Assembly: GCA_001880285.1 (NCBI GenBank) | Contig: CP016269.1 | Span: 744,001 to 808,000, forward strand | From: Flavobacteriaceae bacterium UJ101 | GTDB taxonomy: Bacteria > Bacteroidota > Bacteroidia > Flavobacteriales > UJ101 | Length of the DNA stretch: 64,000 bases | Direction: 5' to 3' | In this document: positions 1 to 64,000 of the stretch, one piece after another | Layout of the letters: every line of letters starts with the position of its first letter | Numbering within the stretch: position 1 is the first letter of the stretch | The notes under the pieces: model-generated | Seen by the model: only the letters and a program-made list of their open reading frames with translations | What the model was told of the DNA's origin: nothing | Database searches by the model: none | Position numbers and translations under genes: made by a program

Positions 1-355
1 TCATTATAACAAAACTTTCTTATTTTATAAATCGTTTTCACTTACCATATACAAACGATTTTATTATTTTTCAGACAGTATACCTATACGTATATTACAT
101 CAAGTTTTTCTAATTTAGAATATCTTCTTATAAAAAATAGTGTCTAAATCTTTAGGCATACTATTTTTCTACTGCAAATTCTACGCAATATATAGCATGA
201 TAAAGTAGATCATATAGAACAATCTTAGAAACTTTTAAAACAACTATCAATGAATTCTCTTATTTGAAAATTCACAGTCTATTGTATGCTTTTAAAAGTC
301 CATAACTGTTGTTTTCTACTTTTCAACCAATCTTGTAATCTTAATATTAAATATA
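1..355. other. Intergenic region upstream of the RND efflux operon
   Basis: No credible gene is seen in these 355 bases. They hold a terminator hairpin for a gene beyond the left edge (132-168). Further right are two A/T-rich inverted motifs, CTTTTAAAA near 234 and the perfect palindrome CTTTTAAAAG near 290, either side of the probable promoter area of the efflux operon. The second motifs could be an operator for a repressor encoded to the left, but this is only a guess. No TAnnTTTG box stands at a convincing distance from the start codon at 356. Confidence 0.5.
132..168 (+). terminator. Rho-independent terminator of a gene left of the window
   Basis: The arms AAAAATAGT and ACTATTTTT enclose a second stem (TCTAAA with TTTAGG, one wobble pair, small bulge) and end in a T run. 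The orientation and the lack of a gene to its left in the window suggest it ends an upstream gene outside the window. Confidence 0.55.
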
Positions 356-1438
356 ATGAATAAAATTATTTCTATTCTACCCGTAATACTAATCGTATTA
401 TCGAGTTGTCATAACACACATGAAAAAAAACACGAAGAAATCCTTAAACTAGAAGTTACAACACCTTATATCAAAGACACTCTCATAACTAAAGATTATG
501 TTTGTCAAATACATGCAAGTAAACGTATTGAGTTAAGAGCTTTAGAAAAAGGATACCTTCAAAAAGTTTTTGTAGATGAAGGGCAAACTGTTACAAAAGG
601 GCAAGCTATGTTTAAAATCATGCCCAATGTGTACAACGCCGATTTGAAAAAGATGAAAGCGGAAGCAGAAGTTACCCAAATTGAATATAAAAACACTAAA
701 TTATTAGCTGATAAAAACATTGTTTCAAAAAATGAGCTAGCTCTAGCAAAAGCCAAGCTAGACAAAGCAAATGCTGAAGTAAGTTTAGCAAAAACACACT
801 TAGGATTCACCAATGTTAACGCTCCTTTTAATGGAATCATGGATCGTCTTCATGTAAGAGTTGGAAGTTTACTTGATGAAGGAGAATTATTAACCACTTT
901 AACCGATAATAGTAAAATGTGGGTCTATTTTAATGTTCCTGAAGCAGAGTATTTAGACTATATTTCAAACAAAGACGATGTAAACCAAAAACAAGTTCAA
1001 TTAAAATTAGCTAATGGACAGGTTTTTCCTGAAACAGGAATTATTGAAACGATTGAAGGAGAATTCAATAACGAAACTGGGAACATCGAATTCAGAGCAA
1101 CATTTCCAAATCCTGAGAGAATTTTAAGACATGGTGAAACAGGTAGTATCTTAATCAATCAACCTTATCAAAATGCTATGCTTATTCCTCAAAAAGCTAC
1201 TTTTGAAATTTTAGATAAAAAATATGTTTTTGTTGTAAATGAAGAAAATGAAATAGAACAAAAACGAATTACGATCGCTGAAGAATTACCTCATCTTTAT
1301 ATCATTAAAGAAGGACTAAAAGGTACTGATAAGATCCTTATGGAAGGACTTCGAAAAGTATCCAATGGTCAGAAAATTGACGTGAATTTACAAAATCCAG
1401 AAAAAGTATTATCTGAATTAGAAATTCACGCAGAATAA
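356..1438 (+). CDS. RND efflux periplasmic adaptor (membrane fusion lipoprotein)
   Basis: This adaptor of a tripartite RND pump links the inner-membrane transporter to the outer-membrane channel. The N-terminus is a lipoprotein signal with lipobox LSSC and Cys18 as the acylation site. Residues about 55-90 and 150-182 form the two halves of the barrel-sandwich (lipoyl-like) domain, separated by a short alpha-hairpin of about 50 residues rich in Ala, Lys and Glu. A beta-barrel and a membrane-proximal domain follow. The length of 360 residues is normal for AcrA/MexA relatives. It is the first gene of an operon with the pump gene 19 bp downstream and the outer-membrane factor after that. The substrate cannot be told from sequence. 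Confidence 0.93.
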   Translation: MNKIISILPVILIVLSSCHNTHEKKHEEILKLEVTTPYIKDTLITKDYVCQIHASKRIELRALEKGYLQKVFVDEGQTVTKGQAMFKIMPNVYNADLKKMKAEAEVTQIEYKNTKLLADKNIVSKNELALAKAKLDKANAEVSLAKTHLGFTNVNAPFNGIMDRLHVRVGSLLDEGELLTTLTDNSKMWVYFNVPEAEYLDYISNKDDVNQKQVQLKLANGQVFPETGIIETIEGEFNNETGNIEFRATFPNPERILRHGETGSILINQPYQNAMLIPQKATFEILDKKYVFVVNEENEIEQKRITIAEELPHLYIIKEGLKGTDKILMEGLRKVSNGQKIDVNLQNPEKVLSELEIHAE

Positions 1439-1457
1439 TTAACTAAAAACAGATAAA

Positions 1458-4400
1458 ATGTTTAACAATTTTATAAAAAGACCCGTACTAGCCATAGTCG
1501 TATCCCTCGTACTTGTTTTCTTAGGAGGAATGGCTATTAAAACGCTACCAACATCACAATTCCCGGAAATTGCACCACCACGAGTAATCGTTTCTATTGC
1601 TTATCCTGGAGCCAGTGCTGATGTATTAACAAAATCAACACTTATTCCTCTAGAAAGAGCCATAAACGGGGTGCAGGGAATGAAATATATTGTTTCCGAT
1701 GCCACCAGTGCAGGAGAAGCTACTATACAAGTTATTTTTGAATTAGGAACAGACCCTAACCGAGCTGTAGTAAATGTAAAAAACCGAGTTGATCAGGTTC
1801 TAAACCGTCTACCACCTTTAGTTCAATTAGAAGGAGTTGTAGTATCACGTGTACAACCCAGTATGTTAATGTATGTAAACCTTTATAGTAAAGACAAAGA
1901 TGCTGATGAAAAATTCTTATACAACTATGCCAATGTAAATATTATCCCTGAAATACAAAGAATAAATGGTATTGCCAGTGCTAAAATTCTTGGAAGTCGC
2001 CAATATGCTATGCGTATTTGGTTAAAACCTGATCGTATGAGAGCTTATAAAATTTCTTCAGAAGAAATTATGGAAGCTATAAACGAGCAAAGTATAATTG
2101 GTCGTCCTGGTCGATTAGGTCGAAGCTCGGGAATCTCTGCTCAATCATTAGAATATGTGTTGGTTTATCAAGGAAGATATAACAAACCAGAACAATATCA
2201 AGATATTATCGTTCGTGCTAATCCAGATGGAGAAATTATCAAATTAAAAGATGTAGCCAATGTCGAACTAGGAAGTGAATTCTTTGATATTTATTCAAAT
2301 AAAGATGGTAATCCTTCTGCTTCTATCGTATTAAAACAAAACTATGGAAGTAATGCTAGTGAAGTAATTAGTCAAGTAAAAGAAAAAATGAAAGAACTTG
2401 AGAAATCATTTCCTTCTAAAATGCAGTATGATATCAGTTATGATGTATCCAACTTTCTAGACGCATCAATTGATAAAGTAATCCATACCTTAGGAGAAGC
2501 TTTCGTTTTAGTAGCCTTAGTAGTTTTCATCTTCTTAGGAGATTGGCGCTCAACACTAATTCCGACATTAGCAGTACCTATCTCGTTAATCGGAGCTTTT
2601 TTTGTAATGAAAATGTTTGGCCTGACCATCAACTTAATTACATTGTTCGCTCTAGTATTAGCCATTGGTATTGTGGTAGATGATGCCATTGTTGTAGTAG
2701 AAGCCGTGCATGCCAAAATGGAAGAAGAAGAAAACCTTTCACCTTATAAAGCGGTTCAGAAAGTATTAGGAGAAATTAGTGGAGCTATTGTTGCCATAAC
2801 ATTATTAATGACTTCTGTATTCGTTCCTGTAGCCTTTATGTCTGGACCTGTTGGTATTTTTTACCGCCAATTTTCTATTACCATGGCCTCTTCCATTGTA
2901 CTATCAGGGATTGTAGCCTTAACATTAACTCCTGTATTATGTGCTATGATCCTAAAAAATAATCATGGAAAGCCAAAAAGGAAGACACCAATTAGTTATT
3001 TTATTGATGCTTTTAACCGAGTATTTGATAAACTAACAGGAGGATATGTTAAAATTCTTAACGCTATCGTAGCTAGAAGAATTATTACTTTCTTAGTTTT
3101 AGGAGGTTTTGTTATAGGTACCTTTTTTGTCAACAAGACCTTACCTGCAGGTTTCATTCCTAATGAAGATCAAGGAATGATCTATGCTATTATTCAAACA
3201 CCTCCTGGGTCTACTCTAGAATCTACTAATAAAGTTTCTAGAGATTTACAAAAAATAGCCGAAGAAATTGATGGTGTTAAATCCGTTACTTCTTTAGCAG
3301 GTTATGAAATCCTAACAGAAGGTCGAGGATCCAATGCTGGTACTTGTTTGATAAATCTAAAAAATTGGTCTCAAAGAAATCAATCTGTACATGAGATTAT
3401 AGAAGAGCTAGAAGAAAAAACAAAAGATTTTGGTGCTGTAATTGAATATTTCGAACCACCCGCAGTTCCTGGTTATGGTGCAGCAGGAGGTTTGGCCTTA
3501 CGTTTATTAGACAAAACCAATCAAACTGATTATCATGAATTTGATAAAATCAATCAAGATTTCATGAACGAATTAAGAAAACGTAAAGAGCTTACGGGTC
3601 TCTTTACATTCTATGCTGCCAATTATCCACAATATGAACTAGAAATTGATAATAAGTTAGCTATGCAAAAAGGTGTTTCTATCGGTAAAGCCATGGAAAA
3701 TCTTAATATTCTAATTGGTAGTACTTATGAACAAGGATTCATTCGATTCAATAATTTCTTTAAAGTTTATACCCAAGCGGATCCTAAATACCGTCGTTAT
3801 CCAAGTGATATTCTCAATTATTATGTTAAAAACGAAGAAGGTGAAATGGTTCCTTACTCCGCTTTCATGAAATTAAAAAAGCGTCAGGGTCCAAACGAAA
3901 TTACGCGATATAATCTTTATAATTCAGCTGCTATAAGAGGTGTTCCAGCTAGTGGCTACACAACAGATGATGCCATAAAAGCTGTTCAAGAAGTAGCTCA
4001 AGAAACCTTACCTAGAGGATATGATATTGCATGGGAAGGATTATCTTTTGATGAAGCTAGACGAGGTAATGAAGCTATTTATATTTTTGCTGTCGTTCTT
4101 ATATTTGTTTATTTAGTTTTAGCAGCTCAATATGAAAGTTTTATTCTTCCGTTTGCTGTAATTCTATCTTTACCCATCGGAATCTTTGGTTCATTCTTCC
4201 TCTTAAAGATTCTTGGATTAGCAAATGATATTTATGCTCAAGTAGGACTCGTCATGTTAGTCGGATTACTAGGTAAAAATGCAGTATTAATTGTAGAATA
4301 TGCTGTTCAGAAAAATCAACAGGGAATGTCAGTAAAGGATGCTGCAATAGAAGGTGCAAAAGTACGTTTTCGTCCAATTTTAATGACTTCATTTGCCTTT

Positions 4401-4637
4401 ATTGCCGGTTTAATACCTCTTGTTATTGCAACAGGGGCAGGAGCTATCGGTAACAGAACCATTGGTTCTTCTGCATTAGGTGGAATGCTATTCGGAACTA
4501 TTTTCGGAGTAATCATAATCCCTGGTCTTTATTACATTTTTGGCAAACTGGTTAAAGGTAAAAGTTTAATTCGTGATGAAGATCTTGACCCATTAACAGA
4601 AACATACAACTATAATCATGATAACGATGAAAAATAA
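1458..4637 (+). CDS. RND efflux transporter, HAE1 (AcrB-like) family
   Basis: This is the proton-driven inner-membrane pump of the tripartite system, exporting hydrophobic or amphiphilic compounds. At 1059 residues it has the length of AcrB. The proton-relay residues are all present: the Asp408-Asp409 pair in transmembrane helix 4 (IVVDDAIVVVEAV) and Lys940 in GLLGKNAVLIVEYA, which match Asp407, Asp408 and Lys940 of E. coli AcrB. The porter-domain signature GFIPNEDQGM is visible near residue 565. It starts 19 bp after the adaptor gene and its end overlaps the channel gene by 20 bp, so the three are co-translated. Drug specificity is unknown. Confidence 0.96.
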   Translation: MFNNFIKRPVLAIVVSLVLVFLGGMAIKTLPTSQFPEIAPPRVIVSIAYPGASADVLTKSTLIPLERAINGVQGMKYIVSDATSAGEATIQVIFELGTDPNRAVVNVKNRVDQVLNRLPPLVQLEGVVVSRVQPSMLMYVNLYSKDKDADEKFLYNYANVNIIPEIQRINGIASAKILGSRQYAMRIWLKPDRMRAYKISSEEIMEAINEQSIIGRPGRLGRSSGISAQSLEYVLVYQGRYNKPEQYQDIIVRANPDGEIIKLKDVANVELGSEFFDIYSNKDGNPSASIVLKQNYGSNASEVISQVKEKMKELEKSFPSKMQYDISYDVSNFLDASIDKVIHTLGEAFVLVALVVFIFLGDWRSTLIPTLAVPISLIGAFFVMKMFGLTINLITLFALVLAIGIVVDDAIVVVEAVHAKMEEEENLSPYKAVQKVLGEISGAIVAITLLMTSVFVPVAFMSGPVGIFYRQFSITMASSIVLSGIVALTLTPVLCAMILKNNHGKPKRKTPISYFIDAFNRVFDKLTGGYVKILNAIVARRIITFLVLGGFVIGTFFVNKTLPAGFIPNEDQGMIYAIIQTPPGSTLESTNKVSRDLQKIAEEIDGVKSVTSLAGYEILTEGRGSNAGTCLINLKNWSQRNQSVHEIIEELEEKTKDFGAVIEYFEPPAVPGYGAAGGLALRLLDKTNQTDYHEFDKINQDFMNELRKRKELTGLFTFYAANYPQYELEIDNKLAMQKGVSIGKAMENLNILIGSTYEQGFIRFNNFFKVYTQADPKYRRYPSDILNYYVKNEEGEMVPYSAFMKLKKRQGPNEITRYNLYNSAAIRGVPASGYTTDDAIKAVQEVAQETLPRGYDIAWEGLSFDEARRGNEAIYIFAVVLIFVYLVLAAQYESFILPFAVILSLPIGIFGSFFLLKILGLANDIYAQVGLVMLVGLLGKNAVLIVEYAVQKNQQGMSVKDAAIEGAKVRFRPILMTSFAFIAGLIPLVIATGAGAIGNRTIGSSALGGMLFGTIFGVIIIPGLYYIFGKLVKGKSLIRDEDLDPLTETYNYNHDNDEK

Positions 4638-6060
4638 ATATAGCAAATTATTTACCATAGGAATATTCTTGATCACGCTATATTCATGTAGTATTCCTAA
4701 AATAACACAAAAAGAAGTAGATGTTGACATTCCTGAAAGTTTTCAAAACAACTTACAAGATACTGTTAACACAGCCAATATTAATTGGAAAGATTTCTTT
4801 GAAGATTCTTATTTAACGGAGTTAATCGATTCCGCTCTAGTTAACAATAAAGAAATCAACATCCTTTTACAACGCATTAATATGGCCCAAAACGAAATTC
4901 AGGTAAGAAAAGGGGAATATTTACCTTTTGTAAATGCTGGGGCTGGGGCTGATATTGAAAAAGTGGGACGCTATACTCGAAATGGAGCTGTTGAAGAAGA
5001 TTTAGATATTAAGGAAGGGAAATCATTCCCTGACCCTTTAGCTAATCTACAATTTGGACTTTATGCTTCATGGGAATTGGATGTTTGGAAAAAACTAAGA
5101 AATGCAAAAAAAGTAGCCTACTTTGAATACTTAGCAAGCAAAGAAGGTAAAAATTTTGCTACAACCAATTTAGTATCTGAAATTGCCAATTCTTATTATG
5201 AATTAATCGCTTTAGATAATCAGTTAAAGATTCTTAACCAAAGTATTCAAATTCAAAAAAATGCATTGGAAATTGTAAAAGTATTGATGCAAGCAGCACG
5301 TGTTAATTTACTTGCTGTAAAACGATTTGAAGCTGAGGTTCAAAAAAATCAAAGTGAGATTTTTAAAATTAACCAATCAATTGTTGAAACAGAAAACGAA
5401 ATCAATTTTCTTATAGGTAGAACACCTCAACCTATAATTAGAACCAAGAATGATTTTACTCAAATACAGCCTAAAGTTATTAAAAGTGGGATTCCTTCAC
5501 AACTATTGGAAAATAGACCTGATATTCGAAAAGCAGAATTAGAATTAGCAGCTTCCGATTTAAATATCAAAGTAGCAAAAGCTAATTTTTATCCTTCTTT
5601 TGATATTAAAGCAGGGTTAGGTTATCAAGCTTTTGATCCAAAATATTTATTAAACACACCTGAATCAATGTTATTTTCATTAGGAGGTGATATTGTAGCT
5701 CCATTAGTTAATCGAAATGCAATAAAAGCACAATATAAAAATGCCAATGCTAAACAAATTGAAGCGACTTATGAATATGAAAAAACGATTCTAAATGCTT
5801 ATAAAGAAGTAGCGAATCAACTTTCTAATATGGATAACTTAGAAAAAAATCTTCAGAAAAAAAATGAGCAAGTTCAAGCGCTTACTCAATCAATTGAAGT
5901 AGCAAATCAGCTGTTTAAATCAGCTAGAGCAGATTATATGGAAGTTTTACTTACTCAACGAGATGCTTTGGAAGCTAAAATGGAACTCATTGAAACTAAG
6001 AAAAGTCAAATGAATGCCATGGTTAATCTATATAAAGCTCTAGGAGGTGGTTGGAAATAA
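4618..6060 (+). CDS. RND efflux outer-membrane channel lipoprotein (TolC/OprM/NodT family)
   Basis: This outer-membrane factor completes the efflux pump. The lipobox LYSC with Cys24 predicts a lipid anchor as in OprM. Two repeated OEP domains follow (about residues 60-250 and 280-478), each with long alpha-helical barrel strands and the typical ENRPDIRKAELELAA segment near residue 300. The start at 4618 lies inside the pump gene. A second ATG at 4627 gives the more usual signal peptide, beginning MKNKYSK, and either may be used. The 20-bp overlap with the pump gene implies translational coupling. A strong two-way terminator follows 44 bp after the stop. Confidence 0.93.
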   Translation: MITMKNKYSKLFTIGIFLITLYSCSIPKITQKEVDVDIPESFQNNLQDTVNTANINWKDFFEDSYLTELIDSALVNNKEINILLQRINMAQNEIQVRKGEYLPFVNAGAGADIEKVGRYTRNGAVEEDLDIKEGKSFPDPLANLQFGLYASWELDVWKKLRNAKKVAYFEYLASKEGKNFATTNLVSEIANSYYELIALDNQLKILNQSIQIQKNALEIVKVLMQAARVNLLAVKRFEAEVQKNQSEIFKINQSIVETENEINFLIGRTPQPIIRTKNDFTQIQPKVIKSGIPSQLLENRPDIRKAELELAASDLNIKVAKANFYPSFDIKAGLGYQAFDPKYLLNTPESMLFSLGGDIVAPLVNRNAIKAQYKNANAKQIEATYEYEKTILNAYKEVANQLSNMDNLEKNLQKKNEQVQALTQSIEVANQLFKSARADYMEVLLTQRDALEAKMELIETKKSQMNAMVNLYKALGGGWK

Positions 6061-6103
6061 TTTTTGCCTTATCATATTTATCTAAAATTAGTTTATTAAC
6101 TAG

Positions 6104-6134
6104 AAAAACATCCCGATTAAATCGGGATGTTTTT
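6104..6134. terminator. Bidirectional Rho-independent terminator
   Basis: A perfect 14-bp stem (AAAAACATCCCGAT with its complement) has a 3-base TAA loop. It has A and T runs on both sides, so it can end both the efflux operon from the left and the convergent hexosaminidase gene from the right. Confidence 0.9.
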
Positions 6135-6167
6135 AATCAAAACTACTTAAATAATGGAATTTAATTT

Positions 6168-8681
6168 TCAATTAAAATATGAAGACCTACTCCATTTCTC
6201 TTTACCTCCTTTTACTCTAAAACCATATTTTTTTGTTTTATCAAAAGGAAAAGGTTTTGTATACAATATATCTTTCTCATCAGGTTCTGAACCATCCGTT
6301 GTATAATAAATTTCTAACCCTGGAAAAGCTGTATTAGCATATAATTCATTTCCTATTAATTGCAACCCTACTGGTGGAACTCTATAATTGATATGATTTC
6401 GTTCTAATCGAGGTAATTCATTTTTAGCTAATTGATTCACAAATACATTCCAATCTATATTCATCCATTTTAAACGTTCCTTTTTATCAGAAATACGTGC
6501 CCAATTAGGTTGTTTTGCCCATGCCCGCTCTGCCAAACCTATTAATTTTGGATAAATTAAATATTCCGTAATTTCTGGAGTAAAAGCATTTTCACTCCAT
6601 AATTGTCCTTGTATTCCCAACACATGCTTTTTTCCTTCTTCAGTTAAGGAAACAAAATTTTTCATCGACTCTTTGGTAATTTCATTACCATATTGATCTT
6701 CATAAGCACAATTTGGAATATTTTCTGGGGTAAATTCATAAGCTTTTTTTGTATTTACATAACCTCCCCAATAATACCCTACTTCTTCAGGATGTTTTTC
6801 ATAAGCCAAATCAAAATATAAATTGGTTACATTTGATAAGACAACATCATAACCTGCATTAGCCAAACGATAAGAAACGTCTTGCATATCTGATCCCCAA
6901 ATACTATTCCAGATATAAGGTTGTAAATTTTCTTTATCTAAATCATGATTTACTTCAAATTTTCCTTTTACTTTTTTTAAAGCTATTTCTTCCCAACCAG
7001 CTGTTCTTAATCCTTTTGATTTCAGAATTTCATTAAACCGTGTTATAAATATTTCTGATAGAGCATTCTTTTTATCTCCTTTTATATTTTCACAAATTGA
7101 AGACTTTTCCCATACACCATCAGGAACTTCATCTCCTCCAGTATGGATTGTCGTTAATGTTACATTTGCTTCCTGATACATCTTAATCAGTTCATCTACT
7201 ACTGTATCGATAAATGTATAAGTTGATTCTAAACATGGATTTAATACATTATCATTCCAACGTTGTACAGAACTATATTCTGATTGATCATCTAAATCTT
7301 GCAAAAGGAATCGCTCTGCTTCAGCTTTGTTCTCCTCTACCATTAAACGATCATAGCGGTATTTCATAGCTTTTATTCCTGCTCGAATATGACCCGGCAT
7401 ATCAATTTCCGGAATCACTTCTACATGATGTTTTTGAGCATATTTCAGAATTTCAATAAAATCTTCCTTTGAGTAATAACCTGATCCATTGGAATTACGA
7501 TCAACTCCTGATCCAAATGAAGGTGCAATCCCCTTCTCAGATTCAAATGATCGAACCCCTCCTATTTTGGTTAATTCTGGTAAAGCAGGAATTTCTAAAC
7601 GCCAACCTTCATCATCTGTTAAATGAAAATGTAATGTGTTTAATTTGTAAAATGCCATTTGCTTAATCAAACGTTTTACCATTTCTTTAGGTTGAAAATG
7701 ACGTGCTACATCCAAATGCATTCCTCTATAAACAAACCTCGGATAATCTTCTATTATCGTTTTTTGTAAGACAATTTCTTTTCCGTTATCCAAAGGAAAT
7801 AAAGCAGTTAAACTCTGTATTCCATAAAAAATACCCGCCGATCCTTTTGCTTTTATAATAATTTTTTCTTTATCAATGTTTAATTGATAGCCTTCTTTGG
7901 AATCAATTGTAATATCCTTCAATAAATAAATTCCTTTTTCTTTTTGATTACTAAATTCTTTACTGACACTCTTAAAAGCAAAATTATTCTCTAAAAATTC
8001 AATCGTGTTTTGGGCCTCATTTTTAAATTCTTCTTGATAATAAATCGTTGTGTTACGAGCTAATTTAATCTCTGTATCGAACGTTTTAAAATATACAGGC
8101 GAAGGAATAATCTTAGGTAAATCTTTTTTAGCAAGATTGATTAATTTATTATTTTGATTATAGTGCCAATTAGCATCTGCCACTGGCATATTATCTTCTT
8201 GTTTTCTCTTTAATTTTGAGTGATCAAAAGGAAGAATTGTATACGCTATGTTTTCTTTAAAAAGAATCTTATTTTCATGGTTTTTAAAAACAATAAATGG
8301 TCCTTGTGGTGCATCAGAAACTGATGTTGCCCAATATTTAGCTTCGAAAGAAATGACAATACTATCCCTATCTCTTTGTTCTTTAAACATTTTAGTAGGT
8401 GTCATCTTATATAAATCACCATTTATATGTTCAATTAAAACTTCTGGTGAACTTTTTATAATTTCTCGAACAAAATTAAAATAAATAGCCCATTGATCGT
8501 TGTCTACTAATTCATTCGTCGTGTTTTTCAAAATAAAATCAGAAGTAAAAATTTCTTTTTCAGGAACATTGACTACATTTCCCCATTCTAGTGAAAGTTT
8601 CTGATTATTTATGGGTTGTTTTTGGCATGAAAGAAGCCATCCAACAAAAAAAATCCCTATAATTTTTATACTAATTTTCAT
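6168..8681 (-). CDS. Beta-N-acetylhexosaminidase, glycoside hydrolase family 20 (chitobiase type)
   Basis: It releases terminal N-acetylglucosamine (or N-acetylgalactosamine) from oligosaccharides by substrate-assisted catalysis. The order is: signal sequence ending near the Cys of LLSCQK (probably a lipoprotein), an N-terminal chitobiase carbohydrate-binding domain (about 25-165), the GH20b accessory domain (about 185-310), the TIM barrel (about 315-755) and a C-terminal Fn3-like chitobiase domain with YYTTDGSEP. The catalytic Asp517-Glu518 pair lies in HTGGDEVPDG, and HLDVARHFQP and FHLTDDEGWR mark the active site. It is the last gene of the susCD-nagB locus and should supply GlcNAc from chitin fragments in the periplasm. 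A terminator-like hairpin separates it from nagB. Confidence 0.95.
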   Translation of the reverse strand: MKISIKIIGIFFVGWLLSCQKQPINNQKLSLEWGNVVNVPEKEIFTSDFILKNTTNELVDNDQWAIYFNFVREIIKSSPEVLIEHINGDLYKMTPTKMFKEQRDRDSIVISFEAKYWATSVSDAPQGPFIVFKNHENKILFKENIAYTILPFDHSKLKRKQEDNMPVADANWHYNQNNKLINLAKKDLPKIIPSPVYFKTFDTEIKLARNTTIYYQEEFKNEAQNTIEFLENNFAFKSVSKEFSNQKEKGIYLLKDITIDSKEGYQLNIDKEKIIIKAKGSAGIFYGIQSLTALFPLDNGKEIVLQKTIIEDYPRFVYRGMHLDVARHFQPKEMVKRLIKQMAFYKLNTLHFHLTDDEGWRLEIPALPELTKIGGVRSFESEKGIAPSFGSGVDRNSNGSGYYSKEDFIEILKYAQKHHVEVIPEIDMPGHIRAGIKAMKYRYDRLMVEENKAEAERFLLQDLDDQSEYSSVQRWNDNVLNPCLESTYTFIDTVVDELIKMYQEANVTLTTIHTGGDEVPDGVWEKSSICENIKGDKKNALSEIFITRFNEILKSKGLRTAGWEEIALKKVKGKFEVNHDLDKENLQPYIWNSIWGSDMQDVSYRLANAGYDVVLSNVTNLYFDLAYEKHPEEVGYYWGGYVNTKKAYEFTPENIPNCAYEDQYGNEITKESMKNFVSLTEEGKKHVLGIQGQLWSENAFTPEITEYLIYPKLIGLAERAWAKQPNWARISDKKERLKWMNIDWNVFVNQLAKNELPRLERNHINYRVPPVGLQLIGNELYANTAFPGLEIYYTTDGSEPDEKDILYTKPFPFDKTKKYGFRVKGGKEKWSRSSYFN

Positions 8682-8693
8682 TGAAGTAACTGA

Positions 8694-8722
8694 ATTAAAA
8701 AAGGGCAGACAAAATCTGCCCT
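8694..8722 (-). terminator. Terminator-like hairpin between nagB fusion and GH20 gene
   Basis: Read on the minus strand, AGGGCAGA pairs with TCTGCCCT around a 5-base loop and is followed by a run of T. The T run ends only about 16 bases before the GH20 start codon. It probably ends most transcripts of the upstream genes and lets a fraction through, so it may set the ratio of hexosaminidase to the rest of the locus. Confidence 0.7.
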
Positions 8723-8740
8723 GAACGTTAAAAATTTAAT

Positions 8741-10699
8741 CTATAAAAAATGATACCTCTTAAAAGCTTCAATCGCTTCATAATCGGCCATACCTAATTC
8801 ATGATATTGTTTTGCTGTATCACGATTTCGATCTTCAGCACGTTGCCAAAATTCTCTTAAATCATCTCCTTGGAACATTACACCATCTTTTTGTGACTGA
8901 TGATAAAAAATAGCCTTTCTTTTTTGTAAAACTTGATCAGGACTCATTGGTACCGCCATTTCAATTTCATTAACAGGCCATTCATGCCAAGCTCCTCGAT
9001 ACAACCAAACCCAACATTCATGCATATATTCTTTGTGTTTTAAATGATCAATTGCACTAAAAATAGCATCCAAACATACTTTATGAGTTCCATGTGGATC
9101 TGCTAAATCTCCTGCTGCATAAATTTGATGAGGTTGTACTTTTTCAATAATACTTTGAACTATTTGAATATCTTCATCACTCAAAGGTGCTTTTTTAACT
9201 CTTCCTGTTTCATAAAAAGGCATATCTAAAAAATGCACTTTTTCATCAGGCAATGTATAAAAACGTGTTGCACCATAACATTCTCTACGACGAATTAATC
9301 CTTTTAATTTTCGTACCTGAATCGAATCAGCTTCATTGAATTTCTTCTGATTAATGCTATCTAAAGCCTCTCTTAAATAACTTGGAGATTCATTATTTTG
9401 ATATTCACTTAACTCTCTTGCAACATCTAAGAATTTAATTGCTTCATCATCTGAAACGGCAATATTTCCAGAAGTCTGGTATACAACGTGCACATCGTGC
9501 CCTTGGTCAATTAAACGCTTAAAAGTTCCTCCCATTGAAATTACATCATCATCTGGGTGTGGACTAAAAATAATCACTCTTTTCTTTTCCGGAATTGCTC
9601 TTTCAGGACGATTGGTATCGTCTGCATTAGGCTTACCTCCCGGCCAACCTGTAATGGTATGTTGCAATGTGTTAAACATTTTGATATTTAAATCATAAAC
9701 TGAACCTGCAATAGCTAATAAATCAGAAAGTCCATTATCATTATAATCTCGATCAGTTAATTTCAAAACAGGTTTCCCAACTTTTTTACTTAACCAAACA
9801 ATGGCTTTTCTCATTAAACTATCTTCCCAGTTGCATGCCTGCACTAACCATGGAGTATGAACTCTTGTTAATTCACTTGAAGCTTCTTTATCTAGTACAA
9901 AACTTGTGTTTTTATGATACTGCAAATAAGTTGCAGGTTTTTCAGAAGATATTTCACCTTCAATTGTTTGAGCTACAATTTCTGCTTTATTATGCCCCCA
10001 AGCCATAATTACAATACGTTTCGCTTGTAATATAGTTGAGATCCCCATAGTAATTGCTCTTTTCGGCACATTATCAAGTCCTAAAAAAGAAGGAGCTGCA
10101 TCCGATCGTGTTAAATGATCTAATGTAATTAAACGTGTAGCTGAATTCAAGTGAGAACCTGGCTCATTAAATCCAACATGTCCTGTTCGCCCAATTCCTA
10201 ATAACTGAAAATCAAGACCTCCATAATCTTTTATTTTCTGTTCATAATTCCTACAAAACATTAAAATTTCACCTTTATCAACCTCTCCACTAGGTATATT
10301 TATATTTTCAGGTAAAATATCAACATGGTTGAATAAATGCTCATGCATAAAATAATGATAACTTTGGTTATCTTCCTTTTGCATAGGATAATATTCATCC
10401 AAGTTAAATGTAACCACATTTCTAAAGCTCAATCCTTCCTCTCTGTGTAAGCGAACTAATTCAGCATATACACGGATAGGTGAAGAACCTGTAGCCAAAC
10501 CTAACACACATTTCTGTCCTGTAGATTCTTTATCACGAATTAAATCGGCTATTTCATTTGCAACACTAATTGAAGCCTCTTCTGCTTTGTTATAAATAAC
10601 ACTATGAATTTTCTCAAAACGTGTCTCTTCATAAGTTCCGGGTGGTTGATACTGTAATGTTTTCATGTCTTGCATTCTAAAAGTTGATTCTTTATTCAT
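8741..10699 (-). CDS. nagB: NagB-like glucosamine-6-phosphate deaminase domain fused to a PIG-L/LmbE deacetylase domain
   Basis: Residues about 30-300 form a NagB isomerase/deaminase domain (glucosamine-6-phosphate to fructose-6-phosphate and ammonia), with Asp101 in FNLDEY, His174 and Glu179. The loop reads GRTGHVGFNEP, so the position of Asp141 in E. coli NagB is Thr172. Residues about 370-640 are a PIG-L/LmbE zinc deacetylase domain with HPDDD (His381-Asp385) and His536/His539 in DPHGTH as metal-site candidates. This two-domain form of about 650 residues is common in Bacteroidota. No separate nagA is seen here, so the C-terminal half is a candidate N-acetylglucosamine-6-phosphate deacetylase; that is inference. 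It lies between susD and the GH20 gene on one strand. Confidence 0.9.
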   Translation of the reverse strand: MNKESTFRMQDMKTLQYQPPGTYEETRFEKIHSVIYNKAEEASISVANEIADLIRDKESTGQKCVLGLATGSSPIRVYAELVRLHREEGLSFRNVVTFNLDEYYPMQKEDNQSYHYFMHEHLFNHVDILPENINIPSGEVDKGEILMFCRNYEQKIKDYGGLDFQLLGIGRTGHVGFNEPGSHLNSATRLITLDHLTRSDAAPSFLGLDNVPKRAITMGISTILQAKRIVIMAWGHNKAEIVAQTIEGEISSEKPATYLQYHKNTSFVLDKEASSELTRVHTPWLVQACNWEDSLMRKAIVWLSKKVGKPVLKLTDRDYNDNGLSDLLAIAGSVYDLNIKMFNTLQHTITGWPGGKPNADDTNRPERAIPEKKRVIIFSPHPDDDVISMGGTFKRLIDQGHDVHVVYQTSGNIAVSDDEAIKFLDVARELSEYQNNESPSYLREALDSINQKKFNEADSIQVRKLKGLIRRRECYGATRFYTLPDEKVHFLDMPFYETGRVKKAPLSDEDIQIVQSIIEKVQPHQIYAAGDLADPHGTHKVCLDAIFSAIDHLKHKEYMHECWVWLYRGAWHEWPVNEIEMAVPMSPDQVLQKRKAIFYHQSQKDGVMFQGDDLREFWQRAEDRNRDTAKQYHELGMADYEAIEAFKRYHFL

Positions 10700-10706
10700 T
10701 TAAATT

Positions 10707-10739
10707 AATTAGTAACTCAATTTGATTGAGTTACTAATT
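10707..10739. other. Strong intercistronic hairpin between susD and nagB
   Basis: A perfect 14-15 bp inverted repeat (AATTAGTAACTCAAT and its complement, 3-base loop) fills the gap between the susD stop and the nagB start. It lacks a clean T run on the minus strand, so it is better read as an mRNA-stabilising or processing hairpin than a full terminator. Such hairpins often keep susCD transcripts more abundant than the downstream enzymes. Confidence 0.6.
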
Positions 10740-10747
10740 TATGTATT

Positions 10748-12295
10748 TTAATTTACATCCCACCAAAGTGCTGTTCCTCCTGTATCAGGACCACCTAATA
10801 GCCCTACAGCTTTTTCTACTTCTTCAGCATTTGTCAATTTTTCTGAAGCTGGAAAATTAATACGCTTAATAAATTCTTCTGTACTTATTTTTCCACCAGA
10901 ATTATTGTTAACAACTGTAAACAATTTAGGATATCCCGTTCTTCGAACTTCTGACCACGCTTCTTGTCCATCAGGAAAAACTGCAATCCATTTTTGAGTT
11001 GCAATTCGTTCTACCTTCTCTTCTTGGCTTGCTCCATCATTCCATGCTATTGTAATCATACTTTGAGCAACATCATCATTTACAGAGCTAACTGGATCTG
11101 AATAATCCATTGGAGTTTTTACCGAATCTGCTAAATAATCTGATGCTCCAGAAACTCCATGCTGTTCAAATGATAATTGAATTCCTGTTTCATATGCTGT
11201 TTTCGCATCCATACCCATACTCCATCCTAATACAGCTCCTTCTGCACGTAAAAAGGCTACTTCAGCGGCTGTCATTAATTGAATATCTGCACTTTCAATT
11301 GCAGTACCAATTTTTGAAAACGTTTGATAATCAGATTTCGCTGCAATATCAGAACCTTGTCTAATTCCTTTGTATTCTCCTGGTGAAACTTCTGATTCTT
11401 GAAAAAGCACTGCTAATCTTGGATCTTCATATCCTTTTAAATAAGACTCCATTGGGGCTCCCATACGAATATCATTCCAACTGCTATTAAATACCTGTAA
11501 AGGATTTGTATCTGCTGTTATAAAGAAATTATCAGTATTACTTTCAATAACTCCTAATGCATGATTAATTGATTTTTCAGCTTCTGTTTTTGCTCTAACT
11601 GGATCTACATTAGAAATTCGTAAAGCTAATCTTAAACGTAATGAATTTGCAAATTTGATCCATTGTGTTTTATCTCCTGCATAATGTGACTTATCTGTTT
11701 CTGCATGAATAATTCCTTCTCCAGAATTTTCAATTTGTTCTACTGCAATATCTAAATCTTTAAAAAAAGCATCATAAGCTATTTCTTGAGAATCAAATTC
11801 TGCATAATCTTCTGATTCACCATATTTTGTGTATACAATTGGTCCATAAATATCGGATACTCTATGCATACCCAATACTTTTAAGATCAAAGACACTCCA
11901 TAATATTGAGGTGCAGATTCTTCTCCTCTTTGCTTTACCCAATAAGCATTAAACATAATATTTTTATAGGCTATATCCCAGGCAAACTGATTCCATCCAT
12001 CTACTAAATCATAAGTCATATTATTCAAGTTTCCTCTAAAGGGTGTTGGAGGCATCATGTAACCTGAATATACATCTCCGATTAAATTTTGTTGTAATTG
12101 AGCTTGCCATGCAGGATTTAAGGTTAGAATATTATTATACATTCCTGCCATATATCCTCTTACATTATTATCATCTTGTTTTAATTCTTCAAGAGTTTGT
12201 CCATAAGGATTGGTATTAATTGAATCATCTGCTTCACAAGAAGCCAATATTACCAAACCTGAAAATAAAACTGTTTTTATTATATTTTTTTTCAT
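10748..12295 (-). CDS. SusD-like surface glycan-binding lipoprotein
   Basis: This is the cell-surface lid that captures oligosaccharides and works with the SusC barrel. The lipobox LASC with Cys20 gives an anchored lipoprotein with acidic residues after it, which fits surface export. The 515-residue length, the TPR-like helices and the late segment around WSEVRRTGYPKLF match the SusD/RagB superfamily, most like the SusD-like_2 group. It starts 16 bp after the susC stop and precedes nagB. The neighbouring GH20 and NagB domains point to chito-oligosaccharides or other GlcNAc-containing glycans as ligand, which is inference from context. Confidence 0.93.
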   Translation of the reverse strand: MKKNIIKTVLFSGLVILASCEADDSINTNPYGQTLEELKQDDNNVRGYMAGMYNNILTLNPAWQAQLQQNLIGDVYSGYMMPPTPFRGNLNNMTYDLVDGWNQFAWDIAYKNIMFNAYWVKQRGEESAPQYYGVSLILKVLGMHRVSDIYGPIVYTKYGESEDYAEFDSQEIAYDAFFKDLDIAVEQIENSGEGIIHAETDKSHYAGDKTQWIKFANSLRLRLALRISNVDPVRAKTEAEKSINHALGVIESNTDNFFITADTNPLQVFNSSWNDIRMGAPMESYLKGYEDPRLAVLFQESEVSPGEYKGIRQGSDIAAKSDYQTFSKIGTAIESADIQLMTAAEVAFLRAEGAVLGWSMGMDAKTAYETGIQLSFEQHGVSGASDYLADSVKTPMDYSDPVSSVNDDVAQSMITIAWNDGASQEEKVERIATQKWIAVFPDGQEAWSEVRRTGYPKLFTVVNNNSGGKISTEEFIKRINFPASEKLTNAEEVEKAVGLLGGPDTGGTALWWDVN

Positions 12296-12311
12296 TGTTC
12301 TTTGTTTTTAA

Positions 12312-15300
12312 TTAAAACGTCACACTCATGTTAAATCCTACACTTCTAACTGAAGGCATTCCAAATACATCTACACCTTGAAATCCTTCGCCTGTACTTC
12401 CTGTAATATTTGGATCAAAAGGAGCATCTTTATAGAAGAAAAATAGATTTCTACCAATTACTGAAATGTTAGCTCTTTGAATAAAACTATTTTTAACATC
12501 AAAATTATATCCTAAAGAAGCTTCGCTTAATCTAACATTTGTCGCATCATAAATATATTCACCTGAAGCACCATCACGCCCTCCAATAGCATTATAATAA
12601 TCTTCAGCAGAAACAGTAATACGATTTCCATTTTGATCAACCGCTTCTATTCCTCCAGCATTTCGAGCATCAGCAGAGACTTGAGAAACACCATGTTTAT
12701 CAATCATGGCTTGTGTTAAACTCATCGTTTTTCCTCCTACACGTGCATCTACTAAAAAGTTTAAAGAGAAATTCTTATAATTTAATGTATTCGACCAACC
12801 TAATGTCCAATCTGGATTTGGTGTTCCTAAATTTTCAAATTCAGCTGATTTTTGTGCTGTTGTTGGATTTCCGTTATCATCAACATTGAAAACAACATAT
12901 CCATTTTCATCACGCACTACATTAATTCCTTTAATTGTTCCAACAGGTTGCCCTTCTATAATACTATATTGGTAACTATTTACGCCTGGAGTTGTTAAAA
13001 TTAATTCATCACCTAAGTCATCTACAATTTCTTTCACTTTACTATCATTATAAGCAAAATTTACTGTTGTATTCCACTCAAAATTTGATCTTTTTATAGG
13101 TTTAGCATTTAACATTACTTCTACTCCTTGATTTTCAATATCTCCCCCATTTACTGCGAAATAATCAACACCTAAAGGATTTGTTGACGAAGCAGGCACT
13201 TGGAAAAACTGATCTGTTGTATTTGTATGATAATATGATGCCTCTAATCCTATTCGATTATTTAAGAAACGCCACTCTGTACCAATTTCCCATGATTTTT
13301 GCAATTCTGGCTTTAATTCATCACCTGTTTTATTTGAAATAGTTGGATTAATCGTAAAATCTTGATTAAATCTTTCATAATAAGCTGATGTATTGTTCAA
13401 AACAAAAGAAGGAATATCGTTTCCTACTTCAGCATAAGAAGCTCTAATTTTCGCAAATGATATTTTACTTCCCATATCAAACATCTCACTTAAAATACCC
13501 GTTACTCCTACTGAAGGATAAAAAAATGAATCATCTAATGTTGAAGACCAATCATTACGTCCTGTTACATCTAAATATAACATCTTTTTATATCCAAATT
13601 GAGCACTTCCGAATACAGAATTCACTTGTTTTTCTGTACTAATTTCTTGACCAATTCCATCTGTACTATTAAAATTTGCTATATTAAACCAGTTTACAAT
13701 CTTTAATCCCTGTGTAATTCCAGAATCCATATAAGTTAAGTCTCCTAATTTGGTTTGAGTACTACTCGCTCCTAATGTACTATTAAACTCTAAGTTATCT
13801 GAAATATTTTTATTAATCAAAGCAATGAAATCTATATAAGTTTGTCTATCTTTAGATTCTTCATAAATATAACGTCCATTTTCATGTGCTAATGCTCCCT
13901 GAGTACCAGCATATAGTTTTTTCTCAAAGGTCTTATTAACAACATCATAACTACCGCGTGTTTTAAACGTTAACCAATCATTTACATCGTATGAAATAGC
14001 ACCACTTACATAACTACGAATAGTTTCATCTCTTGATTGATTTCGATTGGTAATCCAAAATGGATTTTGTTGAATATCTGTGATAGAATTTACAGGATAG
14101 TTTTGAGTATAAATTTTTCTTTCAGGATCAAATACTTCAAAATTATTTTTATAATATTTAAAATCCTCTCCTCTTGGGAAGAAATATGCACCTACAATTG
14201 GATTAAAGTACAAACCATTCACAGGTCTATTCTTAATTTTTTGTTCAGATAAATTTGCTGAGGCATCTACTTTTAATTTATCATCAAAAAATTTAAAACT
14301 TTGTTTAAATGTTAGATTATTTTGTTTCAATTCATTATCAGGCATCACCCCTTCAGAATCTGTGTTTGCAAAAGACAAATAACTGGTTGCTTTTTCACTT
14401 CCAAAATTCAATGATAATGAGTTAATCTTAGTAATTCCTGTTTCATAAAAATCATCTATATGATCAGGAGAGGCTCCTTTTTCTCCCCAACTTTCAGCTC
14501 CATTAGCACTTAAATATTCATATTGTAAGTTTGGTAAATAAGCTGCTTTTTCAAATGTCAAATTTGAAGATAATGTTAACGATACTTTACCCTCTTTCCC
14601 TTTTTTAGTTGTAATCAAGATAACTCCATTGGCTCCTTGACTTCCGTATAAAGCAGATGCTGAAGCACCTCTTAAAACAGTTAAACTTTCAATATCATCT
14701 GGATTAATTAAGGACAATACATCTCCTCCATCTCTATTCCCTCCAACAAATTCATTACCAAAACTATTATTTGGTTGTACTCCTGAATTATTTGCTATAG
14801 GAATTCCATCCACAACATATAAAGGTTGATTATTTCTTACAGAAGATAATCCTCTTAAAGTAACTTTTACCGACCCTCCAGCTCCAGATGAACTACGTGT
14901 AATATTAACTCCTGCTGCTTTACCTGCTAAAGCATTAATAGGGTTTGTATCTTTTACTCTTGTCAATTCTTCTCCTTTAACTTCTTGTGCAGAATACGTC
15001 AGTGCTTTTTTCTCTTTTTTAATTCCTAAAGCTGTTACAACAACTTCTTCAATTTCTGATCCTTCACCTTCAGTTAAGGTAATATTTAAAGTTGAATCGG
15101 TTCCAACCGTTACGGTTTTCTCTGACAAACCTATGAATGAGATAATCAACTCATCACCTTCATTGGCTTTTATGGAATAATTTCCATCAATATCCGTTGA
15201 AACGGATTCTCCTCCTACTATTTCTACACTCGCATCTGGTAATGGTTCTCCATCTCCGTCTGATACTTTTCCTGTTATAACTTTTTCCTGAGCCCATAAG

Positions 15301-15341
15301 AAACTCGAAAAAAGTAACATGAATAATACAATTCTTCTCAT
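12312..15341 (-). CDS. SusC/RagA-family TonB-dependent outer-membrane transporter
   Basis: This active importer brings oligosaccharides across the outer membrane using TonB energy. The order is: signal peptide ending FLWAQ, a carboxypeptidase-regulatory-like domain (about 20-100), the SusC signature EEVVVTALGI near residue 100, the plug domain (about 110-235) and a 22-strand barrel ending in Phe. The length of 1009 residues is typical. It is the first gene of the locus, and a divergent LytS/LytTR regulatory pair begins 173 bp away. No clear TAnnTTTG box for this strand was found in that gap. Confidence 0.95.
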   Translation of the reverse strand: MRRIVLFMLLFSSFLWAQEKVITGKVSDGDGEPLPDASVEIVGGESVSTDIDGNYSIKANEGDELIISFIGLSEKTVTVGTDSTLNITLTEGEGSEIEEVVVTALGIKKEKKALTYSAQEVKGEELTRVKDTNPINALAGKAAGVNITRSSSGAGGSVKVTLRGLSSVRNNQPLYVVDGIPIANNSGVQPNNSFGNEFVGGNRDGGDVLSLINPDDIESLTVLRGASASALYGSQGANGVILITTKKGKEGKVSLTLSSNLTFEKAAYLPNLQYEYLSANGAESWGEKGASPDHIDDFYETGITKINSLSLNFGSEKATSYLSFANTDSEGVMPDNELKQNNLTFKQSFKFFDDKLKVDASANLSEQKIKNRPVNGLYFNPIVGAYFFPRGEDFKYYKNNFEVFDPERKIYTQNYPVNSITDIQQNPFWITNRNQSRDETIRSYVSGAISYDVNDWLTFKTRGSYDVVNKTFEKKLYAGTQGALAHENGRYIYEESKDRQTYIDFIALINKNISDNLEFNSTLGASSTQTKLGDLTYMDSGITQGLKIVNWFNIANFNSTDGIGQEISTEKQVNSVFGSAQFGYKKMLYLDVTGRNDWSSTLDDSFFYPSVGVTGILSEMFDMGSKISFAKIRASYAEVGNDIPSFVLNNTSAYYERFNQDFTINPTISNKTGDELKPELQKSWEIGTEWRFLNNRIGLEASYYHTNTTDQFFQVPASSTNPLGVDYFAVNGGDIENQGVEVMLNAKPIKRSNFEWNTTVNFAYNDSKVKEIVDDLGDELILTTPGVNSYQYSIIEGQPVGTIKGINVVRDENGYVVFNVDDNGNPTTAQKSAEFENLGTPNPDWTLGWSNTLNYKNFSLNFLVDARVGGKTMSLTQAMIDKHGVSQVSADARNAGGIEAVDQNGNRITVSAEDYYNAIGGRDGASGEYIYDATNVRLSEASLGYNFDVKNSFIQRANISVIGRNLFFFYKDAPFDPNITGSTGEGFQGVDVFGMPSVRSVGFNMSVTF

Positions 15342-15446
15342 TTAATAAATACTTTGGTTGTACCTCAAATGACGTCAATAATCTCCTTAAAAACAGCTTT
15401 TTTATACCAACTGCATAATTTTTTATATCAAAAACACAGATTATTT

Positions 15447-15454
15447 TAACTTTG
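15447..15454 (+). promoter_or_regulatory. Candidate -7 box of the lytS-lytTR operon
   Basis: TAACTTTG matches the Bacteroidota -7 consensus TAnnTTTG and lies 60 bp before the kinase start codon. No TTG is found at the -33 position, so the promoter is only partly supported. The gap is shared with the divergent susC gene and is the likely target of the encoded regulator. Confidence 0.45.
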
Positions 15455-15514
15455 TAAAACATCGTTTCTAATTCGTGAGAAATCATTAACTTAACCCCAA
15501 AATATTTTGTTTTT

Positions 15515-16561
15515 ATGCAAAAACTCAATTTTAAAATCATAAAATGGCATGTTCTATTTTGGCTTTGTTATTTTATTTTTAATGTGATTCGGTGGGGAAA
15601 TTATTATAATGATTATGCTTATTCCTTAAAATCAAATATTTTAGAATTTAGTTTACATATTGCTATTTGCTATTTTCATATTTTTTATTTGATTCCTAAT
15701 TATTTCCTAAAAAAACGTTATGTAGGTTATATTCTTTTACTTTCTGCATCTATTTTTTCTTTATATTTTATTAAATCAGGATTGACCTATTTATTTGTCA
15801 ATACCAATATTTGGCCTGAAGAACAAAATTTCACAGCTTTTTCTGTAAATCATTTTATCGCCGTTACATTAGGAGAATTGTATGTTATTGCTTTTGTTAC
15901 TTCTATATTTTTAAGTCAAAAAATCTTAGAACAACGAGACCGTTTACATCAACTAGAAAAAGTAAAACTTGAAATGGAAAACAAATTTCTACGTGCACAA
16001 ATTCAACCTCACTTTTTCTTTAACACATTAAACTCTATTTATTCATTGGCTTTGATTAAATCGGATCAAACTCCTGAAATTATTCTAAAGCTTTCACGAA
16101 TAATGGATTATGTCCTCCTAAGAATCAATCAAAACAAAGTCGGTTTAAATCATGAAATTAAATGCATTGAAGACTATATTTCAATAGAGAGATTGCGTTT
16201 TCAAAATAAAAACATTACTTTTACTCCAATTGCAATCAACGAAGCAGCTAAAATTAAAATACCTCCTTTAATTTTGTTAACTTTTGTTGAAAATGCTTTT
16301 AAACATGGAAATTCTGATGAGGGAAGTTCTATTTTAATTGAAATGAATTATGATTCTGAAAGAAAACAATTCCATTTCTCATCAAAAAACCAAATAAAAA
16401 CTAACGTAAGCGAACTTACATTTGTTGACGCAAAAAGTAAAGGTCTCGGTATTAAAAACGTCAAAAAAAGATTAACGCTATCTAATATCAAGCACCAATT
16501 AACAATTGAAACAATTGAAAATGAATACATTGTTTCTTTAATACTGTTTCTAAAAAGTTAG
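15515..16561 (+). CDS. LytS/YpdA-type sensor histidine kinase
   Basis: This is the membrane sensor of a two-component system. About four transmembrane segments occupy residues 10-145. They are followed by a short coiled coil and the His_kinase (LytS-type) domain with His166 in QPHFFFNTLN as phosphorylation site. An ATPase domain with the N-box segment TFVENAFKHG ends the protein. There is no large extracellular sensor domain, so the signal is probably sensed within or at the membrane. It is followed after 4 bp by its LytTR regulator and is divergent from susC, so it probably controls the GlcNAc-glycan locus. Confidence 0.92.
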   Translation: MQKLNFKIIKWHVLFWLCYFIFNVIRWGNYYNDYAYSLKSNILEFSLHIAICYFHIFYLIPNYFLKKRYVGYILLLSASIFSLYFIKSGLTYLFVNTNIWPEEQNFTAFSVNHFIAVTLGELYVIAFVTSIFLSQKILEQRDRLHQLEKVKLEMENKFLRAQIQPHFFFNTLNSIYSLALIKSDQTPEIILKLSRIMDYVLLRINQNKVGLNHEIKCIEDYISIERLRFQNKNITFTPIAINEAAKIKIPPLILLTFVENAFKHGNSDEGSSILIEMNYDSERKQFHFSSKNQIKTNVSELTFVDAKSKGLGIKNVKKRLTLSNIKHQLTIETIENEYIVSLILFLKS

Positions 16562-16565
16562 TTTT

Positions 16566-17282
16566 ATGAAAATTAGCACAATAATTATTGATGATGAACC
16601 TTTAGCAATTGAAGTCATCAAAAGTCATTTAAAAGAATTTGCCAGTATAGAATGTCTTGGAACGTTTGTCGATCCCTTGAATGCTATTGCCACTATTGAA
16701 GAAAAAAGACCTGATGTTATCTTCACGGATATTGAAATGCCTAAAATAAATGGAATTGAATTAGTCAAAAGCTTAAGTTATAAACCTATGATAGTTATTA
16801 CAACAGCTTATCGGAATTTTGCAATGGAAGGTTATGAACTTGATGTTTTGGATTATTTATTAAAACCTATTCCTTTAATTCGATTCACCCAAACGATCAA
16901 TAGAATTGTATATCAACATTATCTGCGAAACCAACCTATTCAAAAAGATATAGAAGCCGCTAAAGATCATTTCTTTATCAAGGTAGATAAACGTTTTGTA
17001 CGAATTTATTTCAATGATATTTTATATATCGAAGGTTTAAAAAATTATATCAAAATCGTTACGAATAATAATAGTTACATTACATACAAATCTATACATG
17101 GTGTACTAGAAGAACTTCCTGAAAATGATTTTATCAGAGTTCATAAATCTTTTATTGTACGTATTGATAAAATCAACTGTTTTGATGGTAACATGATTTA
17201 TGTTGATGAAAATAAAATTATTATGGGACGAACCTTTAGCAAAAATGTTAAAGAAAAAGTTTTAAATCAGAATAACAGTTAA
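16566..17282 (+). CDS. LytTR-family response regulator
   Basis: A receiver domain (residues 1-120, acidic pocket DDEP and phospho-acceptor Asp55 in FTDIEMPKING) is joined to a LytTR DNA-binding domain (about 135-235, with FIKVDKRFVRIYFNDILYIEG and the later VHKSFIVR). It forms an operon with the kinase, 4 bp apart. The divergent susC gene is the likely target. LytTR proteins bind tandem short direct repeats, and none was convincing by eye in the 173-bp gap. Confidence 0.94.
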   Translation: MKISTIIIDDEPLAIEVIKSHLKEFASIECLGTFVDPLNAIATIEEKRPDVIFTDIEMPKINGIELVKSLSYKPMIVITTAYRNFAMEGYELDVLDYLLKPIPLIRFTQTINRIVYQHYLRNQPIQKDIEAAKDHFFIKVDKRFVRIYFNDILYIEGLKNYIKIVTNNNSYITYKSIHGVLEELPENDFIRVHKSFIVRIDKINCFDGNMIYVDENKIIMGRTFSKNVKEKVLNQNNS

Positions 17283-17299
17283 ATTCTTATCTTTACAAC

Positions 17300-17458
17300 A
17301 TGAGTTGTTTTAGAGTTTTATTAGCTATTATTATGCCTCCTCTTTCTGTTTTAGATAAGGGTTGTGGATCTATATTAATTGTTTTTTTATTAACTTTATT
17401 AGGATGGGTTCCTGGAGTTATTGCCGCTTTAATTATTTTAAATAATCCTGATTCTTAA
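17300..17458 (+). CDS. Pmp3/YqaE (UPF0057) family small membrane protein
   Basis: This 52-residue protein has two hydrophobic helices. Residues LLAIIMPPLSV and LLTLLGWVPGVIAALIIL match the Pmp3/YqaE pattern: a proline pair in the first helix, then a conserved LLTLLGWxPG turn. Members are stress-associated inner-membrane proteolipids, and in yeast Pmp3 affects membrane potential. It begins 17 bp after the lytTR stop and may be co-transcribed with the regulator. Its last four bases overlap the 3' end of the convergent DUF4294 gene. It is below the usual gene-finding length but the motif match is clear. Confidence 0.82.
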   Translation: MSCFRVLLAIIMPPLSVLDKGCGSILIVFLLTLLGWVPGVIAALIILNNPDS

Positions 17459-18063
17459 AAATCGTCTACTGTTTTTAATCGTCCACTCAAAATACCTTCA
17501 TTGGTGATGTATTCTACAAAATAATCATCTCTATTATTTTTCACATCCAATGTATCTTTCATATTTAGCTTAAAAAGACTAGCTTGCGTATTCCACCAAA
17601 AAGCACTCCAACCGCTTTTCGTTTCTTTTACAATATTATAAATGGTTTCACCTGTTTGACGATGGATTAACTTCATCATAACTCGACCATCTGTTCTCGA
17701 AAAGTTTTTTAATTTCTTTTTATACTTTTTCATCAAACTATCCTGAATTTTTCGATTATGCTTCCGTACCAAACGTCTTTTTTCAAGTTCAGCTGTTTCT
17801 TTTTGGTTCAAATCATATATTTTTTGAGCCATCTGAACATAAGGCCAAACTTTATAAACCTTTCGTTTCATATACAAAAACCGTTTTCGATCTGCTTCAT
17901 CTTTAAAAACAGGCTTTGCCCAAAAATCAACTTGCGCAATAGATCCTTCTATAAAATCATCACTTAAAGTATCATTTTCAATAACAACCATATCTCTAAC
18001 TTCTTCTTGAGCTATGAGATGCATACTAAAACAGAAAATAAAAAACATTAGAATATACTTCAT
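17455..18063 (-). CDS. DUF4294-domain exported protein
   Basis: This is a family of about 200-residue exported proteins found in Bacteroidota, with no assigned function. A signal peptide (MKYILMFFIFCFSMHLIAQ) is followed by a basic helical domain containing KRKVYKVWPYVQMAQKIYDL and DGRVMMKLIHRQTGETIYN, which mark DUF4294. I place the start at 18063 because it directly precedes the signal peptide; an ATG two codons upstream (18069) is also possible. It is divergent from the M42 peptidase, and its 3' end overlaps the Pmp3-like gene by 4 bp. Confidence 0.85.
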   Translation of the reverse strand: MKYILMFFIFCFSMHLIAQEEVRDMVVIENDTLSDDFIEGSIAQVDFWAKPVFKDEADRKRFLYMKRKVYKVWPYVQMAQKIYDLNQKETAELEKRRLVRKHNRKIQDSLMKKYKKKLKNFSRTDGRVMMKLIHRQTGETIYNIVKETKSGWSAFWWNTQASLFKLNMKDTLDVKNNRDDYFVEYITNEGILSGRLKTVDDF

Positions 18064-18136
18064 ATACAATTTAAAGCAAATTTTATTCCTTAATTCTTGT
18101 GGTTTACTTAAATTTATCCAAAATTAAAAAGAAATT

Positions 18137-19228
18137 ATGGCTAAAAAGAAGATATCAAGCAAAAAATCATTAGCATTCTTAGAAAAATATTTAAACACAG
18201 CTTCTCCTACTGGATTTGAAAGTTCAGGTCAAAAGGTATGGATTGATTACATCAAACCTTTTGTAGATAAAGTTGAAGTGGATACGTATGGTACTGCTTA
18301 TGGAATTATCAACCCAGAAGCTGATTACAAAGTTGTGATTGAAGCACATGCTGATGAGATTTCTTGGTTTGTAAATTATATTACAGATGATGGTTTAATT
18401 TATGTCATCCGAAATGGGGGTTCTGATCATCAAATTGCTCCTTCAAAAAAAGTAAATATTCATACTAAAAACGGTATTGTTCAAGGTGTATTTGGTTGGC
18501 CTGCTATTCATACACGTTTAAAAAACGGAAAACCAGAACAAGCACCTAAATTAGATAACATTTTTATTGATATTGGAGCTACTTCTAAAAAAGAGGTTGA
18601 AGAATTAGGTGTTCACGTAGGTTGCGTAATTACTTATCCTGATGAATTTTCTATTTTAAATGATCGATACTATGTATGCCGTGCTTTAGATAATCGTATC
18701 GGAGGTTATATGATTGCAGAAGTAGGACGTCTTTTAAAAGAAAATAAAATTAATTTACCATTTGGTTTATACATTACAAACGCTGTTCAAGAAGAAGTTG
18801 GATTACGTGGTGCTGAAATGGTTACAGAAACTATAAAGCCTAATGTAGCTATAGTAACTGATGTTACACATGACACTTCTACTCCTATGATTGATAAAAA
18901 AACACAAGGAGATACTAAATGTGGTGATGGACCTGTTGTATTTTATGCCCCTGCTGTACAAAATAATTTACGAGAACTCATTTTAGATACGGCAGAGAAA
19001 AAGAAAATACCTTTTCAGCGTGCTGCTTCATCAAGAGTTACAGGAACGGATACTGACGCTTTTGCTTATTCTAATGGAGGTGTTGCTTCATCTCTAATAT
19101 CCTTACCTTTACGTTATATGCATACAACAGTTGAAATGGTTCACAAAGAAGATGTAGATAATGTGATCCGATTAATTTATGAATCTCTTCTTAACATTAA
19201 AGATCAACACGATTTTAAGTACTTATAA
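18137..19228 (+). CDS. M42-family metallo-aminopeptidase
   Basis: This is a cytosolic dinuclear-metal aminopeptidase of the glutamyl-aminopeptidase/deblocking type that trims peptides. The metal and catalytic residues are visible: His71 in EAHADEI, Asp185 in RALDNRIGG, the Glu219-Glu220 pair in QEEVGLRGA, Asp242 in VTDVTHD and His329 in YMHTTVEMVHKED. The length of 363 residues is normal. There is no signal peptide; the N-terminus is basic (AKKKISSKK). It is a single-gene unit ending in a strong two-way terminator. Exact substrate preference cannot be read from sequence. Confidence 0.95.
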   Translation: MAKKKISSKKSLAFLEKYLNTASPTGFESSGQKVWIDYIKPFVDKVEVDTYGTAYGIINPEADYKVVIEAHADEISWFVNYITDDGLIYVIRNGGSDHQIAPSKKVNIHTKNGIVQGVFGWPAIHTRLKNGKPEQAPKLDNIFIDIGATSKKEVEELGVHVGCVITYPDEFSILNDRYYVCRALDNRIGGYMIAEVGRLLKENKINLPFGLYITNAVQEEVGLRGAEMVTETIKPNVAIVTDVTHDTSTPMIDKKTQGDTKCGDGPVVFYAPAVQNNLRELILDTAEKKKIPFQRAASSRVTGTDTDAFAYSNGGVASSLISLPLRYMHTTVEMVHKEDVDNVIRLIYESLLNIKDQHDFKYL

Positions 19229-19236
19229 ATTATATG

Positions 19237-19279
19237 AATCAAAAAAGCATGATAATTTATTTATCATGCTTTTTTGATT
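19237..19279. terminator. Bidirectional Rho-independent terminator
   Basis: A perfect stem of about 19 bp (AATCAAAAAAGCATGATAA with its complement, TTTAT loop) has A and T runs on both arms. It serves the M42 peptidase from the left and the sulfatase operon from the right. Confidence 0.9.
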
Positions 19280-19299
19280 TTATAACCATCATAAACTCT

Positions 19300-20250
19300 T
19301 TATTCCATATTTTTCAAAGATCTAATATCTTTCTTAGAAGGGATCATTAAAACAAGACTTCCTCTTAACATTTGATTAGTATCTGAGGGTGTAAAGCGAC
19401 TTCCATAAGAAACTGCAAAAGTCAAAGGGTCCATTATTTGATATCCCAAAGAAATTCCCCCTCCTACTTGACTGATGGTATTATCATCATCTGATCCATT
19501 TGTCCTTGTATTTCCTCCATATTGATAACCTAAATCAAGAGATCCCCACATTTTTTTTGAAAAAGTATGTGCAAAATGTGATTCCAACGTTAACAAAGGA
19601 TCTTGATATCTATTACCTCCTCCGTAAATATCACTGTTCTTTGTAAAAAATTTCACACTAGGAGTAACCTCTAAAGTACTTTTTTGAAGAATATGATTTT
19701 TAAAATTAAATACCATTGGTAATGAAAATCTAAACCCCCAACGATTTGCACCTACATTAATAGGGTTTGAAGAATCATACTCCCCTAAAGGAATAGTACT
19801 TCCTACCAATGCGTACAGTTGAAAACCTTGCTTATAATTCATGTAATCTTTAAGATTCAATGCTGGTGCGCCTATTAACCCTACACGTAAGGCTACAAAA
19901 GGATCTCCGGAACCACTTACATTAGGTGTATCCATTTCATTTACTTTTCCATCTATATTAACCCAATTAGGTGTAAAAAATACCTGAGCAAATTGATTCT
20001 TTATAGCAAAACTATATAATACCGAAAAGGGAACAACATCCATCGTAAGTTTTGCATCATTAACTCTAATATTGGTTGCTGTATTAATATTAGAAGTCAA
20101 TCTCATGTAAACAGGGTTCACCACTGTAAAATTCTTAGGAGTTAAAAGCATGGTTTTAGGGCCATCTCCTTGTGCAAAACTATATCTCACCGTACATATA
20201 AGTACCATGACTAATACAACTTTTATTATAGTGCCATATTTTCTTAACAT
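19300..20250 (-). CDS. Outer-membrane channel-like protein (transporter/MetA-pathway family)
   Basis: The protein has a cleavable signal peptide ending YSFAQ and then 290 residues of alternating beta strands with aromatic girdles, such as GFRFSLPMVFNF and GSLDLGYQYGGN. This pattern fits a 12-14 strand outer-membrane barrel related to the Phenol_MetA_deg family of putative transporters. Its ATG overlaps the stop codon of the sulfatase gene by one base (TAATG), so the two are translationally coupled. It may pass the sulfatase substrate or product across the outer membrane, but that is inferred only from the coupling. Confidence 0.65.
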   Translation of the reverse strand: MLRKYGTIIKVVLVMVLICTVRYSFAQGDGPKTMLLTPKNFTVVNPVYMRLTSNINTATNIRVNDAKLTMDVVPFSVLYSFAIKNQFAQVFFTPNWVNIDGKVNEMDTPNVSGSGDPFVALRVGLIGAPALNLKDYMNYKQGFQLYALVGSTIPLGEYDSSNPINVGANRWGFRFSLPMVFNFKNHILQKSTLEVTPSVKFFTKNSDIYGGGNRYQDPLLTLESHFAHTFSKKMWGSLDLGYQYGGNTRTNGSDDDNTISQVGGGISLGYQIMDPLTFAVSYGSRFTPSDTNQMLRGSLVLMIPSKKDIRSLKNME

Positions 20251-21710
20251 TATTTTCCTTTTTTAGGTTTTTCAGAATCTCCTGGTTTAATATTTGGGTA
20301 TTTCTTTATACTTTTCACATAATCACTTACAATTTTAGCTACAGGAACACCTACCCATGCATACTCTGCATTCACATTCCAAAGCTCTTTAGGATCATTT
20401 TCAATATCAAAAATCCAATCATAATTCACTTTCACTCGTAATGAGTTTAGAGTACTCTGCCCCGCCATATATACAGGACCTGAAGGATTAACTACCACAG
20501 TATTATGAACTTTATAATTTCTCCATTTTACAGATAACAAATCATCCCCATGAAAATAAAGAGCAAATTCTCTAGGAGACTTATCCACTCTACCTGTGAA
20601 GAAATTGAGCATATTAAAACTATCCATCGCTCGATCTGTTGGTATTTTATCTTCGGCATCCACGATATGAGCAAATGTTGAATAAAAATCAAGCATACTC
20701 ACTATTTCATTCGACTTTCGTCCTTCAGGTATATTACCTTTCCATTTAATTATGCAAGGTGTACGAATAGCTCCTTCCCATCCTGAAGGAAATTCTCCTC
20801 TGAATGGACCAGAATCAGACTGTCCTCCTATAACATTATCAGATGTCATCAATGTTTCAGGTCCATTATCACTTGCCCAAACAATAATTGTATTATCTGT
20901 AATACCCATTTTCTCAATCGCATCTATAATTCTTCCTGTATTGTAGTCAATTTCCATCAATACATTCTGATAATTCGATTTTCCTTTTTTTGCATATTTA
21001 GGGTTCGGTAAAGGTGGTGAATGAGGCAATGAAAAAGGAACATATAGGAAGAAAGGTTTATCATCTTTTGCATGCTTCTCTATGTATGCTACCGATCTAT
21101 CCGTTATCATCTCATCTACTAACCCTCTATTATTAGAATTATAATCTCCAATTCTTTTTGATTTTTCACCTTTTTTACCTTCCCATAATCCTTGATTAGG
21201 AACCAATGCGCTATCAAATCCTGCTGAATTATCCCATGCAGATTCTGCACTACTGTGAGGAAAGCCAAACCATTCATCAAATCCTTGTCCAGTTGGATAA
21301 CGGTCTTCTACATCACCTAAATGCCACTTCCCATACAATGCACTTTGGTACCCTGAATCTCTTAATAATTCTGCTATTGTATATTCCCAAGGTATCAGTC
21401 CTTGAGGTAATCCTGGCAATGGAACTTTTGAGGTTCCACTACGTATAGGCATACGTCCTGTCATTAAAGCAGACCGTGTTGGAGTACATTCCGGTTCTAC
21501 ATTAAAATTAGTAAGTTGTAAACCTTCTGTTGCTAATTGATCAATATTAGGTGTTGGTGCTCCACGCACCTCACCTCCTCCATAAACACCTATATCACCA
21601 TAACCCAGATTGTCCGTCAACATAAACACAATGTTCGGTTTTTTTTGGGCATAGGATATGTACATTCCTAAAAAGAGTACCCAAAAAAGAAGTAATTTAT
21701 TCTTTTTCAA
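20250..21710 (-). CDS. Formylglycine-dependent sulfatase (arylsulfatase family, S1)
   Basis: This enzyme hydrolyses sulfate esters in the periplasm or at the cell surface. The maturation motif is CTPTRSALMTGR. Its Cys would be oxidised to formylglycine, with Thr in place of the usual Ser or Ala at the fourth position, still within C-x-P-x-R. Metal-site segments MLTDNLGYGDIG and ASDNGPE are present. An ATG at 21785 would put 25 extra residues before the signal peptide. The TTG at 21710 begins a normal signal peptide (KKNKLLLFWVLFLG...ISYAQ), so I prefer it, giving 486 residues with the motif Cys at position 75. It is coupled to a barrel protein downstream. The substrate is unknown, and no carbohydrate-sulfate genes surround it. 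Confidence 0.92.
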   Translation of the reverse strand: MKKNKLLLFWVLFLGMYISYAQKKPNIVFMLTDNLGYGDIGVYGGGEVRGAPTPNIDQLATEGLQLTNFNVEPECTPTRSALMTGRMPIRSGTSKVPLPGLPQGLIPWEYTIAELLRDSGYQSALYGKWHLGDVEDRYPTGQGFDEWFGFPHSSAESAWDNSAGFDSALVPNQGLWEGKKGEKSKRIGDYNSNNRGLVDEMITDRSVAYIEKHAKDDKPFFLYVPFSLPHSPPLPNPKYAKKGKSNYQNVLMEIDYNTGRIIDAIEKMGITDNTIIVWASDNGPETLMTSDNVIGGQSDSGPFRGEFPSGWEGAIRTPCIIKWKGNIPEGRKSNEIVSMLDFYSTFAHIVDAEDKIPTDRAMDSFNMLNFFTGRVDKSPREFALYFHGDDLLSVKWRNYKVHNTVVVNPSGPVYMAGQSTLNSLRVKVNYDWIFDIENDPKELWNVNAEYAWVGVPVAKIVSDYVKSIKKYPNIKPGDSEKPKKGK

Positions 21711-21936
21711 AATATATTGATTTATTTTTTTATATAAAAGTATAACGCAATATTCCAAAAAGGAAATTTTTTGATTTTTTTGCATTAAAATACCATATCG
21801 TATCTTTTTATGAAATAACTTTATTTTTAATAATAAATCATAGAAATAAAATTAAATCTTATTTAAAAGAATAAATGTATATAGCTCTATTTATAATATT
21901 TTATACATTTGAATAAATTTTATTTTCGATTTAATT

Positions 21937-22788
21937 ATGATACGTCTTTTTCTTATAAGTTTTTTCATACTAAGTTGTTCTACTACTCATCAAACCCAAT
22001 TAAAAGTACTACTCGATCTTCCTTCTGATTTGAAAGAAATCTCAGCTATAGAAATTATTCCACAATCTAACTTATACTGGATGGTTAATGATTCTGGAAA
22101 TACTAATCATCTTTTCGGAATAAACAAAAAGGGAAAGATTGAACGAAAAATTGAGATAACGAATGTTCAGAATCATGATTGGGAAGATCTTGCTTCTGAT
22201 TTAGAAGGAAATTTATTTATAGCTGATACAGGGAACAACCATCAAGATCGAAAGAATTTGGCTTTTTATAAAATTCCAAATCCTTCCACTTTTAAAGAAG
22301 ATAAAATAGAAGCAGAAATCATACAATATTATTTCCCTGAGCAAGAAAAATTCCCACCCAAGAAAAAGAAATATTTATTTGATGTAGAAGCTACTTTCTA
22401 TTTTGAAGGTTATCTCTATTTAATCACTAAGAATCGTTCATCAAAATTTGATGGTATTGCTAAACTGTATAAAATTCCAGCTCAGAAAGGGAAACATGCA
22501 GCACAATATCTTGCTAGTTTTAAAACTTGTGATGAAATCAAGACTTGTCAAATAACAGCAGCTGCCATAAGTCCTGATCAAAAACAAATCGCTTTGTTAG
22601 GTCATGATAAAGTTTGGTTATTTCACAATTTTCAACAAGATCATTTTTTTAATGGGTCTTTAAAAATAATAGAACTTGAACACAATTCTCAGAAAGAATC
22701 TTTATGTTTCTTAAATAATCAAACCCTTTTAATTGCAGATGAGAAAAAGAAGAATGAAGGGGGAAACTTATATCTAATAAAGTTATAA
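21937..22788 (+). CDS. Beta-propeller-like lipoprotein (SdiA-regulated/NHL type)
   Basis: A lipoprotein signal with lipobox ILSC and Cys14 precedes about 265 residues of short repeated blades, for example WMVNDSGNTNHLFGIN, LFIADTGNN and ALLGHDKVWLF. This resembles six-bladed propellers of the SdiA-regulated or NHL kind found in Bacteroidota lipoproteins. No catalytic motif is recognised, so the function is unknown. It stands alone, divergent from the sulfatase across an A/T-rich 151-bp gap. Confidence 0.65.
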   Translation: MIRLFLISFFILSCSTTHQTQLKVLLDLPSDLKEISAIEIIPQSNLYWMVNDSGNTNHLFGINKKGKIERKIEITNVQNHDWEDLASDLEGNLFIADTGNNHQDRKNLAFYKIPNPSTFKEDKIEAEIIQYYFPEQEKFPPKKKKYLFDVEATFYFEGYLYLITKNRSSKFDGIAKLYKIPAQKGKHAAQYLASFKTCDEIKTCQITAAAISPDQKQIALLGHDKVWLFHNFQQDHFFNGSLKIIELEHNSQKESLCFLNNQTLLIADEKKKNEGGNLYLIKL

Positions 22789-22938
22789 AAGTAGTAATCT
22801 TGGTTTAATCACTAAATATGTAGTATATTTATACTATAACAAAAAACTATTCTAATTATCCTTTTATTTAGTAGATATGTATTATACTGAATTTAGTTTA
22901 TATGGATATTTATACCATTACGAACAAAGTACACTATC

Positions 22939-23502
22939 ATGACATTTGAAACCCTATTTCCAATATTAGCAGCTCCACTTATAACCGCAATTATTGGAGT
23001 TGTTTTTTCAAAATTTGGTATTGAAAATAAAACCAAAGAACTTGAGTTTAAACTCAAGAAAGTAGAATTATTGGAAAAATTAAAAAACTATTTAAATTCA
23101 GAAGAGGAAAAAAAAGAAATAGTAGAAAAAATAAATCGTATAACCAATGATCTAGTTATTTCAGAGCTAAAAGATGATGATTTTGTAAAATTTAGTTATA
23201 AAGAAAAACCTTGGTACTATCGCCTTATTTTCTTACCTAGACTGAAATCAACTGCCGCCAAAATCACCGGATATACTTATTATATTTATTTAACTTATGG
23301 ACTCATTCAACTCTATTGGATACCTGATATAATCTATGGAAAAGATGATCGAAAAGAAATTGCTGGATTGCTGTTAATTTTATCATTTATACTTGCATTT
23401 GTTCACAGAAAAGCGGCTATTCATTTTTCTCATAGAGATGCAATAGTAAAAAAAGCAAAAATCGAAATTCACAACAAATCAAAAACTAATAATAATGAGT
23501 AA
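22939..23502 (+). CDS. Hypothetical membrane protein with coiled coil
   Basis: I do not recognise this family. The 187 residues start with a hydrophobic helix (about 4-24). A Lys/Glu-rich coiled coil follows (about 28-75) with alternating KTKELEFKLKKVELLEKL heptads. Two further transmembrane helices lie at about 108-130 and 138-158, and the tail is basic. It is preceded by 150 bp without other features and followed by the S41 peptidase gene after 69 bp. A role as a small membrane-bound accessory factor is possible but unsupported. Confidence 0.6.
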   Translation: MTFETLFPILAAPLITAIIGVVFSKFGIENKTKELEFKLKKVELLEKLKNYLNSEEEKKEIVEKINRITNDLVISELKDDDFVKFSYKEKPWYYRLIFLPRLKSTAAKITGYTYYIYLTYGLIQLYWIPDIIYGKDDRKEIAGLLLILSFILAFVHRKAAIHFSHRDAIVKKAKIEIHNKSKTNNNE

Positions 23503-23571
23503 ATAATTACAATAAAAAATACTTGACATACCAACAGTCATACATTACCTATAAACTATTAACCTAAAAAA

Positions 23572-24558
23572 ATGAAAATTACAATTATTCTACTCTTCAT
23601 CACTTTTGCATCAGCAAAAGTATCATCCCAAATACATTCTCTTAATAAAGCTGAAAAAAAAGAGATTATCGATTCTATTATTTTTCAATTTAAAAATCAA
23701 TATGTTTTTCCTGAAGTTGCAGACTTAATTGAAAAGGATTTATTAAAAAGGTTAAAAAACGGAGATTATAATACAATTAAGGATCAATCTACATTTGCAG
23801 ACTCTTTAAAAAACCATCTATTCTTAATCAGCCAAGACAAACATGTTGGTGTTTCCTTTAATAAAGAAACAGCTTCTCAACTAAGGAAGCCTAAAATAAA
23901 AGAAAATTCAACTGAAAAATTTAATCAAGTAAATGAGCGAGCAAGAAAATTCAACTATGGATTTGAAGAATTAAAAATAATGAAAGGTAATGTAGGCTAT
24001 ATGAAACTTACAGGTTTTTCACCAACCCAATATGGAGGAAAAACTGCTTCAATTGCCATGCAGTTTCTCTCAAATTGTGATGCTTTAATATTCGATTTAC
24101 GAATCAATTATGGAGGCGATAGTTCCATGATTCAACTTTTACTTAGTTATTTATTTTCAGAAGAACCTGTGCATTTAAATGATTTTTACCATCGAAAAAA
24201 AGATGAAATCACACAATCTTGGACACTACCTTATGTACAAGGAAAAAGGATGCCTAACATCCCTGTTTATGTACTTATCAGCAATCAAACTATATCAGCT
24301 GGAGAAGAATTTGCTTATGATTTAAAAAATCTAAAAAGAGGAACTATAATTGGAGAAAAATCTGCAGGAGCGGCCAATTTTGGAGAAGAATTTATCGCTA
24401 AAGGGAATTTTATAGTCTGGATACCTACAGGAAGAGCTATTAACCCTATTACAAACACTAATTGGGAAGGTAAAGGAGTTAAACCTGATATAAAAGTCCA
24501 ATCTGATGATGCATTGGATGTAGCATATAAGATAGCATTGAAAAATATTTCTAAATAA
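23572..24558 (+). CDS. S41-family serine peptidase (C-terminal processing/IRBP type)
   Basis: This is an exported peptidase of 328 residues. A signal peptide (ending about SAKVSSQ) is followed by an N-terminal helical region like that of tricorn/IRBP-type S41 proteins. The peptidase core begins at GNVGYMKLTGF. The candidate nucleophile is Ser242 in TISAGEEF, and Lys263 in GEKSAG is a possible dyad partner. FDLRINYGGDSSM is the conserved strand before it. No PDZ domain is evident. It precedes the methyltransferase gene by 30 bp, so the two may be co-transcribed. The physiological substrate is unknown. Confidence 0.88.
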   Translation: MKITIILLFITFASAKVSSQIHSLNKAEKKEIIDSIIFQFKNQYVFPEVADLIEKDLLKRLKNGDYNTIKDQSTFADSLKNHLFLISQDKHVGVSFNKETASQLRKPKIKENSTEKFNQVNERARKFNYGFEELKIMKGNVGYMKLTGFSPTQYGGKTASIAMQFLSNCDALIFDLRINYGGDSSMIQLLLSYLFSEEPVHLNDFYHRKKDEITQSWTLPYVQGKRMPNIPVYVLISNQTISAGEEFAYDLKNLKRGTIIGEKSAGAANFGEEFIAKGNFIVWIPTGRAINPITNTNWEGKGVKPDIKVQSDDALDVAYKIALKNISK

Positions 24559-24588
24559 TGTAATTTAAAGAATTGATACTAGATAAAA

Positions 24589-25236
24589 ATGAGTGATCAA
24601 ACAAAGAAAAGATTTGGAGTAGATGAAAATAAACCAACAGAATGGTTTGAAACACTCTATTCTGAAACAGATCAAAAAGGTGAAGGTATTCCATGGGCTA
24701 ATATGGCTCCCCATCCTATTTTTAAACAATGGATTGATAAAAAGACCCATTTAGGGGATGGTAAAACAGCTTTAGTAATTGGTTGCGGATTAGGAGACGA
24801 TGCTATTGAATTAGAGTCTCAAGGTTTTAATGTAACTGCTTTTGATGTTTCTAGTAGTGCTATTGAACTTTGTAAAAAACGATTTCCCAATTCAAATGTA
24901 ACCTTTCTTCAAGCTGATTTACTCAAAGGAATACCCGAATGGCACCGAAAATTCGATTTTGTATTGGAAATTTTTACTATACAAGCACTTCCTCCAAAAT
25001 ATGAAAACATACTTATTCAAAACATTTCAGATTTTGTTTCTGAAAAAGGAATGTTAATGATTATTACAGAGATTAATAAAGAGGAAAGAACTTTTGAAAA
25101 AGGACCTCCTTGGTTATTAAATTCCCAATATATCAAATCGTTTGAGAAATGTGGATTAAAGTCTATTTATCATTCATCTGATCAAAAGCCTGAATTTGGT
25201 GAAGAACTCCATCTGACCCTATTTCAAAGAGATTGA
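24589..25236 (+). CDS. Class I SAM-dependent methyltransferase
   Basis: The Rossmann-fold methyltransferase core shows motif I ALVIGCGLGDDAIELE, the acidic residue of motif II in VTAFDVSSSAIELC, and motif IV FDFVLEIFTIQALPP. The N-terminal WANMAPHPIFKQWI lid resembles the TehB/thiopurine-methyltransferase-like group. The length of 215 residues is normal for that group. Spacing of 30 bp after the S41 peptidase suggests one transcript, ending at a hairpin near 25,270-25,320. The methyl acceptor is not predictable from sequence. Confidence 0.88.
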   Translation: MSDQTKKRFGVDENKPTEWFETLYSETDQKGEGIPWANMAPHPIFKQWIDKKTHLGDGKTALVIGCGLGDDAIELESQGFNVTAFDVSSSAIELCKKRFPNSNVTFLQADLLKGIPEWHRKFDFVLEIFTIQALPPKYENILIQNISDFVSEKGMLMIITEINKEERTFEKGPPWLLNSQYIKSFEKCGLKSIYHSSDQKPEFGEELHLTLFQRD

Positions 25237-25269
25237 TTAGAATCTCATGACCAATATTATTCTTAGAAA

Positions 25270-25320
25270 GAAAAGGTATGATCATAGGAAACATTGAGCC
25301 TAAAATCATACCTTTTTATT
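25270..25320. terminator. Bidirectional Rho-independent terminator
   Basis: The arms AAAAGGTATGAT and ATCATACCTTTT pair around a 22-base loop and have A and T runs on the outside. They lie between the methyltransferase gene and the convergent large metallophosphatase gene. Confidence 0.8.
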
Positions 25321-25352
25321 ATTTCTAAACTAGCTTGTTTTGGATATTACAA

Positions 25353-28300
25353 TTAAAATCCAAACCCTACACCAAAAGCTATACGACTTCCATCATCTGA
25401 TTGAAAATAGGTTATTTTACCTGTCATAACTTGCGCTGCATTGATGTATAAACCTCCTCCATATGAATTGTGCCATTTATCAGAATCTTCCACATCATCT
25501 GCCCAAACACGTCCATAATCAAAGCCTCCTAAAATCCCCCAACTAATAGGAATTACAGCTGTCTTAGCCGAAGCGATAGTCCATCTTAAATCAGAACTTT
25601 GATAAAAAGAATGCTTTCCTGTAAAACGTTGATTTCTAAATCCTCGCAAACCATTATTAGCTCCTATGCTACTTGCTTGATAAAATTCATAATCATCTCC
25701 AATTAAAATTCTACCATCTAATTTGGTTGCCAAGACTAATCTCCCACTTGGAACTATTTTATAATCAAAAGAAATTTCAGGTTTTATAATCCCTATACTA
25801 TTAGAATTCTCAAGATTTTGTTTCCAAGCGCTACTCAATTGAAATTTCATTCCCAATGTTGGTAAGGTAGGACGATCATAATTTTCAAAGGTATAACGTG
25901 CTTCTACACCCACAAACTGATCTCTTTCAAAGGTTTCAGTGGGCATTACCTGTGTTATATAACGACCTTCAGTTTCATCTACTTTATAGGTTTCATATCC
26001 TGTAATAATATCAAAAGAACCTCCTGTTTGCCCTCTCCATTTTAAAGCTGGCTTTGCATAAAAAGCACTAATCTTCACTCGATTATAATCATCGTCTACA
26101 GTATCTTCATCATATGCCGTTTCATTTCCAAATCCAAAATAATTAATACTGTAATTAGGACTTGCGTAATGCGTATCTAAAACAAAATTCCAGTTTCCTA
26201 TTACATTAGCTTGTTCAAATTGATAACCTAAATCGAAACCATTTGTTTCGAAATAATATTGTGCTGAAAACGTGTGTTGTTGTGTAAAAGGATTTCGTTC
26301 AAAACCATTTATGGTATAAACATCTTTAAAACCTATTCTAAATCCATCATCTGGATTAGCTCCAATGGCAGGCATAAAACGATTGCTATTGTATTTTGGT
26401 TTTTTATAATTATACAAATTAGTTTCATAATCGTTTGTTAAACGTTGGGCTACATGCTGATTTGAAGTAATCGTATTCTTTTTGGATTTAAAATCATATA
26501 CTTTTATTTTCTTACTATTTTCAACAGTGTATTCGTCATGGTTCTGTCCTCCAATCACACGAATTTTGATTGGGCGATTACCTTTCCCCTTTATTTCAAA
26601 GCGATCTTCATCATCCAAACCATAAACCCAAATTTCTTTAGTATTCTTTCTATCATATACTCTATGATGAATTTTTTCTCCTCTTTTCCCTTTCTTATTG
26701 CGGTAAGCTGTTACTTCCGTTTTTCCTTCTGGCAATCGAACAATATCAAAAATATCATCTTTATCAGTTCCTTTTACAATAGCGTATTTGTTTACCACTT
26801 TAAAATAGGTTTTGGCAATATCTTTTAATCGTTTTTTACGTTCTAAGAATTTATGTTGAATATCTTGAATGGTTTCCTGATCCATTTCTTTCGGAACATT
26901 TTGAAATGCTTTTTCAAATATTTCCGCATCTAAATGTGTTTGAATATATTCTGCTTGTTTTAACCAGTCTTCTAATTCTAAATGATCTAATAATGCAACA
27001 TCCAAAGGATACGGTTCTACATTCATCCATTTTACATTTTTCAAATCTTCGTCGTATACTTGTAGTAAACTAGCCATAGGTAATAGTTTTCTTGAAATAC
27101 CCAAAAGAAGTCCATCATATTTTGAAAAGGCTTGATCACGATCACGTGGTACCGGAATATAGCGTTTACCTCCTTGGTCATCAAATTCTGCCCAACGCCA
27201 CTGATCCTCATGTCGATCCCAATCTCCAATTAACATATCAAATAAACGTGCTCTAATATATTTCTTTTCATCTACTGTATACTCTTCATCTTTTCGTATT
27301 TTTTTTAACAAGTCATCTGTTGAAATAATCTTTTTAGCATAACCAAACGAAGCAACATCTTCTCTACCATTAGCCGCACGCTCTTCAATCATGTATAGCT
27401 CATCACCATAATCTTCATTATACTGCTGTAAAGCTTTTTGTTTTGGAATATAGAATAACTTTGGATTGGTATAATACACACCAATCGCTTCTGAAAGTGT
27501 AGGAATTGTAAAAGGAGCGTAAGGATAGGCTGAAGTAAACGCATCTTGTAAAACATTAGATGCTGTCGTATTTTTTAAATCATTCTTCAAATAAATATCC
27601 TTAAACAGTACTGCTTGTAAGTATTGAGTTGCACTTTTCCGTAAGGCTCTCATAACATATTCTCTTCCCTCTTTATCTACTAAACGTAATGAACGTGATT
27701 GATTCCCCCCTCCTCTTCGTACAGGTGTTAATCCTCCATACAAAGTATCCAAATTTACAGTCGGTGCCGTTATTTCTTTACTAAATAACTCTCGATGATG
27801 TTTCCCTAACAGTGTTTTATATAAACCACTTTTTTTGGTCTCTTCTTTGGTATAAATAGAAGATTTCATCTCATCTGGATACGGTTGAAATTCTTTTGGT
27901 TCATAATTTTCTTTTGCTTGTAAAACATTCGTTTCAAAAACCAGTTTTTCCTTCTCATTTTCGATTGCATAGAATTTCACCTCAGAAGATCCATCTTTGT
28001 ACACAATTAACTCTGCATAACCTAATCCTCCATGTGAAAATTTTCCAGCACCAATTGCTCGTGCAGGATTTTCTTTAGATCCCGATCCACTAATAATTTG
28101 AGGTTTATTCCCTTCTACTAGATATTGTAAATTATGCTCGTGCCCAGACACAAAAATAATGTTGTCTGATTCTTGTGCCAATGTCATCAAACGTTGTCTA
28201 AATTCATTGTAACGTTTATTTTGAAGATCTTGTGAAGAAATTCCACCTGTTTTACGTACTAAATTAGCTAATGAACCTATAACCGGTAATGGCACTTTAT

Positions 28301-29045
28301 TTCCAAAAGGATATAATTGTTGTTTTAATGAAAATTGTCCTCCATGTGGACCATTACTCATCATAGGATGATGCACCGCAATCAAAGTTGTTTTCTCTGC
28401 ATTCTTTTTAATTAATCCTCGTACTTCTTCGAAAAATTTATCTCGAGTTTTGATAATTGGACAACGATCATTCATTGTAGGATGTTTATCCCAATTAGTT
28501 AAATACCATTCTGAATCAATTACAATGACTACAATATCATCACTAATATCTACTTTTTTCAAAGGACAACCTCCACTAGGTAAATATGCATCTTTTCCTA
28601 AACGTTTCGTTATATATTTTTCCTGACGTTCCAACCCTTTCAACCCATTATCATACCAATCATGATTCCCTGGTATAAAAAAAGTAGTTCCTTTAAAATC
28701 ATCTGCAAGATCCATCTGTACATCCAAACGATGTTCTGCCAATTTTCTATTTTCACTATTCTTATCAGGCATTCCCTCAGGATATAAATTATCTCCTAAA
28801 AAAATTAAGGTACTATTTTCATTTGCTTTTTGTAACCGTTTTTGAAGATTAAGCAATGTACTTAAAGAACCTCCTTCAGGAGCGTTTCCTCCATCGCCTA
28901 ATAAAAAAAAGGTGTGCTCTTTCTCTTTTGAAGAATCATCTACAAATGCCTCTATATTTTTATATTGAGTTGTATAGGTAGCGCATGATTCTAGCATCAC
29001 TATAAAAAATACAGTAAGGATCGTAAGTAAGTTTTTGTAAAGCAT
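25353..29045 (-). CDS. Giant lipoprotein: metallophosphatase, kinase-like centre and outer-membrane barrel
   Basis: The protein has 1230 residues from the ATG at 29045, which directly precedes a lipobox (LESC). An upstream in-frame ATG at 29135 would bury that signal, so I reject it. Residues about 30-330 form a calcineurin-like phosphatase with all blocks: GDGGN, FLGDNLYPEG, GNHDWYDNG, VHHPMM and GHEHN. The centre (about 430-720) has a segment like HipA/Fam20C phosphotransferases: Asp610 in GDWDRHEDQW and Asp635/Asp637 in PVPRDRDQAF, with a hinge-like LYMIEERAA before them. The last 350 residues are beta-strand-rich, like Bac_surface_Ag/TamA barrels, ending FGVGFGF. It is probably outer-membrane anchored. 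The kinase-like reading is my inference and may be degenerate. Confidence 0.85.
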   Translation of the reverse strand: MLYKNLLTILTVFFIVMLESCATYTTQYKNIEAFVDDSSKEKEHTFFLLGDGGNAPEGGSLSTLLNLQKRLQKANENSTLIFLGDNLYPEGMPDKNSENRKLAEHRLDVQMDLADDFKGTTFFIPGNHDWYDNGLKGLERQEKYITKRLGKDAYLPSGGCPLKKVDISDDIVVIVIDSEWYLTNWDKHPTMNDRCPIIKTRDKFFEEVRGLIKKNAEKTTLIAVHHPMMSNGPHGGQFSLKQQLYPFGNKVPLPVIGSLANLVRKTGGISSQDLQNKRYNEFRQRLMTLAQESDNIIFVSGHEHNLQYLVEGNKPQIISGSGSKENPARAIGAGKFSHGGLGYAELIVYKDGSSEVKFYAIENEKEKLVFETNVLQAKENYEPKEFQPYPDEMKSSIYTKEETKKSGLYKTLLGKHHRELFSKEITAPTVNLDTLYGGLTPVRRGGGNQSRSLRLVDKEGREYVMRALRKSATQYLQAVLFKDIYLKNDLKNTTASNVLQDAFTSAYPYAPFTIPTLSEAIGVYYTNPKLFYIPKQKALQQYNEDYGDELYMIEERAANGREDVASFGYAKKIISTDDLLKKIRKDEEYTVDEKKYIRARLFDMLIGDWDRHEDQWRWAEFDDQGGKRYIPVPRDRDQAFSKYDGLLLGISRKLLPMASLLQVYDEDLKNVKWMNVEPYPLDVALLDHLELEDWLKQAEYIQTHLDAEIFEKAFQNVPKEMDQETIQDIQHKFLERKKRLKDIAKTYFKVVNKYAIVKGTDKDDIFDIVRLPEGKTEVTAYRNKKGKRGEKIHHRVYDRKNTKEIWVYGLDDEDRFEIKGKGNRPIKIRVIGGQNHDEYTVENSKKIKVYDFKSKKNTITSNQHVAQRLTNDYETNLYNYKKPKYNSNRFMPAIGANPDDGFRIGFKDVYTINGFERNPFTQQHTFSAQYYFETNGFDLGYQFEQANVIGNWNFVLDTHYASPNYSINYFGFGNETAYDEDTVDDDYNRVKISAFYAKPALKWRGQTGGSFDIITGYETYKVDETEGRYITQVMPTETFERDQFVGVEARYTFENYDRPTLPTLGMKFQLSSAWKQNLENSNSIGIIKPEISFDYKIVPSGRLVLATKLDGRILIGDDYEFYQASSIGANNGLRGFRNQRFTGKHSFYQSSDLRWTIASAKTAVIPISWGILGGFDYGRVWADDVEDSDKWHNSYGGGLYINAAQVMTGKITYFQSDDGSRIAFGVGFGF

Positions 29046-29167
29046 AGTAGTTTGAATTATTTTCTTTAATTTTAACAAAAATGCAAATAAATATACCAAA
29101 ATTGCGTTAGTTTTGAAACAAAAAAAATTACACAAAATTCTAAATCACTCAATATTAATCTTTTCGT

Positions 29168-30346
29168 ATGGAAAATATTCTTATCAAGACTAAAAAATTT
29201 GCTTTGGATACTTTAAATACTAAACTAGATCCTAATTTAGTATATCACAATTTAAAGCATACTTTAAATGTAGTTAAAGCAGTAGGTCAAATTGGAGAGA
29301 GTGAAAATTTGAGTAATGAAGAACGTTTTATTATAGAAATTGCTGCTTGGCTACATGATATTGGGCATATTAATGGACCTGAAAATCATGAAGAAGAAGG
29401 AGTAAAAGTAGCAAGAGCATTTCTTAAAGAAGATCTTTCTGAAGAACAATTAAGTTTAATAGAAGAATTAATTTTAGCCACTAAAATAGGAGCACAACCT
29501 CAAAATTTATTACAAAAGATTATTCGAGACGCAGACTGCTCACACTTAGGTAAAAAAACCTATTTTGATTATTGTAATTTAATACGAGAAGAGCTTGCTT
29601 ATCTTGGTAAAACATTTGATGATTTGGAATGGAATGAGATGAATGTTGATTTTTTCAAAAAACATCAATTTTATACACTGTATGCCTTAGAAAATTGGTT
29701 ACCAAGAAAAGAAAAACATCTAGCCACTTTACTTAATAAAATTGATACTATAAAAAACATAAAAGAAAAAGAATCTAAGAAAAAGAAAAAAGAAAACACC
29801 CCTGATCGTGGTATAGAAACCATGTTTCGTGTTTCTTTAAAAAATCATATTAGTTTAAGTTCTATTGCTGACACCAAAGCTAATATCTTACTGAGTGTCA
29901 ATGCCATCATACTTTCATTGGCTTTATCGAGTATTTTGCCTAAACTAGATAATATACACAATAGTCATTTAATTTTACCAACCATCACCTTAATGATTGT
30001 TTGTTTGGTTACCATGGTTTTGGCCATTATGGCTACAAGGCCTAATGTTACAGAAGGTAAATTCACAAGAAAAGATATTGAAGAAAAAAAGGTGAATTTG
30101 TTATTCTTTGGAAATTTTCATCAAGTTCCTTTAAACGAGTACCGATGGGCCATGGGAGAATTAATGAAAGATAAAGAATATTTATATGACTCCATGATCA
30201 AAGATTTGTATTTTTTAGGATTAGTTCTACATAAAAAATACAAAATACTACGCTTTACTTATTTAATTTTCACCATTGGATTAATTATAACCGTCATCGC
30301 ATACATTTTAGCCTTTAGTTTTAGGGAAACAACTGTTGTTGGTTAA
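29168..30346 (+). CDS. HD-domain phosphohydrolase fused to a DUF5706 (Pycsar-effector-like) membrane domain
   Basis: Residues 1-195 form an HD phosphohydrolase domain with an early His in HNLKHTLNVV, the His-Asp pair in AAWLHDIGH and a late Asp in RDADCSHLGKK. After a Lys-rich linker, residues about 220-390 match DUF5706: ISLSSIADTKANILLSVNAIILSLAL, then two more hydrophobic helices with MATRPNV and TFxxGF-like spacing. DUF5706 includes the PycTM effectors that act on membranes in Pycsar antiphage defence. Here it is joined to an HD enzyme, and no cyclase gene is adjacent. It could be a housekeeping nucleotide-regulated membrane protein or a stand-alone defence gene. A TAGTTTTG -7-like box lies at 29108-29115. 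Confidence 0.85.
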   Translation: MENILIKTKKFALDTLNTKLDPNLVYHNLKHTLNVVKAVGQIGESENLSNEERFIIEIAAWLHDIGHINGPENHEEEGVKVARAFLKEDLSEEQLSLIEELILATKIGAQPQNLLQKIIRDADCSHLGKKTYFDYCNLIREELAYLGKTFDDLEWNEMNVDFFKKHQFYTLYALENWLPRKEKHLATLLNKIDTIKNIKEKESKKKKKENTPDRGIETMFRVSLKNHISLSSIADTKANILLSVNAIILSLALSSILPKLDNIHNSHLILPTITLMIVCLVTMVLAIMATRPNVTEGKFTRKDIEEKKVNLLFFGNFHQVPLNEYRWAMGELMKDKEYLYDSMIKDLYFLGLVLHKKYKILRFTYLIFTIGLIITVIAYILAFSFRETTVVG

Positions 30347-30395
30347 TCAATTTAGTGATTTTTAGATTTAAGTAATTATCATTATCATATATTTT

Positions 30396-30421
30396 GTCAT
30401 TCTGAACTTATTTCAGAATCT
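30396..30421 (+). repeat. REP-like palindromic element, copy 1
   Basis: One 26-bp copy of the family GTCATyCyGAAyTTrTTTCrGrATCT. The stem TTCTGAA/TTCAGAA encloses the CTTAT loop. It lies between the convergent HD-DUF5706 and GAF genes. Confidence 0.75.
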
Positions 30422-30445
30422 AACATTATCTATATCATTATAACT

Positions 30446-32806
30446 TTACTCAAGTTCTTCCATTAATTGTTTGTATGTAAAGGTTTTTTGATTCTTCTTC
30501 ACATCATAATTAATTTTTACCCGAATAGCTTTTAAACCGGAAACACCTTGCAAATCTTCTAATTCCACAATTTCAATTTCATCGTGTAAATAATTCTTCA
30601 CTTGTAAAAATCGCACATAGCGTAAATATTCTTCTTCATCTGTTTTATGAGAATATACAATCGTTAATTTTCCATCTTGTGTAATTCGCTCATCAGTACC
30701 TTTAATATGAGCTTTATCAACTCGTTTCTTTATAATTTCATAACGTGCATTATAAGCTCCATCGACATCAAATCGTTTTTCATCTGTTCTAAAACGAATC
30801 GACATTGGAACACTATAAACCAAAATTAAAGACGCTACTTTTAATGGAATTGGAAGATTAGGGCGATATTGCTCATATTCTTGTTCCATTTCACACATAG
30901 TTTGCAATTGCCATAAACGTAAATTGTCTAAATATAACTTATGGTATGGTTTATTTTGAACTAATGACTCTCCAATGTACATACTGTGTTCAATTCCATC
31001 TGTCTTATATCGTTCAAAAAAATGGGGATACATTTCCTGAGCTTCTTCTTGCTTATCATCTATAATAGAAGCCATTTTTTTATTAATCATTCCTACAGAA
31101 TCATCATATTTTTTACGCTCACGATAATACACCCCTTTATGTTCTTTTATTTCTTCATTATACGCATTAATTTCACTTGAAATAGTTGTTCCTAAAGTAG
31201 CTAAATGTTGAAAACAATCTAATACTTCATAATGAAGAAAATCAGTAATATCTTGTTCTATTACAGAGTTAATTCCTTTTTTTAGTTCTTTTATAAAACG
31301 TTGACTTCTATAAAGCAATTCTTCATAAACGGGTAATGCTTCTTTCTCATTTGATTGAATTAAAATTTGGGTTACTTTCTCCAATTGATCCATCAAATCT
31401 GTTTGAACCGTTTGATTTCGAGTTACAGAGGAATTCTTAATATCAATTTGTCCATAAAGTGGAATCACATTATCAAAAACAATATCTTTAAAATTTGGAT
31501 CTTCTCCTAACAATTCTTTTTGATAAAATTCACGCGCTTCATCTTCAAAACGCCAATATAAACTTTCATGAATCGAAGTACATTCTCTTTTAACAATTTC
31601 TGTTATATGACTCTCTTCTAAACTTTTAGATTTTTGAAGGGAACTGATAATATATGGCATGATTTCATCCAACTTATTTGCATTGATTGAATTCAATTCA
31701 TACTTTTTATACGACACCACTTCTGCTACTCCTAATATCTCACCATCACTTATCACCGGTGCAATAATGATACTTTGAATGTTTTGTTCATGTAAATGTT
31801 CTAAAAATTTCGGAACATCTTTTCCTGAAGCTACCATTTTATCTACATTTGAAATAATAAATGGTTTCCCTTTATTAATTACTTTTTCAAAAGAATGTTC
31901 ACAAAACAATTCATTAGCTGCATATTCATTCTCATTATTTAATAAATAACTCTTTACTTTTTTCAAACGATCTACTCGAAGCATCTTCCCTTTTTCATAG
32001 AAATCCGTATACCCAATCTCTAAATTTGGAAGATCAAAAATCGAACGAAAAATAGTTTGAAACTTAATAGCATCTTCTTGATTTTCCTCTCCTAATAAAA
32101 TCGTTTTCAACTCTGAAACAGAAGCATCTATAGTAGAATCAAATAAATTTAAAATAACAAACCCTTTTAACTCCCAACTTCCTGGAGGGAATTTCTCCTT
32201 CCAAATTTCCACATTATCAAATTGATCTACTAATAACTCAAAATCTTCATCTGTAATATCAATCGCTTTATCAGTTTTAACAATATCACAATAATCAATA
32301 TTATATAAAACACTGTAATAGCGTACTAAACCATTTTCATCTGGTATATCATAGAAAAAGCTTCGCTTAAAATCAACATTTTTACCATAAACCATAGCTA
32401 AAATAATACAGCATCCCATTATATAAAATTCATCATCTGGGATATCACGCATCTCTAAATTAAAATTTTTACCTGCACGATCCAAAATCTTTTTCAATCG
32501 AGTACTCAAGCGTATAAATTTATTATTTAAAGGAATCCCTGCTGCTTTGATTTCGTTCTTTTCTAATGCAAAAGGAAAAAGAGGATCTAAAATTTTTTGA
32601 ATTGGTTTTTCATATTTTTTAAGTAATTGATCTTCATATTCAAACCCTTCTTTCAATGCAGAAATAGATTTAATTTCCTCCAACATTTCCTTCTCCGTTG
32701 TACAATCATAATCCGTTGTATTTTCAATATAATCTTCATATTCTTGAATGATCTTATGAAAACTCAACTTTATATTTAACGGAAACTCTTTACCTAAAAC
32801 ACTCAT
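30446..32806 (-). CDS. GAF-domain protein of unknown role
   Basis: This is a 786-residue cytoplasmic protein without signal or membrane helices. A GAF-like domain is visible in the middle (about 270-390), around FCEHSFEKVINKGKPFIISNVDKM and IIAPVISDGEILGVAEVVS. The long flanks are predicted helical and acidic. The C-terminal segment around IPLKVASLILVYSVPMSIRFRTDEK is strikingly regular but I recognise no enzyme motif. Similar GAF proteins of this length occur in Bacteroidota. I looked for a class III cyclase site because of the DUF5706 neighbour and found none. Its function is unknown; a ligand-sensing regulator is a reasonable guess. Confidence 0.6.
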   Translation of the reverse strand: MSVLGKEFPLNIKLSFHKIIQEYEDYIENTTDYDCTTEKEMLEEIKSISALKEGFEYEDQLLKKYEKPIQKILDPLFPFALEKNEIKAAGIPLNNKFIRLSTRLKKILDRAGKNFNLEMRDIPDDEFYIMGCCIILAMVYGKNVDFKRSFFYDIPDENGLVRYYSVLYNIDYCDIVKTDKAIDITDEDFELLVDQFDNVEIWKEKFPPGSWELKGFVILNLFDSTIDASVSELKTILLGEENQEDAIKFQTIFRSIFDLPNLEIGYTDFYEKGKMLRVDRLKKVKSYLLNNENEYAANELFCEHSFEKVINKGKPFIISNVDKMVASGKDVPKFLEHLHEQNIQSIIIAPVISDGEILGVAEVVSYKKYELNSINANKLDEIMPYIISSLQKSKSLEESHITEIVKRECTSIHESLYWRFEDEAREFYQKELLGEDPNFKDIVFDNVIPLYGQIDIKNSSVTRNQTVQTDLMDQLEKVTQILIQSNEKEALPVYEELLYRSQRFIKELKKGINSVIEQDITDFLHYEVLDCFQHLATLGTTISSEINAYNEEIKEHKGVYYRERKKYDDSVGMINKKMASIIDDKQEEAQEMYPHFFERYKTDGIEHSMYIGESLVQNKPYHKLYLDNLRLWQLQTMCEMEQEYEQYRPNLPIPLKVASLILVYSVPMSIRFRTDEKRFDVDGAYNARYEIIKKRVDKAHIKGTDERITQDGKLTIVYSHKTDEEEYLRYVRFLQVKNYLHDEIEIVELEDLQGVSGLKAIRVKINYDVKKNQKTFTYKQLMEELE

Positions 32807-32849
32807 GATTTTGATTTATTGGTGTATACAAATATAAAAAAAATTGCAG

Positions 32850-32857
32850 TATCTTTG
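32850..32857 (+). promoter_or_regulatory. -7 box of the adenine deaminase gene
   Basis: TATCTTTG matches TAnnTTTG exactly and lies 23 bp before the ATG at 32880. It places the transcript start near 32864, which excludes the upstream in-frame TTG at 32844 as start codon. Confidence 0.55.
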
Positions 32858-32879
32858 CCCAACTCACAAAACGCTAACC

Positions 32880-34502
32880 ATGCAAATTCAGGGACAAATC
32901 GTGGATATCCTTCATAGACAAATCTTTAAAGGAGAAATCACCATACAAGATAATAAAATTATTTCCATTCGTAAAAAAGAACATACGAATAATACGTTTA
33001 TTCTTCCCGGATTTGTTGATGCGCATATTCATATTGAAAGTTCGATGTTAGTACCTTCAGAATTTGCGAAGCTAGCTGTACTACACGGTTCTGTGGGTTC
33101 TATTTCCGATCCTCATGAAATTGCTAATGTGTTAGGAAAAGAAGGTGTTTATTACATGATCGAAAATGGGAATCAAGTTCCATTTAAATTCAACTTTGGA
33201 GCTCCTTCATGTGTTCCAGCAACCTCTTTTGAAACAGCCGGAGCTATTATCGATTCAAATGATGTTAAAGAACTTTTGCAACATCCTCAAATCAAGTATT
33301 TAGCTGAAATGATGAACTACCCTGGTGTAATTCACCAAGATAAAGAAGTACTAAAAAAAATAGCTTGGGCTAAGCATTTTAACAAACCGGTAGATGGTCA
33401 TGCACCTGGTTTACGAGGAAAAACTGTAAAAAAATACATAGAAGCTGGTATTACAACGGATCATGAATGTTTTACCTATAATGAAGCTTTAGAAAAGTTG
33501 AATTATGGTATGAAAATTCAAATTCGAGAAGGAAGTGCTGCTAAAAATTTTGAAGCTCTTATTGATTTATTACCTAAACATTATGAAAATATAATGTTTT
33601 GCTCTGACGACAAGCATCCTGATGATTTAATTCTAGGACATCTAAATCAACTATGTGCACGAGCAGTTGCCAAAGGAATGGACGTTTTTAAAGTACTACA
33701 AGCTGCTTGTATTAATCCTGTAAAACACTATAATTTAGATATTGGATTATTACAAGAAGGTGATCCGGCTGATTTTATTGTGGTAAAAGATTTAAAAAAC
33801 TTTGAAGTATTACAAACCTATATTGATGGAAAATTAGTTGCCGATAAAGGTCAAACACTCATTAAAACAGTTCCTTTTTCACAACCTAACAACTTTAATA
33901 CTACAACAAAAAACGTAGAAGACTTTGAAATTACATCAAATGCTTCTCAAATTCGTGTAATAGAAGCCTTAGAAGGACAATTAATCACACATGAATTACA
34001 AGAGAACGCTTTCATTAAAAATGAGAACCTTATTTCAGATATAAAGCATGATATTTTAAAAATGACTGTTGTCAATCGTTATCATGATGCTCCTCCTGCT
34101 CTAGCCTTTATAAAAAACTTTGGCTTAAAAAGAGGTGCTATTGCCAGTTCTGTTGGGCATGATTCCCATAATATTATTGCAGTAGGTACCTCAGATGAAG
34201 AAATTTGCCAAGCTGTTAATCTATTGATTGAAAATAAAGGTGGTATTTGTGCTGTTGAAGGAGAAAATCAAAAGGTATTACCGTTACCTATTGCAGGCAT
34301 TATGAGTCAATATGACGGTTGGACTGCAGGAAAACGCTATGAAGAAATTGACCAAATGGCTAAAGAGCTAGGTTCTACCCTACAAGCTCCTTATATGACT
34401 TTATCTTTTATGGCTTTATTGGTTATTCCTGATTTAAAACTATCCGATAAAGGCTTATTTAGTGGTAATTCTTTCAAATTTGTCGATTTAGAAGTAAAGT
34501 AA
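32880..34502 (+). CDS. ade: Adenine deaminase
   Basis: It converts adenine to hypoxanthine and ammonia in purine salvage. The 540-residue protein is an amidohydrolase-fold metalloenzyme of the Ade type, distinct from the adenosine-deaminase-like form. The metal site HIHIESS follows GFVDA near the N-terminus, with [11 protein letters not shown] after it. [11 protein letters not shown] carries a later metal Asp, and the Ade-specific C-terminal domain contains [13 protein letters not shown] choose the ATG at 32880 rather than a TTG 36 bp upstream because a perfect -7 box sits between them. It is a single gene, divergent from the GAF gene. Confidence 0.95.
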
Positions 34503-34589
34503 TTCTTTTTTGTATTAATTTTATTAGAGTGTCACAAAAGATGTTTTAACGCGTCTTTTATATGGATACGAAATAAAACTTTTTAATAC

Positions 34590-36977
34590 ATGAGAACTTA
34601 CTTAACCTTTTTTCTTGTTATGAGTGGCTTATTTTTTTCAGCACAAGAAAAAAAAACACTACAGGCAAATCTAATTCAAGCAGCACCAAAAATTGATGGT
34701 ATTTTAAACGAAGACAGTTGGTTATCCGCCAATATTGCTACCGATTTTACAGAATTCAGACCTAACAATGGAGAAAAAGCACCTAAAAAATTCAAAACTG
34801 ATGTTCGATTACTATACGATAATGAAGCCATTTACATAGGAGCCATTTTATATGATGATGATCCAAAAAAAATATTACGTGAAATGGGAAACCGTGATCG
34901 TTTTGTAACTGCTGATCTTTTTGGGGTTTTCATTAATGGTTACAATGATGGACAACAAGAGTTTCGTTTCTTTGTAACGGCTGCTGGTGTCCAACTAGAT
35001 GCTGTAGCTACATCAAATGAAGATTTTAGTTGGGATGGTGTTTGGAATAGTAAAGTTTCCATTAATGATGATGGTTGGGTAGTGGAAATGAAAATCCCTT
35101 ACTCTGCTTTACGCTTTCCTAAAAATGAAGTACAAGAATGGGGTATTAACTTTTTTAGAGAAGTGAAAAGAAACCGTACACGCTATTCTTGGAACTATAT
35201 TGATAACAACCAAGGACAAATTACTCAATATGCTGGAATTTTAAAAGGAATTCAACATATCAAACCACCTGTACGCTTGGCTCTTTACCCCTATGCTTCT
35301 ACTTACTATACTACAAAAGACGGAGAAGATGAAACAGATGTAAAACTAAGTGCTGATATCAAATATGGAATTAATGAAAGTTTCACACTAGACGCTGTTT
35401 TAGTTCCTGATTTTGGACAAACTGCTTTTGATGACATCATTCTCAATTTAGGACCTTTCGAACAACGTTTTGATGAAAATCGTCCCTTCTTCACGGAAGG
35501 ATTGGATCTTTTTGAAAAAGGTAATTTATTTTACACACGAAGAGTCGGAAATGCCCCAACTGGTGATGCCGAAATATTAGAAAATGAAGAAGAAACTGAT
35601 TCTCCTAGTACCGTAGATTTAATCAATGCTTTAAAAATATCGGGTAGAACAGAGAAAGGATTGGGAATTGGAATTTTTAATGGTGTAACTAAAAAAACAT
35701 ATGCAACGCTAACCGATACTATAACCCAACAAACCCGAAAAGAATTAATAGAACCTTTATCCAATTACAATGTTTTAGTATTAGATCAACGTTTTCGCAA
35801 AAATTCTTCCGTAACCCTTGTCAATACAAATGTAACTCGAAATGGTCATTTCAGAGATGCCAACGTAACAGGATTATTATTTGATCTCAATACAAAAGAA
35901 AATACCTACAACCTTTCAGGAGATTTCAAATACAGTTACATCAATGATACAGAAAATAAAACAGGTTACAATACTTCCTTAAATTTTAATGAAACCAGTG
36001 GAAAATACCGTTATGGAGCAGGTTTTCAAATGGTTTCTAAAGATTTTGACAACAATGATTTAGGAATCAATTTTGAAACTGATTATTATGACTTTAACCT
36101 ATATGGTAATTACCGTATTTTAAAAGCCAATGAAACGTTCAACTCTTTTCGCCTTGGCTCTGGAATTTATACACAATTTAACAAAACTTCTGGAAAATTA
36201 ATGGCAACCAATTTTAATGTATTTGTAAATTCAACTAACAAAAAATTTCATTATATAGGTTATGGTATTAATATCAACCCCTTTAAGACTTATGATTTTT
36301 ATGAACCTCGACAAGAAAATCGTTACTTGAAGACACCCGAATCCTATAGTTTCTGGACCTATATTTCCACTAATTATAACAATCGTTTTGCAATTGATTT
36401 AAATCCTTTTGCTGGAATTATGAATGAAAAAGGGCGTGGATGGATTGGAATGAGCATAAGACCTCGATACCGTTTTAGTGATAAGCTCCTTCTTACCTAT
36501 CGTTTTCGTTATCAAAACAGCCAAAATGGAAAAGGATGGGTAGATGAATTAGACGATGATACCATTATCATTGCCAATCGTGATCGAAATACCTTTACGA
36601 ATAATATTACAGGAAAGTACTCTATCAGTAATACCATGACAGTCAATTTAACTTTTCGCCATTATTGGACCTATGGTGAACATGATGCTTTTTACGCATT
36701 ACAAGAAGATGGAAGTCTAGAATCTCATCCTACTTATGACTCCAATCAAGATTTCACCTTTAACTCTTGGAATGTCGATCTAGGTTATAGTTGGTGGTTT
36801 GCCCCAGGTAGTGAACTTTCCTTTTTATATCGAAATGCTGTTTTCAATGATAAAGAAGAAACCATTAAAGATTACAATGAAAACCTATCTCAACTCTTTA
36901 ACGAACCTATGACCCATAATTTTTCTATCCGTTTACGCTATTACTTAGATTATAATAAAGTAAAAAATTGGTTTTAG
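34590..36977 (+). CDS. DUF5916 exported protein with CBM9-like N-terminal domain
   Basis: A signal peptide ends FFSAQ. Residues about 30-225 resemble carbohydrate-binding module 9-like domains: KIDGILNEDSWLSA, DVRLLYDNEAIYIGAILYD and the closing GWVVEMKIPYSALRF. The rest (about 230-795) is the DUF5916 region, with LVPDFGQTAFDD and FFTEGLDLF, followed by many amphipathic beta strands ending in Trp-Phe, like an outer-membrane barrel. The family is common in Bacteroidota and its function is not established. It is probably a single-gene unit. Confidence 0.85.
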   Translation: MRTYLTFFLVMSGLFFSAQEKKTLQANLIQAAPKIDGILNEDSWLSANIATDFTEFRPNNGEKAPKKFKTDVRLLYDNEAIYIGAILYDDDPKKILREMGNRDRFVTADLFGVFINGYNDGQQEFRFFVTAAGVQLDAVATSNEDFSWDGVWNSKVSINDDGWVVEMKIPYSALRFPKNEVQEWGINFFREVKRNRTRYSWNYIDNNQGQITQYAGILKGIQHIKPPVRLALYPYASTYYTTKDGEDETDVKLSADIKYGINESFTLDAVLVPDFGQTAFDDIILNLGPFEQRFDENRPFFTEGLDLFEKGNLFYTRRVGNAPTGDAEILENEEETDSPSTVDLINALKISGRTEKGLGIGIFNGVTKKTYATLTDTITQQTRKELIEPLSNYNVLVLDQRFRKNSSVTLVNTNVTRNGHFRDANVTGLLFDLNTKENTYNLSGDFKYSYINDTENKTGYNTSLNFNETSGKYRYGAGFQMVSKDFDNNDLGINFETDYYDFNLYGNYRILKANETFNSFRLGSGIYTQFNKTSGKLMATNFNVFVNSTNKKFHYIGYGININPFKTYDFYEPRQENRYLKTPESYSFWTYISTNYNNRFAIDLNPFAGIMNEKGRGWIGMSIRPRYRFSDKLLLTYRFRYQNSQNGKGWVDELDDDTIIIANRDRNTFTNNITGKYSISNTMTVNLTFRHYWTYGEHDAFYALQEDGSLESHPTYDSNQDFTFNSWNVDLGYSWWFAPGSELSFLYRNAVFNDKEETIKDYNENLSQLFNEPMTHNFSIRLRYYLDYNKVKNWF

Positions 36978-37009
36978 AAAGTGTTCTTCTCAATTATAGG
37001 ACATAATCT

Positions 37010-37034
37010 GTCATTCCGAATTTATTTCGGAATC
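37010..37034 (+). repeat. REP-like palindromic element, copy 2
   Basis: Stem TTCCGAA/TTCGGAA around a TTTAT loop, preceded by GTCA. It forms an inverted pair with copy 3, 25 bp downstream. Confidence 0.75.
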
Positions 37035-37059
37035 CATTTTATTATAATTCTTTATACTT

Positions 37060-37085
37060 AGATACTGAAACAAGTTCAGCATGAC
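37060..37085 (-). repeat. REP-like palindromic element, copy 3
   Basis: An inverted copy (minus strand reads GTCATGCTGAACTTGTTTCA then GTATCT). One stem position is mismatched. A decayed fragment (TGTCAAGTTCAGAA) follows at about 37,090-37,104. Confidence 0.7.
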
Positions 37086-37130
37086 AGTTTTGTCAAGTTC
37101 AGAATATCAAACCGCACAACTAACAACTTC

Positions 37131-37179
37131 ATAACTCATAACTCATAACTCATAACTCATAACTCATAACTCATAACTC
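37131..37179. repeat. Seven-copy heptanucleotide tandem repeat
   Basis: There are seven perfect tandem copies of ATAACTC, ending 47 bp before the arsC-like start codon. The unit is not a multiple of three but lies outside coding sequence. Copy-number change by slippage could shift promoter spacing for the downstream operon. Confidence 0.9.
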
Positions 37180-37226
37180 TAAATTATGAATTAATCATTA
37201 ACTTTATCATCACAAAATAAAAAGAG

Positions 37227-37568
37227 ATGACAACCATTTATCATAATCCACGATGCGGAAAAAGTAGAGAAGGCTTAGCAATTATGGAGCAATCTGGACA
37301 AGAATTCCAAATAATTAAATATTTAGACACACCCCTTTCAAAAGAAGACATACAAAAACTTCTTAAAAAACTACAATATAAACCTATTGAATTAATTCGT
37401 CAAAAAGAAACCATTTGGAAAGAGCATTTTAAGGGGAAAGAACTTTCTGATGAACAAATTATTGAGGCCATGGTTCAATATCCTAAATTAATCGAACGTC
37501 CTATTGTGGTAGTAGGAAATAAAGCAGTAGTAGGAAGACCTCCAGAAAAAATCAAGGATCTACTTTAA
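37227..37568 (+). CDS. arsC: ArsC-family arsenate reductase-like protein
   Basis: A thioredoxin-fold protein of 113 residues with the catalytic Cys10 in HNPRCGKSR, Arg91 in ERPIVV, and the closing VVGRPPEKI. This matches the glutaredoxin-dependent ArsC branch of the ArsC/Spx family (Cys and a downstream ERPI arginine). Related Spx-like or YffB-like proteins share this fold, so arsenate specificity is not certain, and no other ars genes are near. The aldehyde dehydrogenase gene follows after 16 bp, suggesting one transcript. A seven-copy heptamer repeat lies just upstream. Confidence 0.85.
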   Translation: MTTIYHNPRCGKSREGLAIMEQSGQEFQIIKYLDTPLSKEDIQKLLKKLQYKPIELIRQKETIWKEHFKGKELSDEQIIEAMVQYPKLIERPIVVVGNKAVVGRPPEKIKDLL

Positions 37569-37584
37569 TCATAATACACATCAT

Positions 37585-38946
37585 ATGATTCAAACTATTA
37601 ATCCGTATACAAAAGAAGTCCTCAACACTTATTCTTTTCTAACAGAGAAAGAACTTCTTGATAAGATCGAATCTTCACATCAAGCTTTTAAAAAATGGGA
37701 AGCCAAATCTTATATAGAACGACAACACTATATATTGCAATTAGGCATTTTATTAGAAAATCATGCTACTGAATATGCTTCAACCATTGTACAAGAAATG
37801 GGAAAACCCCTTACCGAAGCAACTACAGAAGTTCGCAAATGTGCGCTTTTATGTCGTTATTATGGAAATTTAGATATAGAAACACTTACGGTTATCAACT
37901 ATAAATTAGACGATTATCAAGAAGCTCAAACCATCTATCAGCCTCTTGGCATTATCTTAGGTATTATGCCTTGGAACTTTCCATTTTGGCAAGTTTTACG
38001 TTATGCTGTTCCTACTCTATTAATGGGGAATACTACCCTTTTAAAACATGCTCCCAATACTATTCAATGTGGTATTTTAATTGAAGAATTATTCATTAAA
38101 GCAGGATTCCCTATCGGAATCTTTCAAAATTTAGTACTCGATATCCCTCAAGTTGAAACGGTCATTGCCCATCCTTTTGTACAAGGGGTCACCTTAACAG
38201 GAAGTGAACGTGCAGGGAGTTCTGTTGCCAGCTTAGCAGGAAAATATTTAAAAAAATCGGTATTAGAATTAGGGGGAAGTGATCCTTTTATTGTTTTTGA
38301 AGATGCTGATTTGGACATTGCTACTTCAAAAGGAGTACTATCCCGATTTTTAAATTCAGGACAAGTCTGTATTGCTGCTAAACGTTTTATTCTTCATCAC
38401 ACAATTGCCGAAACCTTTATTGAACAATTTATTACAAAAATACAAGAGCTCCATATAGGAAATCCTATGGCTCAATCCACACAATTGAGTCTTATGGCTC
38501 GTGAAGATTTAGCCATTCAAGCTGAAAAACAAATACAAAAAGCCTTGAGTCAAGGTGCTAAGCTATTATTGGGAGGAAAACGTAAAGAGAATTTTATTGA
38601 GCCTACTGTTTTACATGTATCATCTGACCATCCTATTTTACAAGAAGAGATCTTTGCTCCTATTGCACTTATTATAACCGCTAAGAATGATCATGAAATA
38701 CTTTCCATTGCTAATGACACTACTTATGGATTAGGTGCTTCTATTTGGACACAAAATATTAAAAAAGCCCATGAATTAGCTTTAAAAATAGAAGCAGGAA
38801 CCGTTGCCATTAATGAAATTGTACTTTCAGACCCTCGTTTACCTTTTGGAGGTATTAAAAATTCAGGCTATGGACGTGAACTTGCTGTAAATGCTTTGTT
38901 TGAATTTGTTAATGTGAAAACGGTTTATCGTAGAGGAGAACAATAG
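37585..38946 (+). CDS. NAD(P)-dependent succinate-semialdehyde dehydrogenase-type aldehyde dehydrogenase
   Basis: This ALDH-superfamily enzyme oxidises an aldehyde to the acid. The general base Glu228 (VLELGGSDPF) and nucleophile Cys262 (NSGQVCIAAKRF) have the canonical 34-residue spacing. The MPWNFPFWQVLRYAVP segment and the length of 453 residues fit the short GabD1/Sad group that acts on succinate semialdehyde. It follows the arsC-like gene by 16 bp. A hairpin for the converging gene lies about 100 bp after the stop. Substrate assignment rests on family resemblance. Confidence 0.9.
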   Translation: MIQTINPYTKEVLNTYSFLTEKELLDKIESSHQAFKKWEAKSYIERQHYILQLGILLENHATEYASTIVQEMGKPLTEATTEVRKCALLCRYYGNLDIETLTVINYKLDDYQEAQTIYQPLGIILGIMPWNFPFWQVLRYAVPTLLMGNTTLLKHAPNTIQCGILIEELFIKAGFPIGIFQNLVLDIPQVETVIAHPFVQGVTLTGSERAGSSVASLAGKYLKKSVLELGGSDPFIVFEDADLDIATSKGVLSRFLNSGQVCIAAKRFILHHTIAETFIEQFITKIQELHIGNPMAQSTQLSLMAREDLAIQAEKQIQKALSQGAKLLLGGKRKENFIEPTVLHVSSDHPILQEEIFAPIALIITAKNDHEILSIANDTTYGLGASIWTQNIKKAHELALKIEAGTVAINEIVLSDPRLPFGGIKNSGYGRELAVNALFEFVNVKTVYRRGEQ

Positions 38947-39047
38947 TATATTAAGTTAAGTCTTAAATAGAGATATATTGTATTTATTCATCTGCTTCTC
39001 AACTTCAGAAAACCTCTCATATACAAGGAAACTTTTTCAAAAAACAC

Positions 39048-39079
39048 TCTCTTATCAAGGTTAAAACCTTGATAAGAGA
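39048..39079. terminator. Rho-independent terminator, mainly minus strand
   Basis: The arms TCTCTTATCAAGGTT and AACCTTGATAAGAGA form a 14-15 bp perfect stem with a very short loop. On the minus strand a T run follows, so it ends the T9SS-tail protein gene at 39106. It may also stop transcription from the left. Confidence 0.85.
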
Positions 39080-39105
39080 ATATAATACAATTGATTATTT
39101 ATATT

Positions 39106-39690
39106 TTACTTTTGGAAAGATTTTCCTTCATAAGTATAATCTTCAAAGACCGTATATACGTGATAAATCCCCACTGGCAACCATGAAATATTAACCTCAA
39201 CTTCTTGTAACTTTGGAACATTAAAATCTTTCATAACTTCATTTCCATTATTATCATACACGATATAACGTATAATTTTTCTGTTTACCTCACTAGAAAT
39301 CATTTTTAATGAACTCTCTGTAGAAACAAGTGATAGTACACCTTCAACTACTCTACTTGATCTATCTGTTATACCTCCATCAAGCGATTGTCCTCCATTC
39401 CCTTGTAATTCATCACATAGTTTACCACAAGGAGGTATAAAAATTCCTACTACGATTTCTTTTAAAACTGTTTTAGGTTCTACTATGATGAATTCTTTAC
39501 CTGACTTTATTAAACCACTTACCTCTATATAATGAGGGTATAAAGGTTTTATCTGAAAATCATATTTTAAAGCTCCGCTATAATTGTATGTATTGGTTTC
39601 ATAAATTCGTACTGGAGAATAATTTGATTCTTGAGCTTTCGCATAACATCCCAATAGTACATAGAAGGATAATAGAATTTTTAGGTTCAT
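39106..39690 (-). CDS. Secreted protein with T9SS type A sorting-like tail
   Basis: This is an unrecognised 194-residue exported protein. A signal peptide ends CYAKAQ. The middle is novel and includes a Cys pair in IPPCGKLCDELQGNGGQS. The last 65 residues resemble the T9SS type A (Por) tail: IRYIVYDNNGNEVMKDF, then SWLPVGIYHVYTVFEDYTYEGKSFQK. Export through the type IX system to the cell surface is therefore likely. Its promoter has a perfect -7 box and carries the 22-bp operator shared with the gene at 43,404, so it is probably controlled by the kinase/LuxR pair divergent from it. Confidence 0.65.
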   Translation of the reverse strand: MNLKILLSFYVLLGCYAKAQESNYSPVRIYETNTYNYSGALKYDFQIKPLYPHYIEVSGLIKSGKEFIIVEPKTVLKEIVVGIFIPPCGKLCDELQGNGGQSLDGGITDRSSRVVEGVLSLVSTESSLKMISSEVNRKIIRYIVYDNNGNEVMKDFNVPKLQEVEVNISWLPVGIYHVYTVFEDYTYEGKSFQK

Positions 39691-39715
39691 GTTTACTTAG
39701 AATTTTTATTAAAAA

Positions 39716-39723
39716 CAAAAATA
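39716..39723 (-). promoter_or_regulatory. -7 promoter box of the T9SS-tail gene
   Basis: The minus strand reads TATTTTTG, an exact TAnnTTTG match, 25 bp before the start codon at 39690. No TTG is present at -33 (TAG instead), which suggests activator dependence. The shared operator box begins 22 bp upstream of it. Confidence 0.65.
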
Positions 39724-39745
39724 ATATAAAATAAGTTTTGACTCT

Positions 39746-39767
39746 ATCCCATAAATCCGGTATTTTT
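39746..39767 (-). promoter_or_regulatory. Shared 22-bp operator box, site A
   Basis: Read on the minus strand it is AAAAATACCGG, then A, TTT, two bases, GGGAT. It matches site B at 43529-43550 in 19 of 22 positions. GGGAT ends exactly 23 bases from the first base of the -7 box, the same as at site B. It also lies 9 bp before the kinase ATG on the other strand, so it may control both genes. Confidence 0.7.
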
Positions 39768-39776
39768 AACAAAAAA

Positions 39777-41678
39777 ATGAAACAACTCTTATTATCCTGT
39801 TTTATTATACCAATTTCTATATTAGGTCAATCCAATAATCTTCTTGAAATAAAGAAACTCATAAAAAAAGCTAATCATTTAGCTGCCTATAATATTGATT
39901 CTACTCTTTATTATGACCATTTGGCAGAAAAAAAAGCCATTACGTATCAACAGGACTCCATCCTTACCCATATTTATTATAATTTAAGTCTTGATTACCA
40001 AACAAAAAAAGATTCTACTTTATTCCTCGAATACTTAAATAAAGCATCCAATAAGGCGCAAAGAGACTCTAATTGGATGATTATTATGCTTTGCAAAATG
40101 ACTTATTCGAAAGAAAAAATTAAAAAAAATCTTTATTCAAATGCTTTAAACTTTCTATTTGAAGCAGAAAAAATATCTATTAATCATAACTTTCCAAATT
40201 ATCTACCTTCTATTAAACTTAAAATTGCAAATATACATTATAAATTAAACGATACTATCAAAGGAATTGAAGTAAATAAATCTACAATACCTTTAGCTAA
40301 GCAATACAATAAAAAAACTCTTATGTCACTATATAATAATATAGGGCAATTTTATATTGAAAATAATTTTGATAGTGCTTCTTATTATTTTAAAGAAGGG
40401 TTGAAAATAGTTAATGAATTTAAAGCTGAATATTACAAAGCTACTTATTATAATAATCTTGGTTTCACTTCTCTATCTCATAAAAAATATGACTCAGCCT
40501 ATTATTTCTTATCAGAAGCTAAAAAATATGCTACGAAGAATAACCAATCTGAAAGTTTATATTACTCTTATTATTACCTAGGACAACTATATGAAAAACA
40601 ACACCAGTATTTAAAAGCTATAGAAAATTATGAAAAAATGTTTCTTTATGAAAAAGAACATGGTGTTGACTCAAAGCAAAAAACTATTGTCTACCAATCT
40701 ATAGCAGAACTATATGCCAACTTAAAACAATATGATAAAGCCTATACTTTTCAACAAAAGCACCAAGCTTTAAAAGACAGTATTTTCAATATCGATAAAA
40801 CCAATGAATTTAATAAAATCCGTACGGAATATGAAGTAGAAAATAAAAACCAGCAAATTGAATTGTTAACAACCGAAAAAGAGGTAGAAGCTTTACGTAA
40901 ACGACAATTACTCTATGCTGGTATCGGAATTTTGATTCCTTTGTTACTTCTCATTCTTTTTTATCGAAATCGAGTAAAATCACAACGTTTATTGCAAGAA
41001 AAAGAACAACAACGGTATGAAGCGGAAAAACAACGTTTGGAAAAGGAAAATGAATTAGAGCATGCCAATGCTTTAATTGAAGGACAAGATCAAGAACGTA
41101 ACCGTATTGCCAAAGAAATTCACGATGGTGTCGGTGCACAATTAGCTGGTTTAAAATTAAATTTAGAACAAACCAACCAAGGACTTCAAAATGAGAATCT
41201 TGCCCTTATCACACAAGACTTAGAACAAGCCTTTACAGAGCTTCGATCTATTTCACATAATTTAAGTACCAATTATTTAGAGGAAAAAACCTTGGATGTT
41301 TTATTATTGGATTTAAAAGCACAATATGAAAAGAACCTTACTTTTACGATTGGACTCTATATCTTTCCACCTGATCTACTCGGAAAGCTAAGTCAAACAG
41401 ACAAACACCATTTATACCGTATTGTACAAGAATTGCTAAACAATACGTATAAACATGCAGCCGCCACACAAGTTCATTTGTCTTTTACGCAACATGAAGA
41501 CAGTTTAAATTTACTCTATGAAGATAATGGGAAAGGATTTGATCCTTCTTCAAAAGCTAAAGGAATTGGATTACACAATATACAAGAACGTGTGAAGGCT
41601 CTAAATGGAACCTTAACCCTCGATTCACAACCTCAAAAAGGAACCACTATTATTATTGATTCACTAAAAACCACCTAA
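39777..41678 (+). CDS. TPR-repeat sensor histidine kinase (HisKA_3 type)
   Basis: This 633-residue sensor has a signal peptide (MKQLLLSCFIIPISILGQ), five or six periplasmic TPR repeats (about 25-365), a coiled coil, and one transmembrane helix near residue 380 (YAGIGILIPLLLLILFY). A second coiled coil leads to a HisKA_3 phosphoacceptor (His449 in AKEIHDGVGAQLAG) and an ATPase domain with ELLNNTYKHA and EDNGKGFDP. I start at the ATG at 39777, because a TTG start at 39738 would add 13 residues before the signal peptide. The response-regulator gene follows directly (1 bp). The operator shared by the flanking secreted-protein genes lies right at its start. Confidence 0.93.
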   Translation: MKQLLLSCFIIPISILGQSNNLLEIKKLIKKANHLAAYNIDSTLYYDHLAEKKAITYQQDSILTHIYYNLSLDYQTKKDSTLFLEYLNKASNKAQRDSNWMIIMLCKMTYSKEKIKKNLYSNALNFLFEAEKISINHNFPNYLPSIKLKIANIHYKLNDTIKGIEVNKSTIPLAKQYNKKTLMSLYNNIGQFYIENNFDSASYYFKEGLKIVNEFKAEYYKATYYNNLGFTSLSHKKYDSAYYFLSEAKKYATKNNQSESLYYSYYYLGQLYEKQHQYLKAIENYEKMFLYEKEHGVDSKQKTIVYQSIAELYANLKQYDKAYTFQQKHQALKDSIFNIDKTNEFNKIRTEYEVENKNQQIELLTTEKEVEALRKRQLLYAGIGILIPLLLLILFYRNRVKSQRLLQEKEQQRYEAEKQRLEKENELEHANALIEGQDQERNRIAKEIHDGVGAQLAGLKLNLEQTNQGLQNENLALITQDLEQAFTELRSISHNLSTNYLEEKTLDVLLLDLKAQYEKNLTFTIGLYIFPPDLLGKLSQTDKHHLYRIVQELLNNTYKHAAATQVHLSFTQHEDSLNLLYEDNGKGFDPSSKAKGIGLHNIQERVKALNGTLTLDSQPQKGTTIIIDSLKTT

Positions 41679-41679
41679 T

Positions 41680-42285
41680 ATGACTCAAATTTCAACCTTG
41701 ATTGTTGATGATCATCAACTCTTTTTAGACGGACTCAACACCGTTTTTTCACAACAAGACGATATTTCTGTCTTACACAGCACCACCTCAGCTAAAGAAG
41801 CTTTAAATTTTGTACAACACACACCTCCTGATTTGATTATTACGGATATTGCCATGCCTGAAATGAATGGTATTGAATTTATTAAAGCCGTTAAAGAAAT
41901 TCATCCTTCTATCAAAATATTGGTTGTAAGCATGTTTCAAAATATGCATTCGTATCAAAATATTGACGGTTATCTTTTAAAAGAAAGTAGTATGGATCGT
42001 GTTTTACAAGTTGTCCGTGGAATTGTACTACGCAATGAAACCCATTATGACTTTGAGGAATCATCTATCGAAATCTATGATTTTAAAGAACATATTTTAA
42101 GTCCTCGTGAAAAGGAAATCATTCAGCTAATCAGTGAAGAACTTACTTCTGATCAAATTGCCAAACGATTGTTTGTCAGTCGTCATACTGTTGAAACACA
42201 TCGTAAAAACATCTTTCTAAAACTTAATGTAAAAAATATTGCAGGTATGATAAAAAAAGCCATGCACTTGGGGGTTATTAATTAG
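41680..42285 (+). CDS. LuxR/NarL-family response regulator
   Basis: A receiver domain with VDDHQLF and phospho-acceptor Asp56 in IITDIAMPEMNG is followed by a LuxR-type helix-turn-helix (about 140-201): LSPREKEIIQLISEELTSDQ and VSRHTVETHRKNIF. The segment between the receiver Ser/Thr (VVSMF) and GYLLKES is about five residues shorter than in NarL, so alpha-4 is reduced. It follows the TPR kinase gene by 1 bp. It is the best candidate to bind the 22-bp box found upstream of the two secreted-protein genes on either side. Confidence 0.93.
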   Translation: MTQISTLIVDDHQLFLDGLNTVFSQQDDISVLHSTTSAKEALNFVQHTPPDLIITDIAMPEMNGIEFIKAVKEIHPSIKILVVSMFQNMHSYQNIDGYLLKESSMDRVLQVVRGIVLRNETHYDFEESSIEIYDFKEHILSPREKEIIQLISEELTSDQIAKRLFVSRHTVETHRKNIFLKLNVKNIAGMIKKAMHLGVIN

Positions 42286-42335
42286 TAAGTATGAAGTTGT
42301 AATATACTTCAAATTTTATGCGCTACAGTTCTAAT

Positions 42336-42361
42336 AGATCCTGAAACAAGTTCAGGATGAC
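42336..42361 (-). repeat. REP-like palindromic element, copy 4
   Basis: An inverted copy; the minus strand stem CCTGAA/TTCAGG surrounds CTTGT. It is the first of three elements between the LuxR gene and the 311-residue protein gene. Confidence 0.8.
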
Positions 42362-42391
42362 AAGGTATAGATGAGTAAATGTTATCCTTAT

Positions 42392-42417
42392 GTCATTCCA
42401 AACTCGTTTTGGAATCT
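42392..42417 (+). repeat. REP-like palindromic element, copy 5
   Basis: A direct copy with stem TTCCAAA/TTTTGGAA around an ACTCG-type loop. The changes relative to the other copies keep pairing. Confidence 0.75.
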
Positions 42418-42432
42418 ATTTTACATACTTTT

Positions 42433-42458
42433 AGATTCTGAAACGAGTTCAGAATGAC
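42433..42458 (-). repeat. REP-like palindromic element, copy 6
   Basis: An inverted copy with stem TTCTGAA/TTCAGAA. It ends 11 bp from the stop of the convergent 311-residue protein gene and may act as its transcript-end hairpin. Confidence 0.75.
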
Positions 42459-42468
42459 AATATCTTTT

Positions 42469-43404
42469 TCATAACTTACTTTTTTCAAGTTGCGTTACTT
42501 TCGCTTTTAAACTTTTAATTTCCTTTTGTTGCTCAATAGTATAAAGTGTTAACTCTTCTATTTTTTGCAATAATAGATTTGTCATTTCTTTTAAATGCAA
42601 TCCTTCTTCTTGAATCTTTTGTGCCGATGGAATGCTAGGTAAATGATTATTCACTTTTGTAAATGTTTCCACTTCTTCTAAAGTAGGCATTACATAATCT
42701 GCTTTTAATTGAGACTCTCCTGTATAGTATTTCTCAAAAACATAATCTGCTGGTACACTTAAGTCCACTCGTACCTCTTCTGCATGGATTTTACCTTTAA
42801 CGGTTAAAAGTTCATCAGGAGACGATGTTCCTATTCCTACTTTCCCCAATAAAGTATTATCACTCTTTGTCGCTAATATAGTATTACCATCTAATGACTT
42901 TATTAAATCTAAATCTCCTCCTACTTCATTATAATTAACCCCTCTAGGGTACTGATAAACTCCCCTTAAAGCCCAATTTATAGCACCAGTAGGTCCACTA
43001 TAACCAAGAGGAATTATTCTTGCCACATTCTTTTCAATCCCTGTTTCAGCTAACCTAACTCTTAACTCATCCATTACTTCAAACTTTGCTTGTGGATTAT
43101 TAATTCCTATACCAAACTTATCAGAAATAACATATGATGTATTACTTTTTAAAGCTGCTATAACCTTATTTTCATCAGAATTCCAAAAACCAAATCCTTT
43201 TGCTTGATTTGTTCCTTCCCTAGAAACTAAAAAAGTAAACGCTTCATTATCTTCACTTATTTTTCCATAAAATCCATCTCTACCTCCACTACTACTTCTT
43301 TCTCTTAAATCAAGAGTTAATCTTCCTGAAATAGTCTGATCTTGTCCAAGCCCAAGTCCTCCTAAAGTAATAGCCGTTAAGGCTGTAAGTATGATTCGTT
43401 TCAT
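42469..43404 (-). CDS. Exported tail-fibre-like protein with C-terminal coiled coil
   Basis: An unassigned 311-residue protein. A signal-like N-terminus ends GGLGLGQ. Two FGIGINNPQAKFEVMDELRV / VGIGTSSPDELLTVKGKI beta repeats follow, like those of Bacteroidota fibre proteins. A conserved segment YVMPTLEEVETFTKVNNHLP and a C-terminal coiled coil (about 268-311) rich in Lys and Glu end it. These features are seen in secreted, surface-exposed proteins of Bacteroidota and do not by themselves mean a phage origin. Its promoter has the operator shared with the T9SS-tail gene, and a palindrome lies in its leader. REP-like triplets bracket it. Confidence 0.6.
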   Translation of the reverse strand: MKRIILTALTAITLGGLGLGQDQTISGRLTLDLRERSSSGGRDGFYGKISEDNEAFTFLVSREGTNQAKGFGFWNSDENKVIAALKSNTSYVISDKFGIGINNPQAKFEVMDELRVRLAETGIEKNVARIIPLGYSGPTGAINWALRGVYQYPRGVNYNEVGGDLDLIKSLDGNTILATKSDNTLLGKVGIGTSSPDELLTVKGKIHAEEVRVDLSVPADYVFEKYYTGESQLKADYVMPTLEEVETFTKVNNHLPSIPSAQKIQEEGLHLKEMTNLLLQKIEELTLYTIEQQKEIKSLKAKVTQLEKSKL

Positions 43405-43464
43405 ATTTAAATTGTTTTAATTATTATATATTATTTAAGTTTCTACTAATCGTTTTCGATACCC

Positions 43465-43478
43465 CCGAAAGCTTTCGG
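43465..43478. repeat. Perfect palindrome in the leader of the 311-residue protein gene
   Basis: CCGAAAGCTTTCGG is a 14-bp perfect palindrome flanked by C-rich bases. It lies between the probable transcript start (near 43,492) and the start codon at 43404. Confidence 0.65.
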
Positions 43479-43498
43479 AGACTCACACTGACATACAT

Positions 43499-43506
43499 CA
43501 AAGGTA
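43499..43506 (-). promoter_or_regulatory. -7 promoter box of the 311-residue protein gene
   Basis: The minus strand reads TACCTTTG, an exact TAnnTTTG match. A TTG lies 20 bp upstream (43527-43529), the classic Bacteroidota -33 spacing. The start codon is 95 bp further on. Confidence 0.7.
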
Positions 43507-43528
43507 CAATGGAAGGAAATAGAAAACA

Positions 43529-43550
43529 ATCCCTGAAAACCGGTATTTTT
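43529..43550 (-). promoter_or_regulatory. Shared 22-bp operator box, site B
   Basis: The minus strand reads AAAAATACCGG, then T, TTT, two bases, GGGAT. It matches site A in 19 of 22 positions at the same distance to the -7 box (23 bases). It abuts the -33 TTG, the position typical of an activator that touches RNA polymerase. Confidence 0.7.
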
Positions 43551-43645
43551 TTTAATTAGTAATGAGTAAGTGCAAACAGTAATCCTAAAATTAGAATAGT
43601 GTTTGTGCCTCTTCATTATATTTTTATTAGGTAAAATGTTGTTAT

Positions 43646-43671
43646 AGATCCCAAAATAAATTCGGGATGAC
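43646..43671 (-). repeat. REP-like palindromic element, copy 7
   Basis: An inverted copy; the minus strand stem CCCGAA/TTTGGG encloses TTTAT, with one wobble-compatible change. Confidence 0.75.
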
Positions 43672-43701
43672 AGGTTCTGAATAGCTTATTGATTACCTTT
43701 T

Positions 43702-43727
43702 GTCATCCTGAACTTGTTTCAGGATCT
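43702..43727 (+). repeat. REP-like palindromic element, copy 8
   Basis: A direct copy with stem CCTGAA/TTCAGG and loop CTTGT, the best match to the family consensus together with copy 4 in inverted orientation. Confidence 0.8.
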
Positions 43728-43753
43728 AAGTACAAGAAATCATGAAGAATAGA

Positions 43754-43779
43754 AGATTTCAAAACAAGTTTGGAATGAC
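43754..43779 (-). repeat. REP-like palindromic element, copy 9
   Basis: An inverted copy with stem CCAAA/TTTGG-like pairing. It is the most diverged copy, with GAAATCT in place of GGAATCT. Confidence 0.65.
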
Positions 43780-43816
43780 ATAACACACTAACAACTCATC
43801 TCAAAATATTATAAAA

Positions 43817-43857
43817 ACAAAAAACTCCAATTAATTATGTCAATTGAAGTTTTTTTT
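43817..43857 (-). terminator. Terminator of tRNA-Leu
   Basis: Read on the minus strand, AAAAACTTCAATT pairs with AATTGGAGTTTTT (one G-T pair) and a T run follows, just after the tRNA 3' end. Confidence 0.7.
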
Positions 43858-43859
43858 AG

Positions 43860-43944
43860 TACTCGGAGCGGGACTTGAACCCGCACGGACGCAATGTCCA
43901 CTGGATTTTAAGTCCAGCGTGTCTACCAATTCCACCATCCGAGC
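43860..43944 (-). tRNA. tRNA-Leu (anticodon UAA)
   Basis: This is an 85-nt class II tRNA. The acceptor stem GCTCGGA pairs with TCCGAGT (a G-U first pair), and the discriminator is A. The D-loop contains GGTAGACAC. The anticodon stem is CTGGA/TCCAG with loop CTTAAAA, giving anticodon UAA for codon UUA. A long variable arm and the T-loop GGGTTCAAGTCCC follow. CCA is not encoded. It decodes the commonest leucine codon of this A/T-rich genome. Confidence 0.96.
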
Positions 43945-44104
43945 ATCCAATATATTTTGAATTCTAATGAATATTCAACTTGTATAAGAACGTTTGCTAT
44001 ACTTTAGCGGTTGCAAATATAAACTAGTTTTTAGTTCTTACAAACCTTTTTTTATTTTTTTTAGTATTTTTTTCTATCAAAAATATCTTTTCTCCTACTT
44101 TTAC

Positions 44105-46702
44105 TTATTTTCCCAACATTTTTTTAATTTCATTTAACTTCATTAAAGCTTCTACAGGAGTCAGAGTATCAATATCCGTGTTCAAAATCTCTTCTCTTAT
44201 ATTCTCTAAAATAGGATCATCTAATTGGAAAAAACTTAGCTGTAAATTATCTTCTGTAATTTTCTGTGTTTTTTCTTTCACAGTTCCTTTTGAAGGCTTT
44301 TCTTCTAAGGTATTCAAAATTTCTTCTGAACGTTTAATCACAAATCTTGGCATTCCTGCCATTTTAGCCACATGAATTCCAAAACTATGATTACTTCCTC
44401 CTTTTACTAATTTTCGCAAGAATATAATATCATGATCAATTTCTTTTACGCTTACATTATAATTTTGAATTCGTGGGAATGATTGTGTCATTTCATTCAA
44501 TTCGTGATAATGCGTTGCAAAAAGGGTTCGGGCTTTTGTGGAATGTTCATGAATGTATTCTGAAATAGCCCATGCAATGGAAATTCCGTCATAAGTACTC
44601 GTTCCACGACCGATTTCATCCAATAAAATTAAACTTCGATCAGATAAATTATTCAAAATACTGGATGTTTCATTCATTTCTACCATAAAGGTCGATTCTC
44701 CTAGTGAAATATTATCCGAAGCTCCTACACGAGTAAAAATTTTGTCTACTAAACCGATCTCAGCATTTTTGGCTGGCACATAACTACCAATTTGTGCCAT
44801 CAATACAATTAAAGCCGTTTGACGAAGTAAAGCTGACTTACCGGACATATTCGGTCCTGTAATCATAATCATTTGCTGTTCAGTCTTATTTAACGTCAAA
44901 TCATTCGCAATATAAGGTTCCCCAATAGGTAATTGTTTTTCAATTACAGGATGACGTCCATCCTTAATAATTAAATCAAATCCTTCATTTACAACAGGTT
45001 TAACATAATTATTTTCACGTGCTGCAATAGCAAAAGACATCAAACAATCAATCTGAGAAATTATGGATGCATTTAATTGAATCGGTTTAATAAATTCAAT
45101 CAGTCCATTCAGTAATTCATTAAAAATAGCTGTTTCCAGTTCAAAAATTCGGCCTTCTGCTCCTAAAATTTTAGCTTCATACTCTTTTAACTCTTCTGTG
45201 ATATAACGTTCAGCACTCACCAATGTTTGCTTACGCACCCATTCTTCAGGCACTTTATCTTTGTGGGTATTACGTACTTCAATATAATATCCAAAGACAT
45301 TATTAAAAGCAATTTTTAAACTTGGAATCCCTGTACGTTCGGCTTCACGTTCTTTTATTTGTTCAAGATAATCTTTACTTGAAAAAGCTAACGCACGCAA
45401 ATTGTCTAATTCTTCATTATAACCTTCTGCAATCACTTTTCCTTTAGAAATATTATGAGGGGCTTCTTCATGGACTATTTCCTGTATTTTTTGACGTAAT
45501 GAATCGAGGGAAAGTAACTGATCTAATAAAACCGTAACACTTTCGTCTTTTATAAAACCTAGTACTTCTTTTAGCTTAGGAACAACATCTAATGATTGTT
45601 TTAAAATCAATACTTCACGTGGTGTAATCCTTCCTGTAGCTACTTTAGAAACCAATCGTTCTAAATCTGCAATTTGTTCAATCAATGTAACAATTTCATA
45701 GCTTTTCTCTTCATTATTTAAAAATTGAGCTACAATATTGTGACGTTGCTGAATCGTTGATAAATCTTTTAAAGGCAAGGCAATCCAACGTTTTAACATA
45801 CGACCTCCCATTGGAGAAATGGTTTTATCTATCACATCAAGCAAGGTTACAGCCTGATCATTTGATGAATATAATAATTCCAAATTTCGAATCGTAAAGC
45901 CATCCATCCAAATAAAGCGATCTTCTTCTATTCGAGCTATATTAGAAACATGTTGGGATTTTTCATGATGTGTATCAGCTAAATATGTTAGAACAGCACC
46001 TGCTGCAATAATACCTAGATTTAAATCTTGAATTCCAAATCCTTTTAAAGTATTGGTATTAAAATGTTGTGTTAATTTCTCTTCTGCATAATCTTCTTGA
46101 AAAACCCAATCATCCAATCCAAAAGAGTAAAAACGATCTCCTACCAATTGTTCATATCGAGATTTATGTTGCTTTTGATATAAAATTTCACTAGGATGAA
46201 ATCCATTAATCAATTTTAAAATATATTCTTCATTTCCTTCAGCTACTAAAAATTCTCCTGTTGAAATATCGAGAAATGAAATTCCTAATTGATTCTTATT
46301 AAAATGGATTGAGGCTAAGAAGTTATTTGATTTTGAATTAAGAACTTGATCATTCAACGTTACACCAGGTGTCACTAGCTCTGTAACGCCTCTTTTTACA
46401 ATTCCTTTCGTAGCTTTCGGATCTTCTAATTGATCACAAATTGCTACACGCAATCCTGCACGAACTAATTTTGGTAAATACGTATTTAATGAATGATGTG
46501 GAAATCCAGCTAATTCATTTTCAGAATCAGAGCCATTAGATCGTTTCGTTAAAACAATACCTAAGATTTTAGAACACTTTATAGCATCTTTTCCAAAAGT
46601 TTCATAGAAATCTCCCACTCGAAACAGTAGCATCGCATCAGGATACTTTGTTTTGATGGTATTATATTGCTGCATTAACGGAGTTACTTTCTTCTTGGCC
46701 AA
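44105..46702 (-). CDS. mutS: DNA mismatch repair protein MutS
   Basis: This mismatch-recognition ATPase starts methyl-independent mismatch repair. The order is: mismatch-binding domain I with the [17 protein letters not shown] stretch (Phe of the FYE motif that stacks on mispaired bases), connector, lever and clamp domains. The ABC ATPase has Walker [12 protein letters not shown] (Lys622), Walker [13 protein letters not shown] and the following THYHEL. The length of 865 residues is typical. It is divergent from the SpoU-type methyltransferase gene. The mutL gene is not in the window. Confidence 0.97.
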
Positions 46703-46721
46703 AATTGTACGATTTTTCTTT

Positions 46722-46729
46722 TAACTTTG
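46722..46729 (+). promoter_or_regulatory. -7 box of the SpoU-type methyltransferase gene
   Basis: TAACTTTG matches TAnnTTTG, 30 bp before the start codon at 46760. A TTG lies at 46705-46707, closer than the usual 19-20 bp, so the promoter is only partly supported. Confidence 0.45.
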
Positions 46730-46759
46730 CTAAGTTAAAGAAACGAATTCGATAATAAA

Positions 46760-47287
46760 ATGCGAAAATTAAAAAATAGTGAATTAAACCGTTTAAGTGT
46801 TGAAGAATTTAAGAAAAAGAACAAACTACCTATAACCATTATTTTAGATAACGTTCGAAGTCTGAATAATGTAGGAAGTGTTTTTAGAACTTCAGATGCT
46901 TTTTTAATTGAAAAAATCTACTTGTGTGGTATAACCGCTACACCTCCTCATAAAGAAATTCAAAAAACAGCTTTGGGGGCAACTGAAAGTGTGGAATGGG
47001 AATATATTGAAGATACATTAGATATTATTCAACAATTAAAAGAAAAAAAGTATCAAATTATTTCAATTGAACAAGCTGAAAAAAGTATTATGCTTCATGA
47101 TTTTATTGTTGATAAAAATACTTCTTATGCTTTAATTTTTGGAAATGAAGTAAAGGGAGTTCAACAACAGGTGGTCTCCAATTCTGATACAGTCATCGAA
47201 ATTCCTCAATTTGGTACTAAGCACTCTTTAAACATAGCTGTTAGTACAGGAGTTGTTATTTGGGATTTCGTTAAGCAGTTTTCTTAA
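46760..47287 (+). CDS. SpoU/TrmH-family RNA 2'-O-methyltransferase
   Basis: This is a 175-residue SPOUT-fold methyltransferase that modifies ribose 2'-OH in tRNA or rRNA. The three family motifs are visible: motif 1 ILDNVRSLNNVGSVFRTSDAF, motif 2 LIFGNEVKGV, and motif 3 IPQFGTKHSLNIAVSTGVVI, which form the SAM-binding trefoil knot. No N-terminal L30-like domain is present, so it is the short type like TrmL/TrmH catalytic cores. Which RNA is modified cannot be told. It is a single gene divergent from mutS. Confidence 0.93.
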   Translation: MRKLKNSELNRLSVEEFKKKNKLPITIILDNVRSLNNVGSVFRTSDAFLIEKIYLCGITATPPHKEIQKTALGATESVEWEYIEDTLDIIQQLKEKKYQIISIEQAEKSIMLHDFIVDKNTSYALIFGNEVKGVQQQVVSNSDTVIEIPQFGTKHSLNIAVSTGVVIWDFVKQFS

Positions 47288-47318
47288 TATTTCATTTAAA
47301 TCTATTTTATCAAATTAT

Positions 47319-47352
47319 AAAACCCGTTCCGAATAAATTCAGAACGGGTTTT
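47319..47352. terminator. Bidirectional Rho-independent terminator
   Basis: The arms AAAACCCGTTC and GAACGGGTTTT pair around a 12-base loop and have a T run on the right. They lie between the RNA methyltransferase gene and the convergent ompA-like gene. Confidence 0.88.
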
Positions 47353-47376
47353 TTATATTGGATTAATTTCTTAATC

Positions 47377-48834
47377 TTAGTTTGGCATAACCAATTTACG
47401 GTCTGCTCTTAATAATACTCTACGATTTACTCTGTGCTCATCGTTAGAACATTTAACTCCGTTAACACAGTGGTTAAGAATTTCAGACTCACCTTTACCG
47501 ATTGCTGATATTCTTGATGCATCTGCACCTTGAGAGATTAAATACTTTCTAATAGCATCAGCTCTACGTTGAGATAATTTTTGATTATAAGCATCAGATC
47601 CACGAGCATCAGTATGTCCTTCTAACTTAAAGTTAGCATCTGGGTTTGCTTTAATAGCTCTAGCAGCTTTCTTTAATAAGTTATTGTATTCAGGATACCA
47701 TCTTGCTTCGTTATAGTAAAACTCAACATCAGATAAGTTAATTACATCAGTAGTAATTACAACTGGATCAACTGGTTTCACTTCTTCTTTTTCAATTGGA
47801 CAACCTCTTCCTAAAGTTCCATTTTCTACACCTGGTACAGTAACACATTTATCTTCTAGATCAATAAATCCATCTAAATCAACATCTAAAGCCTTACCAC
47901 ATCCGTCAACACGTGCACCAGCTAATGTTCCTAACTCACAATCCCATTCGTCACATACTCCATCATTATCTTCGTCGATACATTCAAATCCTCCTTTATC
48001 CAATACTTGTTGAGAATATAATGCTTGGAATGGATCATACCATTTTTCATGTTCGTTATGTTTTCCTATTTTATAGATAATACCTAATGAATTCGTCCAG
48101 AAGTTATCAGAACCATCATTGTCTCCTCCTGTACTACCAGGTCCTGTTAAACCTAATCCTGTTGATCCATCATATTCCTCATCACCTGTCATTACATACA
48201 TTGACTTAAATTCTAAATCAAAACTCTGGTTCAATTTGTATTGTAATCCCCAACCAACTTGAGCAAACATTGATTCAAAATCCATATCAACATCAGCTAA
48301 TGTAGTTCCATCAGTAATAGCTGCATTTGTATTTCCATCAGCTTTAGTTTCATATCCAATGATACCTACACCTCCATATCCATGTAAAGCCCATGCATAA
48401 CGAGATTTATTATCTACTCTTCTAAAAATTGATGATAAATTAATATCTCCAATTAATGATACCGCTTGATAATCTGATTGAGTAGCATATTTAGTACCTC
48501 CTAATAAAACAGATTGAGTAGTTTGTCCCAATTGTCCTAATAATTGAATACCAAAAGCATGGTTAATATGCTTTGTTAATCCTAACTGCACATCATAACC
48601 AATATTGAAGTCTTCACCTCCAAATAACCCCAAAGAAGTTAATTCTCCTTTTGCCATCATAGAGCTACCTCCATGTAAAGATACAGACCAAGAATTAAAT
48701 TTTCTTTGATCTTTCTTGAACTTGACATAATTTTCATATTCTTGTTCACTACCATAGTATTGTTCTATTTTTTCCTGTGCTGTAGCACTAAATAAAAACC
48801 CTAAAGCTAGTAAACTTGATATAGTTTTCTTCAT
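47377..48834 (-). CDS. OmpA-family outer-membrane protein with thrombospondin type 3 repeats
   Basis: It links the outer membrane to peptidoglycan. The order is: signal peptide (MKKTISSLLALGFLFSATAQ), an N-terminal beta-barrel (about 30-255), acidic calcium-binding type 3 repeats such as DEDNDGVCDEWD and DVDLDGFIDLEDKC, and a C-terminal OmpA domain with NQKLSQRRADAIRKYL and Asp/Arg residues for diaminopimelate binding. I start at 48834, directly before the signal peptide; an in-frame ATG at 48864 would add 10 residues in front. The length of 485 residues is typical of the abundant Bacteroidota OmpA porin. Confidence 0.94.
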   Translation of the reverse strand: MKKTISSLLALGFLFSATAQEKIEQYYGSEQEYENYVKFKKDQRKFNSWSVSLHGGSSMMAKGELTSLGLFGGEDFNIGYDVQLGLTKHINHAFGIQLLGQLGQTTQSVLLGGTKYATQSDYQAVSLIGDINLSSIFRRVDNKSRYAWALHGYGGVGIIGYETKADGNTNAAITDGTTLADVDMDFESMFAQVGWGLQYKLNQSFDLEFKSMYVMTGDEEYDGSTGLGLTGPGSTGGDNDGSDNFWTNSLGIIYKIGKHNEHEKWYDPFQALYSQQVLDKGGFECIDEDNDGVCDEWDCELGTLAGARVDGCGKALDVDLDGFIDLEDKCVTVPGVENGTLGRGCPIEKEEVKPVDPVVITTDVINLSDVEFYYNEARWYPEYNNLLKKAARAIKANPDANFKLEGHTDARGSDAYNQKLSQRRADAIRKYLISQGADASRISAIGKGESEILNHCVNGVKCSNDEHRVNRRVLLRADRKLVMPN

Positions 48835-48881
48835 AGCCAACTTTTTTAATATTATTTTTTTCAATTTTTTTTGAATTTATC

Positions 48882-49514
48882 TTAAACTTTTACAAAAGTA
48901 TAACTGTTATTTATACTAGCAAATATTTTTGATATTATTTTTTCTTTTATCGAAAAATTTTGGACAAAATCAATATCTGAAATATCTAATATTAAGACAT
49001 TTAAATAAGAGTGTTCTTTAATATACTTCATATAAGCACGGTTAATTTTATCTAAATAATTTCGATCAATATTTTGTTCATATGTGCGTCCTCTTTTTTC
49101 TATATTTTTTAGTAATCGATCTGTCGTTTGATATAAATAAACATATAAATCAGGTTTTACTAAATCCGCGTACATAATATGAAAAAACTTACGGTATAAT
49201 TTATATTCATCTTCTGTCAAAGTTACTTCTGAAAAAATAAGCGATTTAAAAACGTAATAATCTGCTACGGTCAATTGCTGGAACAGGTCTCTGTTTAAGA
49301 GAGTTTCGTTCAACTGTTGAAAACGTTCTGCAAGAAAAGACATCTCTAAAGGGAAAGCATATTTTTCTGGATCTTCATAAAATTTTGGAAGAAAAGGATT
49401 TTCATCAAATTTTTCTAAAACTAATTTTGCATTATATTTTTCGGCAATCATTTTTGACAATGTTGTTTTCCCTGAGCCTATATTTCCTTCTATTACTATA
49501 AGATTATTCTTCAT
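48882..49514 (-). CDS. Deoxynucleoside kinase
   Basis: It phosphorylates deoxynucleosides for DNA-precursor salvage. A P-loop GNIGSGKTTLS opens the protein, followed by LVLEKFDENPFL with the catalytic Glu. RGRTYEQNIDRNYL and the LID region after it match dNK-family kinases such as deoxyadenosine/deoxyguanosine kinase. I start at 49514, where the P-loop begins after four residues. The upstream ATG at 49529 would overlap folK more. The genes overlap by 11 bp, so they are coupled. Exact base preference is not predictable. Confidence 0.92.
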   Translation of the reverse strand: MKNNLIVIEGNIGSGKTTLSKMIAEKYNAKLVLEKFDENPFLPKFYEDPEKYAFPLEMSFLAERFQQLNETLLNRDLFQQLTVADYYVFKSLIFSEVTLTEDEYKLYRKFFHIMYADLVKPDLYVYLYQTTDRLLKNIEKRGRTYEQNIDRNYLDKINRAYMKYIKEHSYLNVLILDISDIDFVQNFSIKEKIISKIFASINNSYTFVKV

Positions 49515-50004
49515 ACAAAAATACTTCACTTCTATCCGTACACACTTTTAATAATTCTTTGACGTCTTTATTAAAAATAGGGTGTTTTATATCTGAATTT
49601 AATTCTAACAATGGCAATAATACAAATTTTCTATTATGCATATTAAGATGTGGAATACTTAATAGTTTTTGATTATACAAAAAATTATTGTAATAAATTA
49701 CATCTATATCAATGATTCTTGATTGATATCCTTCTAAATATGAATTATGAAATGCACCTAATTTTTCTTCAATTAATTTAATACGATTAAACAACTGCAA
49801 TGGTGCAAATCGAGTCTCAACTTCTATTATATTATTTAAAAAATCCTCTGATTTAAATCCCCAAGATTCAGAAATATAATAATTAGATATCTGTATAATC
49901 TCTCCTACACTTTCCTTTATCAGTTTAATCCCTTCTTCAATATTTTCTTTCTTATTTCCTAAATTACTTCCTAAGGATAAATATGTAACATTTTTACGAT
50001 TCAT
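49504..50004 (-). CDS. folK: 2-amino-4-hydroxy-6-hydroxymethyldihydropteridine diphosphokinase (HPPK)
   Basis: It transfers pyrophosphate from ATP to the pterin in folate synthesis. The family signatures are YLSLGSNLGNKKENI at the N-terminus, the WGFKSEDFLN loop, and SRIIDIDVIYYN with the metal-binding Asp pair. The length of 166 residues is normal. It overlaps the deoxynucleoside kinase gene downstream by 11 bp. It is divergent from sppA, a gene order often found in Flavobacteriales. Confidence 0.94.
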   Translation of the reverse strand: MNRKNVTYLSLGSNLGNKKENIEEGIKLIKESVGEIIQISNYYISESWGFKSEDFLNNIIEVETRFAPLQLFNRIKLIEEKLGAFHNSYLEGYQSRIIDIDVIYYNNFLYNQKLLSIPHLNMHNRKFVLLPLLELNSDIKHPIFNKDVKELLKVCTDRSEVFLYEE

Positions 50005-50055
50005 ATACTAATACTATATAAATTTAAATACTTTTACACAAAATCAAATACAAAC

Positions 50056-51801
50056 ATGAAATCATTTTTTAAAACTGTACTTGCGGTTATTCTTGGGTTA
50101 ACAATTTTCATTCTTTTACCACTAATGCTTTTAGGATTATTTAGTGGATTAAGCTCTAATGAAACAGGCTACAATATTACTAAAAATTCTATTCTCGAAA
50201 TAGATTTTAAAACACCTATTATTGAAAGCTATGATGATATTGAATTCAATTTTACTGATTTTGAATCTTCTAACTATCTAACCTTTTATAATATATTAAC
50301 CGCTATTAATAAAGCTAAAGATGATGATAATATTAAAGGAATTTCTTTAAAATTAAATGGTAGTACTACAGACTATGCTCAATCACAATCTATTCGAAAT
50401 GCTTTAATCAATTTTAAATCTGCTAATAAATTTATTTATGCCTATGGGGATAACTTATCTCAAAGAGATTATTACATAGGCTCTGTTGCTGATTCTATAT
50501 TCGTTTCTCCTTTATCAAATATTGAATTAAAAGGTATTAGTGCTGAAGTTACTTTTTATAAAAAACTTTTTGATAAAATTGGGGTTGAATTTGAAATTAT
50601 CAAACATGGTAAATATAAATCGGCTGTTGAACCTTATTTTTTAGATCATATGAGTCCTGAGAGTAAGGAGCAAACGCAAGTTCTTATTGATGATATATGG
50701 AAAAACATCTCATCTGAAATAGCACAATCGAGAAAATTACCAATGGAACAATTCAATATTCTAACGGATAGCTTAAAGGCCTTTAATGCTAAAAGCGCTT
50801 TACAAGTTAAGCTAATTGACGGAATTAAATATGAAAATCAATACAAAGAATTATTAGGTATTGACACTACAGCGAAAGATCAAGAGAATCCTATAGTTTC
50901 TGTTTCAAACTATTTATCTTCATTGAACAATCCTTTTAATAAAGATCAAATTGCTATTATTTATGCATCTGGAGTTATAACTTCTGGAAATAAATCTGAT
51001 GGCATTCAAGATCAGAATATCATAAAAAAAATACAAAAAGCCAAAAAAGATGCTTCTGTAAAATCAGTAGTTTTAAGAATTAACTCTCCTGGTGGAGATG
51101 CTGCTGCTTCCGAGAGAATCCTACATGAATTACGTCTTTTACAAAAGGAAAAACCTTTAATTGTTTCATTTGGAGGTGTTGCAGCTTCAGGAGGTTATTA
51201 TATTGCAGGAGCTGCTGATACCATTATAGCTTCTCCTAATACTATTACAGGATCTATAGGTGTTTATGGTGCCATTCCTAATGTTAAAAAACTAGCTGAA
51301 AAAGTTGGAGTAAGCACTGATATTACAGAAACCAATGCTAATTCTAATATTTTTTCTCCTCTAACAGGAACTTCTCCAAAATTTAAAGAAGTAATTCATG
51401 AAAGTATCGAAGATGTTTATGATCTCTTTTTAGAAAATGTAGCACAGAATCGTAAAGTTTCAAAAGCAGAAATCGATTCTATAGCACAAGGACGTGTTTG
51501 GTCAGGAATTAAAGCCAAACAAAACGGATTAGTTGATGTCTTAGGAGATCTAGATACCGCTATTGCATTTGCAGCAAAAAAAGCAGGTATAGAAAAATTC
51601 GATCTTCTTGAACTTCCAAAGAAAAAATCTGAAATTGAAATGATTATGGAAAAATTTGGAGGTGAGAAAGAAATGCAAATAGAAGTTATTATTGGAGAAA
51701 AACTGGGTCCTGAAATCTATAACTCTTATAAAGAAATTGATTATTTAAAAAACAGTGGAACCATTCATCTCAAACTTCCATATATCATCGAATTAAAATA
51801 A
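50056..51801 (+). CDS. sppA: Signal peptide peptidase SppA, 67-kDa type
   Basis: This membrane-bound serine protease degrades released signal peptides. It has one N-terminal transmembrane helix (about 5-30) and two tandem S49 domains. The catalytic Lys188 lies in GKYKSAVEPY of the first domain and the nucleophile Ser378 in GVAASGGYYIA of the second, the arrangement of E. coli SppA (Lys209, Ser409). Its 581 residues are normal. mreB follows after 80 bp and may have its own promoter. Confidence 0.94.
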   Translation: MKSFFKTVLAVILGLTIFILLPLMLLGLFSGLSSNETGYNITKNSILEIDFKTPIIESYDDIEFNFTDFESSNYLTFYNILTAINKAKDDDNIKGISLKLNGSTTDYAQSQSIRNALINFKSANKFIYAYGDNLSQRDYYIGSVADSIFVSPLSNIELKGISAEVTFYKKLFDKIGVEFEIIKHGKYKSAVEPYFLDHMSPESKEQTQVLIDDIWKNISSEIAQSRKLPMEQFNILTDSLKAFNAKSALQVKLIDGIKYENQYKELLGIDTTAKDQENPIVSVSNYLSSLNNPFNKDQIAIIYASGVITSGNKSDGIQDQNIIKKIQKAKKDASVKSVVLRINSPGGDAAASERILHELRLLQKEKPLIVSFGGVAASGGYYIAGAADTIIASPNTITGSIGVYGAIPNVKKLAEKVGVSTDITETNANSNIFSPLTGTSPKFKEVIHESIEDVYDLFLENVAQNRKVSKAEIDSIAQGRVWSGIKAKQNGLVDVLGDLDTAIAFAAKKAGIEKFDLLELPKKKSEIEMIMEKFGGEKEMQIEVIIGEKLGPEIYNSYKEIDYLKNSGTIHLKLPYIIELK

Positions 51802-51881
51802 ATTATTTTTAGAAACTTATTTTCTCAAAAAATATCTATAAATTTACGTGATTTATTAATTTTTACCGAAAAAAAAGAAAT

Positions 51882-52907
51882 ATGGGTTTATTTGATTTCA
51901 TGACTCATGATATCGCGATTGACTTAGGCACAGCTAACACGTTAATTATTCATAACAATAAAATTGTTGTGAACAGTCCTTCCATTGTCGCTATAGACAG
52001 GAGAACTGAAAAACTAATTGCTGTAGGAGAAAAAGCCAAGCAAATGCAAGGGAAAACGCATGAAAACATAAAAACAATTCGTCCTTTAAAAGATGGTGTA
52101 ATTGCTGACTTTGATGCCTCTGAAGGAATGATTAGAGAACTAATTCGTAGTATTCCTGCTTTGAAAAAACGCTTATTTTCACCTTCTTTAAGAATGGTTA
52201 TTTGTATCCCTTCAGGAATTACTGAAGTGGAAAAAAGAGCGGTGAAAGATTCTGCAAGTCATGTTAATGCCAAAGATGTAAAATTAATATACGAGCCTAT
52301 GGCAGCAGCTTTAGGTGTTGGAATTGATGTACAACAACCTAAAGGAAATATGATTATTGACATTGGAGGTGGAACCACTGAAATTGCTGTAATTGCTTTA
52401 GGAGGAATTGTTTGTGACAAATCTGTAAAAGTTGCGGGAGATGTGTTTACAGCTGACATCGCTTACTATATGCGTACGCATCATAATTTATATGTTGGAG
52501 AAAAAACAGCAGAAGAAATTAAAATTGATGTGGGAGCTGCTATAGAAGATTTACCTCATCCACCAGAAGATTTAGCTGTTCAAGGGCGTGACTTACTTAC
52601 AGGTAAACCTAAAGAAATTGTCGTGAGTTACAAAGAAATAGCTCGCGCATTAGACAAATCCATTCTTCGAATCGAAGATGCTATTATGGAAACACTTTCT
52701 ATTACACCACCAGAATTAGCTGCTGATATTTATAACACAGGAATTTATATGGCCGGGGGAGGTTCCTTATTAAGAGGATTAGACGAACGAATTTCTAAAA
52801 AAACAGATTTACCTGTTTACATTGCAGAAGACCCTTTGAAAGCAATTGTAAGAGGTACTGGTATTGCACTTAAAAATATTGATAAATTCAATTTCTTAAT
52901 GTCTTAA
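51882..52907 (+). CDS. mreB: Rod-shape determining protein MreB
   Basis: This bacterial actin guides the lateral cell-wall machinery. It has an N-terminal amphipathic start (MGLFDFM), phosphate-1 motif DLGTANTLI, the connect motifs, DIGGGTTEIAVIALG and the adenosine motif MAGGGSLLRGLDERI. The length of 341 residues is standard. It is the first gene of the operon mreB-mreC-mreD-mrdA-rodA, with mreC 10 bp downstream. Confidence 0.97.
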   Translation: MGLFDFMTHDIAIDLGTANTLIIHNNKIVVNSPSIVAIDRRTEKLIAVGEKAKQMQGKTHENIKTIRPLKDGVIADFDASEGMIRELIRSIPALKKRLFSPSLRMVICIPSGITEVEKRAVKDSASHVNAKDVKLIYEPMAAALGVGIDVQQPKGNMIIDIGGGTTEIAVIALGGIVCDKSVKVAGDVFTADIAYYMRTHHNLYVGEKTAEEIKIDVGAAIEDLPHPPEDLAVQGRDLLTGKPKEIVVSYKEIARALDKSILRIEDAIMETLSITPPELAADIYNTGIYMAGGGSLLRGLDERISKKTDLPVYIAEDPLKAIVRGTGIALKNIDKFNFLMS

Positions 52908-52917
52908 GACTCTAAGA

Positions 52918-53745
52918 ATGTTTCAAATTATACAATTCATACAAAAAGGAAGGCATTTTTTTGTCTTCCTTATCTTAGAAATAATAGCCTCTATATTAAT
53001 CATTAAAAGTTATTATACTCATAATATCTTTTTTTTAAATTCTACCAATTATATAGCAGGCACTCTTTATTCTATTGAAAATAAATTTTCTAAACATCTT
53101 ACATTAGATTATGAAAATCAAAAGCTTTTAGAAGAAAATGCTGCTTTAAAAAATAAAATATCACTTCTTGAAAATGTAAATGCAGCTTCTAATAGCTCCG
53201 TAAAAGTATCCGATTCAGCTCAATACCAACGCTATGAATACACACCTGCACGTATTATTTCAAATTCTGTTACTAAAAAATACAATTATATCAATCTTAA
53301 CAAAGGGAAAAGAGATCACATAACTAAAGACATGGCGGTGATTACCAATAAAGGAGTTATTGGTATAACAGACTTTACAACCAATAAGTTTACTCGAGTC
53401 ATGTCACTTTTAAATGAAAATATCAAAATCAACAGTAATATAAAAAATAAAGGGATTTTTGGGACTGTAAAATGGAATGGTGAAGATTTTCGTTACGTTC
53501 AATTAACCAATGTACCCAAGCATTTAACAATTGAAATTAATGACACAGTAGTAACTGACATTCGTTCTAATATATTTCCATCAGGAATTCCAATTGGAAT
53601 TATTAAAGATTTTAAATTAAAAGAAGGTACCGATGAATACATTGCAAACGTAGAACTTTTTGAAAACTTCTTAAAAATTGAAAATGTTTACATTGTAACT
53701 GATTTTGATAAAATTGAAACCGATAGTTTATATGTTAACCCTTAG
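52918..53745 (+). CDS. mreC: Rod-shape determining protein MreC
   Basis: This bitopic inner-membrane scaffold joins MreB to the wall synthases. A transmembrane helix near residues 15-36 is followed by a coiled coil (about 60-90, NQKLLEENAALKNKIS) and the periplasmic double beta-barrel core with DMAVITNKGVIG and DIRSNIFPSGIPIG. It lies 10 bp after mreB and overlaps mreD by 14 bp. Confidence 0.94.
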   Translation: MFQIIQFIQKGRHFFVFLILEIIASILIIKSYYTHNIFFLNSTNYIAGTLYSIENKFSKHLTLDYENQKLLEENAALKNKISLLENVNAASNSSVKVSDSAQYQRYEYTPARIISNSVTKKYNYINLNKGKRDHITKDMAVITNKGVIGITDFTTNKFTRVMSLLNENIKINSNIKNKGIFGTVKWNGEDFRYVQLTNVPKHLTIEINDTVVTDIRSNIFPSGIPIGIIKDFKLKEGTDEYIANVELFENFLKIENVYIVTDFDKIETDSLYVNP

Positions 53746-54253
53746 AAACCATATACAATTTATTATTACTGGAGTTTTTATTTTATTAGCTCAAGTACTT
53801 ATTTTTAGTAATACAAATCTATTTTCTTGGTTAAACCCATTAGTATATTCCCTTTTTGTCTTTTTATTCCCTACTAAAAATCGGATGAATTTAATTATTT
53901 ATTCCTTTATTTTAGGATTATGTTTAGATACCATATTTAATACAGGAGGGATTAATGCTTTTGCTTTAACTTTTATTGCTTTTATTCGAGAACCTTTATG
54001 GAGAAGTCTTTCTTTAATTAAAGAAGATAAAAACTCTATTGCAACACGAACAAGAAGTACCAATACTTTCTTTTTTAGTGTTCTTATTTTAATTTTTATA
54101 CATCATTTAATTATTTTTTCAATTGAAAATTTTAATTTTGCAACTATTCATTACTTACTCTTTAAAGTTTTATTAAGCAGTGTTATTACATTTAGTATTA
54201 TCTTATTGCTTTATAGTATTTTCAGAATTAAAATTGTAAATGGAGAAGAATAA
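53732..54253 (+). CDS. mreD: Rod-shape determining membrane protein MreD
   Basis: This is a small multi-span inner-membrane component of the rod complex. Five hydrophobic helices are visible over about 170 residues. I start at 53732 (MLTLRNHIQF), since the upstream ATG at 53705 is deep inside mreC. The end overlaps the mrdA start by 14 bp. The family is recognised mostly by position and hydrophobicity. Confidence 0.85.
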   Translation: MLTLRNHIQFIITGVFILLAQVLIFSNTNLFSWLNPLVYSLFVFLFPTKNRMNLIIYSFILGLCLDTIFNTGGINAFALTFIAFIREPLWRSLSLIKEDKNSIATRTRSTNTFFFSVLILIFIHHLIIFSIENFNFATIHYLLFKVLLSSVITFSIILLLYSIFRIKIVNGEE

Positions 54254-56234
54254 TACCGTATATATATTTTTTGGAGTCATCATTATTTTTGTAGCAATTT
54301 TCATTTTAAAATTGGCACAACTACAATTATGGGATGATAAATATATTGTGTCTTCTAACAACTTATCCATTAGAAAAAAAATAACCGTTCCAGAACGAGG
54401 ATTTATATACGATCGCACAGGAAAATTACTTGTAGCAAACAATCCATCTTATGATATAAACCTTATTTATGGAAAAGGATTAGGTGAAGATTTTGACACA
54501 CTTGAACTTTGTAAATTGATAAAGATTGATACGGCAAAATTCAATGTTATTTTAAAAGATGCCAAGTTTAAATACAATACTCCTTATGCTTTAAGAGAAA
54601 ATGTTTCACAAGACGAAATAGCTTACATTCAAGAAAAAATACATCACTACCCGAATATAAAAATAGACAATAGAATTTCAAGAGAATACCTTGTCAACTC
54701 AGGATACCATATTTTAGGTTATTTAAGAAAAATTTCTCCAAAACAATTAAAAAAAGATACACTAGATTATTACAATCAAAACGACCGTGTTGGAAAAGCA
54801 GGAGTTGAAGCCTCTTATGAAAAGGTTTTAAGAGGAGAAAAAGGGGTCGAATATTTTAGAGTTGATAATAGAGGAAATATTATTGGAAATTATGAGAATG
54901 GTGAAAAAAACAAAAAACCTATTGCAGGACATGACATTACTTTAACTATTGATTTTAAATTACAACAGTACGCTGAAAAATTAATGCAAAATAAACGAGG
55001 TGCTGTTGTAGCCATAGATCCTAATAATGGAGAAATCCTAGCCTTGGTATCATCTCCTTATATCAATCCTAAGGAAATGAATGACCAAAATTTCAATCAT
55101 TATTTTTCCATCTATAATAATGACACTATTTACAATCGGTTAAATAACAAAGCTGCTGCGGGACGTTATCCTCCTGGATCACCTTTTAAAATGTTAGTAG
55201 GTCTAGCTGCTTTACAAGAAAATGTTATTCAAGATTCTATTTCAAAATACATTTGTAAACACGGATTTCCTTTAGGGCGAGGTCGAAAAATGGGGTGCCA
55301 TTGTGGTTATTATTACCGACCTATCCGAGTAGATCAAGCCATTGCAAAATCATGCAATAATTTCTTTGCAAGTTCTTATCGAGATATTGTACGAAAATAT
55401 GACAATGACTCTATTGGAATTAATCAGTGGAGAAAACATATGCAAAGTTTTGGTCTCGACACATGGTTTGGTAACGATATTCACGAAGGAAGTAAAGGAA
55501 AAATACCTTCCGCAAATACTTATAACCGTTATTATGGTCCATATTCTAGTGGGAAATGGGGTGTTATTGCTTCCGTTTCAAATGGTATTGGACAAGGAGA
55601 AGTAGAAGCAACTCCTTTACAAATGGCTAATTTCACTGCTGCTATTGCTAATAAAGGTTTCTATTACACTCCTCACATTGTAAAAGCTATTGATAACAAA
55701 GTATTAACCGACTCCATTTATCATCAAAAAAAGATCACTACAGTTGATCCTAAGCATTTTGATGTTATTATAAAAGGAATGCAAGGTGTTTTTGATTATG
55801 GTACAGCAAGAAGATTCCGTTACAATAAAATTCCAATGGCAGGAAAAACGGGAACTTCTCAAAACCCTCAAGGACAAGATCACTCAATTTTCACACTTTT
55901 TGCTCCAGTTGATAACCCTAAGATTGCTATAGCTACCATTGTTGAGAATGGACATTATGGTGCAACATGGGCTGGACCAATCTCATCTTTGGTTGCTGAA
56001 AAATATTTAACTGATACAATCAAACGAACTCGATTAGAAAAACGAATGATAAGTAAAAGTTTTTATTCTGAATATAAAAAACAAGCTGAAAATTATTATC
56101 AAAAAGTACAAGCTAATAAAAGAAAAAACAGAATAGAAGCTGTTTTAAAAAGTATTAACCAAACGTTTGATCTAGTAGATTCTCTTAAAATAATACAACC
56201 TTTAAATACCGATAGCCTATACCTTGCAAACTAA
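54240..56234 (+). CDS. mrdA: Penicillin-binding protein 2 (peptidoglycan DD-transpeptidase)
   Basis: This class B transpeptidase cross-links lateral cell wall. A membrane helix (about 8-24) leads to the PBP dimerisation domain with the RGFIYDRTG motif and the transpeptidase domain. The three active-site motifs are the nucleophile Ser314 in PPGSPFKM (SxxK), SCN in AKSCNNFF, and KTGTS in MAGKTGTSQNP. The length of 664 residues fits. The gene overlaps mreD at its start and rodA at its end. Confidence 0.96.
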   Translation: MEKNNTVYIFFGVIIIFVAIFILKLAQLQLWDDKYIVSSNNLSIRKKITVPERGFIYDRTGKLLVANNPSYDINLIYGKGLGEDFDTLELCKLIKIDTAKFNVILKDAKFKYNTPYALRENVSQDEIAYIQEKIHHYPNIKIDNRISREYLVNSGYHILGYLRKISPKQLKKDTLDYYNQNDRVGKAGVEASYEKVLRGEKGVEYFRVDNRGNIIGNYENGEKNKKPIAGHDITLTIDFKLQQYAEKLMQNKRGAVVAIDPNNGEILALVSSPYINPKEMNDQNFNHYFSIYNNDTIYNRLNNKAAAGRYPPGSPFKMLVGLAALQENVIQDSISKYICKHGFPLGRGRKMGCHCGYYYRPIRVDQAIAKSCNNFFASSYRDIVRKYDNDSIGINQWRKHMQSFGLDTWFGNDIHEGSKGKIPSANTYNRYYGPYSSGKWGVIASVSNGIGQGEVEATPLQMANFTAAIANKGFYYTPHIVKAIDNKVLTDSIYHQKKITTVDPKHFDVIIKGMQGVFDYGTARRFRYNKIPMAGKTGTSQNPQGQDHSIFTLFAPVDNPKIAIATIVENGHYGATWAGPISSLVAEKYLTDTIKRTRLEKRMISKSFYSEYKKQAENYYQKVQANKRKNRIEAVLKSINQTFDLVDSLKIIQPLNTDSLYLAN

Positions 56235-57513
56235 AAGTAGAAATATCATCTTTAATATAGACTGGTTTATTATCCTTTTGTATATTTTAATCGTTGGATT
56301 TGGAGTTCTATCTATCAATGCTGTTGACAGCTCTAAAGCATTAAAACAATTAATATGGATCTCTGCAAGTCTTCCGCTTATTATTGTAACTTGTTCGCTA
56401 AACAGAACCTTTTACGAACGTTTTTCAGGACTTTTCTATATCATAAGTGTTCTTTTACTTGCTGGATTATTTATTTTTGGTAAAACTATTAATGGTGCTA
56501 CTGCTTGGTATTCTTTTGGTGCTTTCAGTATTCAGCCTACCGAATTTTCAAAAATAGGTGTTGCCTTAATGATTGGAAACTTTTTAGCCACCCCTAAACT
56601 TGAAATGAATAAACCTTCAACTTTATTAACTGCAGTGGCTTATTTAGCAGTACCCTTACTTTTAATCAAATTCCAACCTGACGATGGGTCTGTATTAGTT
56701 TTCTCTGCATTTTTTGTAGGTTTATTAATCCATCGAGTATGGATGGTTAAACAACTTTTCATCATAGGAATCATCTTTTTAACTCTTTTTATTTTAGGTA
56801 TTGCTTACACTGATCTTATTCAATACCTCCATAACAATTTATATATTTTACTAATTACTACACTCTGTATCATTTTAATTATCTTTATTATTTTCAGATT
56901 CATTTTCTATATAAAACAATCTACCTTATACCTTATTGCTATACTAGGTGTATTTTTCTGTATAGGAACTATTTTTGCTTCAGAAGCTATTTTCAGCAGT
57001 TTAAAACCGCATCAAAAAGACCGTATTGAAATATTGTTTTTAGATGATACAGATAAAAAAATTCGAAACGAAAAAAATGGTTACAATCTATATACTGCCA
57101 AATCAGCTATTGCTTCCGGAGAATTACATGGAAAAGGATACTTAAAAGGTGATATGCCAAAAGGAAATATTGTACCAGAACAAGAAACTGATTATATTTT
57201 CACTGTTATTGGTGAAGAATGGGGTTTTATAGGAAGTTCTATTTTTATTTTAACTTATGGAATATTTCTACTACGACTTTTTTGGTTAGCACATAGACAA
57301 CGTTCTATATTTTCAAGTTATTTTGGTTATTCTATTGCCAGTATTTTCACTATACACTTTATTATCAATATAGCTATGGTAATGGGAATTTTTCCTACTA
57401 TCGGAATTCCTTTACCCTTTTTAAGTTATGGAGGTTCGTCTTTATGGGGGTTTACCCTAATGCTTTTTATTATGATCCGTTTAGACGCAGAAAGAAAACA
57501 AATTTTACGTTAA
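56224..57513 (+). CDS. rodA: Rod-shape SEDS glycosyltransferase RodA
   Basis: This SEDS-family peptidoglycan polymerase is partnered with PBP2. Ten hydrophobic helices are spread over 429 residues. Typical blocks are NGATAWYSFGAFSIQPTEFSKIG, FQPDDGSVLVF and FPTIGIPLPFLSYGGSSL, which holds the signature GxPLPFxSYGG. The start codon is TTG at 56224, overlapping mrdA by 11 bp, and no nearby ATG serves better. A two-way terminator at 57,631-57,672 ends the operon. Confidence 0.94.
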   Translation: MQTKSRNIIFNIDWFIILLYILIVGFGVLSINAVDSSKALKQLIWISASLPLIIVTCSLNRTFYERFSGLFYIISVLLLAGLFIFGKTINGATAWYSFGAFSIQPTEFSKIGVALMIGNFLATPKLEMNKPSTLLTAVAYLAVPLLLIKFQPDDGSVLVFSAFFVGLLIHRVWMVKQLFIIGIIFLTLFILGIAYTDLIQYLHNNLYILLITTLCIILIIFIIFRFIFYIKQSTLYLIAILGVFFCIGTIFASEAIFSSLKPHQKDRIEILFLDDTDKKIRNEKNGYNLYTAKSAIASGELHGKGYLKGDMPKGNIVPEQETDYIFTVIGEEWGFIGSSIFILTYGIFLLRLFWLAHRQRSIFSSYFGYSIASIFTIHFIINIAMVMGIFPTIGIPLPFLSYGGSSLWGFTLMLFIMIRLDAERKQILR

Positions 57514-57630
57514 AAAAGATTAAAGAAAAAAGACAGAAAGAATAAAGAATCTTAAAAACACATTTCGTAATGTAAAAGTTTGGAAATTAAATTTTCTTTT
57601 CTCTTTCTATCTTTCTTCAATAAAATTTAA

Positions 57631-57672
57631 AAAAAGCTCAAGGCGTTTTTAATAAAATGTCTTGAGCTTTTT
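57631..57672. terminator. Bidirectional Rho-independent terminator
   Basis: The arms AAAAAGCTCAAGGC and GTCTTGAGCTTTTT (one G-T pair) close a 14-base loop. They have runs of A and T outside. They end the rod operon from the left and can back up the serA hairpin from the right. Confidence 0.85.
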
Positions 57673-57714
57673 ATTGTATTCAATAAAGTAATACTAATCA
57701 ATTCATTATAAACC

Positions 57715-57749
57715 ACAAAAAGAATAAAAAAAGTCTTTATTCTTTTTGT
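57715..57749. terminator. A/T-rich hairpin after the serA-like gene
   Basis: A perfect 14-bp stem (ACAAAAAGAATAAA and its complement) with a 7-base loop lies 20 bp after the stop of the minus-strand dehydrogenase gene. It is probably its terminator, although the stem is weak. Confidence 0.5.
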
Positions 57750-57769
57750 CTTTTCTATAGAAAGTATAT

Positions 57770-58723
57770 TTACTTTTTATAAATTTCTTTTATTTGATCT
57801 GCTAATTCTAATCCAATACGATTTTGTGCTTCAATAGTTGATCCTCCAATATGAGGTGTCAAGGATAACTCCGGATTCATTAACAATCTAATTTCAGGAG
57901 ATGGCTCATTTGCAAAAACATCTAAAGCTGCATATTTTACCTTTTCCTCTTCTATTGCTTCTAATAATGCATCTTCATCAATTACTCCTCCACGAGCTGT
58001 ATTTACTACTCCAACTCCTTTTTTCATTTTATCAAATTGTTCTTTCCCTAAAATAGGTTTCCCTTGAGAAGGAACATGTAATGTTATCAAATCAGCTTGA
58101 GGTAACATTTTATCTAATGATACACTCGTAATTTTAAATGTAACGGTTTGTCCATCAAAAAAATCTAAGGTAATATCTCGAGTAATTTCTTCAATATCTG
58201 CTACCACCACTTTCATACCAATTCCTATAGCAATCTTGATTGTTTCTACAGCAATTCGTCCAAACCCAATAACACCTAAGGTCTTTCCAGCCAATTCCTG
58301 TCCTCCAGAATACTGTTTTTTCAACGCTTTAAATTGAGACTCTCCTTCCAAAGGCATATTTCGATTCGAATCGTGTAAAAAACGAACCATTGAAAACATA
58401 TGAGCAAATGCTAATTCTGCTACCGATTTTGATGATGCAGCAGGCGTATTAATCACTTTTATACCTTTTCCTCTAGCATATTCAACATCAATATTATCCA
58501 TTCCTACACCTCCTCTTCCAATTACTTTTAAAGTAGGACATGCATCGATTATATCTTTTCTAACTTTAGTAGCACTACGTACTAAAACAACTTCAACTGA
58601 ATTTTCATTAATAAAATCAATTAATTGTTCTTGTGCTACTTTGTGGGTAATCACTTCAAAGCCTGCTTTATTTAAAGCTTCTTCTCCTACTTTTGATATA
58701 CCATCGTTTACTAATATTTTCAT
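57770..58723 (-). CDS. serA: D-2-hydroxyacid dehydrogenase, probable 3-phosphoglycerate dehydrogenase
   Basis: This NAD-dependent oxidoreductase is probably the first step of serine synthesis. The nucleotide fold GVIGFGRIAVETIKIA has Ala where the usual third Gly of GxGxxG stands. Catalytic Arg (NTARGGVIDEDAL), Glu (in DVFANEP) and His (LTPHIGGST) are all present. The 317-residue form lacks the C-terminal ACT domain of long SerA proteins, as in many Bacteroidota. It follows serC on the same strand 88 bp away. The gene symbol rests on that pairing. Confidence 0.88.
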   Translation of the reverse strand: MKILVNDGISKVGEEALNKAGFEVITHKVAQEQLIDFINENSVEVVLVRSATKVRKDIIDACPTLKVIGRGGVGMDNIDVEYARGKGIKVINTPAASSKSVAELAFAHMFSMVRFLHDSNRNMPLEGESQFKALKKQYSGGQELAGKTLGVIGFGRIAVETIKIAIGIGMKVVVADIEEITRDITLDFFDGQTVTFKITSVSLDKMLPQADLITLHVPSQGKPILGKEQFDKMKKGVGVVNTARGGVIDEDALLEAIEEEKVKYAALDVFANEPSPEIRLLMNPELSLTPHIGGSTIEAQNRIGLELADQIKEIYKK

Positions 58724-58811
58724 ATTTTTAAGATTTTAGAAAACAGATATTAGAATTCAGATGATTTTTTATTAAATCTTTTCCTAAATACTGTTATCTG
58801 AATACTGATTT

Positions 58812-59879
58812 CTAACTATTTAATTCTAATTCTTTCATCGCTGCTACCAATACCTCTATTCCCTCTTGTGGCATTCCATTATAAATACTTGCACGGTAAC
58901 CTCCTACAGATCGATGTCCTTTAATACCACTTACTCCTTTTGCTTCCCAAATTGAATCAAATAATGCTTGATGTTCTTGATTTTTCAAGACAAATGTAAC
59001 ATTCATCATAGAGCGATCTTCTACTGCTGCAACTCCTTCAAAAAGGGGGTTTCGATCCACTTCATCATATAAAAGGGTTGCTTTCTCATTATTTATTTTC
59101 TCTATCGCTTCAACTCCTCCTTTTGATTTTAACCATTCTAAAGTTAACATAGAGGTATACACTGAAAAAACTGGCGGTGTATTAAACATACTGTCTTTAT
59201 CTATATGAACTTTATAATCTAAATATGAAGGAATATCACGTCCTGTATGACCTAATAGTTCATCTTTCACAATAACTAAAGTTGCTCCTGCCGGCCCCAT
59301 ATTTTTTTGAGCTCCTGCATAAATCATCCCAAAATCTGAAACGTTAATTTTTCTACTAAAAATATCAGATGACATATCACATATTAATACTTTATCCGTT
59401 TTTGGAAAAGTTTTAAACTGTGTTCCAAAAATAGTGTTATTAGAAGTAATGTGAATATAATCTGAATCTTCAGGAATTGTATATTCTTTTGGAATGTAAT
59501 TAAAATTTTGATCTTTTGATGAGGCTACTTCTACTACTTCTCCAATTTTTTTAGCTTCTTTAACTGCTTTATCTGACCAAGTCCCAGTATTAATATAACT
59601 TGCTTTCCCTCCTATTTTTAAAAAATTATAAGGTGTCATAATAAACTGTAAACTCGCTCCTCCCTGTAAAAACAAAACACTATATCCTTCAGGTACATTC
59701 AAAAGCTCTTTAACTAATGAACGTGCTTTTTCCATAACTTCCACAAAATCTTTACTTCTGTGTGATATTTCAATTAAAGACAAACCTGAATTATTCAATT
59801 CTTTCACTGAATCAGAAGCTTTACTCAAAACTTCTTGTGGTAAAATACATGGACCTGCGCTAAAATTATACTTCTTCAT
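58812..59879 (-). CDS. serC: Phosphoserine aminotransferase
   Basis: This PLP enzyme makes phosphoserine from 3-phosphohydroxypyruvate and glutamate. The family opening NFSAGPCILPQEVL, the HITSNNTIFGTQ loop and the PLP Lys192 in YAGAQKNMGPAG identify SerC. The length of 355 residues is normal. It precedes the serA-like dehydrogenase gene, forming a serine-synthesis pair. A terminator after the ferredoxin gene separates it from that gene upstream. Confidence 0.96.
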   Translation of the reverse strand: MKKYNFSAGPCILPQEVLSKASDSVKELNNSGLSLIEISHRSKDFVEVMEKARSLVKELLNVPEGYSVLFLQGGASLQFIMTPYNFLKIGGKASYINTGTWSDKAVKEAKKIGEVVEVASSKDQNFNYIPKEYTIPEDSDYIHITSNNTIFGTQFKTFPKTDKVLICDMSSDIFSRKINVSDFGMIYAGAQKNMGPAGATLVIVKDELLGHTGRDIPSYLDYKVHIDKDSMFNTPPVFSVYTSMLTLEWLKSKGGVEAIEKINNEKATLLYDEVDRNPLFEGVAAVEDRSMMNVTFVLKNQEHQALFDSIWEAKGVSGIKGHRSVGGYRASIYNGMPQEGIEVLVAAMKELELNS

Positions 59880-59925
59880 ATATAAGTGTTATTTTTACAA
59901 TTAATTACAATTTCGGCTCAATATA

Positions 59926-59956
59926 TAAAAAAAGTCGTTCAAAAGAGACGACTTTA
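59926..59956 (-). terminator. Rho-independent terminator after the ferredoxin gene
   Basis: The arms AAAGTCGT and ACGACTTT have a 9-base loop. On the minus strand a run of seven T follows, 20 bp after the ferredoxin stop. It isolates the ferredoxin from serC downstream. Confidence 0.8.
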
Positions 59957-59975
59957 TATTAAACTTATGCTATTT

Positions 59976-60326
59976 TTATTCATTATGCAAAAAAGCCTTC
60001 TTTTCTTTTAAAGATTCTTCATCTTCTACATGATCTTCATCTGGGACACAACAATCTACCGGACAAACCGCTGCACATTGAGGTTCTTCGTGAAAACCAA
60101 CACATTCTGTACATTTATCTGTTACGATAAAATAAATATCATCTGAAACAGGTTCTTGCATTTCATCTGCATCAACTGTAATACCTGTTTTTGATGTTAT
60201 CATTCCTTTTAAAGCAGTTCCTTCCGCGAAAGACCACTCCATTGCTCCTTCATAAATTGCGTTATTAGGGCATTCTGGCTCACATGCCCCGCAATTAATA
60301 CATTCGTCTGTTATAATAATTGCCAT
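59976..60326 (-). CDS. 2x[4Fe-4S] ferredoxin
   Basis: This small electron carrier of 116 residues has two cluster motifs: [19 protein letters not shown] (CxxCxxCxxxCP) and [22 protein letters not shown] (a spaced second motif with an insertion). The protein is very acidic and has a Glu-rich tail. It has its own promoter and terminator. Across a short gap it is divergent from a LuxC-like acyl-CoA reductase gene, an association seen in several flavobacteria, but no reaction partner is proven by the sequence. Confidence 0.93.
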
Positions 60327-60376
60327 TCTTCTCTTTTTTAATCGTTAAAACCTTTGTATGTTTGTTAATCAAGCAA

Positions 60377-60384
60377 CAAAAGTA
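60377..60384 (-). promoter_or_regulatory. -7 box of the ferredoxin gene
   Basis: The minus strand reads TACTTTTG, an exact TAnnTTTG match, 50 bp before the ferredoxin start. A TTTG lies 17 bp upstream (60402-60405), where it overlaps the start codon of the divergent acyl-CoA reductase gene. Confidence 0.55.
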
Positions 60385-60404
60385 CAATTTTTTTATCAGA
60401 CCAA

Positions 60405-61466
60405 ATGAATTTAGAACAACGTATTCATAGCTTATCTCAATTTCAAATCTTCTTGAATGAATTTTTAAACCTTAATTTTCAAGAAGATACAGACTTACAC
60501 TTTCCTCAAAGCTTTTATTTGGAATTAGAAAAAATTACAGAAACAGCCGTTCATCATAATGGTTGGTTTGTTAAAGAAAATGTTTTATATGCCCTATCAC
60601 AATGGAAAGATTGTTTATCTCAAGAAAATCTTTTAAATTGGATTACTCCTTATCAATTAAAAGATAAAATAGAAGAAAAACAAATAGGAATTATCATGGC
60701 GGGTAATATTCCTATGGTTGGTTTTCACGATTTAATTAGTGTGCTTATTTCAGGACATCATGCTTTGGTTAAACTATCATCTAATGATGATCAATTAATT
60801 CCTTTTTTTATTAAACTCCTAATTCATATTAGCCCAGAATTTAACAATCGAATTACTTTAATTAAACAAAAATTAGAACATTTCGATGCGGTTATTGCAA
60901 CCGGTAGCAACAATACAGCTCGCTATTTTGAATATTATTTTGGTAAAAAACCTCATATTATTCGAAAAAATAGAACTTCTGTTGCCGTTTTAACGGGTAA
61001 AGAGTCTGAAAAAGATTTAGAAAGTCTTGGAGAAGATGTTTTACGCTATTTTGGGATGGGCTGTCGTAATGTTTCAAAACTATTCATTCCTAAAGATTTT
61101 GATTTAGATCGTTTTTTTAAAGGAGTCTTTCCTTTTCAAGATGTGATCAACCGTCATAAATATCAAAATAATTATGATTACCATAAAGCTATTTTTCTAA
61201 TGAATCAAGATCCTATTATTGAAAATGGATTCTTAATTTTAAAAGAAGATCAGGGTTATCATAGCCCTATTGGCACCCTATTTTACGAACGTTACAATGA
61301 TTTAAATACGATTCAAAATCGTTTAAAAGAAGATACTGAAAAACTACAATGTGTAGTTGGAAGAAATATTTTTGAAAGTGAAATTCAATTTGGAGAGACT
61401 CAAAAACCTGCTTTAAATCAGTATGCAGACGGTATTGACACTATAAATTTTCTAAAAAACTTGTAA
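60405..61466 (+). CDS. LuxC-like acyl-CoA reductase
   Basis: The protein belongs to the aldehyde-dehydrogenase-like family that reduces acyl-CoA or acyl-enzyme to aldehyde with NADPH. The nucleophile Cys220 lies in YFGMGCRNVSKLF, the usual LuxC-type site, and IGIIMAGNIPMVGFHDLI forms the nucleotide-binding loop. The length of 353 residues is shorter than LuxC (about 480) but normal for this family in Bacteroidota. It is followed after 1 bp by the hemolysin III gene. Its substrate is unknown. Confidence 0.87.
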   Translation: MNLEQRIHSLSQFQIFLNEFLNLNFQEDTDLHFPQSFYLELEKITETAVHHNGWFVKENVLYALSQWKDCLSQENLLNWITPYQLKDKIEEKQIGIIMAGNIPMVGFHDLISVLISGHHALVKLSSNDDQLIPFFIKLLIHISPEFNNRITLIKQKLEHFDAVIATGSNNTARYFEYYFGKKPHIIRKNRTSVAVLTGKESEKDLESLGEDVLRYFGMGCRNVSKLFIPKDFDLDRFFKGVFPFQDVINRHKYQNNYDYHKAIFLMNQDPIIENGFLILKEDQGYHSPIGTLFYERYNDLNTIQNRLKEDTEKLQCVVGRNIFESEIQFGETQKPALNQYADGIDTINFLKNL

Positions 61467-61467
61467 T

Positions 61468-62109
61468 ATGGAAGCCATCTTTTATTCTAAAAAAGAAGAA
61501 ATTGCAAACGCTATCACTCATGGGATTGGAATTATCCTTTCCATTATAGGATTGGTTTATATGCTTGTTTATTCCATACAAAATGGAGATATTTCACATA
61601 TCACAGGTAGTATCATTTTTGGAAGTACTTTAATCATAATGTATACCTGTTCTACACTATATCATACTTTTCAAACAGAAAAACGTAAAGTTTTTTTTCG
61701 AAAACTAGATCATATTGCCATTTATCTTTTAATAGCAGGTTCTTATACACCTTTTACATTAATTACTTTAAAAGATACCGCTTGGGGATGGTCTATCTTT
61801 GGTATCATCTGGGCATTAGCTTTATTTGGAATTATTTATAAACTAACCCCTCTAAATCGTTATAAAAAACTTTCTTTAATTCTCTATTTAGGAATGGGAT
61901 GGTTGGTTGTTTTAGCTGCAAAACCTATGATTGAATCTTTAGACACTAACGGGTTATGGTTATTAATAATAGGTGGGTTAACCTATACACTAGGTGTTAT
62001 TTTTTATGTTTGGGAGAAACTCCCTTTTAATCATGCTATTTGGCATGTATTTGTTTTAGGAGGGAGTATTTGTCATTTTTTTGCAGTCTTTTGGTATGTA
62101 ATTCCTTAA
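61468..62109 (+). CDS. Hemolysin III family (PAQR/TrhA) membrane protein
   Basis: This seven-helix membrane protein of 213 residues belongs to the PAQR superfamily. The metal-site motifs are YTCSTLYHTFQ and KLDHIAIYLLIAGSYTPF near the N-terminal helices, and FNHAIWHVFVLGGSICHFF at the end. EEIANAITHGIGIILS opens it. In bacteria the family is linked to lipid metabolism rather than proven toxin activity. It begins 1 bp after the acyl-CoA reductase gene and is co-transcribed with it. Confidence 0.93.
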   Translation: MEAIFYSKKEEIANAITHGIGIILSIIGLVYMLVYSIQNGDISHITGSIIFGSTLIIMYTCSTLYHTFQTEKRKVFFRKLDHIAIYLLIAGSYTPFTLITLKDTAWGWSIFGIIWALALFGIIYKLTPLNRYKKLSLILYLGMGWLVVLAAKPMIESLDTNGLWLLIIGGLTYTLGVIFYVWEKLPFNHAIWHVFVLGGSICHFFAVFWYVIP

Positions 62110-62151
62110 AAAATAAAACTTCTTTTAACTAAATTTTAGCTAAAAGAAGTT
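62110..62151 (-). terminator. Terminator of the ALDH7 gene
   Basis: The arms AACTTCTTTTA and TAAAAGAAGTT have an inner second stem (CTAAA/TTTAG). A T run follows on the minus strand, abutting the stop of the convergent hemolysin III gene. Confidence 0.75.
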
Positions 62152-62176
62152 CACCACTATATCTTAGTTTTATTTT

Positions 62177-63706
62177 TTACAAATCAAATTTTATTCCTTG
62201 TGCTAATGGTAAATCAGCTGTATAATTAATTGTATTCGTTTGACGACGCATATATACTTTCCAAGCATCTGAACCCGATTCACGTCCACCACCTGTTTCC
62301 TTTTCACCTCCAAAAGCACCCCCAATCTCAGCTCCTGAGGTTCCTATATTAACATTAGCAATTCCACAATCAGAACCTGCATGAGATAGGAAACGCTCTG
62401 CTTCTCGTAAATTATTTGTCATAATAGCAGAAGATAATCCTTGAGCCACTCCATTTTGCAATTCAATAGCATTTTCAATTCCTCCTGAATATTTTAACAA
62501 ATACAATACGGGTGCAAAAGTTTCATGTTGAACAATTTCAAAATGATTTTGAGCTTCTGCAATAGCGGGTTTCACATAACAACCACTTTCATAACCTTCT
62601 CCTTCTAAAACACCTCCTTCAACAATGATATTCCCTCCTTCAGCTACTACCTTTTCCAATGCTGCCTCATACATTTTAACCGCATCTTTATCAATCAACG
62701 GTCCTACATGATTACTTTCATCTAAAGGGTTACCTATTTTCAATTGTTTATAAGCATCAGCCACTGCATTTTTTACTTGATCATAAATAGAATCATGAAT
62801 AATTAATCGACGAGTAGATGTACAACGTTGTCCTGCTGTTCCAACCGCTCCAAACACTGCTCCAATAACCGTCATCTTTATATCTGCATCTGGTGTTACA
62901 ATAATCGCATTATTCCCTCCTAACTCTAGCAACGACTTTCCTAAACGCCCTGCTACTTCCTGAGCTACAATTTTACCCATACGTGTAGAACCTGTTGCAG
63001 AAACTAAAGGAATTCTACTGTCCTTCGTCATGAACTCTCCTACTTTATAATCTCCATTTATTAAACACGAAATTCCTTCAGGTAAATTGTTTTCTTTTAA
63101 TACTTCAGCTATTATATTTTGACAAGCCACTCCACACATAGGTGCTTTTTCAGATGGCTTCCATACACAAACATCACCACAAATCCATGCTAAGGCTGTA
63201 TTCCATGACCAAACAGCTACTGGAAAATTAAAAGCCGAAATAATTCCTACTACTCCTAATGGATGATATTGCTCGTACATACGATGTCCTGGACGTTCAG
63301 AATGCATTGTTAATCCATGCAATTGACGTGATAAGCCTACTGCAAAATCACAGATATCAATCATTTCTTGAACTTCTCCTAATCCTTCTTGATAAGACTT
63401 CCCCATTTCATACGAAACCAACTTTCCTAAAGGCTCTTTCAACTCACGTAATTTCTCTCCAAATTGACGTACAATTTCACCTCTCTGAGGTGCTGGCATT
63501 ACACGCCACGTTTTAAATGCTTCAGTTGCTGCATCCATCACTTTTTCGTAATCTTCTTTGGTTGTAGATTTTACTTTCCCAATTAACTTACCATCTACAG
63601 GTGAATACGATTCAATAATTTCACCATTTGAAAAATTAGCAGAACCTGTTGAAGTTCCTTCATTTATTTCTTTTAAACCTAGTTGGCTTAATGCCTCTTG
63701 TATCAT
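62177..63706 (-). CDS. ALDH7-family aldehyde dehydrogenase (aminoadipate-semialdehyde type)
   Basis: This enzyme probably oxidises alpha-aminoadipate semialdehyde/piperideine-6-carboxylate in lysine breakdown. General base Glu261 (LELGGNNAII) and nucleophile Cys295 (GTAGQRCTSTRRL) have the normal 34-residue spacing, and the RPGHRMYEQYHPLGVVGIISAFNFPVAV region matches ALDH7A1/AmaB. The length of 509 residues fits. It is divergent from the start of an acyl-CoA dehydrogenase gene, which could be glutaryl-CoA dehydrogenase of the same pathway. The substrate is inferred from family resemblance. Confidence 0.92.
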   Translation of the reverse strand: MIQEALSQLGLKEINEGTSTGSANFSNGEIIESYSPVDGKLIGKVKSTTKEDYEKVMDAATEAFKTWRVMPAPQRGEIVRQFGEKLRELKEPLGKLVSYEMGKSYQEGLGEVQEMIDICDFAVGLSRQLHGLTMHSERPGHRMYEQYHPLGVVGIISAFNFPVAVWSWNTALAWICGDVCVWKPSEKAPMCGVACQNIIAEVLKENNLPEGISCLINGDYKVGEFMTKDSRIPLVSATGSTRMGKIVAQEVAGRLGKSLLELGGNNAIIVTPDADIKMTVIGAVFGAVGTAGQRCTSTRRLIIHDSIYDQVKNAVADAYKQLKIGNPLDESNHVGPLIDKDAVKMYEAALEKVVAEGGNIIVEGGVLEGEGYESGCYVKPAIAEAQNHFEIVQHETFAPVLYLLKYSGGIENAIELQNGVAQGLSSAIMTNNLREAERFLSHAGSDCGIANVNIGTSGAEIGGAFGGEKETGGGRESGSDAWKVYMRRQTNTINYTADLPLAQGIKFDL

Positions 63707-63750
63707 ATTGTTAAATTATGTTTTTAATATTTAGAAAAAAGATGAAAGAT

Positions 63751-63774
63751 TAAAAGAAAGCCCACTTTCTTTTA
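63751..63774. repeat. Perfect hairpin in the ALDH7/acyl-CoA dehydrogenase intergenic region
   Basis: The arms TAAAAGAAAG and CTTTCTTTTA pair perfectly with a CCCA loop, in the gap between the divergent genes. It could be an operator for a shared regulator or simply a leader hairpin. Confidence 0.45.
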
Positions 63775-63895
63775 CTTTCCGCGGGTTTAATTTACAAATT
63801 ATTTTTAAATATTCCTGAAAAACCTGCCTTATTAATTATGTTTTTAATAAAAAAAATCTGTATTTTTAGGGAAATAATATTTTAACTTATTTATT

Positions 63896-64000
63896 ATGTC
63901 TAAAACCGATTACTATTTAGTTAGTGAATTACTTTCAGAAGAACATCGATTAATTCAACAGTCCACACGTGAGTGGGTAGATAAAGAAATCATTCCCTAT
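63896..64000 (+). CDS. Acyl-CoA dehydrogenase (probable glutaryl-CoA dehydrogenase), 5' part
   Basis: Only the first 35 codons are in the window; the gene runs off the right edge. The N-terminus MSKTDYYLVSELLSEEHRLI then QQSTREWVDKEIIPY fits the opening helix of acyl-CoA dehydrogenases. The LSEEHRLIQQSTREWV pattern is closest to the glutaryl-CoA dehydrogenase group. It is divergent from the ALDH7 gene, which supports a lysine catabolism role. The assignment is limited by the short fragment. Confidence 0.65.
   Translation, partial: MSKTDYYLVSELLSEEHRLIQQSTREWVDKEIIPY

Follow-up and report, generated by a model that had tools for sequence, protein, structure and literature searches.

A candidate NarL-type operator at a fixed distance from the -7 boxes of exported-protein genes in Flavobacteriaceae bacterium UJ101

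The window, a stretch of 64,000 nucleotides of Flavobacteriaceae bacterium UJ101 (contig CP016269.1, positions 744,001 to 808,000), contains a two-component pair on the plus strand. The gene of the sensor kinase (39777..41678, +) encodes a protein of 633 aa in which a signal peptide, a TPR region, a HisKA_3 domain (40.7 bits) and a HATPase_c domain (52.6 bits) were recognized from the translation and Pfam. It adjoins the gene of a response regulator (41680..42285, +; 201 aa), for which the translation and Pfam gave a receiver domain (Response_reg, 76.6 bits) and a LuxR-type GerE DNA-binding domain (61.3 bits), both above the cut-off. With a receiver, a GerE domain and an adjacent HisKA_3-type kinase, the regulator belongs to the NarL/FixJ (LuxR-type) group. 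Coordinates and Pfam domains confirm the TPR kinase and LuxR regulator that the first-pass annotation had placed between two 22-base boxes, here called operators A and B.

Gene A (39106..39690, -) is an open reading frame for a small exported protein of 194 aa with a signal peptide, apparent from the translation, and a T9SS-like C-terminal tail. Its description as a T9SS-tail protein holds in part: taken alone, the tail scored 17.2 bits against Por_Secre_tail and stayed below the Pfam cut-off of 27 bits, whereas the T9SS-tail model found 21 of 22 proteins of the same positional family with E values of no more than 0.01 (37.3 bits against Por_Secre_tail for the member in genome G079). The tail also gave a profile match to solved T9SS tails; sequence searches of the PDB with P0001 and P0003 alone yielded no matches. 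Gene B (42469..43404, -) is an open reading frame for an exported, fibre-like protein of 311 aa, which shows 42% identity to its paralogue, the C protein introduced below, and 73% identity over 124 aa to a fibre protein of genome G431. The products of genes B and C matched no Pfam family and gave weak, partial matches to tail-fibre PHROGs (E 2e-4 to 7e-3). Short intergenic repeats (GATCCTGAAACAAGTTCAGGATGACA) occur in both orientations between the genes discussed, at 42330-42460 and 43640-43780 of the window and at 10130-10170 of locus L006.

Operator A (39746..39767, -; AAAAATACCGGATTTATGGGAT) is placed between the divergent gene A and the kinase gene, and operator B (43529..43550, -; AAAAATACCGGTTTTCAGGGAT) lies upstream of gene B. 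Re-reading of the sequence bore out the positions and the strand given for the two boxes as well as their identity of 19/22 bases, three being different. Both are exact matches to the 22-base pattern. When the 3.07-Mb genome was searched with up to three mismatches allowed, five matches were obtained, four of them perfect and one with three mismatches; the reversed-pattern control gave one match under the same settings. The perfect matches are A, B, C (genome position 1996842, +) and D (genome position 2698721, +), the core of B being the same as that of C and D. Dinucleotide shuffles of the window averaged 0.06 matches with three mismatches or fewer, and two matches were reached in none of the 100 shuffles. 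The original observation was an understatement, as the box is present four times in the genome, not twice. The possibility that the boxes occur at random places in the genome away from promoters, raised in the first-pass annotation, was put to the sequence, and all four copies were found at promoters. Operator C precedes the fibre-like paralogue of gene B, and operator D precedes the gene of a protein of 1157 aa that combines a trypsin-like domain with a T9SS type A tail (Por_Secre_tail above cut-off, 45.8 bits with Pfam and 43.4 bits with TIGR04183). The exported products noted behind A and B, a T9SS-tail and a fibre-like protein, are accompanied by exported products behind C (fibre-like) and D (T9SS-tail protease). 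A predicted regulon of at least four exported-protein genes (A, B, C and D) is supported.

Each copy is followed by a TAnnTTTG box, the gap between GGGAT and the box being 22 nt for A, B and C and 23 nt for D. The -7 boxes in the window are TATTTTTG for gene A (39716..39723, -) and TACCTTTG for gene B (43499..43506, -), each 22 nt after its operator; perfect boxes at equal distance had been claimed for these two genes, and both do begin after 22 intervening bases. TAnnTTTG occurs in the window at a frequency of 0.00072 per position, from which the chance of four boxes out of four at a gap of 22 or 23 nt was computed as ~4e-12. Regarding the triplet before the spacer, the contrast between TTG in B and TAG in A had been considered as expected of an activator-dependent promoter; it says little, because TTG is also found in D and TGG in C.

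Operator A includes an imperfect dyad, TACC-N8-GGGA, at 39747-39762, and all four copies can be read as TNCC-N8-GGNA, which is the 7-2-7 geometry of NarL sites with the outer half-sites present throughout. The inner symmetry of A-D is poor (4/8 pairs), the half-sites diverge from the NarL consensus, and the dyad of operator A alone is not significant (p 0.27 by shuffling). The reading as a NarL-type dyad draws on the near-perfect inverted repeats in Sinomicrobium and the dyads of relatives, both described below, and on counts of the dyad-plus-box pattern: without the inner bases, this pattern has six matches in the genome and none in the reversed control, namely A-D, one site beside a paralogous pair (pair 2, see below) and one uncertain site. 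An asymmetric, AraC-like site was the first reading and was dropped given the palindromic Sinomicrobium variants and the dyads of relatives. Judged by its sequence, the 22-base box can be taken as a degenerate, imperfect NarL-type dyad and a candidate operator. In a start-site map of Flavobacterium psychrophilum the -7 box occupies -12 to -5 (PMC9723704), which together with the 22-nt gap puts the dyad axis at -43.5.

Copies of a dispersed repeat or transcription terminators would also resemble each other, by copying and not by function, and some TACCAT..ATGGTA palindromes do stand at gene ends; one of them, site E, lies right behind a stop codon and could be a terminator. A-D themselves are weak palindromes with little flanking similarity, and they are not transcribed from their -7 boxes because they lie upstream of them. 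Their spacing is fixed, and the spacing statistics disfavour this explanation further, which leaves it barely credible.

For comparison, relatives that encode a close homologue of the regulator (E <= 1e-45, 43-52% identity) were sought, with partial sampling, in the order, the family of G079 and the genus of G431. The 20 loci that were long enough were read. All 20 have the pair divergent from a small exported gene with a T9SS-like tail (111-222 aa). Conservation in relatives with the same kinase/LuxR pair, which the first-pass annotation had named as a check, was found in 19 of them, where a dyad precedes the -7 box of the divergent T9SS-tail gene, in the place occupied here by operator A and at a like distance (22 nt in 17 loci, 21 nt in two). 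The sole exception is G048, in which the pair is present and no dyad was found. Of the 19 loci, 13 have TAnnTTTG as the -7 box and the six of genus g22 have CAnnTTTG; 5-8 of the 9 pairs of each dyad are symmetric.

The bases of the dyad vary by genus, while the box and the spacing stay. Genera g5 and g22 have TACCAT..ATGGTA or a near variant, genus g267 has TACCAAAATCTTGGTA or a near variant, and four genomes of genus g44 have TCAC-N8-GTGA; the own site A (AAATACCGGATTTATGGGAT) differs from that of the relatives (AAATACCATATTTATGGTAT) at three positions. The recognition-helix region of the g44 regulator starts with S[VI]NT, whereas most of the other regulators have S[KR]HT there. In g44 the half-site changes along with this region; the covariation tracks phylogeny and amounts to a single event. 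Among 148 relatives, which included no other member of the family of the source organism, matches to the exact site at one mismatch were chance-like and lacked a correctly placed box, and a phylum sample of 395 genomes, not selected for the pair, held the exact site together with a box-like sequence in only one other genome.

The fixed distance to the -7 box could also reflect a promoter part, such as an upstream element for an alternative sigma factor acting with no separate activator. The turnover of the upstream bases between genera beside a constant box and spacing speaks against this, as does the position of the dyad next to a LuxR-type pair in all relative loci read. Furthermore, the TAnnTTTG -7 box is of the ordinary sigma-A type (PMC9723704). 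A promoter part is accordingly considered very improbable, and an operator bound by a LuxR-type regulator is the preferred interpretation.

In the relatives G079, G095 and G657, one same-strand stretch encodes a small T9SS-tail protein together with a fibre-like product and a further T9SS-tail protein that has features of a metallopeptidase, clear in G657 and weak in G079 and G095. A possible interpretation is that these three kinds of product are scattered over the present genome (A; B and C; D) under one operator; gene D encodes a serine protease, which outside the tail is not homologous to the metallopeptidases of the relatives. Genus g267 (L293, L295, L296 and L297) has minimal T9SS-tail proteins of 111-112 aa, composed of a signal peptide, a glycine-rich stretch such as NNGIRIGNGNSG and the sorting tail.

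Across genome contigs the exact site yielded mostly chance matches, from which those in Sinomicrobium and Sphingobacterium were distinguished by their spacing. Three Sinomicrobium species gave 15, 20 and 28 matches to the pattern at up to two mismatches, compared with 2, 1 and 0 for the reversed control, and their variants include near-perfect inverted repeats, e.g. AAATCCCTGATTTCAGGGAT. All 63 sites, unselected by box, were scored for exact TAnnTTTG at gaps of 0-35: 16 had it at gap 22, four at gap 23 and one at gap 26, with none elsewhere in this range. The binomial probability of 20/63 at gap 22-23 is ~1e-46, a value which treats the sites of related species as independent. Some of these sites lie upstream of TPR-kinase and LuxR genes, which fits autoregulation there. 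The Sinomicrobium regulators are only distantly related to the present one (~32-36% identity), so the likeness of the sites may be ancestral or convergent. Sites in Sinomicrobium L116, L123 and L125 separate tandemly arranged TssD (Hcp) family genes of a Bacteroidota type VI secretion system, and a related regulator may control T6SS genes in that genus. A T6SS link was also considered for the present genome and was rejected, with no TssD match found here; the control of that search was uninformative. Three Sphingobacterium sites (L120 4412-4431, L086 6042-6061 and L059 7108-7127) combine the box with a TTTG-type -7 element 22 nt away, and the genes behind them gave no Pfam or NCBIfam match.

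The genome holds three close kinase/regulator pairs, that of the window being pair 1, whose regulators share 56-63% identity and have similar recognition helices. Pair 2 (L216) has a divergent T9SS-tail gene with the dyad TACCCTCTAGATGGTA (7/9 pairs symmetric), followed after 21 nt by TACCTTTG, and then two fibre-like genes; pair 3 (L217) has no such T9SS-tail neighbour. The resemblance of the three regulators, and the location of B-D far from, or not adjacent to, the divergent promoter, would agree with true operators of which B-D or all four are bound by one of the two paralogous LuxR proteins, or with sites common to all three. This is unlikely, given that pair 2 has its own, different dyad while operator A, of the A-D type, sits in the intergenic region of pair 1, and that relatives with one detected close homologue have the dyad in the intergenic region of that very pair. 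Since pairs 1 and 2 each have their own operator type in their own intergenic region, A-D are most economically assigned to pair 1.

Two palindromes were observed elsewhere in this genome. The first, TACCATTAATATGGTA (L307 4925-4940; G000:C1:1606921, +), is of the operator type of the relatives and stands 22 nt before TCATTTTG; it is flanked by a fibre-like gene and the gene of a 1364-aa exported T9SS-tail protein, followed by that of a large SpvB/Rhs-like protein, and is a candidate target of paralogous pair 2 or 3. The second, TACCATAAATATGGTA (L239 8152-8167; G000:C1:1306120-1306169, -), has TATATTTG at 22 nt; the stop codon of a LysM-like gene immediately precedes this palindrome, and a panE-like gene lies downstream of it. 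It could be an operator or a terminator.

Taken together, the box is very probably the operator of the LuxR/NarL-type regulator at 41680-42285, the partner of the TPR kinase, and a regulator dimer would activate A-D. The TPR kinase would sense a signal from the envelope or the outside and phosphorylate the LuxR-type regulator, the dimer of which would bind the dyad with its axis near -43.5 and, by the simplest mechanism, would activate transcription as a class II activator. The predicted targets would be the small T9SS-tail protein (A), the fibre-like proteins (B and C) and the trypsin-like protease with a T9SS tail (D). The dedicated surface-protein regulon under the pair that was proposed in the first-pass annotation is supported, having withstood both refuting tests that can be computed, with binding of the regulator predicted from the sequence. 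Operator A ends 9 bp before the start codon of the kinase gene, so a regulator bound there probably acts back on its own pair as well, and autoregulation of either sign is probable; a search for a consistent -7 box of the kinase gene found none.

A comparable site is known from NarX/NarL of E. coli (ogt, yeaR), where a LuxR/NarL-type regulator recognizes an inverted repeat of two 7-base elements 2 bp apart, a geometry in which A-D can be read. At ogt, which NarL activates, a single 7-2-7 site lies just upstream of the promoter, centred at -44.5 (compared with -43.5 here) and abutting the -35 element (PMC7419079). The present system differs in its Bacteroidota promoter with TAnnTTTG at -12 to -5, its TPR sensor kinase, its exported-protein targets and the departure of the A-D half-sites from the NarL consensus. 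FimS/FimR of Porphyromonas gingivalis is a Bacteroidota two-component system which activates surface-protein genes, FimR binding the mfa1 promoter directly (PMC1974823); the text searched of that report gives no operator consensus for FimR. The kinase of the window partly matches the FimS model over the TPR region (55.8 bits against a curated NCBIfam cut-off of 600, residues 174-405 only) and was not accepted as a FimS; the target genes differ as well. PorA of P. gingivalis, a small T9SS-tail protein of 246 aa, acts with the two-component system PorXY-SigP (PMC7712824), so that there, too, a small T9SS-tail protein goes with a two-component system. PorX carries a PglZ domain and binds SigP, not DNA (PMC7712824), whereas the regulator described here has a GerE DNA-binding domain.

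By analogy with PorA, a signalling role of gene A can be hypothesized. That the small T9SS-tail protein is part of the signal, beyond being a target, is a tentative and rather doubtful proposal, which is suggested by the T9SS-tail gene divergent from the kinase in 20/20 relatives and by the near-minimal protein of one genus. The protein could report T9SS flux, or the TPR sensor could recognize it, after secretion, as a protein or peptide signal; the system would then be a self-inducing switch for exported proteins, loosely like PorA upstream of PorXY.

Promoters of Bacteroidota differ from those of E. coli, and to our knowledge the rules of activated transcription and the operators of TPR-kinase/LuxR systems have been little worked out in this phylum. 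Neither the operator nor the module (TPR kinase, LuxR regulator, small T9SS-tail partner gene and operator rule) turned up in the open-access literature searched. Systems of this kind are already known; what sequence comparison supports here is a regulon of exported-protein genes controlled by a two-component system through a position-locked NarL-type operator. The analysis provides a searchable operator rule (dyad, 22 nt, TAnnTTTG), connects this rule with one particular family of regulators across two families of the order and puts forward defined exported proteins as targets. What TPR sensors detect and how activators of Bacteroidota touch RNA polymerase are thereby made directly testable, in a case from the Flavobacteriales whose sequence shows a putative switch, the site at which it would act on the DNA and the genes that it would control.
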